Source: Phycisphaera sp. TMED24 (GTDB taxonomy: Bacteria > Planctomycetota > Phycisphaerae > Phycisphaerales > SM1A02). Taken from it: 64,000 nt of DNA. The position numbers and the translations under genes were made by a program. Positions within the stretch are counted from its first letter, which is position 1, and each line of letters starts with the position of its first letter. The stretch spans positions 68,784-132,783 of the forward strand of contig NHCD02000016.1 in the NCBI GenBank assembly GCA_002168105.2, written 5' to 3'. This document shows positions 1-64,000 of this stretch, in pieces. The notes below the pieces were generated by a model. That model was not told the DNA's origin. It searched no databases and saw only the letters and a list, made by a program, of their open reading frames with translations.

Positions 1-580
1 AGCAATCGGCAATCAGGGCGGTGCCGTGATTAAGGGTGATGGCCAAAGGTTGGGCACCGCCCATGCCCCCGCATCCGGCCGTGACATTCAGCGTGCCTTT
101 GAGACTTCCGCCAAAGTGCTGTCTGGCACATTCGGCAAAGGTTTCAAAGGTCCCCTGCAAGATGCCTTGGGTTCCGATGTAGATCCAAGAACCAGCAGTC
201 ATTTGGCCGTACATCATTAAACCGCGGTCGGCCAGATCGTCGAAATGCGACTGCGTGGCCCAGTGAGGCACCAAGTTTGAGTTGGCAATCATGACTCGGG
301 GCGCGTCCTCATGGGTTTGAATAACGCCGACGGGTTTACCGGACTGCACAAGGAGAGTTTGGTCGGGCTCCAGATTTTGGAGTTCTCGAACGATGGCATC
401 GAATGCTTCCCAAGATCTTGCCGCCTGTCCGCGCCCCCCGTAGACCACCAGTTGTTCGGGGATCTCGGCGACCTCGGGATCGAGGTTGTTCATCAACATG
501 CGTAGCGCACCTTCAGCGGCCCATGATTTGCAGGAGCGTTCGGTGCCGCGGGGGGCTCGAATGGTGCGGGTCTTGGTCAT
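1..580 (-). CDS. hutU: Urocanate hydratase, N-terminal part (gene continues past the left edge)
   Basis: Translating the reverse strand from the ATG at 580 gives [39 protein letters not shown]...[21 protein letters not shown]...[24 protein letters not shown]...[21 protein letters not shown], characteristic of urocanase. Not in the ORF track because no stop is in the window. Confidence 0.95.
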
Positions 581-2100
581 GGGTCGATCCTAGTCGGGTT
601 GGTGCCGCGAAGGGCGGTGGTCAAAACTTCGATGTCTGACCCCAGAGGGCGGTCGGTGTGGCGGGAACTGACCGATTGTCGTACCCAGGCGAACAGGTTT
701 TCGTTGCCCTCGCCTGAACGAAGAGGGCGGCGGAGTTCCATCGCGTCAGCCGAACAAAGAAGTTCCACGGCAAGAACTCGAGCGGCCAAATCCAAGACAT
801 GCTGGGCCCCGAAAGCTGCCGTGGGGCCAAAAGAATTGAAATCCTCGATACCCGCACTCGTTGAAATATTGTGACATGAGGCAGGAGCGCAGGCCACTCG
901 AATTTCATTGACCAGTGCAGCGGCGGTGTACTGGGCGATCATAAGCCCTGACTCCAGGCCAGCTTCTCGAGCGAGATACGCGGGGATCCCGGCTTGATCG
1001 TCGCGGCCCGAGAGCAGCCAATAGGTTCGGCGTTCGCTGATACCGACCATGGCCGCGATGCTGAGTTTGAGTTGGTCCAAAGCCAGTGCCAGTGGCATGC
1101 CGTGAAAGTTTGCCCCCGAAATAGCGCGTCCGTCGTGGAGCACGATGGGATTGTCGGTTACCGCGCCCAGTTCGCGAGCGAAGACTGCCTCGATGCTTTC
1201 CAGTTGATCGAGGCAAGAGCCCAGAACGGTTGGCGTGGCCCGCAGCGAATAGGGGTCTTGCACCCTTGGGTCGTCATCCAAATGGGATTTCAAAATGGCA
1301 GAACCCGCCAGCCGGGCTCGCATTCTTTTGGCAACCCGGACTGGACCAGGGTGGTTTCGAATGTCGTACAACTCGGCATCCAAATAGGCATCGGTCCCAA
1401 GGCAAGCATCGATCGACAAGGCCGCGATATCAGTGGCGTTGGCCAGCAAAGTGTGGGCTTCCTCAAGCAGCACAATGCCATACGCGGCCATGAGGTGGGT
1501 CCCGTTGATCAGAGCCAACCCTTCTTTTGTTGCAAGTTTGACTGGCGGCAAGCCAATGCGTTCGAGGCCCTCCTTGCCGGTGCAGGTGCCGCTTTGGTCT
1601 TTCGCTGTGCCTTCGCCGATCAGCACCAAGGCCAAGTGGGCCAGAGGGGCAAGGTCGCCTGAAGCCCCAACCGAACCGCGGGACGGGATCACTGGCGTCA
1701 AGTTGTGGTTCAACATCTCCAGAAGTGTGGTGGCCACGATGGGGCGAGCCCCCGAGTGCCCCCGTGCCAAGCTGGCGGCCAAGAGCAGCATCATGCCGCG
1801 CACCACTGGGTCCGGAAGCGGTTCGCCCACCCCAGCGGCGTGCGAGCGAATCAAGTTCGTCTGAAGTTGCTCCAGATCTTGCTTCTCAATCCGGTGACGG
1901 GATAGGGACCCAAATCCTGTGTTGACGCCGTAGGTCGGTTCTGTTTGATTGGTCAAATTCTCGACCGAGGCCTGGGCCTTGCCCATGGCTTCCATGGCAT
2001 CTGGGCCGAGGGTGACTGGGCGGTGATTTCGGATGACATCCAGAGCATCGGCCATGGCCAGTGGTCCAGAATTCAATACCAATGGTTTCATGGCGGACAT
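577..2100 (-). CDS. hutH: Histidine ammonia-lyase
   Basis: MIO signature [28 protein letters not shown] and [12 protein letters not shown]. Start taken at 2100 ([10 protein letters not shown]), so the upstream part of the 781-aa ORF is non-coding. ATGA overlap with hutU. Confidence 0.95.
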
Positions 2101-2139
2101 CGTGCTTGGACGATAACGGTTCAACGAAGGGCGGAAAAG

Positions 2140-2952
2140 ATGGACGACACTTGGCGTAGCTCTATTCGGACCTTGTCCATGGTCTTTGGCATGATCCTTG
2201 CCGCTTTTTTGGTAGGGGCTGGCCCCCAGGGCACCCCGCCTCTTGGCCCTTTGGTGTTCTCGGATCCTGTGACCGGAGCGGCCATGATCTTGGCCGTTGC
2301 CGTGGCGACCGGTGCCGCTGTCGTCGCCTTTCGATTCGGTGACGGAGGGGGGGGGCTCTTTGCGTTCGGCATTGTGCTCTGGGCCGCTGGTCGCCATCTT
2401 GCCCCCACGGTTGATCGCTTGTTCGCTCCCACCGCTTTTGATGTTGTTTGGGATGGACTGGTGCTGTCGGCCGCTATTTTTGGTGTTTCCACTGTTCTGT
2501 CCAGAGTGACTGGTCCGGCATGCCGGCCTGAGCCGCCCGATGAGGGTGGGTCGGACCGACTTGCCGTGGGCTGGCTGGCCATGCTCGTGGCCCTCCCCGT
2601 GGCCCACCTGACTGCGGTTTCCAACGATCCAGGGCAAGCGGCCGGCGGAGCTGCCCTCGGTGGTGTAGCGGCGGGCTTGGCCGGTCGCTTGGCGGCACCT
2701 CACGCTTCCCCATTCCGGCTGATGCTGGTCCTGGTGCCCATTGGCGTACTGGGTCGTGTTCTGGTTGCCCCAGCTCTGATCGACGCCGATGCATGGCGCC
2801 TCGGAGCCGGTCCCGGCCTTCTGGCCCCCTTGCCCATGGACTGGGCGGGTGGTGGGCTGGCTGGCTTTGCCCTGGGGGCTGTTTGGGCCCGCAGCTTCCT
2901 CAAACCCTCCACGATTGGCCAAAATGTTGCGTCAGACGCGGTGAGCGGCTAG
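2140..2952 (+). CDS. Hypothetical multi-pass membrane protein
   Basis: From MDDTWRSSIRTLSMVFGMILAAFLVGAG; many hydrophobic Ala/Gly/Val/Leu segments; ORF open on +. Confidence 0.55.
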   Translation: MDDTWRSSIRTLSMVFGMILAAFLVGAGPQGTPPLGPLVFSDPVTGAAMILAVAVATGAAVVAFRFGDGGGGLFAFGIVLWAAGRHLAPTVDRLFAPTAFDVVWDGLVLSAAIFGVSTVLSRVTGPACRPEPPDEGGSDRLAVGWLAMLVALPVAHLTAVSNDPGQAAGGAALGGVAAGLAGRLAAPHASPFRLMLVLVPIGVLGRVLVAPALIDADAWRLGAGPGLLAPLPMDWAGGGLAGFALGAVWARSFLKPSTIGQNVASDAVSG

Positions 2953-2994
2953 AATTTTCGGCTCGGCTCATTTCGAGTCAGGCCTGGAGCAGAT

Positions 2995-3312
2995 ATGTAC
3001 GCCATCGTCGAAGACAGTGGAACCCAAATTCGCGTTGCCGAAGGCGACGAATTCGAAGTTGACCTCCGTGAAGGAGCGGAAGCGGGAAGTGAGATCGTTT
3101 TCGATCGCGTCCTCCTGATTTCCTCCGGCGAAGGCGAGCCAACCGTTGGGCTTCCTTACGTGGAAGGCGCCTCGGTGAAGGCTGAAGTTTTGGAGCAATT
3201 CAAGGCCGACAAAGTCACCAGCATCAAGTTCAAGCGTCGGAAGGGATACCGCCGAAATAAGGGTCATCGTCAGCCGTACTTGCAGGTCCGAGTGACCGGC
3301 ATCTCTGCCTGA
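2995..3312 (+). CDS. rplU: 50S ribosomal protein L21
   Basis: MYAIVEDSGTQIRVAEGDEFEVD...FKRRKGYRRNKGHRQPYLQVRVTGI is typical L21. Confidence 0.97.
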   Translation: MYAIVEDSGTQIRVAEGDEFEVDLREGAEAGSEIVFDRVLLISSGEGEPTVGLPYVEGASVKAEVLEQFKADKVTSIKFKRRKGYRRNKGHRQPYLQVRVTGISA

Positions 3313-3357
3313 CCGAACCCGCTGGCGCAACTCTTCGCGCTGTCAAGTTGTCCACCC

Positions 3358-3394
3358 ACACCGTCCGCTGGCCAAGCCGCGGACGGTGTTTTTT
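3358..3394 (+). terminator. Rho-independent terminator after rplU
   Basis: ACACCGTCCGC / GCGGACGGTGT 11-bp stem followed by TTTTTT. Confidence 0.85.
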
Positions 3395-3495
3395 AACTGA
3401 TAAGGGGTTTTTGTCTCCATGCGTTTTGAGACGCATGTGTTGTGCTTTGTGAATTCCACGCCGGCAATGAATGACGGCCGCGTAAGTTTCGCGTT

Positions 3496-4248
3496 TCAGG
3501 CCTTCACGCCAAGGTGCAAGGCGCAGATCCCAAAGTCCAGTGACTTCGTTTGCACTTCAGAAAAGCCAGCTTTGGTCATGGCGTCGGCCAAGCTTTGTGC
3601 GTCAAGGAACGTGTCCACGCTTCTTGGGAGATAGCGGTAGGCCCCGCTGGAATCTCCGGAAATCCAAGTGGCGGTTCGGGGCATGATGTGATGGGTCCAA
3701 AGCCGCGATCCCCAGCGGGCTGGGGCAAAGCTTGGCTCCGAAAATTCAAGTACCACCAGTCGGCCCTTGGGCCGAAGGACACGGAAGAATTCAGCAAAGG
3801 CTCGATCTGGCTCTCCAACATTCCGGATGCCAAAGGCAATGGTGAGGACATCTTTGCTCTCGTCGTCGCACTCCAATCGTGTGGCATCTCCCTGAACGTA
3901 TGAAATCTCAAGGTTGTCTCGACGTTTTCTCAGCTTGTCTTTGGCGATCTCAAGCATGCCCGGGGTGTAGTCCAGTCCGACAATTGATTTGGGGCCAGCC
4001 TTGGCCAAGGCTTCGGTCAAATCTCCAGTACCACAGGCCACATCCAAGACATCGTCTTCCGGTCTGACCGAGGCGAGACGAACCGCTTTCTTGCGCCACG
4101 CTTGGTCACGCCAGAAGGAGTGCAATCGGTTGTTTAGGTCATATGCGGGGGCAATCGCCTCAAACATCCGTCGAACCCGACTCGGCTTGTCATCGGCCGC
4201 ATGAGGGTTGCTTTCAAGATCTTTCTGGTCCCAGGCCTGCTCGCTCAT
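3496..4248 (-). CDS. ubiE: Demethylmenaquinone/ubiquinone C-methyltransferase (UbiE/MenG)
   Basis: FEAIAPAYDLNNRLHSFWRDQAWRKKAV, VLDVACGTGDLTEAL, YTPGMLEIAKDKL, DVLTIAFGIRNV. Confidence 0.92.
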   Translation of the reverse strand: MSEQAWDQKDLESNPHAADDKPSRVRRMFEAIAPAYDLNNRLHSFWRDQAWRKKAVRLASVRPEDDVLDVACGTGDLTEALAKAGPKSIVGLDYTPGMLEIAKDKLRKRRDNLEISYVQGDATRLECDDESKDVLTIAFGIRNVGEPDRAFAEFFRVLRPKGRLVVLEFSEPSFAPARWGSRLWTHHIMPRTATWISGDSSGAYRYLPRSVDTFLDAQSLADAMTKAGFSEVQTKSLDFGICALHLGVKA

Positions 4249-4285
4249 GTCTCGATCCTAGGCTCCACCTCGTTAGCATGCACAC

Positions 4286-5089
4286 GTGCCTTTTGACGCT
4301 TTGACATGGTGGACCCACGATCGTCCGCCCGCCACCTATGGCGGCCCCAACCGTTTTTGTGTCGATGGTCGCGCCCTGGTGTCGTTGCAGTCGGTTCGGT
4401 CAGGCCTGCGTCAGACCCCGCACGCAGTTCTCACTGCTTGTTCGAGTGAAGATCAGGCGGTTCCGATGCTGGACCCATTGGCCCGCGGTTTGGATGCTGA
4501 TGTCGAAACGGTCATCGGCGCAAAAGTTCGCGTCATTGCCATCGCCCCTGCTGGCGGTGGGTACCACCCGGCCCACAGTCGACTGCTCGAACTTTTGGAG
4601 CAAGTCACAGACGAGGGCTCTGTACGTTGCGTGTATGTGGTTCAGCCAGATCCACTTCCGGAGCGCGGGCGACTTGAAGTGTCAAGCCCAGAAACCTTCG
4701 ATGAGCTGTTGCGGCATTTCCCCCACCTTCACTTCCATTTTGGTGGGATGCTGCACCTCCGCGAGGGACTTTTTCGTTTGATGCATCGCTCCCCTTGGAT
4801 GACCACGAACCTGGCCGGTGCTTTGGGCAAACCTCGACTGTTGGATGTGGTGCTTGAGCGGGCCACAGAAGAGGGGCTTGGCCAGAGGCTTTACTTTGCA
4901 TCTGGGTTTCCCAATCTTGACCCCACCTCTGCTCTTGAACAATTGCTGGGGCACAATGTTTGGCGTCGACAACGAGGCTTACCCTCACTCCCATCAGCAT
5001 TGCTGCGGGGCATTGCCGAGCGGGGGAATCCCGTCGATTACGAACCGGGAACCGAGACGGGGCGGACAGGCAGTGCTCCAAAGGCGTAA
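4286..5089 (+). CDS. Hypothetical protein, possibly amidohydrolase-like
   Basis: Long ORF with plausible codon usage. HLHFHFGGMLHLREGL and a late ASGFPNLDPTSALEQLL resemble amidohydrolase-2-type barrels only weakly. Confidence 0.5.
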   Translation: MPFDALTWWTHDRPPATYGGPNRFCVDGRALVSLQSVRSGLRQTPHAVLTACSSEDQAVPMLDPLARGLDADVETVIGAKVRVIAIAPAGGGYHPAHSRLLELLEQVTDEGSVRCVYVVQPDPLPERGRLEVSSPETFDELLRHFPHLHFHFGGMLHLREGLFRLMHRSPWMTTNLAGALGKPRLLDVVLERATEEGLGQRLYFASGFPNLDPTSALEQLLGHNVWRRQRGLPSLPSALLRGIAERGNPVDYEPGTETGRTGSAPKA

Positions 5090-6264
5090 CGGTCTGGCCC
5101 GAGCCGGACGTCACTGTTGATCGCTTCCGTCCACGTCAATTTTTTGCCTGAATAGGCTGAATCTCGCCCCATGATGGCCGTCATCGTGCTTTCCGCGACC
5201 CGTTGCCCTTCGTTGAGATATGGGCCGCTTTCGGTGATGGACGCGATCAGGTCGATGTGTTCCTGTTCGTAGGGGTTCCGTCCACCTTTGGTCCGCCAAG
5301 GAGATTCTCCGGTGATGATGGATCGACCTCCGTCGGTTCGGAGTACACCTTTGGTGCCAATAATTTCTTCGGCGACTTTTCCAGTGCAGCCGTCAATTTG
5401 TCGGCACCAGCTGGTCAACCGAACGTCATTGTCGTATTCGAAATCAATGGCGAAGTGGTCAAAGATGTTGCCCCACTCGGGCCCGGTTCGAACCTCCCGG
5501 CCGCCCATGCCCGTGGCTGACTTCGGCGGCCCTCCGATCGCCCAGTTGCACACGTCGATGTTGTGGATGTGTTGTTCAACGATGTGGTCCCCGGAGAGCC
5601 ACGTGAAATACAACCAGTTGCGCATCTGCCACTCGGTATCCGTCATGTTGCCGGTGCGATCCACACGCCACAGGAAGCCTTGGTTCCACCAGCAATTTGC
5701 GCTTCTGATGTCTCCAATACGGCCATCTCGAAGTTGCGCCATGGCTGCGATATATGGCTGTTGATGACGACGCTGGGTGCCAGATACGACCGAGAGTTTC
5801 TTGGTCTTGGCTTCGGCGGCCGCGGCAATGACCGTGCGTACCCCAGGGGCATCAACCGCTACAGGTTTTTCCATGAACACGTGCTTGCCGGCAGCGACGG
5901 CCGCGGCAAAATGCTCGGGGCGAAAATGCGGTGGTGTTGCCAAAATCACCATGTCGACATCCGCAGCCAAAACGTTCTGGAAGGCATCAAACCCTGAGAA
6001 GGTGGTCTCGGGCGTGACGGAAGAACGGGGCTCGTTGGCCAGCTTCGCCGCCGCAGATTGGACACGCTCGGCGAAAACATCGCCCAAGGCGACGATACGA
6101 ACCATTGGGGATGACGCGAGGCAATTCCAGATCGCTCCGGTACCTCGCCCACCGCACCCGATGACCCCAACCCGGATCACTTCTTCGGAGTGGCTGGCGA
6201 AGGCGTACGGCGCGAGTGCCGCGGCCGCCCCGGTGCTGAGAAAATGTCGTCGGGAATGCGTCAT
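5038..6264 (-). CDS. Gfo/Idh/MocA family oxidoreductase with twin-arginine signal
   Basis: Tat motif SRRHFLSTG, then IRVGVIGCGGRGTGAIWNCL, ATPPHFRPEHFAAAVAAGKHVFMEKPVAVD. Confidence 0.93.
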   Translation of the reverse strand: MTHSRRHFLSTGAAAALAPYAFASHSEEVIRVGVIGCGGRGTGAIWNCLASSPMVRIVALGDVFAERVQSAAAKLANEPRSSVTPETTFSGFDAFQNVLAADVDMVILATPPHFRPEHFAAAVAAGKHVFMEKPVAVDAPGVRTVIAAAAEAKTKKLSVVSGTQRRHQQPYIAAMAQLRDGRIGDIRSANCWWNQGFLWRVDRTGNMTDTEWQMRNWLYFTWLSGDHIVEQHIHNIDVCNWAIGGPPKSATGMGGREVRTGPEWGNIFDHFAIDFEYDNDVRLTSWCRQIDGCTGKVAEEIIGTKGVLRTDGGRSIITGESPWRTKGGRNPYEQEHIDLIASITESGPYLNEGQRVAESTMTAIMGRDSAYSGKKLTWTEAINSDVRLGPDRYAFGALPVRPVSVPGS

Positions 6265-7121
6265 CCTGAGAGTCCTCTTTCTTTCAAACGTGCGGGGTCT
6301 GGTTTGGCGTCTTCTGGCGCTTCGTCGGGTTTGGGTTCGTGTTCTATGCCTTTGGCGGGTGCTTTGGCTGGCTTGCCTTCAGCATCCGTCTCGAGCACCA
6401 GTCGGAGGCCGACGAACCCGCCATCGGCGAGCCACCAAATGCTTTGTGGGTCCTGGGGATCACTGGCGTTCCAGTTCTCCATGTCTTCAGGAACCGCTTT
6501 GGCGGGGAAGGCATCTTGGGCCAAGGTCTCGTAACAGCCACCGTACGTGAGGTGCTCGCCTTTGGGGCCGGTCACCCATTCGGAAGCGTTGCCGAACAAG
6601 TCGACCAGGCCCAGCGCGTCGGGCTTTTTTTCCCCCAAAGGATGGGTGACCCAGTCGGCGTTCTCATCGAGCCACGCATGTTCCAACAGGTTGTCTTTGG
6701 AGATCTGGGAGCGTTGGGCCAGCAGCTTCCATTCTGCTTCGGTGGGGAGTCGGTAGTGGCGCTTGGTCTTAAGCGAAAGCCAGCGGGCAAAACAGCGGGC
6801 GTGTCGGTATTGCACACTGATGGCGGGGTATCCGTTGTGCCCAAAGGACCGGTCCATGGCGATGTACGGTTTGCTGGGCCGGGCGATGATGTCACTTGAT
6901 TCGGCCACGGATGATTCCGACTCCGCCTTGCGATCCAGTTCGAATCGGTACGCATCAAGCAGATCCCAACTGACCTCGGTCTTGCCCACAAAGAAGGCTT
7001 TCGGAACATCTTGCTCGGGCGCCGCTTCGACTGGGATCATGTCAAAGGTGTGAATGGTGCCCGGGACTTTTTGGCTGAGAACGTCGGCAGCAAGAAGAAG
7101 GGTAAGGATCATCACCGGCAA
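6261..7121 (-). CDS. Exported SUMF1/formylglycine-generating-enzyme-like domain protein
   Basis: KTEVSWDLLDAY, PAISVQYRHARCFARWLSLKTKRHYRLPTEAEWKLLAQ, GLVDLFGNASEWV, GGFVGLRLV. N-terminal hydrophobic signal. ATGA overlap with the Gfo/Idh gene. Confidence 0.85.
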   Translation of the reverse strand: MPVMILTLLLAADVLSQKVPGTIHTFDMIPVEAAPEQDVPKAFFVGKTEVSWDLLDAYRFELDRKAESESSVAESSDIIARPSKPYIAMDRSFGHNGYPAISVQYRHARCFARWLSLKTKRHYRLPTEAEWKLLAQRSQISKDNLLEHAWLDENADWVTHPLGEKKPDALGLVDLFGNASEWVTGPKGEHLTYGGCYETLAQDAFPAKAVPEDMENWNASDPQDPQSIWWLADGGFVGLRLVLETDAEGKPAKAPAKGIEHEPKPDEAPEDAKPDPARLKERGLSG

Positions 7122-7159
7122 ACATACCAGCCAAACTGCTCCGGATACACTTTGAACCG

Positions 7160-7528
7160 ATGGAGACCGAAGGTTCCCACAACGTCGTGGTGGAAGCGAC
7201 CCCGCGCTTTGCCCCCGAACACAGCGACCCCAAGCAGGGCCGCTGGATCTTCATCTACCGCATTCGGATTGAGAATCAATCGGAGGGGCCGGTTCGTGTT
7301 CTGGTGCGACACTGGGAAATCGTGGATGCCGATGGGGACAAGAACATCATCGATGACGAAGGTGTGGTGGGTTGTCAGCCGCGGCTTGATCCCGGCGAGA
7401 CCTTCGAATATGAATCGTTTTGTGCCTTGCCGACCGAGTGGGGCACCATGGAGGGGCATTACATGGCTGAAGACCGATATGGCCAGCCAATGCAAGTGCA
7501 GATTCCACGGATGCATTTGCATCCATGA
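7160..7528 (+). CDS. apaG: ApaG domain protein
   Basis: WIFIYRIRIENQSEGPVRVLVRHWEIVDADG...VVGCQPRLDPGETFEYESFCALPTEWGTMEGHYM. Confidence 0.93.
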   Translation: METEGSHNVVVEATPRFAPEHSDPKQGRWIFIYRIRIENQSEGPVRVLVRHWEIVDADGDKNIIDDEGVVGCQPRLDPGETFEYESFCALPTEWGTMEGHYMAEDRYGQPMQVQIPRMHLHP

Positions 7529-7547
7529 AAGCGGCTTGATCATCGAC

Positions 7548-8372
7548 TCACACCGGCAGTTCGTCGGGCAGGCTTTCGAGAGCCTCGGTCAAAATTTCCG
7601 TGCCGGTTTCCGTAATCAAGACATCATGTTCGTGGTGCACCGACCGTGAACCGTCCGCAATATTGATGGGCCAAGCGCGGTGCTCTTGCGTGGTCTCGCC
7701 GGTACCGGTGGCAATCATCGGTTCCAAAGCGACCAGCATGCCGGGCTTCCAACGCACACGGCATTCGGTCCACTCGCCTGGATAGCTGGGTCTGACGTTG
7801 GCGATAAATGGAGCTTCATGCAATTGACGTCCCACGCCGTGACCCCCGAAGCCCCGGACCAAGTGCAGGCCCAGTTGGCCTTCCACCAAGTCTTGCACGG
7901 CCACCGCCCAATCCAGCAATTCTCCGCCAGGCGTGATGGCGGCGATCCCGGCACCAAGGCTGGCGATCCCGGCATCCATGAGTGCTCGATCTGACGGGTT
8001 CGGAGGGCCCAAGTGGTAGGTCCATGCGGCGTCACCAATAAAGCCATTTTTAAGCGCGCCGACATCGACTTTGACCAGATCACCTTGGGCAAATGGCAAT
8101 TCGTCGTTCGAAGGATGGCCGTGCACCACACATTCGTTGCGGCTGATGCAGGCTTGCCCCGGGAAGGGGGGGAGGCGCTGCACGCGGTAGCCCAGGAAGC
8201 AGCTTTTGGCGTTGTGTTCCCACAAGGTTTCGCCGACCCACCGGTCAAGTTGGGTGGGGGTGACTCCCGGGCGCAGGCGGTCCACCACCATTTGGTGCAC
8301 TTTGACCACAACCTCGGCCGCAGCTCGGCATTGGTCAATTTCCTTGGGATTCAGCACTGGGATCGGACGCAC
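7548..8372 (-). CDS. map: Type I methionine aminopeptidase
   Basis: CISRNECVVHGHPSNDELPFAQGDLVKVDVGALKNGFIGDAAWTY, GFGGHGVGRQLHEAP, GMLVALEPMI. Confidence 0.95.
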   Translation of the reverse strand: MRPIPVLNPKEIDQCRAAAEVVVKVHQMVVDRLRPGVTPTQLDRWVGETLWEHNAKSCFLGYRVQRLPPFPGQACISRNECVVHGHPSNDELPFAQGDLVKVDVGALKNGFIGDAAWTYHLGPPNPSDRALMDAGIASLGAGIAAITPGGELLDWAVAVQDLVEGQLGLHLVRGFGGHGVGRQLHEAPFIANVRPSYPGEWTECRVRWKPGMLVALEPMIATGTGETTQEHRAWPINIADGSRSVHHEHDVLITETGTEILTEALESLPDELPV

Positions 8373-8411
8373 GAGACTTCAATTGTACCGATTCGCGTAG
8401 CATCAACAGAT

Positions 8412-9725
8412 ATGTCCAGACTCCTGATTCGTGGTGGCCACTGTGTTCGCCCTGATGGCGTGACCCAGCAGAACATCCTGATTGAAGACGGCAGGTTCCT
8501 TGATTTTGATCCGCCGGCCTCAGCCCACACGGATGACGTCATCGATGCCTCCGGCAAACATGTTTTCCCCGGCTTGATCGACGACCAAGTTCATTTCCGC
8601 GAGCCCGGCCTGACCCACAAGGAGGATCTCCGCACCGGATCCATGGCCGCGGCGAAAGGGGGCGTGACGGCATTTATGGAGATGCCCAACACCTCGCCCA
8701 ACACCACCTCCGCGGGTGCCCTCTCTGCCAAGCTGGCCCGCGCGAAGCGCTCATGCGTGGTGGACTATGGGTTCTTCGCGGGAGCGACCGGACAGAACAC
8801 CGCCTGGCTTCGGGAAGAGACACGAGCCTGCGGCATCAAAATTTTCATCGGGTCTTCCACCGGTGACTTGTTGGTTGACGAACAAGAAGCGCTAGAAGAG
8901 ATCTTTGCCCAGACCTGTCTGCCCATTGCGGCCCACTGCGAAGACGAGACGCTGGTTCGGGCCAACGCGGCAGCCCTCGACGGAGGCCGTGTCATTTCTG
9001 ACCACTCCAAAATCAGGAACGCGGAGGCGGCGGCCAAGAGTGCAGCCCGGACCATCGATTTGGCCCGAAGACACAAGCACCGATTCCATCTGTTGCACGT
9101 CTCCAGCGCTGCCGAATGTGATGTACTTCGTGAACGCCCCGAATGGGTGACCGCTGAGGCTTGTCCCCACCATTTGTTTTTCGACACCACCGACTACGAC
9201 CGACTGGGCTCTCGGGTGCAGATGAACCCGGCCCTGAAAAGTCCAGAAGATAGAGAGGCGGTGTGGGCGGCTTTGCACGATGGCACCATCGAGGTGTTGG
9301 CGACCGATCACGCACCGCACACCCTTGAAGAAAAAGATCAGCCATACCCGCGCAGTCCATCGGGTCTTCCCTCCATTGAGTGGTTGTTGCCGTTGATGAT
9401 CGATGCCGCTTCGGATGGTCGATGCACTTTTGAACAAATTGCGGCTTGGGGGGCAGCCAACCCGGCAAAGGTCTGGGATTTAAAGGGCAAAGGGGGCTTG
9501 AAGCCAGGTTTGGATGCCGACTTCAGCATTGTCGACACCGAAGCAGAGTCGAAGGTGCAAGATGGCTCCCAAGTCACCAAGTGCAATTGGTCCCCTTGGC
9601 ATGGTTCAACCTTGCGGGGCATGGTGTGTTCCACCTGGGTGCGAGGTCTTCGTGCGTACCACGAAGGTCAATTTGCCGATCTAGGCTCGGGCCAGCCCCT
9701 TCAGTACGATCGAGGTGATTCATGA
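8412..9725 (+). CDS. pyrC: Dihydroorotase
   Basis: From MSRLLIRGGHCVRPDG; DASGKHVFPGLIDDQVHFREPGLTHKEDL, EMPNTSPNTT, LLHVSSAAE, EACPHHLFF, LATDHAPHTLEEK. Confidence 0.95.
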   Translation: MSRLLIRGGHCVRPDGVTQQNILIEDGRFLDFDPPASAHTDDVIDASGKHVFPGLIDDQVHFREPGLTHKEDLRTGSMAAAKGGVTAFMEMPNTSPNTTSAGALSAKLARAKRSCVVDYGFFAGATGQNTAWLREETRACGIKIFIGSSTGDLLVDEQEALEEIFAQTCLPIAAHCEDETLVRANAAALDGGRVISDHSKIRNAEAAAKSAARTIDLARRHKHRFHLLHVSSAAECDVLRERPEWVTAEACPHHLFFDTTDYDRLGSRVQMNPALKSPEDREAVWAALHDGTIEVLATDHAPHTLEEKDQPYPRSPSGLPSIEWLLPLMIDAASDGRCTFEQIAAWGAANPAKVWDLKGKGGLKPGLDADFSIVDTEAESKVQDGSQVTKCNWSPWHGSTLRGMVCSTWVRGLRAYHEGQFADLGSGQPLQYDRGDS

Positions 9726-10168
9726 TCTGGCTTCATGCTGTTTGGGTTTTTCTGGCGGGAATGTTGCAACCGGTGCAGTCGGGTATGAATGCGGAGTTGA
9801 GCCGTCATGCCGCAGCGCCATTGACAGCCGCCACTTGGAACATGCTTCTTGGCTTTGTGGTGGTGGCGTTGATTTGCGTCTTTTCGGGCGCCCCGGTACC
9901 CGGAGTCAATCTGCTCCGGGTCGCGCCGGTATGGAGCCTGTGGGGCGGACTGTGCGGCGCCGTCATTGTCTTCACCATGCTCTTCAACGCACCGGTGCTT
10001 GGGGCAGTGTTGTTGCTGTCGTGCTTCTTGTTGGGGCAGCTGACGAGTTCGTCGATCTTGGACCAGTTTGGCCTGATGGGATTCCCGCAGCGATCGGTCG
10101 TGGATCAACGCTTGGTGGGCTTGGTGTTGGTGGTCGCCGGGGTGGTACTGCTGCTGCGAGCGCGTTAG
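9722..10168 (+). CDS. YdcZ/DUF606-like DMT-family membrane protein
   Basis: GMLQPVQSGMNAELSRHAAAPLTAATWNMLLG plus four to five TM segments; ATGA overlap with pyrC. Confidence 0.75.
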   Translation: MIWLHAVWVFLAGMLQPVQSGMNAELSRHAAAPLTAATWNMLLGFVVVALICVFSGAPVPGVNLLRVAPVWSLWGGLCGAVIVFTMLFNAPVLGAVLLLSCFLLGQLTSSSILDQFGLMGFPQRSVVDQRLVGLVLVVAGVVLLLRAR

Positions 10169-10950
10169 TCCTCAAGGTCGACAATCAGGGGAGCGTGATC
10201 GGAGGGTTTTCCGATTTCGAGTTCCGCATGCGCCTTCCGCTCTTCGCGGTCCACCTGGACGTGCGTCACCCGACAGTTCAGGCTTGCAGAGAGCAGGGCG
10301 TGATCGATACGCAGCCCATCATTTTTCGGGAAGCCTAAGCTTCGATAGTCCCACCACGTGAACACACCACCTTCGGTTTCGATTGCTTCGTGGGGATCGA
10401 TCAAACCAAAGTCGCGAACGTGCTGGATGGCTTCGCGGACCGAGTCGTGGCACAGCACGCTGTCTCGCCATTTGTCGAAGTTCTTGGCGTCGGTATCACG
10501 AGGCGCGCAGTTCCAGTCCCCAAGAATCGCCAGATCGGATTGGGGGTCTTCGAGGCGGTCCAGGTGGCTTCGCAAGGCGGCGAGCCACTTCAACTTGTAT
10601 TCATGCTTGTCGCTGCCGACTTCCTTTCCGTTGGGGATATAAGCACTGGCGATGCGAATGCCCCCGGTCTCTCCGAGAATAAACCTTGCTTGCGGGTCTT
10701 CAAAGTTGTCGAGGCCTTCCGAGACCACTTCGATTGGAGTTTTGCTGACCAAGGCCACGCCGTTGTACGTCTTTTGACCAACCGCGGCCAGATGCCAGCC
10801 CGCTGCCTCAATGGCTTCTCTGGGAAGGTCTTCGACGAGCGATTTGGTTTCTTGAAGGCAGACCACATCGGGTTGCCACCGGTCCAGAAACCGAAAGAAA
10901 CGATCGTGGCGGGGCTTCAGGCTGTTGACGTTCCAAGAGACGATGCGCAT
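10165..10950 (-). CDS. xthA: Exodeoxyribonuclease III
   Basis: MRIVSWNVNSLKPRHDRFFRFLDRWQPDVVCLQETKSL, LGDWNCAPRDTD, RIDHALLSASL, PSDHAPLIVDL. Confidence 0.95.
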   Translation of the reverse strand: MRIVSWNVNSLKPRHDRFFRFLDRWQPDVVCLQETKSLVEDLPREAIEAAGWHLAAVGQKTYNGVALVSKTPIEVVSEGLDNFEDPQARFILGETGGIRIASAYIPNGKEVGSDKHEYKLKWLAALRSHLDRLEDPQSDLAILGDWNCAPRDTDAKNFDKWRDSVLCHDSVREAIQHVRDFGLIDPHEAIETEGGVFTWWDYRSLGFPKNDGLRIDHALLSASLNCRVTHVQVDREERKAHAELEIGKPSDHAPLIVDLED

Positions 10951-10971
10951 AGTTTGGACTCCAATACCATT

Positions 10972-11511
10972 TTAGGCATCTTGCTTCAGGTCGCCGGTCG
11001 CCACCAGCTGGTCAAGGAACATGTTGCCGGTGTGGTCGCGGAGAAGCATGACTTTGGCCAGGCCCAGTGCGTCGTCCAGAGCGCGGTGTCCGATGTTGCG
11101 ATGGATCTTGTAGCGATCCAGCAAGCTGGACAGCCCCACAAAGCTGACATTTTCTCTGCGCCATTTGATTTGGCGTACGGAGCAGCGCCAAGGAAGGTCA
11201 TTGGTCCACGTGGCGGTCCGGCGCAGCATTGCCCGATCGAATGAAGCGTTGTGGGCCACGACAAGATCTGCGTTCTTGAGGTGATCCATCATCTCCGGTG
11301 GCACCACCATCCCACGACGCTGCTCATCTGCGATGCCATGGATGGCGAACGCTTCGGGTGTCGAGGGCGGCCCTTCGTCGTGCAGAGCGCTGTGGCCCCA
11401 GACAATGCGCGTTTGGTGCGCACAGCGTTCCATCATGACCAAGGCGAACTCAAGAATTCGGTCCTCTGGGCCTGTGCCGCTGGTTTCGGTGTCAACAACC
11501 GCGATGCGCAT
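10972..11511 (-). CDS. DEDDh 3'-5' exonuclease (DnaQ/epsilon-like)
   Basis: IAVVDTETSGTGPEDRILEFALV, VVAHNASFDRAMLRR, HRALDDALGLAKVML. Confidence 0.88.
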   Translation of the reverse strand: MRIAVVDTETSGTGPEDRILEFALVMMERCAHQTRIVWGHSALHDEGPPSTPEAFAIHGIADEQRRGMVVPPEMMDHLKNADLVVAHNASFDRAMLRRTATWTNDLPWRCSVRQIKWRRENVSFVGLSSLLDRYKIHRNIGHRALDDALGLAKVMLLRDHTGNMFLDQLVATGDLKQDA

Positions 11512-11575
11512 GGGGGTGAACCTACCTTGGCGTTGACGCTTTTTCTGATCTTGCTATACTTCTCCTCTTACCTGA

Positions 11576-11649
<74 letters not shown>

Positions 11650-11658
11650 TTCGAACAA

Positions 11659-11692
11659 AAGCCCTCTTCCACGTCGGAGAGGGCTTGTTTCG
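11659..11692 (+). terminator. Hairpin terminator after tRNA-fMet
   Basis: AAGCCCTCT / AGAGGGCTT stem with a T-rich 3' flank (GTTTCGTTT); the T tract is weak. Confidence 0.6.
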
Positions 11693-11843
11693 TTTCTGGG
11701 GACAGGTCAGCCTTGGGCTTGATTTGCCACAACACATCTGGGCCGACACTCCGCATGAGTTCTTTCTGATGAAGCGTGAACCCTTCAGTGTGTTTGTCGA
11801 AGAGATGCTTCAAAACATTTTTCCAGAGCGAAAGACAATCTGT

Positions 11844-11859
11844 CGTACATCGGTGTACG
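11844..11859. promoter_or_regulatory. Putative BlaI/MecI operator upstream of blaI
   Basis: Perfect dyad CGTACA-tcgg-TGTACG containing the TACA...TGTA core known for BlaI/MecI operators, 33 bp before the blaI ATG; outer GACAAT...ATTGTC also present. Confidence 0.65.
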
Positions 11860-11891
11860 ATTGTCGCACACACTTTTATGGAGTCGAATGT

Positions 11892-12266
11892 ATGACCATT
11901 GAATCGCTGGCCAACGCTGAACTCGCGGTGATGGAACTGTTGTGGGAGGGGGATCGCCTGACCGCTCGGCAGATCCGGGACGAGTTGTATCCGGGAGGCG
12001 ACCGCTCCGCGAACGGCACGGTGCAACGTTTGCTCCAGCGTCTCGAGACCAAGGGATTCGTTGAACGGGATCGTGAACTTCCTGTCCATCTCTTTTCGGC
12101 TCTTGTTGGGCGCGAGGCCTATGCCGGCGCTCAGTTGAAATCGTTGGCGGAGCAGCTTACCGGTGGCTCCCTGGCCCCTGCGATCACCCACTTGATTGAT
12201 GCGAAGCAGTTGACCCGCGAAGAAATCAAGCGTCTTCGGAAGATTCTCGATGGGGAGGCATCGTGA
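11892..12266 (+). CDS. BlaI/MecI/CopY family transcriptional repressor
   Basis: LANAELAVMELLWEGDRLTARQIRDELYPGGDRSANGTVQRLLQRLETKGFVERDRE winged-helix of the BlaI family. Confidence 0.9.
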   Translation: MTIESLANAELAVMELLWEGDRLTARQIRDELYPGGDRSANGTVQRLLQRLETKGFVERDRELPVHLFSALVGREAYAGAQLKSLAEQLTGGSLAPAITHLIDAKQLTREEIKRLRKILDGEAS

Positions 12267-12580
12267 TGCACGCTCTTCTGCACTTTGTCGTGGGCAATCT
12301 TCTGGTTGCAGTCCCGCTCGGTTTTATTGCGTTCTTTGTTCAGCGAGGGCAGCGCTTCCCGGCTGTCGCGCACGTTCTGGCTACTTTGGTCGGGTGTGCT
12401 GCTTGGGTCCCCAGCGAAAAGCACTGGCAACAACGGCAAAGATTGTTCCGATACATCCAAGCCCAATTGCTCCGTATACGACTCGAAAGAATATCGCTCC
12501 CCGGGGTCCAGGCTCGAATGTTGCCAGAAAGCCGAACACGCAGAATGCGGCAATCGGTAGGCAGATTGCCACCAGAATAA
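12266..12580 (+). pseudogene. Truncated BlaR1/M56-type membrane sensor (N-terminal stub)
   Basis: tgATG overlap with the blaI stop. MHALLHFVVGNLLVAVPLGFIAFFVQRGQRFPAVAHVLATLV resembles the first TM of M56 partners, but no HExxH and no further TM follow; the rest of the ORF is unrelated. Confidence 0.55.
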
Positions 12581-12662
12581 ATTTCAGTAGATGCTTTATG
12601 ACTTGGTGGCTCCTTCGTCCTAACGGTCTGGAATCATACTGCCACCCCGCCGGCCTGAACAC
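12381..12662 (-). CDS. Small two-TM hypothetical membrane protein (may be degenerate)
   Basis: VIKHLLKFILVAICLPIAAFCVFGFLATFEPGP...VVYGAIGLGCIGTIFAVVASAF; two clear TM segments, GTG start only, no ATG. Confidence 0.35.
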   Translation of the reverse strand: MFRPAGWQYDSRPLGRRSHQVIKHLLKFILVAICLPIAAFCVFGFLATFEPGPRGAIFFRVVYGAIGLGCIGTIFAVVASAFRWGPKQHTRPK

Positions 12663-12911
12663 TTTGGTTTGTCGTCACTCACTTTTTGCCCTCGTTCCTA
12701 CCTATGAATCCCGCAACCATTGACTTCTGAGCATCATCGAAATGCGAGCCAATAGATCTTGCCGGTGGCCAGAAGTTTTTAATGTGTTTGGCGTGGCACA
12801 CTGCTCTGTCAATTGGAGTCAGCCCTCGAAGTATTGTCTGTACAGTGGTTTTGGTATTTGTTGGTCGTGCTGGCCCACATGCAACGGATAGCGTGAACGA
12901 GAGGCAATAAT

Positions 12912-13829
12912 TTGAGCTGGTATCGATCTTCATTCTCCTTCACTCTTCTCGCTCCAGTTGTGTTTCTCACCTGTGCTGGTTGTTTGGTCAATCCGCCATC
13001 TGCACCGAACTCATCGCCAACGGCATCAGCCAAAAAATCTCCGGAAGACCTCCTCGCTTCCGCCAGGATGCCAGGCCCATGGGATGTGCGATCCTTGAAG
13101 GAGCCCGCGGGAATCAGGAACGGTCCGCACTATGACAGCGCCACCATCTACTACCCCGTGGATCAGGCGGGCGTGCTGCCGGCAAGCCAGCAGTTGTCGA
13201 TTATGGCGTTCTGCCCGGGCTATCGCGGATCTGAGCGGTCGATGGCGCCATGGGGGGAATTTATGGCTTCGCATGGCGTGGTCACAGTCACGCTTGGAAC
13301 CAACAGTCTTTCCGATCAGCCTCCGGCGCGCGGGCGGGCACTCTTGGATGCCCTCGAGACGGTCCGCAACGAAAATACTCGGGATGGTTCGCCTCTGAAA
13401 GGGAAGCTTGCCGTCTCCCAAGCCGGCGTGGCGGGCTGGTCCATGGGCGGCGGGGGCGCGCAGCACGCGGCCGTGACCGATCCGAAGCTCAAAGCTGTCG
13501 TCGCCATGCTCCCCTGGCAGCCGGGCTACGCCTTTGAGCATGCCGTGCCGATCATGATTCTTGCAGGTGAGAAGGACCGCATTGCTTCGGCAGAAAGCAA
13601 TGCTCGGCCTCATTTTGAGCAAACCCCAAGCGGAACCATTAAGTCCTATTACGAAATCAAGAACGGCGGCCATTTTGTGGTCAACCGACCCGGCAGCCGG
13701 AATGGAGATATCGGGGCGTGGGTCTTGGCTTGGGTCAAAACCTACGTTGAAGGTAATGATGCGTACCAGGCCATTCTTGAACAGAAACCGGAAAGCGCGA
13801 GTTGGTACGTGAGCGATCGCAAGAAATAA
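12912..13829 (+). CDS. Alpha/beta-hydrolase lipoprotein of the PET-hydrolase/cutinase-like (polyesterase) type
   Basis: Lipobox FLTCAGC; YYPVD, CPGYRGSERSMAPWGEFMASHGVVTVTLGTNSLSDQPPARGRALLDAL, GWSMGGGGAQHAA, MLPWQ, LAGEKDRIA, GGHFVVN, WVKTYVEGNDAY align in order with bacterial PETase/cutinase motifs. TTG start. Confidence 0.8.
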   Translation: MSWYRSSFSFTLLAPVVFLTCAGCLVNPPSAPNSSPTASAKKSPEDLLASARMPGPWDVRSLKEPAGIRNGPHYDSATIYYPVDQAGVLPASQQLSIMAFCPGYRGSERSMAPWGEFMASHGVVTVTLGTNSLSDQPPARGRALLDALETVRNENTRDGSPLKGKLAVSQAGVAGWSMGGGGAQHAAVTDPKLKAVVAMLPWQPGYAFEHAVPIMILAGEKDRIASAESNARPHFEQTPSGTIKSYYEIKNGGHFVVNRPGSRNGDIGAWVLAWVKTYVEGNDAYQAILEQKPESASWYVSDRKK

Positions 13830-13859
13830 TCTTCGGTGCTGACTTTGTGCTTTTGACCA

Positions 13860-16109
13860 TTATTTGGTCTTGTTTTTAGGCACAGTCTGGGTGGTGAGTT
13901 GATGTGGTGCGGCTCGCATCTCATGACCATCTGAAAAGATCACGGTTTTCTCTACTCCGGCGAAGTTGTATGCCGCGTACGTCACGGAGTCCTTGTGGCG
14001 AAAGACCAAAGAAAATGGGTCGTCGCCTTGTACCGAAGGGACGATCTGTCCGTGAGCACTCATGACCTCACACCATAGGTTCATGAACGCCAAAGAATTT
14101 CCGCCCTCGACGTCAGTTGCTTCACGGGCTGCGTCACGAGCACCATCAGCATTCACGAATGCTGAGTACATAATCCTGAGGTCCTGCCAAGGACCAATCT
14201 GATCCAGTGGGTCGAGGCTGATGGCCTCAAGGTTCCGTTTGGCGTACGCCGGAGATCTTCCCAAGTACATGGATCCCGGAGTGAACGGGATCCAGTTGAT
14301 GCCATGAATGTGGCAGGGTTCCGGTGAGAACCAAGTTGTGTAGTCGTTTTTTCCACCCCAAACAATGCCAAGCGCCGGCTTGGGAAAGCCATCGGCGAAG
14401 TTCGTTTGGTCGACGTCAAACCAATACTCTTCAATGGCCATCAGTTCTGTGTTGTAGAGATACAGCCCCAGATCAAGCAGTTCAGTATTCCCAGTTGACG
14501 CGCCCCACAAGGCAATCCCATACCACACGTTCATTGCTTCCGAAGATGATTCCTGGTTGTTGCCGTCGCTGAATATGGCATGTCCAGAGGCCCAAGAGTG
14601 TCCGGCATAGGGGTCGAAATGCCGAAGGCGTGGGAACAGTGGGTCATTGGGAACAACAGACGCCACGTCACGGATCAACAATTCCACCAGTGGCCCCCAC
14701 TGGGTGGCCCAATCTGGATCAGACCTTGCAACCTCAGCCGCGGCACGAATGAAGTAGCCGTAATGGAAATGATGGTCGTTGATTTGGTCATCGCTCCCGT
14801 AACTGGGGGGAGTGCCAATCAGTGTGCCCCAAGACTTGTCGTAATAAAAATGTTCGGCATCCTGTACGCCAGCAAACGTTAGCCAGCGCTCAAGACGTTC
14901 GCGGATCGTCTTGATGGCCTCACTTTGTCTCGCTGTGTCGGACAAAGCTTCGGCGACTCCGGCCAAGGTGGTGAGTTTGCCAAGTTGCTTGCCTTCCCAG
15001 TAGGTGTCTTTGGGAGTGTCGAGCGTGAGGCGCTCTTGGGCAAATTGGGACCGAAGATGAGCCGGGACTTCTTTTGGGGCAGGGAGATGAGGCAGCATCC
15101 CTTGGATCTTGTACGTGGTGGTGAACCCTTGGCCCCTGAACAGTTGAAGGTCTCCTCGGACTGATTGATACGTCAGTTCTGTTTGTCCACGGTTCGATAC
15201 CAGATGCTTCCACTGGTGGGGGTACAAGGAATACAACGTTTCCCCAGGATCGCCTTCCATCGCCTTGGTTGTGAAGGTGAACGCTGTGTCAATCGTCCGG
15301 TCACTTCTTGTGTAATTCACGTCAGTTCCAACAACGTGACGCTGTGCGCAAGATCGGAAAAGTTCGAGCGTTCTTTTGTTTGTATCTGGCAGGAGGGCAA
15401 TGGAGTAAAAGTCTCGGCCAGAAATCAGTTGGACATGCCCTTCGTCATCCTGGGACCATGTGGATCCGGCCGGTCCAAAGAGGCCATACGCTCGACCTCG
15501 AACAGAAATCCCGAGGCACGCTCCGTTTGCACTTTGCAACCAGACAACCGGGCGCTCAGCAAAAGTAATTTTTGGTTGAAATCCTTCATGCTCGACATAA
15601 ACGAAAGGGCTTCCGTGACCAAAGCTTGTCTTGAACGTTCCGGTTCTGTTTTGAAAGACCGCTTGAACGAACCAATCTGAATGTTCGCCGAATCGGGCTT
15701 CTGAGAATGTACTGTTTGTCTCGATGCCAAGGATCAAATCACCATCCGCAGCCCCTCCCACAATTGCCCGTTCACTCGCCACGATTGATGGCCCGGGATA
15801 GGTCACACTCAAGCCCTGAGGTGTCGCTTGGAGTACCAGCGGATGCGCAAACATCGGAGCACTGTGCTCTGTCCAAGCCAACGATGACCACCAGTCGTTG
15901 GTGGGGATTGGACCTTCAACCTGATCGGTTTTGTAGATCTCGTCTGGAAGTGGTTTGCAATTGGCTGGCCTGCTGTCGGTAAAGCTGCCTGAGCCCGCAG
16001 TTCCCAAGGGATCGTCATCGACGATGTCTCCCAAGGACGTGGACAACATCGCCATAAGGGCGACTCTAAGTGCCAGTTGTATGCGTCTTGTTTGCTCTAT
16101 CCCGATCAT
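13860..16109 (-). CDS. Glycoside hydrolase family 81 endo-1,3-beta-glucanase
   Basis: GPIPTNDWWSSLAW near the N-terminus; YGSDDQINDHHFHYGYFIRAAAEVA; DPYAGHSWASGHAIFSDGNNQESSSEAMNVWYGIALWG: GH81 hallmark segments. N-terminal hydrophobic signal. Confidence 0.9.
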   Translation of the reverse strand: MIGIEQTRRIQLALRVALMAMLSTSLGDIVDDDPLGTAGSGSFTDSRPANCKPLPDEIYKTDQVEGPIPTNDWWSSLAWTEHSAPMFAHPLVLQATPQGLSVTYPGPSIVASERAIVGGAADGDLILGIETNSTFSEARFGEHSDWFVQAVFQNRTGTFKTSFGHGSPFVYVEHEGFQPKITFAERPVVWLQSANGACLGISVRGRAYGLFGPAGSTWSQDDEGHVQLISGRDFYSIALLPDTNKRTLELFRSCAQRHVVGTDVNYTRSDRTIDTAFTFTTKAMEGDPGETLYSLYPHQWKHLVSNRGQTELTYQSVRGDLQLFRGQGFTTTYKIQGMLPHLPAPKEVPAHLRSQFAQERLTLDTPKDTYWEGKQLGKLTTLAGVAEALSDTARQSEAIKTIRERLERWLTFAGVQDAEHFYYDKSWGTLIGTPPSYGSDDQINDHHFHYGYFIRAAAEVARSDPDWATQWGPLVELLIRDVASVVPNDPLFPRLRHFDPYAGHSWASGHAIFSDGNNQESSSEAMNVWYGIALWGASTGNTELLDLGLYLYNTELMAIEEYWFDVDQTNFADGFPKPALGIVWGGKNDYTTWFSPEPCHIHGINWIPFTPGSMYLGRSPAYAKRNLEAISLDPLDQIGPWQDLRIMYSAFVNADGARDAAREATDVEGGNSLAFMNLWCEVMSAHGQIVPSVQGDDPFSLVFRHKDSVTYAAYNFAGVEKTVIFSDGHEMRAAPHQLTTQTVPKNKTK

Positions 16110-16360
16110 TCTGTTGGGACTCCTCGCCTATTGCCGAAGCACTTTTTCAAGGGCGTTGCGTTTGGCCACCTCGTCATCATGTTTGCCCAAATGCCGAACC
16201 TGTTTGGTGCGGGGAATTGTCTCGGTTTTTTAGCCGCAAATTGACCGAAGACTCAAAGTGACAATCTGGCTCTCTGATATTCGCGATTATCCGGCATGGA
16301 ATCTTCGGTTATCGCCAAACGCGGCTGGTTCCATGGCGTAATATTCCGCACAAATTTACC

Positions 16361-17920
16361 ATGTCTGAATCTCAAACACGCCCATTCCAGTCTGTCGGTC
16401 GAGATCTCATCGGCGGAGTCGTCGTCTTCCTGGTCGCCATCCCTCTTTGCCTTGGTATTGCCCTGGCTTCAGGGGCTCCACTGATGTCCGGTTTGATCAC
16501 CGGCATCGTGGGCGGCATCGTCGTGGGCATCATCAGCGGTTCCCACGTCAGTGTGTCTGGTCCCGCGGCAGGTTTGGCCGCCATTGTGCTTGCGCAAATC
16601 GAAGGTCTTGGTGGCTTTCAACCTTTCCTGCTGGCGGTGGCTCTGGCGGGGGTCATGCAAGCTGCTTTTGGCGTGCTGCGGGGCGGGGCGTTGGCCAATT
16701 TTTTCCCCAACAGTGTCATCCGCGGCTTGTTGGCCGCCATCGGGGTGTTGCTCATCCTGAAACAAATGCCGCACCTCGTTGGCCATGACACCGACCCTGT
16801 GGGCGACATGGCCTTCGAGCAGCCAGATGGCGATACCACCTTTACCGCCATCGAAACGGCGATGGAATCTGTGTTGCCCGGCGCCGCCCTGGTCGGTTTT
16901 GTGTGCTTTGCCTTGTTGCTGATCTGGCCCAAGACGCCACTTGCCAAATCGCTGTTCCCCGCACCACTTGCGGCGGTGCTTCTGGGCGTGGCTATCAATG
17001 AGATTCTCGTTGCCAACGGATCCGCATTGGCCATCACCAGCACCCACTTGGTTGGCGTCCCGGTGGTGGGCGTTGACGGCGCAACGTGGTCTGATGTTTT
17101 GGTGATGCCAGAGTTTGCTCGCATTGCCGACCCCGCCCTCTGGCTGGCTGCAATCACCATTGCCATTGTGGCTTCACTTGAGACGTTGTTGAATCTTGAC
17201 GCGACCGATCGCTTGGACCCTCAGAAGCGTCATTCGCCCCCAAACCGCGAGCTGGTCGCTCAAGGTATCGGCAACACCATCTCCGGCATGATGGGCGGTC
17301 TTCCCATGACCTCGGTCATTGTGCGCAGCTCGGTGAATGCGCAGTCTGGGGCCACGACCAGACTTTCCGCGATCACCCATGGTGTGCTGCTGCTGGGCAG
17401 TGTGGCTCTCCTGCCCGAGCTTCTGAATCGCATTCCTCTTTCGTCGCTCGCCGCGATCTTGATTGTCACGGGCTTCAAGCTGGCCAGTCCTCAGGTCTTC
17501 CGCGGCTTGTGGAAGCAAGGTGTCTCCCAGTTCATTCCGTTTGTCATCACGATCTTGGCGATCGTCTACACCGATTTGCTGGTTGGGGTGATCATTGGTC
17601 TAGGAACGAGTTTCTTGTTCGTCTTGCGCCGGAATGTTCAAGGCGGCGTTCGGGTTCACATTGAAGAAAATGAAGGGGCATCCCTGCACCGCATCAAGCT
17701 GGGCTCAGAAGTGAGTTTCCTGAACAAGGCTCGCCTGCTTAACACGCTCGACTCTTTTGGTGACGGCGACCAGATTTTGATCGACGCCACCCTGTGTGAT
17801 GACATTGACCCGGATGTTTTGGGCACCATCAACGACTACATCACCGAGCGTGCGCCCAAGCGTGGTGTCCAGGCCACGATGGTTGGATTCCAGTCGTCCT
17901 ATCCTGTCCCCGCCGGATAA
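16361..17920 (+). CDS. SulP family anion transporter with C-terminal STAS-like region
   Basis: DLIGGVVVFLVAIPLCLGIALASGAPLMSGLITGIVGGIVVGIISGSHVSVSGPAAGLAAIV; multiple TMs; soluble tail. Confidence 0.92.
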   Translation: MSESQTRPFQSVGRDLIGGVVVFLVAIPLCLGIALASGAPLMSGLITGIVGGIVVGIISGSHVSVSGPAAGLAAIVLAQIEGLGGFQPFLLAVALAGVMQAAFGVLRGGALANFFPNSVIRGLLAAIGVLLILKQMPHLVGHDTDPVGDMAFEQPDGDTTFTAIETAMESVLPGAALVGFVCFALLLIWPKTPLAKSLFPAPLAAVLLGVAINEILVANGSALAITSTHLVGVPVVGVDGATWSDVLVMPEFARIADPALWLAAITIAIVASLETLLNLDATDRLDPQKRHSPPNRELVAQGIGNTISGMMGGLPMTSVIVRSSVNAQSGATTRLSAITHGVLLLGSVALLPELLNRIPLSSLAAILIVTGFKLASPQVFRGLWKQGVSQFIPFVITILAIVYTDLLVGVIIGLGTSFLFVLRRNVQGGVRVHIEENEGASLHRIKLGSEVSFLNKARLLNTLDSFGDGDQILIDATLCDDIDPDVLGTINDYITERAPKRGVQATMVGFQSSYPVPAG

Positions 17921-17944
17921 AGGCAAGGGGCCTGCCGTGATCGC

Positions 17945-18125
17945 ACAGCACGCTCACGCGGACCATCAATGAGGTGGCAATCGCGACCAGGCCAAAGTGG
18001 TCCGGCGTCAGAAGCCTGCCCAAGACCGCCACCGATCCAAATCCGATGACCATGTTGGCCGCCTGGGTCACCAGCACCAAAGCGCCGCCACGGACCGATT
18101 GTCGGGGCAGGTCTGAACGAACTGG
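17945..18125 (-). pseudogene. N-terminal fragment of a MOP/Wzx-type polysaccharide flippase
   Basis: Reverse strand reads [48 protein letters not shown], a typical oligosaccharide-flippase start, then loses similarity within about 60 codons. Confidence 0.65.
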
Positions 18126-18267
18126 TGGGCCATTGGACGGGATGCACCAAGTATGTCACAGGGTTGAGCCTGAGGATTGCTGGTGTGGATGGTTTTTCAT
18201 GAATGATGTGCGATCTGATTGTTGGTTGAACGACCGATATCATGCCCAACTTGGAGATCTCAACCTC

Positions 18268-20454
18268 ATGACCGAGCCCACCACCCGCTGCCCTTTTTTG
18301 AACCCCGCTTCTCACGCCACCGTCGGCTCCAGACCGAGCCAAAGTTGGTGGCCAGAGCAACTTCGCCTGGACATCCTGCATCAGCACCAGCCGGCCACGA
18401 GTCCTCTGCCTGATGATTTTGATTACGCCGCCGCCTTCGCCGCAGTGGATCTTGATGCGCTCAAGGCAGAGATCGTGGAGTTGATGACCACCTCTCAAGA
18501 TTGGTGGCCAGCGGACTGGGGGCACTACGGCCCCTTCTTTATCCGCATGGCCTGGCACAGTGCAGGCACGTATCGCATCCACGATGGTCGGGGTGGTTCA
18601 GCCGCAGGCATGCTCCGCTTTGCTCCACTGAACAGCTGGCCGGACAACACCAACTTGGACAAGGCCCGGCGGTTGTTGTGGCCGATCAAGAAAAAATATG
18701 GCCGGTCTCTCTCTTGGGCCGATTTGATGATCTTCACCGGAAATTGCGCGCTCGAGTCCATGGGATTCAAGACCTTCGGGTTTGCCGGAGGGCGCGAGGA
18801 TCTCTTCGCTCCCGAAGAAGATGTCGATTGGGGACCTGAGACCGAGTGGCTGGGCGACGAGCGTTACAGCGGTGATCGAGAGCTTGCCAATCCATTGGGT
18901 GCAGTCCAGATGGGCTTGATCTACGTCAACCCAGAGGGTCCCAATGGCAACCCCGACCCATTGGCTTCAGCCCGCGATATCCGTGAGACGTTTGGCCGCA
19001 TGGCCATGAACGACGAAGAGACCGTGGCCCTGGTGGCGGGGGGGCACACCTTTGGCAAAGCCCACGGCGCGGCCGATCCTGATCAACACATTGGTCGTGA
19101 GCCAGAAGGTGCCAGCATGGAGCAGATGGGACTTGGATGGAGCAATTCATTCGGTTCTGGCCGTGGTGGCGACACCATCACCAGTGGTCTTGAAGGGGCC
19201 TGGACGCCGAACCCCACCCAATGGGACAACGGCTACTTTGACACCCTCTTTGGACACGAATGGAAGCTCTCCAAGAGTCCCGCGGGCGCGATCCAGTGGG
19301 AGCCCGTTGATGAGGAGGGTGCGGTGGTCCGCGACGCCCACAGTCCTGAAGCATCCAATCGTCCGATGATGTTGACCACCGACATCGCGTTGCGGGAGGA
19401 CCCCATTTACGCGTCAATCTCAAAGCGCTTCCATGAGAATCCCGACGCCTTTGCTGAGGCCTTTGCCAAGGCGTGGTTCAAATTGACCCACCGCGATATG
19501 GGCCCGGAGGCTCGTTATGTCGGATCCCACGTACCAAACGAAACGCAAATCTGGCAGGATGTCGTCCCACCCTGCGACCATCCTTTGGTTGATGATGCGT
19601 CAATTGCTGAACTCAAGCGCAGTGTCTTGGCCAGCGGGCTGTCGGTCGGCCGTTTGGTGCTGACCGCTTGGGCATCTGCCTCTTCGTATCGCGTGACGGA
19701 CCACCGCGGAGGTGCCAATGGCGCCCGGGTTCGTTTGGAGCCGCAACGGTCATGGGCCGTGAACGAGCCCGAATCTTTGGCGGACGCACTGGACACTCTG
19801 GAAGGCATCAGAACGGCATTCAACGCCGGTCGCAGCGATGGCATTCAGATTTCGCTGGCCGACCTCATCGTGTTGGCAGGCAGTGCCGCGGTCGAAGCCT
19901 CTGCGTCAGCCGCCGGACATTCAATCGTGGTGCCGTTCCGTCCTGGTCGAACCGATGCCACGGCCGAGCAAACGGATGCTGATTCCTTCGCTCCTTTGGA
20001 ATCCCATGCCGATGGGTTCCGCAATTACGTGGCCCAGGAGGCGGCCGACCGAACGGAGGCTCGATTGGTGGACAAGGCCCACCTGCTCGGCTTGACCGCA
20101 CCGCAGATGACTGCCCTGGTTGGCGGAATGCGTGTGTTGGGTGCGACGGCCAACGAGTCGTCGCTGGGTGTCTTGACTGACCACGTTGGCACGTTGACCA
20201 ACGATTTCTTTGTCAATGTTCTTGATCCAGAGTTGCAATGGTCGGTGTCGCCTCGTTGCGAACACTTCTACGAAGCCCGGGACCGATCCAACACGATGCG
20301 CTGGACCGGTTCGGCGGTGGACCTGGTGTTTGGATCCAATTCTCAACTCCGCGCCATCAGCGAGGTGTACGCTTCTGACGATGGCGTTGATCTGTTCGTC
20401 CGTGATTTTGTGGCCGCTTGGGACCACGTGATGAATCTCGGTCGGTTTGACTGA
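18268..20454 (+). CDS. katG: Bifunctional catalase-peroxidase
   Basis: [56 protein letters not shown], second non-catalytic domain. Start at ATG 18268 ([10 protein letters not shown]). Confidence 0.97.
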
Positions 20455-20463
20455 GGGTTCTCT

Positions 20464-21150
20464 TCAACGACCCAGAAACTCTTTGGTTTTGGAGGCCACC
20501 CAGAGGAACTCCCGGGCAATCTGAGCGCTTCTCTCGTCGTAGGTTGACGATTCGGACTCCGTGCCGTCGGAAACCTTTGGATCCACAAAAGGAATCGCAA
20601 AGCGGTCGGTCGCGCCCGGTACCGTAGGACATTTTTTGTCGGCGTCATTGCACACCATTACGGCAAAGAAATCTTTGGTCGGATTGGGCGCACTGGACCA
20701 GGGCTTTGAGAAGCAGGTTTGGGTTGGCGTGCCCTTGCCCATGGACACGTGATAGATCGGATTGCTATTGCTGGTGGTCTGGTTGATCTCAAATCCCGCA
20801 CGACGCAGTGAGGCCACCGCCCGCGGATTCATGGCGGTGGACTCGGTGCCCCCGGACCATGTGGTCATGGGAAGTTGCAGACTCTCCGCTGCTGCTTTCA
20901 TCCAGAGTTGTGACATGTGGCTGCGCCGGCTGTTGTGCGTGCAAACAAAAGTGACATCAACGGTGCTAGTGCCATCCCGAAGCTGACCAGCCAGTGCTTC
21001 TGCCAGTGGCTCGAGGACGGCCCTTCGCGCAGCGTCGATTTGATCAAACTCCATTTGTCGATCAAGCAGGTACCGCTCTAGTTTGGGGGAGAGGTCTGCG
21101 TGGGTGACTGAGGCTGAGATCACTAAGACAAGAGTGGTGAGGTATTTCAT
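20464..21150 (-). CDS. Predicted exported low-molecular-weight phosphatase/arsenate-reductase-fold protein
   Basis: Signal peptide MKYLTTLVLVISASVTHA; VTFVCTHNSRRSHMSQLWM (CxxNxxRS P-loop); VMVCNDADKKCPTVPG; DERSAQIAREFLW. Confidence 0.82.
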   Translation of the reverse strand: MKYLTTLVLVISASVTHADLSPKLERYLLDRQMEFDQIDAARRAVLEPLAEALAGQLRDGTSTVDVTFVCTHNSRRSHMSQLWMKAAAESLQLPMTTWSGGTESTAMNPRAVASLRRAGFEINQTTSNSNPIYHVSMGKGTPTQTCFSKPWSSAPNPTKDFFAVMVCNDADKKCPTVPGATDRFAIPFVDPKVSDGTESESSTYDERSAQIAREFLWVASKTKEFLGR

Positions 21151-21255
21151 GGATGCTCCAGAGTTCGGTTCGTCAAAGTACAAGGGCTGATTCCGTCGAG
21201 CATCTTTTGTATTCAGGATAGATAAAGATTCGTTCTGGACGTTCCGTGCCTACTA

Positions 21256-21882
21256 TTGGTGATGATCATCAAAAAGAAGCTGACCCTGACCGCTTTGGCG
21301 GCGTGCATTCTTTCACCGGCCGCATGCATGCGGGTAGAGAACGGAACGCTCTTCATGTCTGAAGCTCAGCGCCCCGAGGGATGGCCCCAAATTACTCCCG
21401 TTGGCGAAGTTGAAGTGAAGGAACGTCCTGCTTTTCGCGTGGCGGTTGCCGAAGCTTCCACCGGATCTGATGGTGAAGGTCGCCTCTTTGGCACCTTGTT
21501 TCGACATATTCAAGATCGAGACATTCCAATGACGGCGCCAGTCACCATGACCCGTTCCTCCCAAGGCCAAATGGAGAGCATGGGGTTCTTGTACGAGAAT
21601 CTCGAGGTCGGCTCTGTTGGCGCCGCTGGAGGGGCTGAGGTCCGAGACCGACCATCGGCCACCGTGGTGTCCACCGGTCTGCGTGGAGGCTACAGCGCCA
21701 AGTCATACGCCAATGGCTTGGTAAGACTGAAGAGTTTTTTGCAGCAGCGAGGCAACCTCCAGCCGATTGGTGAACCGGTCTACATGGGCTACAACAGTCC
21801 AATTGTGCCAGGCTTTTTGAAATACGCTGAGTTGCAGATCGAGGTGGACGCTCAGCCTCACACCGAATTGCCTGCCAAGTAA
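21256..21882 (+). CDS. SOUL heme-binding family lipoprotein
   Basis: ILSPAAC lipobox-like; RLFGTLFRHIQDRDIPMTAPVTM (SOUL motif); GLRGGYSAKSYANGLVRLKSFL. Confidence 0.85.
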   Translation: MVMIIKKKLTLTALAACILSPAACMRVENGTLFMSEAQRPEGWPQITPVGEVEVKERPAFRVAVAEASTGSDGEGRLFGTLFRHIQDRDIPMTAPVTMTRSSQGQMESMGFLYENLEVGSVGAAGGAEVRDRPSATVVSTGLRGGYSAKSYANGLVRLKSFLQQRGNLQPIGEPVYMGYNSPIVPGFLKYAELQIEVDAQPHTELPAK

Positions 21883-23081
21883 CCGCTGGCCCATGCCCAT
21901 TGGAAGTTGAATCCGCCGATACGACCGTCGACATCCAAGATTTCTCCACAGAGGAAGAGTCCATCGGTCACCGTTGATTCCATCGATTGCCAGCGGATCT
22001 CAGACAAAGGAACGCCGCCCATGGTGACTTCGGCATGGTGCCATCCGCGATCTCCTTCAAATCGGAGCGGGGCCTCGTGCATATAAGTTCGGACGGCCAG
22101 CCGCTGAGACTTGGTCAATTGGGCGCAGGTTGTTTGTCCCGGGGCTTCGGACAGGTCCAAGATGGCTGCGGCCAGTCGGTCAGGGAAGAAATCACGAAGC
22201 CAGGCCTGAATGGTTCTCCCCCCCGCGTTTCTGATGGAGGCATCGGTCTCCTCGATGCTCTGCGTTGGACAGAGGTTCGCAAGGACCCGAACCTCATGAT
22301 CGTCCTCAAAAGCATCGCGCCAAGCGTGACTGACGTCCAGTGCGGCAGGTCCAGAGATGCCAAAGTGCGTTAAGAGGAGGTCGCCTTCGGTGTAGGCCAA
22401 GCGCTTTCCGGATCGTGCCACCACGGTCAAACTGGCGGGAAGAGCGACACCGGCCACTTCTCGGAAGGCATGGCCACCCGGAAGGACGAGTGGAACCAAG
22501 GCAGGGAAAATGCGATCACTCGTCGTGTGTCCGAAGGACTCGGCAATCGTGTACCCGAGGCCGTCTGAACCGCTTTTTGGAAGGGCTCGGCCCCCGGTAG
22601 CCAAGATAATTCGCTGAGCTTGCACGGATGTCGATTCGGTTTGGAGTTCAAACCCTGCTTCAGTTCGGATGGCTTCGAGGACACGGCGGGGGTGTTCAAG
22701 ACGCACTCCGGATTGTTCAGCCGCGTGCAGCAAGGCGTCCAAAACAGTTCGAGCGCGGTTGGTGGTGGGGAAGAGCTTCCCAGTGGCTTCTTGCTTGAGG
22801 AATACGCCTTCGCGTTTAAAAAAGTCGATGGTGTCTTGGACGGTATAGCTGCGGAGAACATTTCTGACCACAGGTTTGGAACTGGCGTGGTAATCCCGTT
22901 CGGTCACCTCATGGTGGGTCACGTTGCATCGGCCTCCGCCGGCGACCAAGATTTTGGTGCCGACCTTCTTCGCGCCATCGAGCAGCAAGACATCCCGGCC
23001 ACGGCGAGCCGCGTGGATGGCGGCAAAGAGACCGGCTGCACCTGCTCCGATCACCACAACATCGGCTTGGCTTGACGACAT
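21858..23081 (-). CDS. NAD(P)/FAD-dependent oxidoreductase, HI0933/BaiN-like
   Basis: VVVIGAGAAGLFAAIHAARRGRDVLLLDGAKKVGTKILVAGGGRCNVTH; C-terminal GLFLCGEILDVDGRIGGFNFQWAWASG. Confidence 0.93.
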   Translation of the reverse strand: MSSSQADVVVIGAGAAGLFAAIHAARRGRDVLLLDGAKKVGTKILVAGGGRCNVTHHEVTERDYHASSKPVVRNVLRSYTVQDTIDFFKREGVFLKQEATGKLFPTTNRARTVLDALLHAAEQSGVRLEHPRRVLEAIRTEAGFELQTESTSVQAQRIILATGGRALPKSGSDGLGYTIAESFGHTTSDRIFPALVPLVLPGGHAFREVAGVALPASLTVVARSGKRLAYTEGDLLLTHFGISGPAALDVSHAWRDAFEDDHEVRVLANLCPTQSIEETDASIRNAGGRTIQAWLRDFFPDRLAAAILDLSEAPGQTTCAQLTKSQRLAVRTYMHEAPLRFEGDRGWHHAEVTMGGVPLSEIRWQSMESTVTDGLFLCGEILDVDGRIGGFNFQWAWASGYLAGNSV

Positions 23082-23083
23082 CT

Positions 23084-23888
23084 TTAAAAGCGCCGCCGCG
23101 GCGTCCGCAGGACAGCACGGACTGGCCAGTGATCGCTGGCCGGTCTACCTTCTCCTGTTTGCACGAAGTCGACTTTTCCAGAAATGACATCCAATTCACG
23201 GGTGAGGATGAAATCGATACGACGCCCGCTTTGGTTCTCCGCGTCCCATCCGTTCCAGGTTCCGCTTTCCGACTCACGCAGCGCATCGGCCATGCCGAGG
23301 GTCAAGATGGGAGGGGTTCCTGGGGTCGTGTTGAGGTCCCCCAGAACGATGACAGGTTCATGGCCCATGTCTTTCGGGCGTTGCTCAACTTTTTGACGGA
23401 TCAATCGGGCTGATTTTAATCGTGCCGTTGAGCCACGATGGTCAAAATGCGTGTTCATCACCCATACGGCCTTTGGTTCCCCTTTCCCAATCCGCTCGAA
23501 CCTTCCCCATGTGCAAATCCGGGGAAGACTGCTGTCCCAACTTTTTGAACCAGGTTTGTTTGGTTTTGTTGAAAGCCACATCGTCCCATGGTGGGAGTCA
23601 TCGACCCGCCATCGGTCTTGACGATAAAGAAGGGGGGCGCTCTCTCCCTTTCCTTCTTCCGCTTCTCGGGTTCGGGAGATGAGGTTGTAGTCGGAAAGTT
23701 TTGGTTTGAGATCAGCAAGTTGGGAGGGCAAAACTTCTTGGAGGCCAATGAAATCGGCTCTGCTCTGAGCCAAATACGTCTCGACCGTATCTTTGCGATG
23801 CACCCAGGCGTTTTTTCCATCGGAAGGGTTGTCGTATCGAATGTTGAATGAGACGACTTCTACAGCAGAAAGCAACATGAGCAGCATG
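23084..23888 (-). CDS. Endonuclease/exonuclease/phosphatase family protein, exported
   Basis: From MLLMLLSAVEVVSFNIRYDNPSDGKNAWVHRKDTVETYLAQSRADFIGLQEVL; VLGDLNTTPG; RRIDFILT; SDHWPVRAVL. Confidence 0.9.
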
Positions 23889-23928
23889 GAAAAAATCCTA
23901 GCGGCGCCCGCCGCGTTAGATTGCGCTC

Positions 23929-24744
23929 GTGGCCAAGAATCGAAAAATTCAGCGGATCTTCTTCCCCCTCTCTCTGATTGTCCTTGGCGGCTTGGCTTTG
24001 TGGCAACACTTTGCCCACCTGCTTGATGCTGGCCTAGAGGCCGGGGGCGGGCGGGCTTTGGAAGCACAAGTGATGGTGTCGGGGTCTCGGCTCAACCCCT
24101 TGAAGCCGTCTTATGGCGTTGAATTTGTATCAGCGAAGATTCAGTCTGATGATGCCGCTTTCTTCTCGGCCACCAACCTGGAGTGCCATACATCTTGGGG
24201 AAAGCTTCTCGGCGAGTCACTCACGGTTGAGTCCGTACAGATCAAGGAGTTGGCTTTCGATGTGGTCTCGAAGAATGGGCGGTGGAATATCGAAGGCCTG
24301 GGGGGCACCGGAGATTCATCGCAACAGGATTCCTCAGGCTCGACGGCTTGGCGTTTGGAGCGTCTCGAGATTGGCAAAGTCGAACTTCGTGTGCATGTTG
24401 GTGCCCACGTTTCGGTCCATGCCCTTCAAGATCTTGTCTTCATGGACCTCGGCTCTTCCAGGGAAGGATTTTCTGTGGAAGAACTCACCCGGATTGTGGT
24501 CGGCCTCGTTTTTGATCAGTTGGCCAGGCTGATCGGTGGACCATTGCCACAAGAAGTCCTTTCTGCAGCCGCCTTGGATCTGCTGCCCCAGTCTTTGGAG
24601 TACGAATTGACATCGCAGAAGGAGGAATTGGAAAGGAAGCTGGACCGTGAACTTGACCGTATCCAGCGTGACCTTGGCCGTATCCCTGGCAAACTTGGTG
24701 GGGACTTGGACCGTCTGATGCCTCTCTTGCCCCGCAAGGACTGA
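23929..24744 (+). CDS. AsmA-like fold protein, one N-terminal TM
   Basis: GTG start; TM FFPLSLIVLGGLALWQHF; beta-rich middle (VESVQIKELAFDVVSKNGRWNIEGL); charged C-terminal helix KEELERKLDRELDRIQRDLGRI. Confidence 0.55.
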   Translation: MAKNRKIQRIFFPLSLIVLGGLALWQHFAHLLDAGLEAGGGRALEAQVMVSGSRLNPLKPSYGVEFVSAKIQSDDAAFFSATNLECHTSWGKLLGESLTVESVQIKELAFDVVSKNGRWNIEGLGGTGDSSQQDSSGSTAWRLERLEIGKVELRVHVGAHVSVHALQDLVFMDLGSSREGFSVEELTRIVVGLVFDQLARLIGGPLPQEVLSAAALDLLPQSLEYELTSQKEELERKLDRELDRIQRDLGRIPGKLGGDLDRLMPLLPRKD

Positions 24745-24786
24745 TTTGCACTCAAGTTCAATGGCCCGGCGGGCCGATTTGGCGAT

Positions 24787-25653
24787 GTGCGTCACGCTCC
24801 GATGACATTGCTGGCTTTGGCCGGGGCTTCCTGTCTTGCAGGGGCGATCGCCTCTGGAGATCTCCGCCCTCTGGATGAGGCCCAGGCTCTTCGGGCAGAA
24901 TCTGCTCGACGCTTGGAATCCGCCAATTTGGCCCGAGACCGAGCAGCCAGCCGTCTTCACGATCTGGAAGCTCTTCACGCTGGCCAGCCCGTTCCCGCTG
25001 GTCGGCTTGAGGATCTCCGTTCGGTTGTCTTGGATGTCGCATCCACCGGCACTGGCTTCGGTGTGCGATGGACCCATCCATTGCTTGAACTGCCTAGCCC
25101 TTCCGAGGCCCCCGCAGGCTTTGCCGAGGCCCCGTCGCGACCATCATGGCATGTGATTGACCCGTCTCACCGTGGTCCAGTGGCCGCGTTTGGGCTGACG
25201 TTGATCTTTGCCAGCGTACTTTCGGGTGGGGGCGACAGAAAAATTCATGCTTCCTCGCCAGATTTGGACGATACCCTTCCCCAGAATTGTCGTACTCACG
25301 GAGAGTCTCAGATGCCTGCTACCGCCGTTCTGGCCCCCAATTCGCCCAGCCAATCCCAAGAATTCGAGTGGATGCCAACGCCAGTTGATGCACTCGAGTC
25401 ATCTCTAGCTGTCGCAAGCATCGATGACGAAGATGAAGGTGATTTGTTTTACTTCGATGATGAAGACGATGACCAGGATGAAGACGAGGACGACGGCTTC
25501 TTCTTTGATGACGACGAAGAAGATGATGAAAAAGAGGATGATGAAGACGGTCTGGAGTCGGGTGGCGACGATACGTCTGATGACGAAGACGACGATGAAG
25601 AGGAGTCCGGCTTCGGGAACGATGACGATGAGGAGTATGAGTTCGAAGATTGA
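24787..25653 (+). CDS. Hypothetical membrane protein with a highly acidic Asp/Glu tail
   Basis: Signal/TM at N-terminus, second TM GPVAAFGLTLIFASVLSGGG, C-terminal 75 or so residues almost all D/E. GTG start. Confidence 0.6.
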   Translation: MRHAPMTLLALAGASCLAGAIASGDLRPLDEAQALRAESARRLESANLARDRAASRLHDLEALHAGQPVPAGRLEDLRSVVLDVASTGTGFGVRWTHPLLELPSPSEAPAGFAEAPSRPSWHVIDPSHRGPVAAFGLTLIFASVLSGGGDRKIHASSPDLDDTLPQNCRTHGESQMPATAVLAPNSPSQSQEFEWMPTPVDALESSLAVASIDDEDEGDLFYFDDEDDDQDEDEDDGFFFDDDEEDDEKEDDEDGLESGGDDTSDDEDDDEEESGFGNDDDEEYEFED

Positions 25654-25752
25654 ACTCTTTTTCCTTCCTTCGTTTGTTTTAAACCCTCATCGGTTGTAGA
25701 ACTTTTCCGTCACCTGGGGCTTTTCGTTGTTTGCGATGTCAGACTGACTCAC

Positions 25753-26451
25753 TTGAGTCGGACTTTCTATCTTCCCGCCCGTTTCACCCGACTTCCGGAG
25801 GTCCCTCTTCGGGTTCGTGTACGTGGAAGCTTCCCAAGGGTTCCCCTCTTGGCGGTCGTTGGCTCTCGCCGTCCCACCAAGAGCGCTTTGGCTTCGGTGC
25901 CCTGGATCATTGACGCTGCGGTCTCGTCCGGATGGGGTGTGGTCAGTGGAGGGGCCAGAGGGATTGATGCTCGGGCCCATCATGAGTGCCTTTCTCGCCG
26001 CGGCGTGACGGTGGCTGTGTTGGGCAGTGGGCTGTCTCGGTTGTACCCCCCTGAGCATTCGAATTTGTTTGGGAAGATTGTTGAGCAAGGAGGGTGCTTG
26101 CTCAGTGAATACGAAGACGATGCTCCTCCTCGTCCTTGGAGATTTCCACAACGCAATCGGCTAATTTCTGCACTTTCCGAAGCAGTAATGGTGGTGCAGG
26201 CCGCGGAAAAGTCCGGCGGGCTGGTGACCGCCAGGATTGCAGCGGAGGTTCACGGGAAGGACGTGTTGGCTGTGCCTGGATCGGTAGGCTCGCCGGAGTG
26301 GGCTGGATCCAATCGGCTGCTCAGAGACGGGGCCTTGCTGGTGGCGGATCAAGGGGATCTTCTGGCGGCCCTGTCTTTGCTTCAGTCATCAACTGAGGCG
26401 AATCCCCAGCAGGATGAGGAGGACGCCGGTTCCAGTCAGAAAGACATTTGA
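25753..26451 (+). CDS. dprA: DprA-like DNA-processing protein (short form)
   Basis: LLAVVGSRRPTKSALA, GWGVVSGGARGIDARAHHECLSRRGVTVAVLGSGLSRLYPPEH, RFPQRNRLISALSEAVMVVQAAEKSGGLVTARIAAEVHGKDVLAVPG. Confidence 0.93.
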   Translation: MSRTFYLPARFTRLPEVPLRVRVRGSFPRVPLLAVVGSRRPTKSALASVPWIIDAAVSSGWGVVSGGARGIDARAHHECLSRRGVTVAVLGSGLSRLYPPEHSNLFGKIVEQGGCLLSEYEDDAPPRPWRFPQRNRLISALSEAVMVVQAAEKSGGLVTARIAAEVHGKDVLAVPGSVGSPEWAGSNRLLRDGALLVADQGDLLAALSLLQSSTEANPQQDEEDAGSSQKDI

Positions 26452-28104
26452 ACCGGTGTGGACTGAGCGTTGGCTGATCTTCGCTGAAGGTTCGTTGGGA
26501 TCGCTTGCGTTCGCAAGCCGATCATTGGCCCTTTGAAGCGAGGACTGTGCGTTCGTCCCGTGGAGATTTGTGGAGGTGTGATCTTCTGGTGGGGTTGGGT
26601 GAAGGACGCGTCCGTCTCCTTGCGAGGCACGGGGCCTCTCGCGGACCGCCTCGGCCAGGATCGACTCATGAAGACGCTTTGCGTCGATGTTTGACTTAAC
26701 ATCTTTGACCATGATCGCAAAGGTCAAATGCTGGCCATCGTCTTGATCAATTCGGCCGGCCAGAGTTGAGGCTCCACTGATGTAACCCGACTTGCCCCGA
26801 ACCAAGCAGTGGTCAAAGGACTTGCTTTCGAAACGATTGGCCAATGTTCCTGACGCACGGCCTTCCGCCAACGTTTGGAGCCACTCTTGGTGCCAGTCTC
26901 GGGTGGCAGCTTTTGTCAGGATCTGAGCAAGAGTTCGTGCAGTGAGCCGGTTGTTGTGCGAGAGCCCGGAACCATCGTCTATGACATCTCCAGCGGAAGT
27001 CGAACCGGGAAAAAGACTCGACAGAGTAGCGAGCAGTCGCTCCCCGGCCGTCCTACGGTCAGCACCGGAGGCCAGCCATGTTCCATCTCCACCAAGATGT
27101 CGGTCCAGCGATTTGAGCAGGCATTCGGCGTAGAGATTTCGACTTTCGGTGTTGCAATGTTTGATGACCCGAAAGAGCGGTGTGTTGATGGTTGCACTTG
27201 CAATGGGTCTCCCCTTCGGAGCCCCCTTACCGGCTTGTACGGAGGAAACCTGAAGGACGGAAACGCCGTCCATCCTCAGCGTGGTCGCGAGGAGCTCGGC
27301 TGACCATCGTGCGGGATCATGGACCGGAGATTCCAAGACGTGGTGATGTCGACAGACCCCAAAAGCGCGGAACTCATTTCGTCCGGGGTAGCGATCAAAG
27401 CCGACCGCGTCTTTGTTGGTGGTTGTCTTGAGATCACGAAATTCTTCTCGCACCGAAATGATCTGCTTCGCTTCGGGGGGGTAGAGCTCCAGTTTGGGCT
27501 TGCTTGATTTTGGGTGCAGTTCCAAGCGGACCAGGTTTCCGGCAAAGTTCAGTGCCGCAGATTCACATCGGTACGATTTGGAGAACTGCTCTTTCGGCCA
27601 GTTCGGGTGGTACCGAGGACCTTGGAAATAGCCTTCGTCGTACTCCAGTCGTACCACGTTGGTGATTCCAGCGCGTCTGATTTCAGTTGCCAGTTGTGAC
27701 AAAAGAGTGCTGGGGATCCGGCTGTCGTCCAGTGGTCCGGGGTCGCCCATCATGGGGTCTCCCACGCCAACCCAACGCAACACGGCGCCTTCATCAGTTT
27801 GGTGCGCCCACACTTTGGTCTGGTAAAGGGCCGGAAGGTGTTCAAAAGCTGCGGCCGTCGTCAGCAGTTTCATGGTGCTGGCGGGCTTCATCGGCTGGCT
27901 GGCATTGTGTTCGGAAAGGGGGGCGCCTTCCGAATTGAGAATGCACCAAGTCACGCTGCTCAGAGCAATCGGCGAATTTTGCACGACGCGCTTGAGGCGG
28001 ACGTCCAGATCCGATGCGGCTTGGATGCTTGTGCATGCCCAAAGCATGAGTGTAAAGCTCGCTGAGATGCGACTTTCACGAAATCGTTGTGAAGCAATTC
28101 CCAT
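26389..28104 (-). CDS. dacB: D-alanyl-D-alanine carboxypeptidase, S13 (PBP4/DacB) family
   Basis: KPASTMKLLTTAAAFE (SxxK), DDGSGLSHNNRLT (SxN), VRGKSGYISGASTLAG (KSG). Confidence 0.92.
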   Translation of the reverse strand: MGIASQRFRESRISASFTLMLWACTSIQAASDLDVRLKRVVQNSPIALSSVTWCILNSEGAPLSEHNASQPMKPASTMKLLTTAAAFEHLPALYQTKVWAHQTDEGAVLRWVGVGDPMMGDPGPLDDSRIPSTLLSQLATEIRRAGITNVVRLEYDEGYFQGPRYHPNWPKEQFSKSYRCESAALNFAGNLVRLELHPKSSKPKLELYPPEAKQIISVREEFRDLKTTTNKDAVGFDRYPGRNEFRAFGVCRHHHVLESPVHDPARWSAELLATTLRMDGVSVLQVSSVQAGKGAPKGRPIASATINTPLFRVIKHCNTESRNLYAECLLKSLDRHLGGDGTWLASGADRRTAGERLLATLSSLFPGSTSAGDVIDDGSGLSHNNRLTARTLAQILTKAATRDWHQEWLQTLAEGRASGTLANRFESKSFDHCLVRGKSGYISGASTLAGRIDQDDGQHLTFAIMVKDVKSNIDAKRLHESILAEAVRERPRASQGDGRVLHPTPPEDHTSTNLHGTNAQSSLQRANDRLANASDPNEPSAKISQRSVHTGSNVFLTGTGVLLILLGIRLS

Positions 28105-28162
28105 GACGTTTCATCGGCAAAATCCTCCGGAATCGGTGAGTTCAAAGGTGCTTTGCTCATGA

Positions 28163-30226
<2,064 letters not shown>

Positions 30227-30273
30227 GGGTCGCGCCAAAGCGCTCATATCGAAGCGCTGTGGGTCTGAAAGAT

Positions 30274-31218
30274 TCAGAACAGCAGGCCTGCTGCCTCCTG
30301 GTATCGGGCCAAAGTCTTCTGGACCACTTCGTTCGGCAAGATCGGCCCCGGAGCGGTTTTGTCCCAACGTCCTGCGTCCACTTCTGCTTGAAGCCAGTTG
30401 CGGACGATCTGCTTGTCGAACGAAGCTTGTTCTCGACCGGGCTCGAAGTCATTGGCGGGCCAGAATCGGGAAGAGTCTGGTGTCAGCACTTCGTCGATGA
30501 TGATCAGTTCATCAGTTGGATTTCCCTCGAGGTCAAGGGCGTGTCCAAACTCAAACTTTGTGTCGGCGAGGATGATGCCTCGTTCTGCGGCGTACGCGGC
30601 GGCCTTGGTGTAAATCTCCAGGGAGAGGTCGCGAAGTTTGGTCATCAGTTCGGTGCCGACCAGTTCGCAGGCGGTTTCGAAGGAAATGTTCTCGTCGTGA
30701 CCTTCGTCTGCCTTCGTTGAAGGGGTAAACAGCGGCTCCGGAAGACGGTCAGACAGTTTCAGACCCTCAGGCAGAGGAATGCCACAGACAGTCCCCGATT
30801 TCTGGTACTCCTTCCAGCCACTTCCAGCAATGTGCCCCCGCACGACACACTCAATGGGGACGACCTTGGCAGCTCGTCCAATCATGATTCGTCCCTCGAG
30901 TGAAGAGCGTTCAGCGTCGGACAATCCAGGCAGGTCAGCAGGGTCGGTCGAGAGCAAGTGGTCGGGAATCAGGTTGAGCTCACGGACGAAGTCGAAGAAT
31001 CCGGTCGAGATTTTGGTGAGTAGGACGCCCTTGCCAGGCATGGGGTCGGGGAGCACGACGTCGAAGGCGCTTACTCGGTCGCTGGCCACAATCAGCAGCC
31101 GGCGGGCTTCTCCGTCGCCGGCTGGAATGGGGTACACGTCGCGGACTTTGCCTTGGCGGCGTCCGGGATAGGGGAGGTCGGTCGATTTGACGGCGGTTTG
31201 GGTGTTGGTGCTGCTCAT
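30274..31218 (-). CDS. purC: Phosphoribosylaminoimidazole-succinocarboxamide synthase
   Basis: GRRQGKVRDVYPI, IVASDRVSAFDVVLPDPMPGKGVLLTKIS, ECVVRGHIAGSGWKEYQKSG, LADTKFEFGHAL, DEVLTPDSSRFWP. Confidence 0.96.
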   Translation of the reverse strand: MSSTNTQTAVKSTDLPYPGRRQGKVRDVYPIPAGDGEARRLLIVASDRVSAFDVVLPDPMPGKGVLLTKISTGFFDFVRELNLIPDHLLSTDPADLPGLSDAERSSLEGRIMIGRAAKVVPIECVVRGHIAGSGWKEYQKSGTVCGIPLPEGLKLSDRLPEPLFTPSTKADEGHDENISFETACELVGTELMTKLRDLSLEIYTKAAAYAAERGIILADTKFEFGHALDLEGNPTDELIIIDEVLTPDSSRFWPANDFEPGREQASFDKQIVRNWLQAEVDAGRWDKTAPGPILPNEVVQKTLARYQEAAGLLF

Positions 31219-31276
31219 TTCGCAGACCATGATATGTCCGCTTGCTCTCTGACGCAGGGGAGGCGACACTCTCCAC

Positions 31277-32704
31277 GTGCCGAAGTTCGACACGAGTCAT
31301 GACCCAGCCGTTCATCCGTCTTCCGCACGGCTTCTGGACCATCAGGGCCGTGCTTTGGAAGCAGAATCACGCCTGTCGGGTGACATTCTCGACCTCCGAA
31401 AGAAGGTGGCCCACACCGTCGCGACCGAGGTGGAATACGACATTGGTCGGCGGCTGCCTCTAACCACATGCTTGCTGCCCGAACGGACGACGCCTTACCC
31501 ATTGGTGCAAGAGCTGGCTCGAGATCGAATTCGACGCTTTTTTCACAAGAGCGAAGAGTGGCAGATGTTTGACTTGTCCCTTGACCACCCGGCCCATGTT
31601 GAATTCGAAGCGGCCCGACACGATTTGGTGGAATCACTCGTTGCTTCCGATCCCGCCGAGAGCATTCGGTTGGGTCGAGATGGTTTAAGAAAGTCCGTCG
31701 ACGCTTGCGACCAGCTGACCTTGGCCCACGCCCAGATCCTTCTTCACCGCCGATTCGGCAACCACCCAGCTTCGCCATCAACATTCGGAGTCCGTTATGA
31801 CGGTCCCGTTGATTCACCCGGATTGAGGAAACTTCTCGGCGAGCAATTTGGCATGCTGACCATTCCCATTGATTGGGCAGTGTGCGAGCCCGAACCCGGG
31901 ACCTTTGACTTCACCTCGGTTGAAGGCAAAATTCTTTGGGCTTCGGAACAAGGTCGCCCTTTTATGGTTGGCCCGTTGTTGGCCATGCGTCCGGGCGTTC
32001 TTCCTGGACATGTTCCTTTGGACTTCAAGTCTTTTCGGGATCGCGTTTATGACTTTGCAGAGCAAGTTGTGGCGCGCTTCGGCCGGTACTGCCCTTTTTG
32101 GAACATCGGTTCAGGATTGAATGCATCGCGCGGGCCACTTCTGTCTCCAGAAGAATCGGTCGACTTGGCGCGTATGCTTCGTCTCCTGGTGCGCCAATAT
32201 CGGCGCGACGCCAAAATCATGATCGAAGTCCGCGAGCCTTGGGGGGAGCATGCCGCGGAGTATGGGCTTGACCCCTTTGACTTCGTCAAAAGGCTGGGTC
32301 AGAACGGTGTCGAATGTGATGCCATTGGCGTCCGAATGCTGGCCGGGGGCCGCCATCAAGGCGAGGCCGTTCGGACGCTCTTTGACAATGCCTGTCTTCT
32401 TGACCGCTTATTGTCGATTGACAAGCCGGTGGTGGTCACCATCGGCCGTGCCGGTGGCAAAGATGGACTCGGGCAAGCCAAATACGCTTCGTTGACCGCC
32501 CAGCTGTGCTTGTCCCGTCGTTACGTTCAATCCGTCATCTGGTCCGATTTGTACGACCACCCGAGATCTTTGGTTGAGCACGGAGGCATGGTTGACGCCC
32601 AGGGCGAAGCTCGTCCCGTGCTGGCCCATTGGTCGAAGTTGCGGTCCAAATTCAGCAAGCCGCTCGGCTCGGTGCAACTCCCCAAGCGCGGTGAAGGTGC
32701 GTGA
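31277..32704 (+). CDS. GH10-like (beta/alpha)8 protein, probably catalytically inactive
   Basis: IDWAVCEPEPGTFDFTSVEGKILWASEQGRPFMVGPLLAMRPGVLPGHV...FRDRVYDFAEQVVARFGRYCPFWNIGSGLNAS...SVIWSDLYDHPRSLVEHGGMVDAQGEARPVLAHWSKLR follows GH10 topology. Confidence 0.7.
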   Translation: MPKFDTSHDPAVHPSSARLLDHQGRALEAESRLSGDILDLRKKVAHTVATEVEYDIGRRLPLTTCLLPERTTPYPLVQELARDRIRRFFHKSEEWQMFDLSLDHPAHVEFEAARHDLVESLVASDPAESIRLGRDGLRKSVDACDQLTLAHAQILLHRRFGNHPASPSTFGVRYDGPVDSPGLRKLLGEQFGMLTIPIDWAVCEPEPGTFDFTSVEGKILWASEQGRPFMVGPLLAMRPGVLPGHVPLDFKSFRDRVYDFAEQVVARFGRYCPFWNIGSGLNASRGPLLSPEESVDLARMLRLLVRQYRRDAKIMIEVREPWGEHAAEYGLDPFDFVKRLGQNGVECDAIGVRMLAGGRHQGEAVRTLFDNACLLDRLLSIDKPVVVTIGRAGGKDGLGQAKYASLTAQLCLSRRYVQSVIWSDLYDHPRSLVEHGGMVDAQGEARPVLAHWSKLRSKFSKPLGSVQLPKRGEGA

Positions 32705-35700
32705 CGCAGTCCGAAGTCCGAACCAATCCTCTAGAGCTCTTTGACGGGAACCCGAAACTTCCCGATTCTGGAACTGTGGGTTTGATTGGGGGCTGTGGTG
32801 TGACCACGGCCGCGCTGTTGGCGGAATCTCTGTTTCGGTCTTCCAACGCCACGATCTTTCTGCTGACAGCGCACCATGACGATGCTGAGGAAGCCTTCGC
32901 CATTTGGCGTTCTTTGGGGGCTCAAGCCTCCCATTTTGCTCCTCTTGACCCGATCGCTTCGGATGTGCTTCCCAATGCTCCCGCCCTGAACCGTCGTCTT
33001 GAAACCATTCGCCGTGCTTCTGAAGGTGGTCCCATGCTCGTCGCCGCAAGCATGGCGGCTTTGATGCAGGGCTCACTGACGTTTGAAGAGGCCCATCAGT
33101 GGTTGGTCCCACTGCACGAACGTGAACGTTGCGAGCCAGGAGATTTGGTGCAAAGACTGGCAGAAGCCGGCTACCACCGAACCGCCATCGTTTCTGAACC
33201 GGGCGATTTCGCTCTTCGTGGTGATGTGGTCGATATTTTTCCGGCCAGTGGTGAACCTCCGTTTCGACTGGATTTTTTTGGTGATGAACTGGAGAGCATT
33301 CGAGGTATTGACCTGGACTCCATGGCCTCAGCAGAACGCCGTGGTTCTACGTCATTGCTCCTTGCGCCACCCGAGGTCCTGACCCGGGATGCGCAAGGAC
33401 ACTTGGTGAATTGCCTCTCGAGTCCTGTCACATCAATCCTCCTGGAGCCGCTCGATCTGGTGGAACGGGGCCGAAGTGCCTTTGACCGTTCAGCGATCAG
33501 AAGCGTTCACGGGCCACCCCGAGTTTTGGAGGCCATCCTGAAGCGAAGCGCATTGCAACTGGAGATTTCTCGAAGCCCTGGGACCACGGAGCAGCAACTG
33601 GAATGGCCGACGGCCGCTCTCCCTGAGTTGCCCACTGACCCATCCGATGCGCTGTCTTCCCTTCAGACCCAGTTTCCTCGCGCCCGAGTCACGGTGTATG
33701 TCGAAGATCCCGGGGAGACATCTCGCGCTCAACGGGTGGTTGATGGTGTCGTTTCCCCCAGTTCTAACTTTGAAATACAGGTGCAATCATTGCGTTTGGA
33801 GCGTGGCTTTGTGGCCACCTCCCGAGAGGTTCAGATCCATGTCCCTTGGCATGAGCTGCTTGGTCGTTGGCAACGCCCCGTGCGAGCGGCCGGACTTGGC
33901 TCTGCCCGGTCATTGGACGCGTTCGTCGAAATGGAACCCGGCGACTACGTGGTGCACCGCGAGCACGGCATTGCGCAATATCTCGGTCTCGAGTTGCGTC
34001 GTGAGGGAGACGATGAGGAAGAGTTTTTAATCTTGCTTTTCTCCGGGGGGACTCGGCTGGCTGTCCCGGCGGTGAAAGCCGAGTTGGTGCAGAAATTCAT
34101 TGGGGGCCGGGTCGCACCGGAACTGTCCTCCTACGGGGGGGGTCGCTGGAAAAAAAAGAAAGGGAAGGTGAAAGACGCCGTTCGGGACTTGGCCGCAGAA
34201 TTGATTCGGGTCCAAGCTGTACGGGAGAGCACACCCGGTATTTCCTACCCCAGCGATACAGAATGGCAGCACGAATTTGAGGCCGGATTCCCATTTGCCG
34301 AGACCGAGGATCAGCTTTCGGCTATCGAGGCAGTCAAGCGTGATATGGCCAAATCCCGTCCCATGGACCGTCTTGTCTGCGGGGATGTTGGGTTTGGCAA
34401 AACCGAAGTGGCGTTGCGGTCGGCTTTCAAGGCCGTGGAGTCGGGGCGACAGGTTGCGGTGCTGGTTCCTACCACGGTTCTTGCAGAGCAGCATTTGCGA
34501 TCATTCCGAGAACGCTTTGCTGGATTCCCTTTCCGTGTCGAAGGTTTGAGCCGCTTGCGAACGCGCGAAGAGGCCCAAGGAGTCCTGAAATCTACGGCAA
34601 ACGGTGAAGTTGATGTTCTGGTCGGAACCCATCGGCTGCTTTCCAAGGACGTGTCATTTTCAGATTTAGGCCTGGTCATCATTGACGAGGAGCAGAGGTT
34701 TGGTGTCGAGCACAAGCAGCGCCTTCTCGAAATTCGTGCGTTGGCAGACGTCTTGGTCCTAACGGCAACGCCCATCCCTCGGACCCTGCACATGTCGATG
34801 ATGGAACTCCGTGACATCAGCACTTTGACAACGCCACCTGTCGAACGTCGGCCGGTGGTCACGGAGGTCATCCCCTATCAAGCACGGCGGGTCCAGCGTG
34901 CTATCCAACGAGAGTTGGACCGTGGGGGGCAGGTATACGTCTTGCACAACCGTGTTCAGGACATCGAAGACGTAGCCAACGAGATTTCGTCGCTTGTCCC
35001 CAATGCCTCGGTTGCCGTTGGCCATGGCCAGATGGCCGCCAGCGCCTTGGACTCTGTCATGCGCTCGTTTGTTCAAGGAAAGTCTGACGTTCTGGTTTCT
35101 ACAACTATTGTGGAAAACGGACTCGATGTCCCTCGTGCGAACACGATGATCATTCGCAACGCCAACCGTTTTGGGCTTGCCCAACTTCACCAGTTGCGAG
35201 GCCGGGTGGGTCGATCTCGTGAACGGGCTTTTTGCTACTTGATGCTGCCGGAAAATGGTGTTGAAGATCCAACCGCTCTTGAGCGACTTCGCACATTGGA
35301 GCGCTTTTCCATGCTTGGCGCTGGCTTCCGAATCGCCATGCGTGACCTTGAAATTCGCGGAGCTGGCAACCTCCTCGGTCCAGAGCAAAGTGGACACATT
35401 TTGACGGTTGGCTACGAGATGTATTGCCAGTTGTTAGAGCAAGCCGTGTCAGAGCTTCGTCAAGAGGTCAGTGTCGATCACCTTTCAACATCTGTTGATT
35501 TGGGAATTCGCGGTGGGATACCAGTCGCTTGGATTCCGGTCGACTCGCGCCGCCTTGACGTGTACCGTCGCATCGCCCGGTCAGATTCAGCAGACGCTCT
35601 CCGGGGCTTGTGCAACGATCTGTCGTCGGCCTACGGAAAGTTGCCCAGGAGGACCAAATTGCTCTTTGATCTGGCCATGATCAGGGTGGCTGCCGCTCAG

Positions 35701-35931
35701 GCCAACGTTTCAGCCGTCGCTCGGGATGGCCAAGATGTTGTTTTCACCTCAACGCACCCGGAAGAGTTGCGAGACAAGTTGCTTAAGGCGCCGGGGGCCC
35801 TCCGTCTTGTTGATGCCAAGCATGGTGGTCATCAAGAAGTTTGGTATCGACCCGCGAAGCGTGTTTCCGATGCATCTCAGGTCGTCCGAACGCTTTGCAA
35901 GCATTTGGTGCCGCCGAAGGATGCCGTTTGA
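32701..35931 (+). CDS. mfd: Transcription-repair coupling factor
   Basis: MDRLVCGDVGFGKTEVALRSAFKAV, LVIIDEEQRFGVEHKQRL, LTATPIPRTLHMSMMELRDISTLTTPP, LRGRVGRSRERAFCYL; GTG start. Confidence 0.97.
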   Translation: MTQSEVRTNPLELFDGNPKLPDSGTVGLIGGCGVTTAALLAESLFRSSNATIFLLTAHHDDAEEAFAIWRSLGAQASHFAPLDPIASDVLPNAPALNRRLETIRRASEGGPMLVAASMAALMQGSLTFEEAHQWLVPLHERERCEPGDLVQRLAEAGYHRTAIVSEPGDFALRGDVVDIFPASGEPPFRLDFFGDELESIRGIDLDSMASAERRGSTSLLLAPPEVLTRDAQGHLVNCLSSPVTSILLEPLDLVERGRSAFDRSAIRSVHGPPRVLEAILKRSALQLEISRSPGTTEQQLEWPTAALPELPTDPSDALSSLQTQFPRARVTVYVEDPGETSRAQRVVDGVVSPSSNFEIQVQSLRLERGFVATSREVQIHVPWHELLGRWQRPVRAAGLGSARSLDAFVEMEPGDYVVHREHGIAQYLGLELRREGDDEEEFLILLFSGGTRLAVPAVKAELVQKFIGGRVAPELSSYGGGRWKKKKGKVKDAVRDLAAELIRVQAVRESTPGISYPSDTEWQHEFEAGFPFAETEDQLSAIEAVKRDMAKSRPMDRLVCGDVGFGKTEVALRSAFKAVESGRQVAVLVPTTVLAEQHLRSFRERFAGFPFRVEGLSRLRTREEAQGVLKSTANGEVDVLVGTHRLLSKDVSFSDLGLVIIDEEQRFGVEHKQRLLEIRALADVLVLTATPIPRTLHMSMMELRDISTLTTPPVERRPVVTEVIPYQARRVQRAIQRELDRGGQVYVLHNRVQDIEDVANEISSLVPNASVAVGHGQMAASALDSVMRSFVQGKSDVLVSTTIVENGLDVPRANTMIIRNANRFGLAQLHQLRGRVGRSRERAFCYLMLPENGVEDPTALERLRTLERFSMLGAGFRIAMRDLEIRGAGNLLGPEQSGHILTVGYEMYCQLLEQAVSELRQEVSVDHLSTSVDLGIRGGIPVAWIPVDSRRLDVYRRIARSDSADALRGLCNDLSSAYGKLPRRTKLLFDLAMIRVAAAQANVSAVARDGQDVVFTSTHPEELRDKLLKAPGALRLVDAKHGGHQEVWYRPAKRVSDASQVVRTLCKHLVPPKDAV

Positions 35932-36398
35932 GCGTCGGGGGTCTGCTGTTGGCTTTTGGGCTGGGAGTCAGCTTTGGGGGGGGCTCGGCCATCGTGCTTT
36001 TGCCATTTGTTGTTCTGCGGCGACTGAATCAATCCGAACGTGTTGGGGAGTGGTGGGGACCAGTCGTGGTTGCGAGCTTGCTGATTGTCTCCGGAGGCAA
36101 CGATCCGGTCCTTCTGTCAAGTCTTGGGTTGCTGATGGCTGCGGACTTGGCCCGCCAGCAGCCAGTTGTCCCCCCCGAGAGCTTGGTGGCCTGCTCCATG
36201 TTGATGGCGGCATGGTTGCCCCCCTCGGACATGGAGTCTCTGGAAGCGGTACCCATGGTCATGATTCTGGCTGGAATTGCATCTTCATGGTCCCCTTTTG
36301 CGACGTCTGCTCGGTCGATTTGGGCCGGGGTGCTTCTCGGACTTTCTTGTGGACTCCTCATTGCTGAGCTTTGGCTACATTTCTCCCCCCTTCGGTGA
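35928..36398 (+). CDS. Hypothetical multi-pass membrane protein
   Basis: TTG start overlapping the mfd stop (TTTGA); LSVGGLLLAFGLGVSFGGGSAIVLLPFVVL and several further TMs. Confidence 0.55.
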   Translation: MSVGGLLLAFGLGVSFGGGSAIVLLPFVVLRRLNQSERVGEWWGPVVVASLLIVSGGNDPVLLSSLGLLMAADLARQQPVVPPESLVACSMLMAAWLPPSDMESLEAVPMVMILAGIASSWSPFATSARSIWAGVLLGLSCGLLIAELWLHFSPLR

Positions 36399-36454
36399 GC
36401 GCCCAGGCATCGGTTGACCGACATAGTCCAATAAGTCCCCAGTCCGGAGCCCCA

Positions 36455-36880
36455 ATGACCAGTTTGAACAACCGCCGAACCTTGTCCAGTACCCGTGAGA
36501 GCATCACCCACAAGTTCTCCATCAACGGTCATGAGGGGTATCTGACCCTTGGCCTTTTTGACGACGGCAGCGTTGGGGAAATTTTTATCAAGATGGCCAA
36601 GGAAGGTTCCACGCTGTCCGGGTTGATCCAGGGGTTCTGTCGGGCCTTCAGTTTGTGTCTGCAGTTTGGCTTGCCCACTTCAGAAGCCTGCAAGCGCTTC
36701 GAGGGCATGCGATTTGACCCAATGGGGCCGACAAGTAACCCGGACATCCCCGACTGTTCGTCCATTTTGGATTATGTATCGAAGTATTTGCAGAGTTCGG
36801 CCGTCACCAGCCTTCAGGCTGATTCAGAGCCATTCGCGGCCCATGAGTCTTCCACTCCGGCATTCTCTGGAGCAGTCTGA
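36455..36880 (+). CDS. Stand-alone class II ribonucleotide reductase C-terminal (NrdJb/TSCPD-type) domain protein
   Basis: SITHKFSINGHEGYLTLGLFDDGSVGEIFIKMAKEGSTLSGLIQGFCRAFSLCLQFGLPTSEACKRFEGMRFDPMGPTSNPDIPDCSSILDYVSKYL matches the C-terminal region of B12-dependent RNRs. Confidence 0.85.
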   Translation: MTSLNNRRTLSSTRESITHKFSINGHEGYLTLGLFDDGSVGEIFIKMAKEGSTLSGLIQGFCRAFSLCLQFGLPTSEACKRFEGMRFDPMGPTSNPDIPDCSSILDYVSKYLQSSAVTSLQADSEPFAAHESSTPAFSGAV

Positions 36881-37152
36881 CACGCTCTGGGTTGACGGTC
36901 TCTCCGGACCGTCTACAATGACCCTCTTCTCTGAGCCGTGGTGAGGGCGTTCATCTGTCTGCACCACATGGGGCGTTCCATCGCGGCAACGCGAACGTTC
37001 CAGCTCTTTTCGCCGCGGTTCGCATCCGGTCTTGACCGGTGGGGCCGCCCCGGATTCTTCCGGGTTCCCATCGGATCTTTCGTGGACGCACGAACGAACC
37101 CGTCAAGATCATCGCCCGACGGGGTGACATAGAGGTTCCGACCTCCGGCAAC

Positions 37153-37223
37153 TGGCCCGTGGTGTAACGGTAGCACAGCAGTTTTTGGTACTGCTTGTCC
37201 AAGTTCGAATCTTGGCGGGCCAA
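37153..37223 (+). tRNA. tRNA-Gln (TTG)
   Basis: TGGCCCG...CGGGCCA acceptor stem, GCAGT-TTTTGGT-ACTGC anticodon arm with TTG, CCAAG-TTCGAAT-CTTGG T arm. CCA not encoded. Confidence 0.95.
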
Positions 37224-37263
37224 TTGCCGGAAGCCGGACCTCATCGTCATCGACCCTACTTGG

Positions 37264-38070
37264 ATGCAGACTCCTCACCCAACAACCGATGCCTCCATCT
37301 GCTCCGACCGTGTGTCGGCTGCTGTCATTTTGGCCGCAGGGAAGGGCACACGGATGGACTCCGATCTTCCCAAGGTGATGCACATGGTTGCTGGTCGCCC
37401 CATTCTTGATTGGGTGGTTGACGCTGCGGAGGCCGCCGGGGTAACGAGAATTGTTCTGGTTGTTGGATATGGCCAAGAACTTGTGCGTGAAGCCATGGCT
37501 GACCGCAAAGGTGTCTCTTTCGCCGAGCAGACAGAGCAACTTGGCACCGGCCACGCCACCCTGTGTGCCGAATCTGAGGTTGGCGATGCAGATGACGTGT
37601 TGGTCCTGGCGGGCGATGGCCCCCTTATTCAGTCCTCGGTTCTTGTAAGGCTGCTCGCTACGCACCGGGAGGCGTCTGCCGCGGCGTCGTTGGCGACCGC
37701 GTGCATCGATGAACCTACTGGGTACGGCCGGATCGTTCGCGATTCCGCCGGTCATTTCGCTGCCATCGTCGAACAAAAAAATGCGACCGACGAGCAGCTT
37801 CGCATTTGCGAAGTCAACCCCAGCTACTACTGCTTTGATCGAAAATCCTTATTCGCCTCCCTTCATGGCCTTCGCCCAGATGACACTGGTGGCGAGTATT
37901 ACTTGACAGACGTTCCGGGCATTCTGAGGACGCAGGGGCACCATGTGGGCTTGTTGGACGAAGTCCCACAGGAAGATGTGTTGTCGATCAACACACTTCA
38001 ACAACTTGCCAAGGTGGATGAGATCCTTCGAAACCGTTTGGCGCAAAGTGCAACAGGAGGCTTGGCATGA
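37264..38070 (+). CDS. UDP-GlcNAc pyrophosphorylase-type nucleotidyltransferase (GlmU N-terminal domain only)
   Basis: AAVILAAGKGTRMDSDLPKVMHMVAGRPILDWVVD, EQLGTGHATLCA, VLAGDGPLI, GYGRIVRDSAGHFAAIVEQKNATDEQLRICEVNPSYYCFD, NTGGEYYLTD-like; no hexapeptide-repeat domain follows. Confidence 0.9.
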   Translation: MQTPHPTTDASICSDRVSAAVILAAGKGTRMDSDLPKVMHMVAGRPILDWVVDAAEAAGVTRIVLVVGYGQELVREAMADRKGVSFAEQTEQLGTGHATLCAESEVGDADDVLVLAGDGPLIQSSVLVRLLATHREASAAASLATACIDEPTGYGRIVRDSAGHFAAIVEQKNATDEQLRICEVNPSYYCFDRKSLFASLHGLRPDDTGGEYYLTDVPGILRTQGHHVGLLDEVPQEDVLSINTLQQLAKVDEILRNRLAQSATGGLA

Positions 38071-39053
38071 CAGTGGCTGATCGCGACACGCTTCGTATTT
38101 TTGCCGGTTCAGGCGGCAAAGAACTTGCCGAGAGCATGGCGCAACATTTGAACCTTCGTGTGTCCAGTGGTTCCGCCGACCGCTTCCCAGACGGTGAAGT
38201 CATTGTTCGGGTTCAAGAGGACGTTCGCGGTCGTGATTGTTTTGTTGTCCAGTCCACCTGCGAGCCGGTCAACGACCGTCTGGTGGAGCTCCTGGTTTGG
38301 ATTGATTGCTTGCGGCGTGCGAGTGCACGCCGTATCACCGCGGTGATCCCATACTTCGGATACGCCCGTCAAGATCGAAAAGATGAAGGTCGCGTTCCCA
38401 TCACGGCGAAGCTGGTGGCCAACATGTTGACGGAAGCTGGCGCGGATCGGGTGCTTTGCCTTGATCTGCATGCGGCTCAGATTCAGGGGTTCTTTGACAT
38501 TCCCGTGGACCATGTCACAGCTGTTCCAATCTTCCGGAGTCGATTTGAAAAGGCCCGTGAGGAACTGGGTGATCTGACGCTGGTCTCTCCGGATGTCGGC
38601 AACGTCAAGACCGCCAATCTCTACGCGGATGCCCTGGGGGCAGATTTGGCCATTGTCGATAAGCGTCGTCAAAGTGGCGACAAGGTGGTCAGTCGTAACC
38701 TCATCGGGGATGTTGATGGCCGCTCTGTGCTGATGGTGGATGACATGATCTCGACGGCAGGCACCTTGACCGAAGCTGCTCGTCTGTGCCGGGAGCGAGG
38801 GGCAACCCGAGTTTGGGCTGCGGCCACGCATGCGGTGTTCGTCGGCCCGGCGATTGAGCGTCTGGCCGACCCGGTGTTTGAACGGGTGTTGATTTCTGAC
38901 ACCATTCCAGATCGCCCGCGCCTTGATCCCATTCGCGACAAACTTGAAATTCTTTCTACGGCCCGTCTTCTCGGCGAAGCCGTGCACCGAATCCACCACG
39001 ACTTGTCTGTTTCGGCCTTGTTCCGAAGTGGCAAATCAAATTCATCTTCTTGA
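38067..39053 (+). CDS. prs: Ribose-phosphate pyrophosphokinase
   Basis: RFPDGEVIVRVQEDVRGRDCFVVQSTCEPVND, YFGYARQDRK, DLHAAQIQGFFDIPVDH, VLMVDDMISTAGTL. Confidence 0.97.
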   Translation: MTVADRDTLRIFAGSGGKELAESMAQHLNLRVSSGSADRFPDGEVIVRVQEDVRGRDCFVVQSTCEPVNDRLVELLVWIDCLRRASARRITAVIPYFGYARQDRKDEGRVPITAKLVANMLTEAGADRVLCLDLHAAQIQGFFDIPVDHVTAVPIFRSRFEKAREELGDLTLVSPDVGNVKTANLYADALGADLAIVDKRRQSGDKVVSRNLIGDVDGRSVLMVDDMISTAGTLTEAARLCRERGATRVWAAATHAVFVGPAIERLADPVFERVLISDTIPDRPRLDPIRDKLEILSTARLLGEAVHRIHHDLSVSALFRSGKSNSSS

Positions 39054-39069
39054 CAGAGGACTACCAACC

Positions 39070-39636
39070 ATGAGTGATACTACGCTCCAACATCTTCCGA
39101 ACGTTCAGCCCCTTGACGCCGTCGCCCGTGAGCGCGTCGGGTCTACCTATTCCAAGCGTCTCCGTGAGGCCGGCCGCCTTCCGGCCGTGATCTACGGTCG
39201 CGATGGCGATTGCATCTCGATTCACATGGACGAGAACGAGGCGATGAAGCAGCTCAACCGCGGCTTCAGAGTCTTCCGACTTTCATTTGAAGGTTCGGAC
39301 TGTCAGGATGTGAAAGTCCAAGAGTTCCAATTCGGACACTTGGGTGACAACCTGCTCCACATTGACTTTGTTCGGGTCGATCTGGACGAAAAGATAAACA
39401 GTGAAGTTGCAGTCCGAGTGATTGGACATATTCCCGGTGCGAAGACCATTGATCAGCTCATGTCTTCCATAGAGATTTCGGCCTCCCTCGGAGTAATGCC
39501 CCGATCCCTGGAAGTTCGTGGCGATACTGCCGTCGATGGTGTGATTTCAGCTTCGTCTGTTGGGCTGCCCGAAGGTGTCGACCTTGTCACCGAAGGCTCG
39601 GCGGTCGTCGCCCAAAATGCGGAGCTCGCGGGGTGA
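39070..39636 (+). CDS. rplY: 50S ribosomal protein L25/general stress protein Ctc
   Basis: RERVGSTYSKRLREAGRLPAVIYGRDGD, HIDFVRVDLDEKINSEVAVRVIG, SLEVRGD, PEGV. Confidence 0.9.
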   Translation: MSDTTLQHLPNVQPLDAVARERVGSTYSKRLREAGRLPAVIYGRDGDCISIHMDENEAMKQLNRGFRVFRLSFEGSDCQDVKVQEFQFGHLGDNLLHIDFVRVDLDEKINSEVAVRVIGHIPGAKTIDQLMSSIEISASLGVMPRSLEVRGDTAVDGVISASSVGLPEGVDLVTEGSAVVAQNAELAG

Positions 39637-40229
39637 AGCTCGTCGTTGGCTTAGGCAACCCAGGTCCTGAATACGATCAAACTCGGCACAATGTTGGGTT
39701 TGATGTCTTGGATCGTCTCGCGCGAAGATTCTTTGCTTCGGACACACCGCGTGTTCGATTTAAGGGCCTTTTGCTTGAGGGTCAGATCGGCTCGGAACCG
39801 GTTTGGCTGTTGAAGCCAACGACGTTCATGAACCGTTCCGGGGAGGCTTTGGCCGAAGCCGCCCGCTTTCGAAAGATTGATGTTCGACAGGACCTTCTGG
39901 TCGTGGTCGATGATCTGGCTCTTCCCTGTGGCTCGCTTCGCTTTCGTGATTTTGGCGGAACTGGAGGACACAACGGTCTGGCCGACATCGTCCGAGCACT
40001 GGGGGGGCAGCAATGGCCGCGACTTCGCATCGGCATTGATCGGCCGGGGCGTATTCCCCAATCCAATTATGTCTTGGGGAAGTTCACACCTGAGCAGCAC
40101 ACTCTTATTGACCCCGCGCTCGACCGTGCGGCCGAGGCCGTCGAATATTGGGTGCACGAAGGCACCGAAGCGGCAGCCCAGAAGTACCACACGCCCGAAA
40201 ACCGGGACATCAACACAAACGCAAATTGA
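39633..40229 (+). CDS. pth: Peptidyl-tRNA hydrolase
   Basis: KLVVGLGNPGPEYDQTRHNVGFDVLDRLA, LLKPTTFMNRSGEAL, LVVVDDLALPCGSLRFRDFGGTGGHNGL; GTG start. Confidence 0.97.
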   Translation: MKLVVGLGNPGPEYDQTRHNVGFDVLDRLARRFFASDTPRVRFKGLLLEGQIGSEPVWLLKPTTFMNRSGEALAEAARFRKIDVRQDLLVVVDDLALPCGSLRFRDFGGTGGHNGLADIVRALGGQQWPRLRIGIDRPGRIPQSNYVLGKFTPEQHTLIDPALDRAAEAVEYWVHEGTEAAAQKYHTPENRDINTNAN

Positions 40230-40264
40230 AACAATCGCCCCTTCAAGGGGGCAGGAGAATATCC

Positions 40265-40816
40265 ATGACTGAAACCGCAACCATGAACACCTACGAGGGC
40301 ATGTTCCTCTTCCCGCAAATCGCGTCCAGCGACCTCAAGGCCGCTCAAGAGCACGTTGAATACCTCATCGGCCGCGGTGAAGGTGAAATTATTTCCCTCG
40401 CCAAATGGGACGAGCGACGACTGGCGTACGAGATCAAGGGCAACCGCCGTGGCCTGTACTTCTTGACCTACTTCAAAGCGACCGGTGACGGTGCGATTGA
40501 AATCGAACGGCAAGTCAATCTTTCTGAGCAACTCCTCCGCGCGATGATCCTGAAGGCTGATCTTGTTCCTGCCGATGTCATCGCCGCCGCTGATGCTCGT
40601 GAACTGCTGGCCCAAGAAATCGTCGAACGGGCTGCCGCCGAGGAAACCGAATCCGTGGCATCCAGCATCTCCAGCCGTGAGGACTTTGAGGCCCAGCAGG
40701 CCGAGGTCGCCAAGGCCCAAAAAGCGCATCAGGATGAACTGGACGCCAAGGCCGCCGAACAAGAAAAGGCTGAAGAGGCTGCTGAGGCGGCCGACCGCGG
40801 CTCCAGCGACGCCTGA
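40265..40816 (+). CDS. rpsF: 30S ribosomal protein S6 with Ala/Glu/Lys-rich C-terminal extension
   Basis: MNTYEGMFLF, YLIGRGEGEIISLAKWDERRLAYEIKGNRRGLYFLTYFKA; about 60-residue charged tail. Confidence 0.92.
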   Translation: MTETATMNTYEGMFLFPQIASSDLKAAQEHVEYLIGRGEGEIISLAKWDERRLAYEIKGNRRGLYFLTYFKATGDGAIEIERQVNLSEQLLRAMILKADLVPADVIAAADARELLAQEIVERAAAEETESVASSISSREDFEAQQAEVAKAQKAHQDELDAKAAEQEKAEEAAEAADRGSSDA

Positions 40817-40837
40817 TCGCCTTACCGGCACATCCGC

Positions 40838-40887
40838 AACGTTGATGACACAAGTTGTCAGTCTCTGACTGACAACTTGTCAACGTT
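40838..40887. promoter_or_regulatory. Long bulged hairpin in the rpsF-ssb intergenic region
   Basis: AACGTTGA(tgaca)CAAGTTGTCAG-tctctga-CTGACAACTTGTCAACGTT: 19 bp paired with a 5-nt left bulge and a 7-nt loop; no T tract follows. Confidence 0.55.
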
Positions 40888-40951
40888 TCCCTGAATTCCC
40901 CCCTCCCAGCCCTGCTCCGGGATAGGTTTCCCCTTTCAAGGAGAACTCTCG

Positions 40952-41395
40952 ATGGGCAACTTCAACAAGGTCATTCTGCTCGGCAATCTCACCCGTGATA
41001 TTGAGCTGCGGCATACGCAAAGCAACCAAGCCGTTGCGAACTTCTCAATTGCGGTCAACCGCCAGTGGAAAGATCAATCCGGGCAGACCCATGAAGAAGC
41101 CACCTTTGTCGACTGCGAATCTTGGGGGCGACAAGCTGAAGTCATGCACCAATACCTTGGTAAAGGTCGCGAGGTGATGCTCGAGGGCCGCCTTCGCATG
41201 GATCGCTGGCAGGACAAGCAATCTGGAGCCAATCGCTCCAAATTGGTGGTCGTGGTGGAGTCTTTCCAGTTCATTGGTGGACGTGGGGAGCCAGGCGGGA
41301 GCGCTGCCGTTGAGACTCCCCGAAGCCGCTCCGCCCCTGGTGCCAGTTCCCCGGCCCAAGCAAGTGCCCCTGACGACGGTGATATTCCTTTTTAA
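40952..41395 (+). CDS. ssb: Single-stranded DNA-binding protein
   Basis: NFNKVILLGNLTRDIELRHTQSNQAVANFSIAVNRQWKD, FVDCESWGRQAEVMHQYLGKGREVMLEGRL; C-terminal DDGDIPF. Confidence 0.97.
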   Translation: MGNFNKVILLGNLTRDIELRHTQSNQAVANFSIAVNRQWKDQSGQTHEEATFVDCESWGRQAEVMHQYLGKGREVMLEGRLRMDRWQDKQSGANRSKLVVVVESFQFIGGRGEPGGSAAVETPRSRSAPGASSPAQASAPDDGDIPF

Positions 41396-41555
41396 CAGTT
41401 TTCACGTCTACGATCTGCGTCAGCCAGTTGGGCTTCCACCGGGGCCCTAATTCGTTTACAATTCTGTATTGCCTTCTGGCAATCCGTTGGGGTCAAGACC
41501 GTCTTGGCTCCTCACTTTGATCTTTCGATCAAGAGGACAGCGAAAGGAGCCCGCT

Positions 41556-42125
41556 GTGGCCAAAAATATTGAACTGTTGTTGGTGGAGTCTGTTGAGAAC
41601 CTTGGCCTGGTTGGCGAGGTTGTTCGTGTCCGCGCTGGTTACGCGCGGAACTATCTGCTCCCTCTTGGTATGGCTGAGTTCCCAACCGAATCGCGTATTG
41701 CCGAACTGCAATCTGCCCGCGTTGAAGCAGCCGCCAAGGCCGATGCTCTCCGTGAAGAGCAAGAGTCAATCCTTGGCAAACTTGGTGGCATTGTTTTGAC
41801 CTTGCGTCGTCCAACCAACGACAAAGGCATTCTGTACGGATCGGTTTCCCAGCGGGACATCTCCGACGCGCTCATCCAAGGCGGATTCAACATTGGGATC
41901 AGTGCAGTTCGTCTTTCCGTGGCTATCCGGCGGACCGGCGACTACGAGGTTCCAATCCAGTTTGGCAAGGAACTTCGTGAAAGCATCACGGTCGTGGTGG
42001 AGTCCGAATCGGTCATTGAAGAAATGGCCGATGACGCTCCCGAAGATGGTGGTGATGCCGCCGTTGAGACGGCAGCAGATGCGGGGGCCGAAGAGGCTAC
42101 CGAATCAGCCGCAGACGAGTCTTGA
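41556..42125 (+). CDS. rplI: 50S ribosomal protein L9 with acidic C-terminal extension
   Basis: VAKNIELLLVESVENLGLVGEVVRVRAGYARNYLLPLGMAEFPT; GTG start; tail ESVIEEMADDAPEDGGDAAVETAADAGAEEATESAADES. Confidence 0.95.
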   Translation: MAKNIELLLVESVENLGLVGEVVRVRAGYARNYLLPLGMAEFPTESRIAELQSARVEAAAKADALREEQESILGKLGGIVLTLRRPTNDKGILYGSVSQRDISDALIQGGFNIGISAVRLSVAIRRTGDYEVPIQFGKELRESITVVVESESVIEEMADDAPEDGGDAAVETAADAGAEEATESAADES

Positions 42126-42156
42126 GCATTCAGCCTCGGTTGCCATGAGTATCTTC

Positions 42157-42183
42157 AGCCCGACCAGATGGTCGGGCTTTTTT
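42157..42183 (+). terminator. Rho-independent terminator after rplI
   Basis: AGCCCGACC-AGAT-GGTCGGGCT followed by TTTTT. Confidence 0.92.
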
Positions 42184-42187
42184 ACGT

Positions 42188-43009
42188 TCAGCTCCGAGCG
42201 TGCTGTTGCAGGATTCCCGTAACTTCATCGTGGAGTGGGCCACCTTGGGTCGCAACGCATTGGTGGGGAGAAGGGCAATCTTCACCCCGCCAGTTGGTCA
42301 ATTTGAGCCCTGCGGCTTGGGCCAGTGGCACCAGCCATTCGATGTCCCAGGGGTGGAGCAGCGGTTCGACCACCACATCAACCCGGCCGGCGAGCAGCAG
42401 CCACAGCCCATAGCAGTCACTCCACCCTTTGGTACGTGCGGCTCTATGGGCCAACTTTGGATACGCCGCTTCAGCATCAGCCATCCGAAAGTAGTCCCAG
42501 CCGGTGGTCACCAATGTGGCATCTTGGAGTCTGTGCGGTGAAGGACTTGCGGTGATTCCTTGTGGTCGACCTTCCACGAGGAGAACAACCTCTTGGCACG
42601 TCCCTTTCGCGCCCAATTGGAGGGCAGGCAGGTCGCACGCCCCGGCCACTGGCCTTCCGTCGTATCTCAACGCAACGAGTGTGCCCCAAAGCGGTACTTG
42701 GTGTCGAAAGGAGGCCGTGCCGTCAATCGGATCGATCACCCAGGTCCACTTTGAGCCGCCTGGCTGGGGTGCTGCCTCTTCACCTACGACACCATCGTCG
42801 GGAAAGTGCAGGTGCAGCCAGTCTCGCATCGCGGATTCGGTTTCTTGATCAATTTTGGTGACCAATGTGCCATCTGGTTTTGTTGTTGCCTCACATTGCC
42901 CCGCGAGGAAGCTTGGGAGCGTGTGGGATCTGGCCACATCCAGGAGTGCCTCCATGGCCTCCAATCGGCCGCTCCAAGGGGTGTCTTGTGTCCTCTCAGG
43001 TCCGGTCAC
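42188..43009 (-). CDS. Inositol monophosphatase family protein, HisN-like (possible histidinol-phosphatase)
   Basis: TKPDGTLVTKIDQETESAMRDWL, GEEAA, WVIDPIDGTASF, GWSDCYGLWLLLAGRVDVVVEPLLHPWDIEWLVPLAQAAG. Confidence 0.88.
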   Translation of the reverse strand: MTGPERTQDTPWSGRLEAMEALLDVARSHTLPSFLAGQCEATTKPDGTLVTKIDQETESAMRDWLHLHFPDDGVVGEEAAPQPGGSKWTWVIDPIDGTASFRHQVPLWGTLVALRYDGRPVAGACDLPALQLGAKGTCQEVVLLVEGRPQGITASPSPHRLQDATLVTTGWDYFRMADAEAAYPKLAHRAARTKGWSDCYGLWLLLAGRVDVVVEPLLHPWDIEWLVPLAQAAGLKLTNWRGEDCPSPHQCVATQGGPLHDEVTGILQQHARS

Positions 43010-43034
43010 TGGAGTTGTTGTCCAGATGGAAAAT

Positions 43035-44606
43035 TCACGAGGTCATCCTGTCGTACTCTTGGATGCACTTTTGTGCCGCACCTTCCCAGGTGATTCGTCT
43101 CACTTCAAATCGTCCGTGCTCTTTCAAGTGCTGCGACAGCGGAGGATATTTGAGGACCGCCACGATTTTGCTGGCCATGTCCTCGATGTCCCAAAAGTCA
43201 ACTTTCAGAGCATGGGTTAGAACTTCGCTCACGCCTGAGGTCTTGCTGATGAGGACGGGGACACCATGACTCATGGCTTCAAGCGGGGCGATACCAAATG
43301 GCTCTGAACGACTCGGCATCACGTACAGGTCGGCGAGGGAGAAGACACGCGAAATGTCTCGCCCCCGGAGAAATCCTGTGAAGAGTACCCGGTCGCCGAT
43401 GCCAAGCTCGGCCGCCATGCGAATCATGCGTTCGGCCTGATCACCACTCCCAGCAACCACGAACTTCACATTGCTGGTGTGTTCGAGCACCTTCTTGGCG
43501 GCGGCCATAAAAAACTCAGGCCCCTTTTGATACGTGATACGACCAAAGTACAGAACGATCCGATCGTCTCGTCTGATCTCAGACGGTGACGGGCTGTCTT
43601 CTGAGAGTTCGACGCCGTTGTAGATCACCCTACATCGTTCCGCTGAAACACCATATCGAGACACAACCAAGTTCCGAGTCAGGGCGCTGACACAGACCAC
43701 CCGGTCCGCTTCTCGGATGCCACGGGATTCAATCGCAAGAACGTCGGGGTTGCCATGATCGCCTGAACGATCAAACTCCGTGCTGTGAACGTGGACGACC
43801 AAAGGCTTTCCGGTCAAAGCGCGGAGCGCCAGTCCTGCTTCATACGTCATCCAATCGTGCGCGTGGATGACGTCGAAATCTCGCTCGGGCAGGAACTGCA
43901 TGCAAAATCGGGTGAACTGGGTGACATGCCCCCGAAGATCATCGCCATAATCGCCATTTCCGGGTGTTTGAATGACTTCGGGCGATTCAGGTGTGTCAAT
44001 TTGGGGCTGTTCACTGCTTTCTGGGCTTGTTGTACTCGCTGCGGCCCACGCCTCGCGAGCCATTTGTTTGAGCAGCACATGTTGTTCCGCCGGGACGTCT
44101 CCACCCCGGCTGATAAATTCATCCAGGGCCTGCGCTGCTCGGATGGGGTTCCCATTGGCGGTTTGGAGAAAAGTTGCTACTGGTTCTGGTGTGGTATCAA
44201 GGGGGTAAGGAAAATGGCCGCCTTGATTTGATCCCATGCTTTCAAGCCGGTGTGATTGTTCTGGCGAAAGAGGGGGGAGGCCTCGAATCGGGTCGAGCAA
44301 AGGGGGGGGCATTGGGGGCGATGTCTTGGACGGTGACGGACACGCCGAGGGATATTCTGGGTTGACTGCAATGGGCCGGTCATTCGTTGCTGGTTGGGAC
44401 TGAGATTTGGCGACGGCTGACAGTTCCTCGCACCCAGGAGAAAGCACTCGAACGCCATGCACTTGCGCGCTCGCAACTGGGCGAGGCAATACAAAGTCAA
44501 TCTCGATGCCTTGATCAACTAGAGCGCGGGTAAGGCCGGCGCATGCGGTCCCAAGACCGCCTGTGATCAGCGGCGGAAATTCCCAGCCCAGCATGAGCAC
44601 CCGCAT
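43035..44606 (-). CDS. Glycosyltransferase family 4 (glycogen-synthase-like) with a large low-complexity insert
   Basis: MRVLMLGWEFPPLITGGLGTACAGLTRAL, DVIHAHDWMTYEAGL, VCVSALTRNLV, VIYNGVE, ILYFGRITYQKGPEFFMAAAKKVL, VMPSRSEPFGIAPLEAMSHGVPVLISKTSGVSEVL. Confidence 0.9.
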   Translation of the reverse strand: MRVLMLGWEFPPLITGGLGTACAGLTRALVDQGIEIDFVLPRPVASAQVHGVRVLSPGCEELSAVAKSQSQPATNDRPIAVNPEYPSACPSPSKTSPPMPPPLLDPIRGLPPLSPEQSHRLESMGSNQGGHFPYPLDTTPEPVATFLQTANGNPIRAAQALDEFISRGGDVPAEQHVLLKQMAREAWAAASTTSPESSEQPQIDTPESPEVIQTPGNGDYGDDLRGHVTQFTRFCMQFLPERDFDVIHAHDWMTYEAGLALRALTGKPLVVHVHSTEFDRSGDHGNPDVLAIESRGIREADRVVCVSALTRNLVVSRYGVSAERCRVIYNGVELSEDSPSPSEIRRDDRIVLYFGRITYQKGPEFFMAAAKKVLEHTSNVKFVVAGSGDQAERMIRMAAELGIGDRVLFTGFLRGRDISRVFSLADLYVMPSRSEPFGIAPLEAMSHGVPVLISKTSGVSEVLTHALKVDFWDIEDMASKIVAVLKYPPLSQHLKEHGRFEVRRITWEGAAQKCIQEYDRMTS

Positions 44607-45022
44607 CAGTCTTCCTCGTCTTCACCGCCCATGTCACCAAGTTCAGTGAACATGACCACCATGGCTTGGAGTGCAACTGCGATCTCAGCGGGGGCTGCGG
44701 ACGGCCATACGCACGAGAAGACGTATTCACGCTGCTCGTTCCGGAAGTGCCGGAAAGTGGGCACTGCACCGTCCCAATCTAGCTCGACCAGTTCTTCTTC
44801 GAAAAGTTCCTCGAGTTCGTCACCAGTGTGCTCAAGATCTCCTTCGATGGACTCAGAAAGCCAGCGGTCTTTGGTCATCAGAGCGAGCAGGCACCCGCCT
44901 TCGGTCGGTGAGATTTCATACCAGGCGTCCACATCGTGAGGCGCTTTCATGGTGATCGCGCCGCCCGTGATGTCGGCCAGCGACTTCAGTGATTGCGGGA
45001 GTTGGTCGTAGATTTCATTCAT
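44606..45022 (-). CDS. Hypothetical acidic protein, possibly YbjN/secretion-chaperone-like fold
   Basis: From MNEIYDQLPQSLKSLADI; ends MGGEDEED; overlaps the GT4 start by one base. Confidence 0.5.
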   Translation of the reverse strand: MNEIYDQLPQSLKSLADITGGAITMKAPHDVDAWYEISPTEGGCLLALMTKDRWLSESIEGDLEHTGDELEELFEEELVELDWDGAVPTFRHFRNEQREYVFSCVWPSAAPAEIAVALQAMVVMFTELGDMGGEDEED

Positions 45023-45066
45023 CGTGTGCTCATCCTCAAGACAACGCATGGTAGCCTCGGGTATTC

Positions 45067-46137
45067 ATGTCGAGTGATCAGACCGATTGGACCAGCCGAA
45101 AGTTATTGAACTGGATGAGAGAGCGTTTCGAAGCTTCTGGCGTGGATGCCGCCAGAGTGGTGGCGGAGACGCTGCTGGCTGAGACGTTCGGTTGCAGCCG
45201 GCTCGATTTGCACATGCATCCCGATCGGCCAGCGGCTGGTGAGGAACGTGATCGATTGCGGGACCAGGTCCGCCGTATTTTGTCCGGTGAACCACTGCAC
45301 TACGTTACTGGACGGGCCCATTTCTGGCATGGATCTTTCTCCGTACGGCCCTGCACTCAGATTCCTCAGCCCTGTACAGAACTCTTGGTCTCTCACACCC
45401 TTGGTTTGCTCTCGAGTCGTGGCCAGAAGGTGGGCCACGGACGAAGGGCTGTTGACAGTCTTTCGGTGCTTGACCACCCAATTGATGACCATCCCCCAGC
45501 CCCAGCGAATCCAGCGTCCTCTGCGACGTCAGGTCTTGCCTCGTTTGATGTAGATCCTGGTGGGCAAAGCCAGACGTCCCCTGGCCCCGCTTCAGATCGT
45601 CCGATCCATATCCTTGAACTCGGTGTGGGCAGTGGTGCCGTGATCGTGTCTTTTCTTCATTCGCTTCCATCTGCGGTTGGTGTCGCCGTTGATGTGGAAG
45701 ACGAATGCCTCGCCTTGACACGGGAGAACGCCACTTCCCATGGTGTGGTCGATCGGATCACGCTTCAACAGCATGACGTGCGTACTCCCTTTGCCGGTGA
45801 GTTTGACGTTGTTGTTGGAAACCTTCCGTACATTCCAGATCACGAATGGCCTCAGTCCATTGATCCGGGTGTGCTGAACTTCACCCCAGAAAGAGCTCTA
45901 CGGGGTGGTGATGATGGATTGATCATCATTCGCCCGCTGCTTGGTTGGGTCGGCCAAGCCATGCGACAAGATGGCATTCTTGGTCTCGAGCACGCAGCGT
46001 GCAGTGGTAGCGCCGTGGCGCAACTCTTCGAACAGGCTGGCTTCAGGGATGTTGAATCCATCGTGGATGAGGACGGATTTCCGCGGGCCACGTTTGGAGT
46101 CTGGCCTGGGGATGGCCACTTAGGCGTTGAACGCTGA
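45067..46137 (+). CDS. PrmC/HemK-like N5-glutamine methyltransferase with variant NLPY motif
   Basis: GEPLHYVTGRAHFWHGSFSVRPCTQIPQPCTELLV, ILELGVGSGAVIVSFLH, VVGNLPYIPDHEWPQSIDPGVLNFTPERALRGGDDGLIIIRPLL. Confidence 0.85.
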   Translation: MSSDQTDWTSRKLLNWMRERFEASGVDAARVVAETLLAETFGCSRLDLHMHPDRPAAGEERDRLRDQVRRILSGEPLHYVTGRAHFWHGSFSVRPCTQIPQPCTELLVSHTLGLLSSRGQKVGHGRRAVDSLSVLDHPIDDHPPAPANPASSATSGLASFDVDPGGQSQTSPGPASDRPIHILELGVGSGAVIVSFLHSLPSAVGVAVDVEDECLALTRENATSHGVVDRITLQQHDVRTPFAGEFDVVVGNLPYIPDHEWPQSIDPGVLNFTPERALRGGDDGLIIIRPLLGWVGQAMRQDGILGLEHAACSGSAVAQLFEQAGFRDVESIVDEDGFPRATFGVWPGDGHLGVER

Positions 46138-47406
46138 CTTCAATACTTCAAAGAGCCGTGGTACTGGAATTGGTTTGAACAATACCGCGTGCATGCCTTC
46201 TTCCGTCGCGCGAAGAATGGAGTGCGATGGGTCGTAGCCGAAGCCCGTCATCAAGACCACGGGAAGCTGAGGTTCAAGATCTCGGACGCCTCGGAAAACT
46301 TCGTAGCCATTCCGGTCCGGCATGCGAATATCCGTGATCACCAAATCAGGGCATTGGCCTCTGGCGTGGCATTCCTCGAACGCGGTGATGGCTTCCGCTC
46401 CGCCATCACATGCTGTGACGGTGACACCATTGGCTTTCAGCAATTTGGTGAGGCCTTGAACGACGACGGCCTCATTGTCGGCCACCAAAATGTGGCGTCC
46501 TTGGAGATCTGGATCTGGCTGGGCAGGCCGGAGGTCCCGCTCGGTGGCCAGCACGGCTTTGGGGCCGGTGCCAGCGGCATCCATAGCTTCTCGGATTTCC
46601 GTGGCAATTGCTTTCACTTCTGGATGCATTTCCCCAACCGCCTCAAGCTTTTCGAGGGGGTGGGCAAGAGCGCCGCGGAAAGCACTTGCAGTTTGACGGT
46701 CCACCGCAGAACGCTCTCGAAGAACCAGCTCGATGAAGTGAAGCGCGGCAGCAACGTACCTGCCAAGAAGAAGTGCCTCAGACAGATCGGCTTCTGAAAA
46801 AGCGGCACGCTCGTGGGATTCGACGTTCAGGGTGCCCAGGATTCGAGTGCCCAGTTGCAGTGGCAGTGTCATCGTAGATTGAGCCCCCTCGAGACCGGGG
46901 AGATACTCATCGTCACTGTCGGCCTGCCGAGTGAGGACACACTGACCCGTTGCCGCGACGCGACCGGTAATGCCGTTGCCTCTGGCGGCAGCAAAAATAG
47001 ATTCGCCTATTCGAAGGGGGGCCAAGTTGTGACTGACAAACAATTCCAGTTGTTTTGTTTCCGGATGGAGCAGGCGAACTTCCCAACTGTCCCACTGAAA
47101 CAGCGATTCAATCGCTGAATGGATCCGACGATCTAGGATTTTGAGGCGGCCGGCGATGGTGTCGCCTTCATGGCCTGGTTCGTCGAGTTCCAGGATGCCC
47201 GCGGAGAACTCATGCACTTCGCGGAGTCGAGTGAGTGCGATTCTCTCCGGGCCCAAATCCCATTGGGTGAATGGTGCCGACTGATCTAGATGGGGCCGGG
47301 ATTCCGTGATCACCTCAAAGTGTTTCAGCAAAAATTGCCGAACGACATCAGGAAGGCGTTCAGCCTCGGTGATGCGTAGGGGAGGTTTGGCTTGGTGCCC
47401 TGACAT
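46120..47406 (-). CDS. GAF domain plus C-terminal receiver (REC) response-regulator protein
   Basis: GAF-like AARGNGITGRVAATGQCVLTRQADSDDEYLPGLEGAQSTMTLPLQLGTRILGTLNVES; REC-like HILVADNEAVVVQGLTKLLKANG...PDLVITDIRMPDRNGYEVFR...PVVLMTGFG...LFKPI. Confidence 0.88.
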   Translation of the reverse strand: MSGHQAKPPLRITEAERLPDVVRQFLLKHFEVITESRPHLDQSAPFTQWDLGPERIALTRLREVHEFSAGILELDEPGHEGDTIAGRLKILDRRIHSAIESLFQWDSWEVRLLHPETKQLELFVSHNLAPLRIGESIFAAARGNGITGRVAATGQCVLTRQADSDDEYLPGLEGAQSTMTLPLQLGTRILGTLNVESHERAAFSEADLSEALLLGRYVAAALHFIELVLRERSAVDRQTASAFRGALAHPLEKLEAVGEMHPEVKAIATEIREAMDAAGTGPKAVLATERDLRPAQPDPDLQGRHILVADNEAVVVQGLTKLLKANGVTVTACDGGAEAITAFEECHARGQCPDLVITDIRMPDRNGYEVFRGVRDLEPQLPVVLMTGFGYDPSHSILRATEEGMHAVLFKPIPVPRLFEVLKSAFNA

Positions 47407-47459
47407 GCGTTCTCGAAGTGTACGCGTCCCGGTATCAATCTCGCTCGTAGAATTGGGGC

Positions 47460-48173
47460 ATGGATGCGGCTTCTGTCACCAAAGTTCACAAATCCTTTGG
47501 GTCAAGGGTCGCCCTGCGCGATGTTTCTCTCCAGCTGCCGAAGTGCGGGGTTGTTGGGCTGCTTGGCCCAAATGGCGCTGGGAAGAGCACGGTGATTCGT
47601 ATGTTGGCTGGAGTCCTCCAGCCAGATTCTGGGACGGTCCTCGTCGGGGGGAAGCCTCCCTCTCAAGTCGATGTTCGCGCGCGGATTGGTTGGCTTCCTG
47701 AGCACAACCCACTTCCACTTCATAGGACGGTCCAAGATTGGGTTGTCGAGGCATGCAAGTCACGAGGAGGGGCGAGGAAGCAAGCGTTTGACGCTTTGGA
47801 CCGATGTGACCTTGCCTTGCATGCGAATCGTCCCATTGGCGCTCTCAGCAAAGGTTGGCGACAATTGGTGGGTCTCTCTGCGGCGGTTGCCCATGAGCCT
47901 GACGTTTTGATTCTCGATGAACCCTCAACAGGAATGGATCCCCTCCGTCGGCGATGGTTTCGTTCGTTGTTGCGTGAGTTGGGGGCAGAGCGTTCGGTGC
48001 TCTTGAGTTCTCATCTGCTGGACGAGGCCGAAAGAGTCTGTGATGAAGCGGTGCTGCTTTCCGAGGGCTCTGTTCGGGCTTCTGGTCCCCTCACGCATAT
48101 CCTCGCCCTCTCCGGGGGAGGTGATCTGGACGAAGCCTTTGTCCAAACGCTGATGCCAAAGGGGGCAAAATGA
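47460..48173 (+). CDS. ABC transporter ATP-binding protein
   Basis: GLLGPNGAGKSTVIRMLAGVLQPDSGTV, LSKGWRQLVGLSAAVAHEPDVLILDEPSTGMDP. Confidence 0.95.
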   Translation: MDAASVTKVHKSFGSRVALRDVSLQLPKCGVVGLLGPNGAGKSTVIRMLAGVLQPDSGTVLVGGKPPSQVDVRARIGWLPEHNPLPLHRTVQDWVVEACKSRGGARKQAFDALDRCDLALHANRPIGALSKGWRQLVGLSAAVAHEPDVLILDEPSTGMDPLRRRWFRSLLRELGAERSVLLSSHLLDEAERVCDEAVLLSEGSVRASGPLTHILALSGGGDLDEAFVQTLMPKGAK

Positions 48174-50632
48174 ACTCCATTCGCACTGGCGTTCGAGAGG
48201 GCATCATGGCTGCACGGTCTCCGGGCATGCTGCTTGGGGCAGCCTCCTTCGCCTTGCTGTGGGGATTGGGCTGGTGGTTGGCGGCACCTGCCGTTGACGC
48301 AGGATTTGCCAATGGAGCTCCAGCTGATACCGCCGGAGTCATCCAACTTTGGACGCTCACCGCAGCAGTTCTTGTCCCCATGCTGGTCATGCGAACTGTC
48401 CTGGAGCCCGACCGAACGGGGCTGATTGAGTGGCGGCTGTCAGGCCCGGTTCGTCCCATCGGTCTGGTTGTCTCGATGCTGCTGACCACAAGCATTGCGT
48501 TATCTCTGTTTGTCTTGCCGATCCTTCCCATCATCGGAGTCTCCCTCCTTCATGATGCCTCGGTGGTCACCATGTTGGGGCAGGCGGTGGTGTCGGTGCT
48601 GCTGCTTCTAACCTGGGCTGCGGTCGTGATCTCCACAACTGTCTGGCTTCGCTCGACGTTCTTGACTCTGCTCTTTACGTTGATGGTGCCAGCCCTTGCT
48701 CTTGGGGCAGTTGCCGCTCTTCCTTTGCTGGCGGATCGGGTTGATGACGCCGGATTGGGCTGGCTGAGCTCCGCTCTCTCGCGATTGGCTCGTCAGCTGG
48801 CCAGCAACCATCCATTGCGATTGTCACAGGGGCTGTTGGATGGTCAACTGGAGTGGTCATCCCTTCTCAATGTTGGCTTTTTGGCAGCATTGTCTCTCTT
48901 TGCTGCTTCAGAGGGTCTTCGATTGCGAGCCTTTGCCGGCAAGGTCGGATTGCGACGCCACGCTGCGGTGCGAATTTTTGGAGTGACGGTGCTGGCGATG
49001 GTCGTGTTCAGCGGTTCCAATCGGAATATTTCTGGATCGCTTGATCTCACCCCCCGAAGTCGTGCTCTCCCTTCACCGAGATTGATCGAATCCATGTCCT
49101 CGCTCCCCGAGGGGTCGACGATCTTTTTGACTCTGAACGGCGATCAAGTTCCACCAGATGATTTCCGATTCGCCAGACGCATTCTGCAACGTGCGGCAAT
49201 GAAGAGTTCGATCGAGACCGTGTGCGTTGACTTGTCGGCTCTTCGACGCGGAGAAATCTCCAGCCAGCAGATCGCCGATTGGCAAAATCGGTTTTCAGCA
49301 GCCACTTTTTCCCCAAACCAGATCAGAGGCGCTATTGCCTATCTCGAAGATCAATCTGGCTTCTTGGATCCCTCTGAACATGCCGATGTCATCGTTGGTG
49401 TTCGCGAATCGTTACGCCGGGTGCAAGCGGGACTCCAAAGAGGGGTGTTGCCAGATCTGGGTTCAATCGCCCGTCAGCTCAGTGTTGCCCTTCAGCAATT
49501 GTCGGACGCTCAAGCCGAATCTACTGCATCGGATGAATCTATGCGTATGGCCAGAGCACTGATGCTGCTTGCTGACGAAGATCAATTTGTCGCCGCAAAA
49601 TTGTTTTCAGGAAATGGGGGGATGGCTTTGATTCGTGAGGGTGAGATCCAAGCGTTCCGTCCGGCCGCTTCATTCCTGGTGCAATTTAAAGCTCAAACTC
49701 CACTTCGAAGTGAGTCAGCCTTCAGCCAAGCGATGGAGGCATTCGTTGGGGTGAAACCACCACTCGTCTCAATCATGGCTCCGAGTGGCGCTCAAGACCT
49801 CGTTCAGAGCGTGGGGTATGAGCTGCAGCTGCGAGGCTTGCGTGTCCTTCCCTTTGAAGACAACAACCCAGATTGTGTCCTTTTGGTTCTGGCGGACCCT
49901 CCACCAGCGGTTGAGTCCGACCCAACGGGCTTTGCTTTTGTTCGGGAAGTTGCCAACGCCATTGAGGATCCGACTCAAGACGTTGTTCTTTGTGTTGGCC
50001 CCTCGGTCCGTGCACGCTACGGATTGGATTCCCCATGGGAGGAGCTTCTGTCTGGCATTGGTCTTGACGTTGCATTGAAATCAGCACTCGGTGAATCGGT
50101 GACCCGCCGCAGTAAGCGTCAGACGGATCTTCTTGTGCGGCCAGACTGGAGATCCGCGGATCCAGTGTCGGCTTCTATTGGCGGCTTGCCAATCGCCTTC
50201 CCCCTCGCCGTTGATCTGGGTTCCGAAGGATCATGTTTTCAATGGCTGCCTTCTTCCCGTCGGGGCCGAGTTTCGAATTGGACCTCACCAGAAGCGCAGG
50301 TCGAAGAGACGTTTGACGCTATGGGGTTGGTGCGTTTGATTGACGACGGTGGCCGCCGCCTCGCCGTTGTTGGTTCCGCTCGTTGGCTCTCTCCCTCTTT
50401 AAAATCGAACCCAACTTCCTTCAACGCGAGCTCTGGAAACCACGAACTCGCTTCGTCGCTGCTTCGCTGGGCCTCGGGGCAAGATGCACTCGGCAAAGGG
50501 CCCAACGCTGCCCTTGGGCGTTTTCAGCCTTCCGCTTTCGAGCGTTTGATTTGGATGATTATCGTGGTGGGCCTTATCCCTCTGGGACTTGCCCTTGCTG
50601 GATGTTGCTCGGCCTGGAGGCGTTCCTCATGA
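48170..50632 (+). CDS. ABC-2-type permease fused to a GldG-like extracytoplasmic region
   Basis: N-terminal six-TM permease-like region; NRNISGSLDLTPRSRALPSPRLIESMSSLPEGSTIFLTL is GldG-like; terminal TM LIWMIIVVGLIPLGLALAGCC. ATGA overlap with the ATPase. Confidence 0.75.
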   Translation: MNSIRTGVREGIMAARSPGMLLGAASFALLWGLGWWLAAPAVDAGFANGAPADTAGVIQLWTLTAAVLVPMLVMRTVLEPDRTGLIEWRLSGPVRPIGLVVSMLLTTSIALSLFVLPILPIIGVSLLHDASVVTMLGQAVVSVLLLLTWAAVVISTTVWLRSTFLTLLFTLMVPALALGAVAALPLLADRVDDAGLGWLSSALSRLARQLASNHPLRLSQGLLDGQLEWSSLLNVGFLAALSLFAASEGLRLRAFAGKVGLRRHAAVRIFGVTVLAMVVFSGSNRNISGSLDLTPRSRALPSPRLIESMSSLPEGSTIFLTLNGDQVPPDDFRFARRILQRAAMKSSIETVCVDLSALRRGEISSQQIADWQNRFSAATFSPNQIRGAIAYLEDQSGFLDPSEHADVIVGVRESLRRVQAGLQRGVLPDLGSIARQLSVALQQLSDAQAESTASDESMRMARALMLLADEDQFVAAKLFSGNGGMALIREGEIQAFRPAASFLVQFKAQTPLRSESAFSQAMEAFVGVKPPLVSIMAPSGAQDLVQSVGYELQLRGLRVLPFEDNNPDCVLLVLADPPPAVESDPTGFAFVREVANAIEDPTQDVVLCVGPSVRARYGLDSPWEELLSGIGLDVALKSALGESVTRRSKRQTDLLVRPDWRSADPVSASIGGLPIAFPLAVDLGSEGSCFQWLPSSRRGRVSNWTSPEAQVEETFDAMGLVRLIDDGGRRLAVVGSARWLSPSLKSNPTSFNASSGNHELASSLLRWASGQDALGKGPNAALGRFQPSAFERLIWMIIVVGLIPLGLALAGCCSAWRRSS

Positions 50633-51837
50633 GTTGGCGTGTGACTGCATTTGTCCTCTTTGTTGCCGCGGCTTTGTTGGCGTGGTCCTCTTGGGGCCGC
50701 CCGCTTGAACTTCTAAATGCGGGACAAATCCACCTTGGCGGTTACTCCCAGATCGAAGTGCTCGGGACTTCCGGCTGGTCAATGTCGAAGCAGCGGGGGT
50801 GGATTTCTACCACACCGAATCGTGGCCGGCTGTCAAATGCGCAAGTTGAGCAATGGATTCGTCTTCTTGAGTCCGTTGAGCCGTGCCTTCCCCCCGAAGC
50901 GGAGCCGACACACACCCTTCGCTTTTCTGAATCCGAATCAGCGCCAAACATTGACGTTCCGGTTTGGTTTGACGTCGTAGGTCCGGTCAAAATTGAACTC
51001 GAAGAAGTTTGGTATTCCGTAAGTTCAGAAGTTGCCGAGCCCATCCGATTTGGGCTTGCACCGTTCCGTTCACTCCAAATTCTTCCTCCTTCCTTTTCGC
51101 CCGCCGGGGTCAAAATCACTCTTGGCGACCGCACTTCGCTTGAACTGTCGAAAGCATCAACCTGGTCGGTTCGTGAGCCACTGTTGGCCCCAGCCGATGC
51201 CGGTGCCGTGCAGGCATGGCTCGAAGCCGTAGAGTTGAAATCAGCTTTGGCCATTCTCGGAGAAGTGCCTGAGGATGAAGCCGACCTCCTCGCGGGCTTG
51301 TTTCCGGTCGCAGCCGAACTCTCTTTGATTGGCACTCAATCTACCCCGACCAGATCCGTACGGTTTGGGAAGCGTTTGCCGGATGGATCCCGGCTCGCGC
51401 AAGTCCGTGGTGAAGACGTTGTCTTTGTTGTTGGCCCGGAAGACACCGCCTTCATGCTGCCGAACCCGACACGGTTCTTGATTCCCACCTGCACCACCCT
51501 CGTGCCTGAGCGTATTCACACCATTGCCGTTGGAGATCAAGCAGTACGCCGAAACGCCCTGACTGGACGCTTTGACTCTGTTGGAGATCGCTTGCTTGAC
51601 CTGCTGACCTTGACCCCTGCCAGCAACTTTGCATTGGCGGCGACGCTTGCGGATGGTGTCGTGTTCCAGGCGTTTGACCGATCGGGGGGCATGTTGTTCT
51701 CCGGCCACATCCAAATTGATGGTGCTCAGGTGGCGGTGTGGAGCGAGGGCCTCGCCCGGATCGTGCCGCTGGGTGATGAATTGATCAGTTGGATTCGATC
51801 GGCAGTCGATACAAATGATCAGGGCCAAAGCTCGTAG
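50629..51837 (+). CDS. DUF4340-like exported protein of the ABC cassette
   Basis: MSWRVTAFVLFVAAALLAWSS signal/TM, repeated beta-strand segments with TSVREPLLAPAD-type pattern; ATGA overlap with the permease. Confidence 0.6.
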   Translation: MSWRVTAFVLFVAAALLAWSSWGRPLELLNAGQIHLGGYSQIEVLGTSGWSMSKQRGWISTTPNRGRLSNAQVEQWIRLLESVEPCLPPEAEPTHTLRFSESESAPNIDVPVWFDVVGPVKIELEEVWYSVSSEVAEPIRFGLAPFRSLQILPPSFSPAGVKITLGDRTSLELSKASTWSVREPLLAPADAGAVQAWLEAVELKSALAILGEVPEDEADLLAGLFPVAAELSLIGTQSTPTRSVRFGKRLPDGSRLAQVRGEDVVFVVGPEDTAFMLPNPTRFLIPTCTTLVPERIHTIAVGDQAVRRNALTGRFDSVGDRLLDLLTLTPASNFALAATLADGVVFQAFDRSGGMLFSGHIQIDGAQVAVWSEGLARIVPLGDELISWIRSAVDTNDQGQSS

Positions 51838-52828
51838 CCGACCCCTGAGCATGAAGTCTGAGCCTCTCCTTTGGATCCGGGATCGGTGATTTGCCTGATC
51901 CATTCGGCATACCCACTGGCCCGACGAATACCCATGCCTCGTCTACCAGTCCTGCCTGCCAGTAGGCATGCAGCAGTGTCGGACCCGCTTCGAGAAGCAC
52001 AACCTGGACCCCCAACTGGGCCAGGGATGACAATTGTTCCTCTGGGGTGGGTGAAGTAAGCCGTGTCAGCTTCGCGTTCTTGCGGATGTTTGTGTCCCTA
52101 GGGATCGACTCATTGCGTGACGCGACGGCGACCAGTGGAGTCTGGCGACGTGGATACAACCTGGGGTCAAGGCGGCAGTCGTCGGCTCGAACCGTGCCCA
52201 GCCCAGTCAATATCGCGTCAACTCGGCCGCGGAGCCGGTGCACCTCTCGCCGTGAAGCAATACCTGTAATCCACCGGTCATGGTTTGGAGGAGGGCACAT
52301 GTGCCCCTCCTGGGTCTGTGCCCATTTGGCGATGACATGCGGGCGTCCCTTCCCACACCACGTGAGATGTGGGGCATTCAGCCGATCTGCGCCCTCATGG
52401 GGCGTGTGCTGCACATCAACACCATGATGTCGAAGGAAAGTAGCGCCCCCTTCGGCGGTGGGGTTCGAATCTTTGGTGGCGTAGACCACCCGGCGGACTC
52501 CGGACTTCAGAATTCGTTCTGAACATGGGGGGGTTCGTCCGTGGTGGTTGCATGGCTCGAGCGTGACAACCAACGTGCTTTTGGGGGCCCGACTTCCAGC
52601 TTGATTGAGGGCGACAACCTCAGCGTGAGGCTCCCCGGGCCGAATGTGTCTGCCTTCGCCAACGGCTTGACCGTTTTCGTCCAACACCACGCAGCCGACG
52701 GGCGGGTTGGGGCGGGCGGACACCCAGCTGCGAGCGCCCAGTCGTACCGCGCGATCCATGGCGGCTTCTTCAGAAACAAAAGCCACCCCGCGTGAGTGCG
52801 GGGCGGCGGCTTTATCTTCCTTTGGCAT
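51785..52828 (-). CDS. ribD: Bifunctional diaminohydroxyphosphoribosylaminopyrimidine deaminase/5-amino-6-(5-phosphoribosylamino)uracil reductase
   Basis: ARPNPPVGCVVLDENGQAVGEGRHIRPGEPHAEVVAL, VTLEPCNHHGRTPPCSE; reductase domain AKWAQTQEGHM...VDAILTGLGTVRADDCRLDPRLYPRRQTPL. Confidence 0.95.
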   Translation of the reverse strand: MPKEDKAAAPHSRGVAFVSEEAAMDRAVRLGARSWVSARPNPPVGCVVLDENGQAVGEGRHIRPGEPHAEVVALNQAGSRAPKSTLVVTLEPCNHHGRTPPCSERILKSGVRRVVYATKDSNPTAEGGATFLRHHGVDVQHTPHEGADRLNAPHLTWCGKGRPHVIAKWAQTQEGHMCPPPNHDRWITGIASRREVHRLRGRVDAILTGLGTVRADDCRLDPRLYPRRQTPLVAVASRNESIPRDTNIRKNAKLTRLTSPTPEEQLSSLAQLGVQVVLLEAGPTLLHAYWQAGLVDEAWVFVGPVGMPNGSGKSPIPDPKERLRLHAQGSATSFGPDHLYRLPIESN

Positions 52829-52833
52829 GGACC

Positions 52834-54942
52834 TTAGGCCTTCAGGACGTCCTCGGCCAAACGCGGTGGAAGCATTCGGTACTCGAGTGGCTCCATTGAG
52901 CTGGAGGCTCGTCCCTGGGTGAGGCCACGAAGGGTCGAGGTGTAGCCAAACATCTCCGAGAGGGGGACCTCGGCGGTGATGATTCTGACGATTCCGCGGA
53001 GTTCGGAATCGACGATTTGGCCACGACGAGATGAGATGTCGCCAGAAACGGTGCCGAAGAAGTCTTCCGGGGTGGTGACGATGACCTTCATGATGGGTTC
53101 GAGCAGCCCGATGCCGGCTTCACCACAGGCCAATTTGAAGGCGAGTCGTCCAGCTTGCTCAAAAGCAACCTGGCTGGAGTCAACGTCGTGGTAAGAGCCA
53201 AACACCAGTTCGACGAAGACGTTGACCATGGGGTAGCCACCCAGAACGCCGCTCTTCGCAGTTTCTCGAACGCCATATTCCACACTTGGGATGTATTCCT
53301 TGGGGATCACGCCTTGTGAAATGGAGTCCTTGAAAGCAACGCCATCTTTCATGACAAGTCCAAGTTCTTCGGCTTCGGAAGGTGTCATTGGTTTCACAGT
53401 CAAGACGGCATCGCCGTATTGACCACGACCACCAGTTTGTTTGACAAACTTGCCTCGAACTTCATTTGCAGCGCCACTGAGTGATTCGCGATATGACACC
53501 TTGGGGGTGCCAACATTCACGCCAATTTTCATGTCACGGACCAGGCGGTTTTTGATGATTTCGAGGTGAAGTTCACCCATACCAGCAATGATGGTTTCAC
53601 CGGTCTCGTCGTTGTACTCGGACCGGAACGAGGGGTCTTCCCGGCGGATGGTGACCAATGCGTCGCCAAGCTTCTTTCGATCATCAGCGGTTTGCGGTTC
53701 AATGGACATCGAAATGACGGGGTCAGGGAAGTGCATCCGTTCCAGAATGATTGGATCCGCTTCCGAGCACAGCGTGTCCCCGGTCATCGAGTTTTTCAGT
53801 CCGACAACGGCGATGATTTGACCGGCTTCGCACGAGTCGAGTGCATCGCGGTCCTTTGCGTGCATCTCGAAGATTCGAGAGATGTTCTCTTTCTTGTTGT
53901 TGCCAGGGTTCAAGAGGCGTGAACCTCGCTCAAGGGTGCCCGAGTACACCCGCAGGTAGGTCAAGTCGCCATGGGTGTCGTTCACAATTTTGAAGACCAA
54001 TGCGGAGAATGGTGCGTCAGGGTTGTGAGGCCGGGTCAGTGCGACTTCCTCGTCCTTGGGGTCAGTGCCTTCGACATCGGGAACTTCGGTTGGATTGGGC
54101 AAATAGTCGATCACCCCATCGAGAACGCGTTGCACACCGATATTTTTGAGGGCCGATCCGCAGAAGACGGCGTAGCCCTCTTGTCCCAAGACAGCCTTCC
54201 GTACGGCCTTGCGGATGTCGGCTTCCGTGATTCCATCCTCATCTTCGAGGTATTTCTCCATCAAGTCATCGTCGAACTGCGAGGCTGTCTCAATCATTTC
54301 TGATCGGTACATGGTCGCGGACTCTTGGAGTTCATCCGGAATGTCACGTTCCTCAACCACTTCACCTTTATCGCCGGTGAAGAAGTAGGCTCGCATGGTG
54401 ATGAGGTCGACCATGCCCTCGAACGTGTCTCCAGCCCCGATTGGAATCTGGACTGGAATTGGAACCACACCGAGTCGCTCTTTGATCGAGTTGTAGGAAA
54501 AGTCGAAGTCAGCGCCGAGCTTGTCCATCTTGTTGATGAAGCAGATGCGGGGGACGCCGTATCGGTCGGCTTGTCGCCACACGGTTTCTGACTGAGCTTC
54601 GACGCCTTCTTTCCCGTCGAAGACCACCACTGCACCATCGAGGACCCGCATGGACCGTTCGACTTCAATCGTGAAGTCAACGTGGCCGGGGGTGTCGATG
54701 AGGTTCACGTGGTACTTCACATCATCCTTGGTCCAGAAGCAAGTGGTCGCTGCGGACTGGATCGTGATGCCGCGTTCTTGTTCTTCTTCAAGGAAGTCCA
54801 TGGTGGCGGTGCCTTCGTGCACTTCGCCGATCTTGTAGCTGCGTCCGGTGTAGTACAGAACACGCTCAGTCACGGTGGTTTTGCCCGCGTCAATGTGGGC
54901 GCAAATGCCGATGTTGCGGACTTTGCTCAGATCGAGTGCCAT
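52834..54942 (-). CDS. fusA: Translation elongation factor G
   Basis: [97 protein letters not shown]. Start set at 54942. Confidence 0.98.
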
Positions 54943-55031
54943 GGATGTGATCCTTGGTAATGAAGTCAGAAAAGAGGAACCAGAACGGCGTTCCGGCGAA
55001 CCGAAGATTCTAGCGGAACTCGGCGAAGGAT

Positions 55032-55991
55032 TCACCGGTCTCGTATGAGATCCCGCCGCGGAATCTGAAGTCGTTCGGGGAGATCACCAATTTCAGCGAC
55101 CCATCGTCTGCCATCTTGGACGTATCCCGCAGTTGGCTTGAGACCAGGCTGCTTTTGCGCAAAAAAGGTGTTCAAGCGGTTCATTAACAGTTCTCGGACC
55201 GTTTTGGCCGCCATGGAGGCCAATGCCACCGGAAGGTGCCGGGCGTCTGCTTGTGTTTCAAAGCCAATATGAAGGATCTTTTGTTCGCGTTCGATGCGAT
55301 AGCGGCTGATTTCTGGCGTCTCGGCGACCGTGCTGATCGTGCCTCCATGGAATTTTGACAACAAGAGTGGCTGGTATCGCATCAGGCCGCCCTGTCGGTC
55401 CACGACCACCCGCGGGCTCTCTCGATGCATGTCCAATGACAACACCTCCCGGAGGAGTCCAAACAGAAGCGTTGTGTTCGCGGAGGATTTGTTGCCCAAG
55501 GCATCAAAAAGCTCGTTCAAACATCGGGGGTGCGTGGCCTTCGCGCGCACCAGCTCGATCTGGATTCCATTTTCACTGGCAATTCGGTTCAACTTGGCCC
55601 GACGAAGCGATCGTTGCCCCTGATCAAGTCCATCAAGACGTTCGAGATTGACCGATTCCGATTCAAATGGGCCAAGGTCATCCACGCCGATGGCACGCAG
55701 TAAATCTTCGTCGTTGGTGATTTCAGTGTTGGTGGCAATTTCAACAAAGGGCACCAGGCCGGCGAGCAGGTTTCGAAGGGGGAGCTTGGAACTGCTCTTG
55801 AGCTTTTTTGAGTCGGTGACTGGGATATCACATGTACGAGGACTGGTGCCAACCACCGGCGCGAGTTGAGACCAGAGGTCTGGGGGGCCTTCTCCCGGAT
55901 CAAACTCCAAACTGAGCGAAGCGGCCCCGGTGCATAGCGGCCCGAGCAGTGGCCCAAAGCCAGCTTCATCCAGGCCTATGACGGTCAGCAT
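55032..55991 (-). CDS. Divergent RNase HII-like protein
   Basis: [68 protein letters not shown], in the RNase HII motif order. Confidence 0.7.
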
Positions 55992-56731
55992 GTTGGATGC
56001 TTCCGAACCCATCGTTCGACAAATGACTCGTACTGCTCCATGGTGTCGACGCCAGGTGGAGAAGGTTCTTGATGGGTGACCACCTGAATGGGGATGCCAT
56101 TCTCAAGAAGACGCAACTGCTCCAGTTTTTCGGCTTGCTCAAGGGGGGTCTGCGGCATCTGGCAGAACTCCCGCAGCGTGTCTGGCCGGTATGCATAGAG
56201 GCCCACGTGGCGCCAATGTTTGGCTCCGGTGTTGTCGCGGTCAAAAGGAACAAGTGATCGGCTGAAGTACAACGCAGATCCGTCGCAGGCCATGGCAACT
56301 TTCACCACATTTGGGTTGTGTTGTTGAACGGGATCCAAGGGCGAAGCCAGAGTCGAGCATTTGACTTTGGGATCAGTCATGGCCTCGATGACTGCGTCAA
56401 TGTGTTCAGGTTGAACTTCAGGCTCATCGCCCTGAACGTTGACCACGATGTCGGCATCAATTGTGTCCATCACCTCCGCGCATCGGCTTGAACCAGAGGT
56501 GTGCTGCTCCCCAGTGCTGATGTACTGAAAGCCATAAGGATCAACGGCGTTCCTGATTTCATCATGGTCGCCAGCGATAACGACTTGGTCGACGTACTTT
56601 GACTTGGCTGCCATATCCGCCGCGTGGACCACCAAAGGTCTGCCGGTTTTGTTGAGAATCGCCTTTTTGGGCAACCGGGTTGACCCCAGCCGTACTGGCA
56701 GCACGATCAGGACCCGTTGGCCGGCAATCAT
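55985..56731 (-). CDS. kdsB: 3-deoxy-manno-octulosonate cytidylyltransferase
   Basis: LIVLPVRLGSTRLPKKAILNKTGRPLVVHAADMAAKS, NVQGDEPEVQPEHIDAVIEAM, RHVGLYAYRPDTLREF, PLEQAEKLEQLRLLENGIPIQVV. Confidence 0.96.
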   Translation of the reverse strand: MIAGQRVLIVLPVRLGSTRLPKKAILNKTGRPLVVHAADMAAKSKYVDQVVIAGDHDEIRNAVDPYGFQYISTGEQHTSGSSRCAEVMDTIDADIVVNVQGDEPEVQPEHIDAVIEAMTDPKVKCSTLASPLDPVQQHNPNVVKVAMACDGSALYFSRSLVPFDRDNTGAKHWRHVGLYAYRPDTLREFCQMPQTPLEQAEKLEQLRLLENGIPIQVVTHQEPSPPGVDTMEQYESFVERWVRKHPTC

Positions 56732-58209
56732 CCGTTGATGGCGCCAATAACTTCGTCGACTTCTCGACGACGGTCTCGGATGTCGCGATAGGCGATATTT
56801 GTTCGGGCAATTTCTGAGCAGATGGACTTGGCCCGTTGGGCCATTTCTAGGTCTTTCTCTGCTTTAGCGCCCTCGATGAGACCCAGCATCAGGTCGTACT
56901 TCATGTCCAAGATCTTCTCACGCTCAGAGGATTCGACTCTTGACAGCGCTTCGTCGAATTCTGCGACCGCCTCGACAAACCACCCCTCAGCGTGGAAGCA
57001 CAGGCCAAGGTTGTGGGCCGCATCCGCATGGAGCCTGGGTTCATCTTTGGCGGCTTGGAATTGGGCCATTGCTTCTTCGGTTCTCCCTAGCCGGAAGAGA
57101 ACGGTCCCAAGGTCGTACTTCCGCTTTCGGTCAGTGGGGTATTTTTCGACCCGTTCAGAATATTCGCCGAGCTTGAGTTCTTGGAGGCTTCGGTCGGCCT
57201 CTTCGAGCTGCAGAGCAAGTTCCTGGTTGTCGGCATCCTCTAGGGCAGCCTTGCGGCGATCTTCGAGCCGCTGCTCTGCCACCTTGATTTCGAGGTCGCC
57301 GGCAAACATGCGAAAGCGGTATTCCGAGGTTGTCTTGAATGCGGCAAGAGCCACCCGCTTTGCTTCGTTCATCGCGTCAGAGTCTCCGACTCGGCGAAGC
57401 AGCTGGAGCAACTTGGCCACAGCATTGGTGTCTGCAGGATCTGCCTCGTAGGCCTGACGAGCTCGTTCGAGCGGCGCGGCCGCGGTTTCAGCCCCACCAG
57501 CGAGTGTTTCTTCTTCTTGGAGTTCTTTTTGCTTGTCTGCGTCTTTGATCATCTTTCGGAAGCCGCCTTCGTTTCCTGCAGCTTCCGTGTATCCACCTTC
57601 GGTCATGGCGCGAGATGCGGCAAGATTTTTCATCTCGGTGTCGAGGTCGCCGTCAGAAGGATCGAGTTCACGCGCCTTCGCACCAGCCTGCTGGGCCAAG
57701 TCCCAATTGTTGGCCTCTCCGCAAAGCCGCATCAGTTCGACCCAGCCTTTTTTCGAGGTCTTCCCACTGAGGTGCATTTTGAAGATCGTGTTGGCGTGAT
57801 GGTTGGCCCAAGCCATGGAGTCGAACGCCAAAGCTTGACGCATGAATTCGAGGGCCACCTTGATGTTGCCCAGGTCTCTCAGCCATGCGTAATACGCACT
57901 TGCAAATTTGCCGTAAGGCCCCATGCCCTCAATCTCTTTCTTCTCAGATGAGGGTGCGGATTTTCCGCCTTGATCTCGGTGCAAGATGGCACAAGACAAG
58001 ATGGACTCAACCAGATCGAGTCGGGTGTTGTCAAAGGAAAGGCCACTGGCGAACAGCTTTAATGCGTAGGCGTTCTGGAGGGAATCCTTCGCGTTGTCGG
58101 CGTGACGAAACCAGGGGTCCGCTTTGGCAGGATTCGGTTGAATTGAGGCTGGAGTCTCACCGCTGGCTGATTCCTGTGAATCTTTTGGCTTTTTCTTTCC
58201 AAAGAACAT
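56728..58209 (-). CDS. Tetratricopeptide-repeat protein
   Basis: Helical repeats including YDLGTVLFRLGRTEEAMAQFQAAKDEPRLHADAAHNLGLCFHAEGWFVEAVAEFDEALSRV; ATGA overlap with kdsB. Confidence 0.75.
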   Translation of the reverse strand: MFFGKKKPKDSQESASGETPASIQPNPAKADPWFRHADNAKDSLQNAYALKLFASGLSFDNTRLDLVESILSCAILHRDQGGKSAPSSEKKEIEGMGPYGKFASAYYAWLRDLGNIKVALEFMRQALAFDSMAWANHHANTIFKMHLSGKTSKKGWVELMRLCGEANNWDLAQQAGAKARELDPSDGDLDTEMKNLAASRAMTEGGYTEAAGNEGGFRKMIKDADKQKELQEEETLAGGAETAAAPLERARQAYEADPADTNAVAKLLQLLRRVGDSDAMNEAKRVALAAFKTTSEYRFRMFAGDLEIKVAEQRLEDRRKAALEDADNQELALQLEEADRSLQELKLGEYSERVEKYPTDRKRKYDLGTVLFRLGRTEEAMAQFQAAKDEPRLHADAAHNLGLCFHAEGWFVEAVAEFDEALSRVESSEREKILDMKYDLMLGLIEGAKAEKDLEMAQRAKSICSEIARTNIAYRDIRDRRREVDEVIGAING

Positions 58210-58248
58210 GGCAAGTCACCTCAATCTTGAAGTTGACCACTATACGAG

Positions 58249-58809
58249 ATGTCCCGTGAGATTCGCCCAGTTTGCCAGACCGCGTCGTACACTTTGAGAA
58301 TCGATCCCTCAGAACTGCAAATTGTGTCATGGCCTGACCCTAGGCTGCGTACTCGTGCAACCCATGTCCCCTCTGCGGAGGAGGTGTCGCTGGTCGCACC
58401 GAGGATGATTGAACTGATGCATGAGGCATCAGGCATCGGTCTTGCTGCCCCCCAGGTCGGGCTTCCTTGGCGGATGTTTGTGACCTACGTCCCAGACGAA
58501 GACCCAATTGACCGTGTTTTTGTCAATCCGTCGGTTCGTCTGGACCTGTGCGGCCTTTCTCCGCAGCCGTACGAAGAAGGCTGTCTCTCCTTGCACGATC
58601 TTCGCTTGGATATTCTCCGCCCAAAAGGGGCCAGCATCTCAGCGACAGGTGCCGACGGGTGTCCATTTGAACTCTACGATGCTGGCCTTCTGGCTCGAGT
58701 CTGGCAGCACGAATTCGACCATCTGGAGGGAAGGTTGATCTTTGATCTTGCCCAACCAGTTGATGGCTCCATCGTGAAGCGATGGAGGAAGGTGTACGAC
58801 GCCCAATGA
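58249..58809 (+). CDS. def: Peptide deformylase
   Basis: GIGLAAPQVGLPWRMFV, EEGCLSLHDLR, RVWQHEFDHLEGRLIFD. Confidence 0.96.
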   Translation: MSREIRPVCQTASYTLRIDPSELQIVSWPDPRLRTRATHVPSAEEVSLVAPRMIELMHEASGIGLAAPQVGLPWRMFVTYVPDEDPIDRVFVNPSVRLDLCGLSPQPYEEGCLSLHDLRLDILRPKGASISATGADGCPFELYDAGLLARVWQHEFDHLEGRLIFDLAQPVDGSIVKRWRKVYDAQ

Positions 58810-59723
58810 AAGTCGTATTCGTAGGGTCTGGTGCGTTTGGCGTTCCAACATTGCGTGCTTTGGCGGGAACGTCATCGCCCGATCTCGTGGGCGTGTTAAC
58901 CAAGCCGGGTATGCCGGCTGGGCGTGGCCAAAAAGTCAGGCAGACCCCTATTTTCGATACGGCGAACGAGCTTGGTCTCGATGTCCTGACCCCAAAGTCA
59001 GTCAATGATGATGCCGGCCAGAAGTGGCTGGACGACAAGTCTCCCGACGCCTTGGTGGTTATTGCTTACGAACGGCTCTTGTCTCGACGAGTTTTGGACG
59101 GCCGCTTCGCGTGCAACCTTCACGCGTCTTTGCTCCCTCGTTGGCGTGGCGCAGCACCGATCCACCGCGCCGTTCTAGCCGGCGATAAAGAAATTGGCGT
59201 TTCAGTGATCGAGCTCGCGTCTTCGATGGACACCGGTGTCATTTTTGCCAGAAAGAGCGTTCCGAGAGACCCCTTGTTGACCACTGGAGAGTGGCACGAT
59301 CGGATGGCGGACTGGGGGCCTGAACTCATCATGGGGACCTTGGACGCTTTCGCCAATGGCAAGCTCATGCCCATGCCTCAGGATTCTGAATCAGCGACTC
59401 ATGCCAAGAAGTTGTCAAAGTCGGAAGGGGTGTTTGATCCGCAGCTTTCTTCGGAGTTGGCACTTGCTCAGATTCATGGACTTGAACCCTGGCCTCGGTG
59501 TACAACGGCCATAGCCGGTGTCCGGGTCCAACTCCGACGCGCCAAAATGGCACAAGAGGGGCCTGAATGTGCAGGACTCGTGGATGAATTCGGACACCTC
59601 CGATGCCGCGATGGCTGGATTGAAGTGACGGAAGTTCAGCCCGAGAGTCGTAAGTCGATGTCATTTACTGACTTCGCCCGAGGCCTGGGGTGCGCGTGGC
59701 CTCAGCCAATCCCTAGCGTTTGA
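58806..59723 (+). CDS. fmt: Methionyl-tRNA formyltransferase
   Basis: MKVVFVGSGAFGVPTLRALAGTSSPDLVGVLTKPGMPAGRGQKVRQTPI, ACNLHASLLPRWRGAAPIHRAVLAGDKEIGVSVIELASSMDTG; ATGA overlap with def. Confidence 0.96.
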   Translation: MKVVFVGSGAFGVPTLRALAGTSSPDLVGVLTKPGMPAGRGQKVRQTPIFDTANELGLDVLTPKSVNDDAGQKWLDDKSPDALVVIAYERLLSRRVLDGRFACNLHASLLPRWRGAAPIHRAVLAGDKEIGVSVIELASSMDTGVIFARKSVPRDPLLTTGEWHDRMADWGPELIMGTLDAFANGKLMPMPQDSESATHAKKLSKSEGVFDPQLSSELALAQIHGLEPWPRCTTAIAGVRVQLRRAKMAQEGPECAGLVDEFGHLRCRDGWIEVTEVQPESRKSMSFTDFARGLGCAWPQPIPSV

Positions 59724-59841
59724 TTTGTCCACCCACTGAGCAATTTGCCACGGGGCCCAAGGAGGTCATCCGCTGGTTCGATGTCATACATTTTGCGTGT
59801 TGGAACACATCCAGATTCCAGGGATTTTTTCGAGGGTGGAT

Positions 59842-62800
59842 ATGCGAAATTTTGCAGCAGCTGTTCTTCTTGCCGCGGCTTCATGGGCCTCAGCGGATTG
59901 CCAATCTGATGTCATTCCATGGCCTGAAGGTTCTGGAGATCTCTTTGGCTCCGGCATCACAGGCGATGCTGGAAGGATTGTGGTTGGCGTTCCTGATGCA
60001 TCGCTCGGCGGCTTTTTTGAACATGGTCGTGTCCTGGTTTCAAACACCGATGGAATTCTGGTCGAGCTGCCCATGCCGCCTCAAGAGTCGGGCCTCCTTA
60101 TTGGTTCCGATGTGGCGCTTTCAGACGGCTACGCCTTCGCTTCTTGCACAGGCCGAACCGATGGATTCAATGGCAATGTCGGCGGCATTCTTTTCTGGAA
60201 GCAGATGTCCGCGGGCACGTGGTCTGCTCCACAGCTTCTGTCTCGCCCCGACTGGGATGATCAATTCTTTGGTGGATATCAGATCGCAGCATCCAACGGT
60301 GTCTTGGCAGTAAGTGTCCCTGGTCTGGTTGGCGGATTTCCCGCCGGAGCTGGCGCGGTAGACCTATGGACCGTTGCCGGGCCGGCTGACTCCCAGTACG
60401 CCGGCCGAATTTCTGATGGAAGTGAAGCGGGATCTTTTTTTGGCGCGTCAATTGATCTCAATGGGTCGCTCCTTGTGGTCGGCGCCCCGATCGCTGGCGC
60501 TGGGCGGGTCCATATCTACGACCGATCTGGCACATCTTTCGCCTACCGCGGATTTCTTGAAGGCGATTCCGAAGGTGACCAGTTCGGTGCCTCTGTGTTC
60601 TTGAACGGCAGCACCCTCTTTGTTGGTGCGCCACGAGTCGGCGCGGCCAATGTTGGCGAGGCGTACAGATTCAACATTCAAACTGGTCTCCCGGCCGCGA
60701 ACATGACGTACGCCGCTCCCGCCGGCGCCTCGCCGAACTCCAGATTTGGACTGTCGATCGCCGGCGACGAGCTCCACGTCTGTGCTACTGGCTTTCTCAA
60801 CGGCCGTGCCGCTATTTGGCGGGCCGATGCGGTCGAGGGGCTCCCTGATAGCATGGTCACGGACAGCTTTGTTGGACGAATTCGTGATGTGTTTGCCGAC
60901 GGCGATGGACGCTTTTATCTTCCCGACGAATTCTCCGGCGAAGTCAAGGTTTTGAATCCGCGATTGGACTGCAATCTCAATGGCGTTTGTGATCCCGACG
61001 AAGAAGGGCCTGACTGCAACAACAACGGCATCCCCGACGTGCCTTGTGATCTGGTCACCTTTGGCGACTGCGACGGCAATCACATCCCTGACGACTGTGA
61101 GCCGGACTGTGACAACGATGGCGTTATCGATGCTTGCGAGAGTGACGACGACAACGACGGCATCCCTGATGATTGCGATGCCGACTCATGTGGCCCAACT
61201 GGACCTGACTGTGATGCAAATGGCGTCCTTGACTCATGCGATATCGACGCCGGGTCTGAAGACTGCAACTTGAATGGCATTCTCGACGAATGCGAGAATT
61301 TGGCTGACTGCAACGCTAACGGTGAGCCCGATGTGTGCGAATCGATTGATGATTGCAACGGCAACTCCATTCCCGATGAATGTGAAATCGATGGCAATGA
61401 CTGTGATGCAAATGGCATTCCTGACGATTGCCAGCCGGATTGTGACAACGACAATATCCCCGACGCTTGTGAGCTGGACTGCAACTCAGACGGCATCCCT
61501 GATGAATGTCAGGATCTCTCCGATTGTGATGTGAATGGCACCCCGGATGTATGCGAGCCGTTTAAAGACTGCAATTCAACCGGAATTCCCGATCGTTGCG
61601 AACTTGACAACAATGACTGTGATTCAAACGCTACCCCAGATGAATGCGATCCGGACTGCGATGGAGATGGCCTTCCTGACGCCTGTGAGGTCGACTGCAA
61701 CTCGGATGGGACCCCTGACGAGTGTCAGGAGCTTGCAGACTGTGACAACAGCGGCACTCCAGATATCTGTGAACCAAGTGAAGATTGCAACTCGAACAGT
61801 ATTCCCGATCGCTGTGAATTGAAAGGGAACGACTGTGACGGCAACGGGGTTCCTGATGAATGCGATCAGGATTGCGACAGCGACGGAACCCCGGACGCTT
61901 GCGAGAAAGACTGCAATGGTGACGGCATCGTTGATGATTGCCAAAGGCTTGAAGACTGTGATGAAAATGGCACCCCGGACGCGTGTGAAACCTTTGATGA
62001 TTGCAATTCAAACCAGGTTCCCGATCAATGTGAACTTGTCCGAAATGACTGTAACGCCACTGGTATCCCTGACGAATGTGAACTAAAGGACAATGACTGC
62101 GACGGAGATGGCGTGCCGGACGACTGCCAGCCCGACTGCGACAGGGATAATGTCCCCGATGCCTGCGAGGCAGATTGCAACCGCAATGGGTCTCCAGACG
62201 ACTGTGACCTCGATCAGGGCTCCAGCGAAGATTGCGACTCCAATGGCGTGCCTGATGAATGCGATCTCGCTGACGGCGGTCTGGATTGCAACGGCAATGG
62301 GTCCCTTGATGTTTGCGATCTTTTGGATGGCAAATTTGACGATTGCAATGGCAACGGTATTCCTGATGACTGCGATCTTGGCCTGACTGGTGGTGGCGGT
62401 GTTGTTCGCGTCTCGTTCGAGGAGTTCCTTGGCAGTGACCAGCTCGCGCTTTCGTCGCAAATTGACGGACTCGAGTTCATCGGCAGCAACCAAAATGCCC
62501 CCTGGACGATCCGGGACGCAACCACTGGCGAGTACAACCTTTCCTCGTGGGATTGCGTGGGCGAATCCGATGCCGGTGAGGCTTGGGGTGAAGGGAATTA
62601 TTGGATTTGCGACGAAGTCGCGGTCACGACGGCACTGGACAAGACGGGGAACGATGGCGAAATCATCATTCCGTTTGGTGCTTCTTTCTTTGAGCTTCGC
62701 TATTGCTCGGTATCAGCACTTTCCTTGATCGCATATGACGATTCCGGCCGCATCATCGCTACTGATTCCCAGCCGGGCAACATCCGCTCCAGTGGGAACG

Positions 62801-63420
62801 AATCTGGCCCCGGGGTTCTTCGTGTCAGCACGAAGGGCAGCCGCCGAATCTCATCGGTACGCATAACCGATTCTGGGAATTTCTGGATCGTTGACTCGAT
62901 CGTCTCCGACGGTCTGTACCAAGGGTCCGACTTTGACTGTGACAACAACATGCTCATTGATGAGTGTGAGATCGCCGCCAATCCAGAACTTGACTGCGAC
63001 AAAAATGGAACTCTTGATGTCTGCGATGTGCTCCAGCCCAAAGCTGACTGCAACATGAATGGCATTCCTGATTTCTGTGATGTCACAAGTGGTTTCTCAG
63101 CAGATTGTGACAGCAACAATCAGCCCGACGAATGTCAATTGTTGGATGGCTCTGCCTTCGATTGCAATGAGAATGATGTCCTTGACGCCTGTGAAATCGC
63201 TGGTGGAGGTTTGGATCAGAACGGAAACGGGGTTCCTGACGAGTGCGAGTGCATCGCGGACCTGAACGCCGATGGGTTCGTTGATCTGCTCGATGTCGTC
63301 GTCATTCTTGGCCAATGGATGACCGCTCCGGATGGTCTTCCTGACATTGATGGCGACGGGATGGTTGATTTGCAAGACTTGCTGCTGGTGCTTGATGCTT
63401 ATGGGCCGTGTGAGCTCTAG
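59842..63420 (+). CDS. Large secreted repeat protein: FG-GAP-like beta-propeller, thrombospondin-3-like Cys/Asp repeats, beta-domain, dockerin-like C-terminus
   Basis: Signal MRNFAAAVLLAAASWASA; GDLFGSGITGDAGRIVVGVPDAS-type FG-GAP repeats; about 37 DCNxNGIPDxC units; CIADLNADGFVDLLDVVVILGQW...DIDGDGMVDLQDLLLVLDAYGPCEL. Confidence 0.9.
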   Translation: MRNFAAAVLLAAASWASADCQSDVIPWPEGSGDLFGSGITGDAGRIVVGVPDASLGGFFEHGRVLVSNTDGILVELPMPPQESGLLIGSDVALSDGYAFASCTGRTDGFNGNVGGILFWKQMSAGTWSAPQLLSRPDWDDQFFGGYQIAASNGVLAVSVPGLVGGFPAGAGAVDLWTVAGPADSQYAGRISDGSEAGSFFGASIDLNGSLLVVGAPIAGAGRVHIYDRSGTSFAYRGFLEGDSEGDQFGASVFLNGSTLFVGAPRVGAANVGEAYRFNIQTGLPAANMTYAAPAGASPNSRFGLSIAGDELHVCATGFLNGRAAIWRADAVEGLPDSMVTDSFVGRIRDVFADGDGRFYLPDEFSGEVKVLNPRLDCNLNGVCDPDEEGPDCNNNGIPDVPCDLVTFGDCDGNHIPDDCEPDCDNDGVIDACESDDDNDGIPDDCDADSCGPTGPDCDANGVLDSCDIDAGSEDCNLNGILDECENLADCNANGEPDVCESIDDCNGNSIPDECEIDGNDCDANGIPDDCQPDCDNDNIPDACELDCNSDGIPDECQDLSDCDVNGTPDVCEPFKDCNSTGIPDRCELDNNDCDSNATPDECDPDCDGDGLPDACEVDCNSDGTPDECQELADCDNSGTPDICEPSEDCNSNSIPDRCELKGNDCDGNGVPDECDQDCDSDGTPDACEKDCNGDGIVDDCQRLEDCDENGTPDACETFDDCNSNQVPDQCELVRNDCNATGIPDECELKDNDCDGDGVPDDCQPDCDRDNVPDACEADCNRNGSPDDCDLDQGSSEDCDSNGVPDECDLADGGLDCNGNGSLDVCDLLDGKFDDCNGNGIPDDCDLGLTGGGGVVRVSFEEFLGSDQLALSSQIDGLEFIGSNQNAPWTIRDATTGEYNLSSWDCVGESDAGEAWGEGNYWICDEVAVTTALDKTGNDGEIIIPFGASFFELRYCSVSALSLIAYDDSGRIIATDSQPGNIRSSGNESGPGVLRVSTKGSRRISSVRITDSGNFWIVDSIVSDGLYQGSDFDCDNNMLIDECEIAANPELDCDKNGTLDVCDVLQPKADCNMNGIPDFCDVTSGFSADCDSNNQPDECQLLDGSAFDCNENDVLDACEIAGGGLDQNGNGVPDECECIADLNADGFVDLLDVVVILGQWMTAPDGLPDIDGDGMVDLQDLLLVLDAYGPCEL
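60967..62384 (+). repeat. First thrombospondin-3-like coding repeat array (about 31 units)
   Basis: Successive D-C-x-x-[ND]-G-x-P-D-x-C units read directly from the translation. Confidence 0.9.
61351..62214 (+). repeat. 216-bp higher-order repeat, four copies (starts 61351, 61567, 61783, 61999)
   Basis: Corresponding GA[TC]-TGC starts of DCNGNSIPDECE, DCNSTGIPDRCE, DCNSNSIPDRCE and DCNSNQVPDQCE are spaced exactly 216, 216 and 216 bp. Confidence 0.88.
62935..63249 (+). repeat. Second thrombospondin-3-like repeat block (about 6 units)
   Basis: DCDNNMLIDECE...DCDKNGTLDVCD...DCNMNGIPDFCD...DCDSNNQPDECQ...DCNENDVLDACE...DQNGNGVPDECE. Confidence 0.88.
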
Positions 63421-63421
63421 G

Positions 63422-63446
63422 AAATCTGACGTCTCCAGATTTTTTC
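63422..63446 (+). terminator. Rho-independent terminator after the repeat-protein gene
   Basis: AAATCTG-acgtctc-CAGATTT followed by TTTT, starting 2 bp after the TAG stop. Confidence 0.65.
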
Positions 63447-63473
63447 TGGGGTTCTTTCGTGCTAAGATGGACT

Positions 63474-64000
63474 ATGCCCCCATTCACGGATGACCCCACT
63501 TCGCGTGCGTCGCAGGATGCGATTGACCTCTCTCAGCATGGAAAATCCACCAAGGACCACTCGGAGTTCTTGAGTGCTGTCCCGGATGGATATCAGAAGG
63601 GCCGCACCCGCTATGTCGCCGTTCTCGGCACGGTGATGAGTGGCCTTGGCAAAGGCATCTTTTCCTCCTCGCTTGCCAAGCTTCTCAAAGACAAGGGCTT
63701 GTCGGTCGCCCCGATCAAGCTGGAGGGGTACCTCAATGTTGACTCGGGCACGCTGAACCCTTACCGCCACGGTGAGGTCTTTGTCTTGGATGACGGCACC
63801 GAGACAGACATGGACCTCGGCACGTATGAGCGCATGCTGGATCAGAACCTCTCCCGGCAGAATTTTGCCACCAGCGGACAGATCTTCTCAACCATCTTGG
63901 AACGGGAGCGCCGTGGCGGCTACCTGGGGCGAGATGTTCAGATGATCCCCCATGTCACCGGGGAAGTGAAGCATCGTCTTCGACGCCTCGCCATGACTGG
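63474..64000 (+). CDS. pyrG: CTP synthase, N-terminal part (gene continues past the right edge)
   Basis: Translation from ATG 63474: RYVAVLGTVMSGLGKGIFSSSLAKLLKDKGLSVAPIKLEGYLNVDSGTLNPYRHGEVFVLDDGTETDMDLGTYERML...GGYLGRDVQMIPHVTGEVK. Absent from the ORF track because no stop is in the window. Confidence 0.93.
   Translation, partial: MPPFTDDPTSRASQDAIDLSQHGKSTKDHSEFLSAVPDGYQKGRTRYVAVLGTVMSGLGKGIFSSSLAKLLKDKGLSVAPIKLEGYLNVDSGTLNPYRHGEVFVLDDGTETDMDLGTYERMLDQNLSRQNFATSGQIFSTILERERRGGYLGRDVQMIPHVTGEVKHRLRRLAMT

What the first reader, a model, noticed from the sequence alone, without database searches (positions are those of the whole stretch)
12912..13829. PETase/polyesterase-like lipoprotein
Seen: in-order motifs YYPVD, PGY (oxyanion Tyr position), TNSLSDQP, GWSMGGGG (Trp before the catalytic Ser), PWQ, GEKDRIA (Asp) and GGHF (His), plus WVKTYVEGND. 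Known: IsPETase-type hydrolases carry PGYTA, TNSTLDQP, GWSMGGGG, PWD, ENDSIAP, GGSH and WMKRFMDND at the same positions; most actinobacterial cutinases have GHSMG instead of GWSMG. The lipobox (LTCAGC) suggests a membrane-anchored form. Inference: a surface polyesterase in an apparently planctomycete host; the natural substrate could be any aliphatic polyester or cutin-like material.
Basis: partly seen in the sequence, partly recalled or inferred. Interest (0 to 1): 0.75.

Follow-up and report, generated by a model that had tools for sequence, protein, structure and literature searches.

The report
PET30-like polyesterase of marine Phycisphaerales
A small marine planctomycete carries a secreted, probably membrane-anchored enzyme of the same family as plastic-digesting PETases; it is a genuine but ordinary new member of a known family, more likely to cut natural or aliphatic polyesters than PET itself.

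Summary
The ORF at 12912-13829 encodes all the listed motifs and is a full-length member of Pfam PF12740 (PETase, 174.6 bits, cut-off 28). It is under purifying selection. The AlphaFold model (pLDDT 86) matches PET30 (7PZJ) best by E-value and overlays IsPETase at about 1.5-1.6 Å. The aligned triad is S177-D222-H254, with a Y104-M178-W202 clamp. The protein is not an IsPETase orthologue (35% core identity). It belongs to a Phycisphaerales subclade that is sister to Bacteroidota PET30 (47%; support 92/98). The mature protein can form no disulfide: both type II bridges are missing, and so is the C-terminal 'M5' signature that one study found necessary for PET activity. That study already listed Phycisphaerales among its 'pseudo-PETases'. 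In the sampled phylum the subclade occurs in only four genera of one family. Within the window's genus its place is fixed between housekeeping genes, with no operon clue to substrate. Lipoprotein anchoring is likely but rests on an atypical lipobox found only in this genus. Most likely a secreted serine polyesterase/esterase with weak or no PET activity. New member of a known kind.

The parts
12912..13829 (+). PET30-like polyesterase gene, 305 aa, TTG start
   Evidence: single copy in the genome
12899..12904 (+). Shine-Dalgarno-like GAGAGG, 7 bases before the TTG
   Evidence: sequence; orthologues have GGAGG or GAGAGG before GTG/ATG at the same codon
12912..12980 (+). signal peptide (residues 1-23)
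   Evidence: by inspection: one Arg, then a hydrophobic stretch; low pLDDT in the model
12981..12983 (+). Cys24, presumed lipidated Cys, conserved in the genus
   Evidence: atypical Cys at -3, PS51257 met in one of four species
13101..13133 (+). EPAGIRNGPHY, insertion shared with PET30 and the Phycisphaerales clade (DG[IVL]RNGP), absent in IsPETase and LCC
   Evidence: alignments
13215..13223 (+). PGY: Y104 = IsPETase Y87 (clamp, oxyanion hole)
13434..13448 (+). GWSMG: S177 nucleophile (= S160), M178 (= M161), W176 (= W159)
   Evidence: S and M invariant in alignment A1
13515..13517 (+). W202 = IsPETase W185 (aromatic clamp)
   Evidence: Tyr in PET30
13575..13577 (+). D222, catalytic Asp (= D206)
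13671..13673 (+). H254, catalytic His (= H237)

Best explanation
The gene encodes a secreted, probably outer-surface or periplasm-anchored alpha/beta hydrolase of the polyesterase (PF12740) family, in a Phycisphaerales subclade that is sister to the Bacteroidota PET30-type esterases. Ser177, activated by His254 and Asp222, attacks ester carbonyls; the Tyr104 and Met178 backbone amides form the oxyanion hole; and an open, lidless cleft lined by Tyr104, Trp202, Trp176 and Phe255 holds an extended hydrophobic ester chain (all inferred from the alignment and model). Its natural role is most likely to clip ester bonds in aliphatic polyester-like or lipid-like material next to a small marine planctomycete cell. 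PCL, BHET and p-nitrophenyl esters are expected substrates; PET itself is expected to be cut slowly or not at all.
For: PF12740 174.6 bits, and all 18 members of the alignment match it. PET30 is the top PDB match by sequence and by fold. The model overlays IsPETase with TM 0.89-0.90 and rmsd 1.5-1.6 Å over about 260 columns. The triad and Met161 are invariant and the Y/F and W positions are conserved. The clade groups with PET30, 92/98. Purifying selection. PET27 to PET30 cut PCL, BHET and Impranil, and PET30 cuts PET 253 times less than IsPETase (PMC8767016).
Against: There is no activity data for any planctomycete member. There is no disulfide. The C-terminal DxDxR(Y)xxFxC signature is absent, and enzymes lacking M5 were inactive on PET in PMC12224614. 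Genomic context gives no substrate. Triad geometry was not measured in coordinates.
Confidence: 0.75

Rival explanations
1. A real PET-depolymerising enzyme with activity near that of IsPETase.
For: Y-M-W clamp as in IsPETase and LCC, GWSMGGGG, and a His-loop of the same length as the extended loop of type II enzymes.
Against: Both type II disulfides and the M5 signature are missing. PET30, the nearest characterised enzyme, is about 253 times weaker than IsPETase. The only close homologues found are in marine MAGs, and no MHETase-like tannase was found in the genome, though that search rang in no control genome either.
Confidence: 0.08
2. A small-molecule or lipid esterase/lipase that kept the polyesterase fold, with no polymer as its physiological substrate.
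For: [quoted passage not shown] There is no polymer-degradation operon. The residue after the catalytic His varies F/L/S/N/W/T in the clade, as expected if the cleft is tuned to differing substrates.
Against: The aromatic clamp and the open polyesterase cleft are conserved, and the protein is exported rather than cytoplasmic.
Confidence: 0.4
3. A dienelactone hydrolase or other alpha/beta hydrolase outside the PETase family.
For: Weak matches to DLH, Abhydrolase_1 and Abhydrolase_5.
Against: Those are all below their curated cut-offs, while PETase is 146 bits above its own. The other PF12740-like hydrolases in the order score at most about 77 bits against the clade profile, versus at least 414 for clade members.
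Confidence: 0.02

Closest known systems
PET30 (Kaistella jeonii; PDB 7PZJ) and PET27-29 of Bacteroidota
   Same: PET30 is the top hit by sequence and fold; shares the DG(I/V)RNGP insertion, GTNSL, GWSMGGGGAQ and the ENxRxxSPLxGxL stretch; 46.8% core identity; grouped 92/98
   Different: PET30 has a C-terminal Por-secretion domain, a C262-C285 disulfide and Tyr in place of the clamp Trp; this protein ends after the catalytic domain, has no disulfide, a Y-M-W clamp and a likely lipoprotein signal
IsPETase (Piscinibacter/Ideonella sakaiensis, type IIb)
   Same: Triad, Y-M-W clamp, W159, length of the His-loop
   Different: 35.3% core identity; C203/C239 are G219/V256, C273 is E290; S238 is F255; S214 is N230; no DxDxR(Y)xxFxC
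LCC / type I cutinases (GHSMG)
   Same: Fold, triad, Y-M-W clamp, Phe after the catalytic His, no active-site disulfide
   Different: Trp instead of His before Ser, His-loop three residues longer than in LCC, no C-terminal disulfide; 33.2% core identity
Marine 'M1-M4 pseudo-PETases' incl. Planctomycetota and Phycisphaerales (PMC12224614)
   Same: Same taxon and motif level: GGGG, PW, D, H, [PG]G[YF], but no M5 C-terminal signature
   Different: Their sequences are in a supplement not readable here, so identity with this gene could not be checked

Membership tests
PF12740 PETase / polyesterase-lipase-cutinase family | Profile match above curated cut-off over the whole domain | tested here: met
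   174.6 bits against 28; profile positions 21-253 of 263
PF12740 PETase / polyesterase-lipase-cutinase family | alpha/beta-hydrolase fold overlaying PETases | tested here: met
   model pLDDT 86.4; Foldseek 7PZJ E = 2.8e-31; IsPETase TMt 0.90
PF12740 PETase / polyesterase-lipase-cutinase family | Ser-Asp-His triad in GxSxG context, Y/F-M-W clamp | tested here: met
   S177, D222, H254, Y104, M178, W202 by alignment; geometry not measured in coordinates
PF12740 PETase / polyesterase-lipase-cutinase family | Export signal | tested here: met
   N-terminal Sec-type signal by inspection; no signal-peptide predictor was available
Type II PETase (Joo et al. scheme) | Active-site disulfide (C203-C239) | tested here: not met
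   G219 and V256
Type II PETase (Joo et al. scheme) | C-terminal disulfide (C273-C289) | tested here: not met
   E290, no Cys downstream
Type II PETase (Joo et al. scheme) | Extended loop after the catalytic His | tested here: met
   same length as IsPETase, three residues longer than LCC
Type I cutinase-like PETase | His before the catalytic Ser (GHSMG) and one C-terminal disulfide | tested here: not met
   W176; no disulfide possible
Type III PETase (HaloPETase1, PmC, R75estA) | G-H-S-Q-G pentapeptide (features from PMC13396203) | tested here: not met
   GWSMG
M5-PETase (PMC12224614) | DxDxR(Y)xxFxC C-terminal signature in addition to M4 | tested here: not met
   EGNDAYQAILEQ at that position; motif read from the main-text description only
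NCBIfam BdeA (BHET hydrolase equivalog NF051441) | Score above equivalog cut-off 520 | tested here: not met
   137.5 bits
PET30-type (Bacteroidota) polyesterases | Phylogenetic grouping and shared insertion | tested here: met
   92/98 support and DG(I/V)RNGP insertion; only one Bacteroidota sequence was available
PET30-type (Bacteroidota) polyesterases | C-terminal Por-secretion sorting domain | tested here: not met
   protein ends at residue 305, right after the catalytic domain
Bacterial lipoprotein | PROSITE PS51257 lipobox | tested here: inconclusive
   fails at -3 (Cys) in the window and two orthologues, passes in the fourth; +1 Cys invariant in the genus
PET-active enzyme | Release of MHET/TPA from PET | not testable with these tools
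   needs purified enzyme

The most novel reading that the evidence does not exclude
The Phycisphaerales clade is a distinct polyesterase lineage, disulfide-free and cell-anchored in this genus, with a complete Y-M-W clamp, that measurably hydrolyses PET. That would show that the M5 C-terminal signature is not required and would give Planctomycetota its first proven PET-active enzyme (first as far as the papers searched here show).
Probability: 0.25. Interest if true: 0.5.

Novelty: new member of a known kind. Interest (0 to 1): 0.27.

Why it matters
It is a well-defined, uncharacterised branch of the PETase family in a phylum that a 2026 review calls overlooked for polyester hydrolases (PMC12976661). 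It pairs an intact Y-M-W clamp with no disulfide and no M5 signature, so it could test whether that signature predicts PET activity outside Pseudomonadales. It is kept under purifying selection in four species of one marine genus, at one locus in those whose flanks could be read, which argues for a natural substrate rather than plastic.

Tried and rejected
Dienelactone hydrolase identity: rejected on score. Direct IsPETase orthology: rejected by identity and tree. Horizontal or mobile context: no phage match, and only 29-36% matches on three plasmid-collection records; syntenic in the genus. Two scans of viral contigs gave no answer, so that collection is untested. The MHETase-type tannase search was negative, but its control rang nowhere, so it shows nothing. 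One phmmer call at too strict a threshold returned nothing and was repeated. A 101-residue query typed for one search was a poor approximation and is not used.

Full report
WHAT IS THERE. The ORF at 12912-13829 (+) starts with TTG behind a GAGAGG ribosome-binding site and encodes 305 residues. Orthologues in three other species of the same genus start at exactly the same codon (GTG, ATG, GTG), each behind a GGAGG- or GAGAGG-type site. dN is 0.086 against dS 0.55 for the nearest orthologue (85% identical), and 0.18-0.19 against about 1.3 for the next two, so the gene is under purifying selection. It is single copy in the genome.

FAMILY. Pfam PF12740 PETase is hit with 174.6 bits (cut-off 28) over almost the whole profile; DLH and the general alpha/beta-hydrolase models stay below their cut-offs. 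The NCBIfam BHET-hydrolase equivalog is hit far below its cut-off (137.5 against 520). The best solved relative is 7PZJ, PET30 of Kaistella jeonii (E = 2.1e-66), followed by PbauzCut (8AIT), 8AIS, 7CWQ and IsPETase variants near 1e-39. A profile of the clade gives the same first choice.

STRUCTURE AND ACTIVE SITE. AlphaFold2 on an alignment of 18 window and locus proteins gives pLDDT 86.4; nearly all ten-residue blocks from 41 to 300 average 83 or more. Foldseek ranks 7PZJ first by E-value (2.8e-31); IsPETase chains overlay with TMt 0.89-0.90 and rmsd 1.5-1.6 Å over about 260 columns. The cysteines of both IsPETase disulfides are replaced (G219, V256, E290), and the only Cys in the catalytic domain is C101, so no disulfide within it is possible. 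The loop after the catalytic His is as long as in IsPETase and three residues longer than in LCC. The protein is therefore a mosaic with respect to types I and II, and it is not type III (GHSQG).

RELATIVES. A tree with characterised enzymes joins the Phycisphaerales sequences with PET30 (92/98), apart from the IsPETase, LCC, 8EU1 and 8AIT group. The two share a DG(I/V/L)RNGP insertion that is absent in IsPETase and LCC; only one Bacteroidota sequence was available. Core identity is 46.8% to PET30, 35.3% to IsPETase and 33.2% to LCC. In genome searches the clade shows a sharp gap: at least 414 bits for members against at most 77 for anything else. Members were found only in four genera of one family; in 395 genomes drawn across the phylum no other full-length member appeared, although that draw shows none of the other three genera among its matches. 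Named records are MAGs such as Phycisphaeraceae MED-G178 and Phycisphaerae NAT18 and SP137; that they are marine is inferred from these names. Four of five genomes of the window's genus have it; the fifth is only 78% complete.

CONTEXT. In the window's genus the gene sits at one locus: dihydroorotase-like gene, exonuclease III, DnaQ-like exonuclease, [polyesterase], SulP transporter, KatG (gene names by sequence and Pfam where scanned). Neighbours are 78-97% identical to those in L018/L019, while the polyesterase is about 73%, so it evolves faster than its neighbours. The adjacent GH81 gene is absent from the same place in the relatives whose flanks were read (L017, L018, L019), so it is not part of a conserved unit. 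The neighbourhood does not name a substrate. No phage record matches, and matches in the plasmid collection are distant (29-36%).

LOCALISATION. Members with an intact N-terminus mostly carry a signal-like start by inspection (no predictor was available). In the window's genus the signal ends in an invariant Cys followed by LVNPP and a Ser/Pro/Thr-rich linker, which is how lipoproteins look. The -3 residue is Cys in three of four species, which PS51257 does not allow; the fourth has Gly and passes. The other genera have no such Cys and look like ordinary signal-peptidase I substrates, except one (L022) that is unclear. Lipidation is therefore probable but not shown, and it would be specific to this genus.

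WHAT IT DOES. Established here: family, predicted fold, triad by alignment, constraint on the gene. Inferred: hydrolysis of ester bonds outside the cytoplasm by the usual Ser-His-Asp mechanism, in an open aromatic-lined cleft. From the literature: PET27-PET30 hydrolyse PCL, BHET and Impranil, but PET only slowly or not at all, PET30 about 253-fold below IsPETase (PMC8767016). Alam et al. found PET activity only with the M5 motif and named Planctomycetota and Phycisphaerales among carriers of M1-M4 'pseudo-PETases' (PMC12224614). The present protein meets the M4 features described in the main text and lacks the C-terminal M5 signature. PET30 also lacks that signature (sequence) yet has measured PET activity, and a 2026 review notes other active enzymes without M5 (PMC12976661). 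So weak PET activity cannot be excluded. I expect PCL/BHET activity and a natural aliphatic polyester or lipid ester as the real target.

VERDICT. The closest kin, the missing disulfides, the atypical lipobox and the missing M5 signature all lower the claim from 'PETase' to 'PET30-like polyesterase, substrate untested'. It is an ordinary but clean new member of a known kind.

Noticed in passing
window 13860-16109 (-): GH81 endo-beta-1,3-glucanase (Glyco_hydro81C 207.9 bits) lies between the polyesterase and SulP here, but is missing from the same place in relatives L017, L018 and L019: a species-level gain, or loss in the others.
   Followed up: partly
window 11685-12266 (+) and about 12267-12911: A BlaI/MecI-type penicillinase repressor gene is followed by a stretch with only short overlapping frames, where a BlaR-like partner would be expected; the DnaQ-polyesterase gap is about 1.4 kb here against 0.5-0.7 kb in L018/L019.
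   Followed up: partly
L017 3062-3187: In the 85% orthologue contig only the last 42 residues of KatG remain downstream of SulP, suggesting a katG deletion or an assembly join.
   Followed up: no
window 10165-20454 compared with L018/L019: The polyesterase (about 73% identical) diverges faster than its syntenic neighbours (78-97%) within the genus.
   Followed up: no
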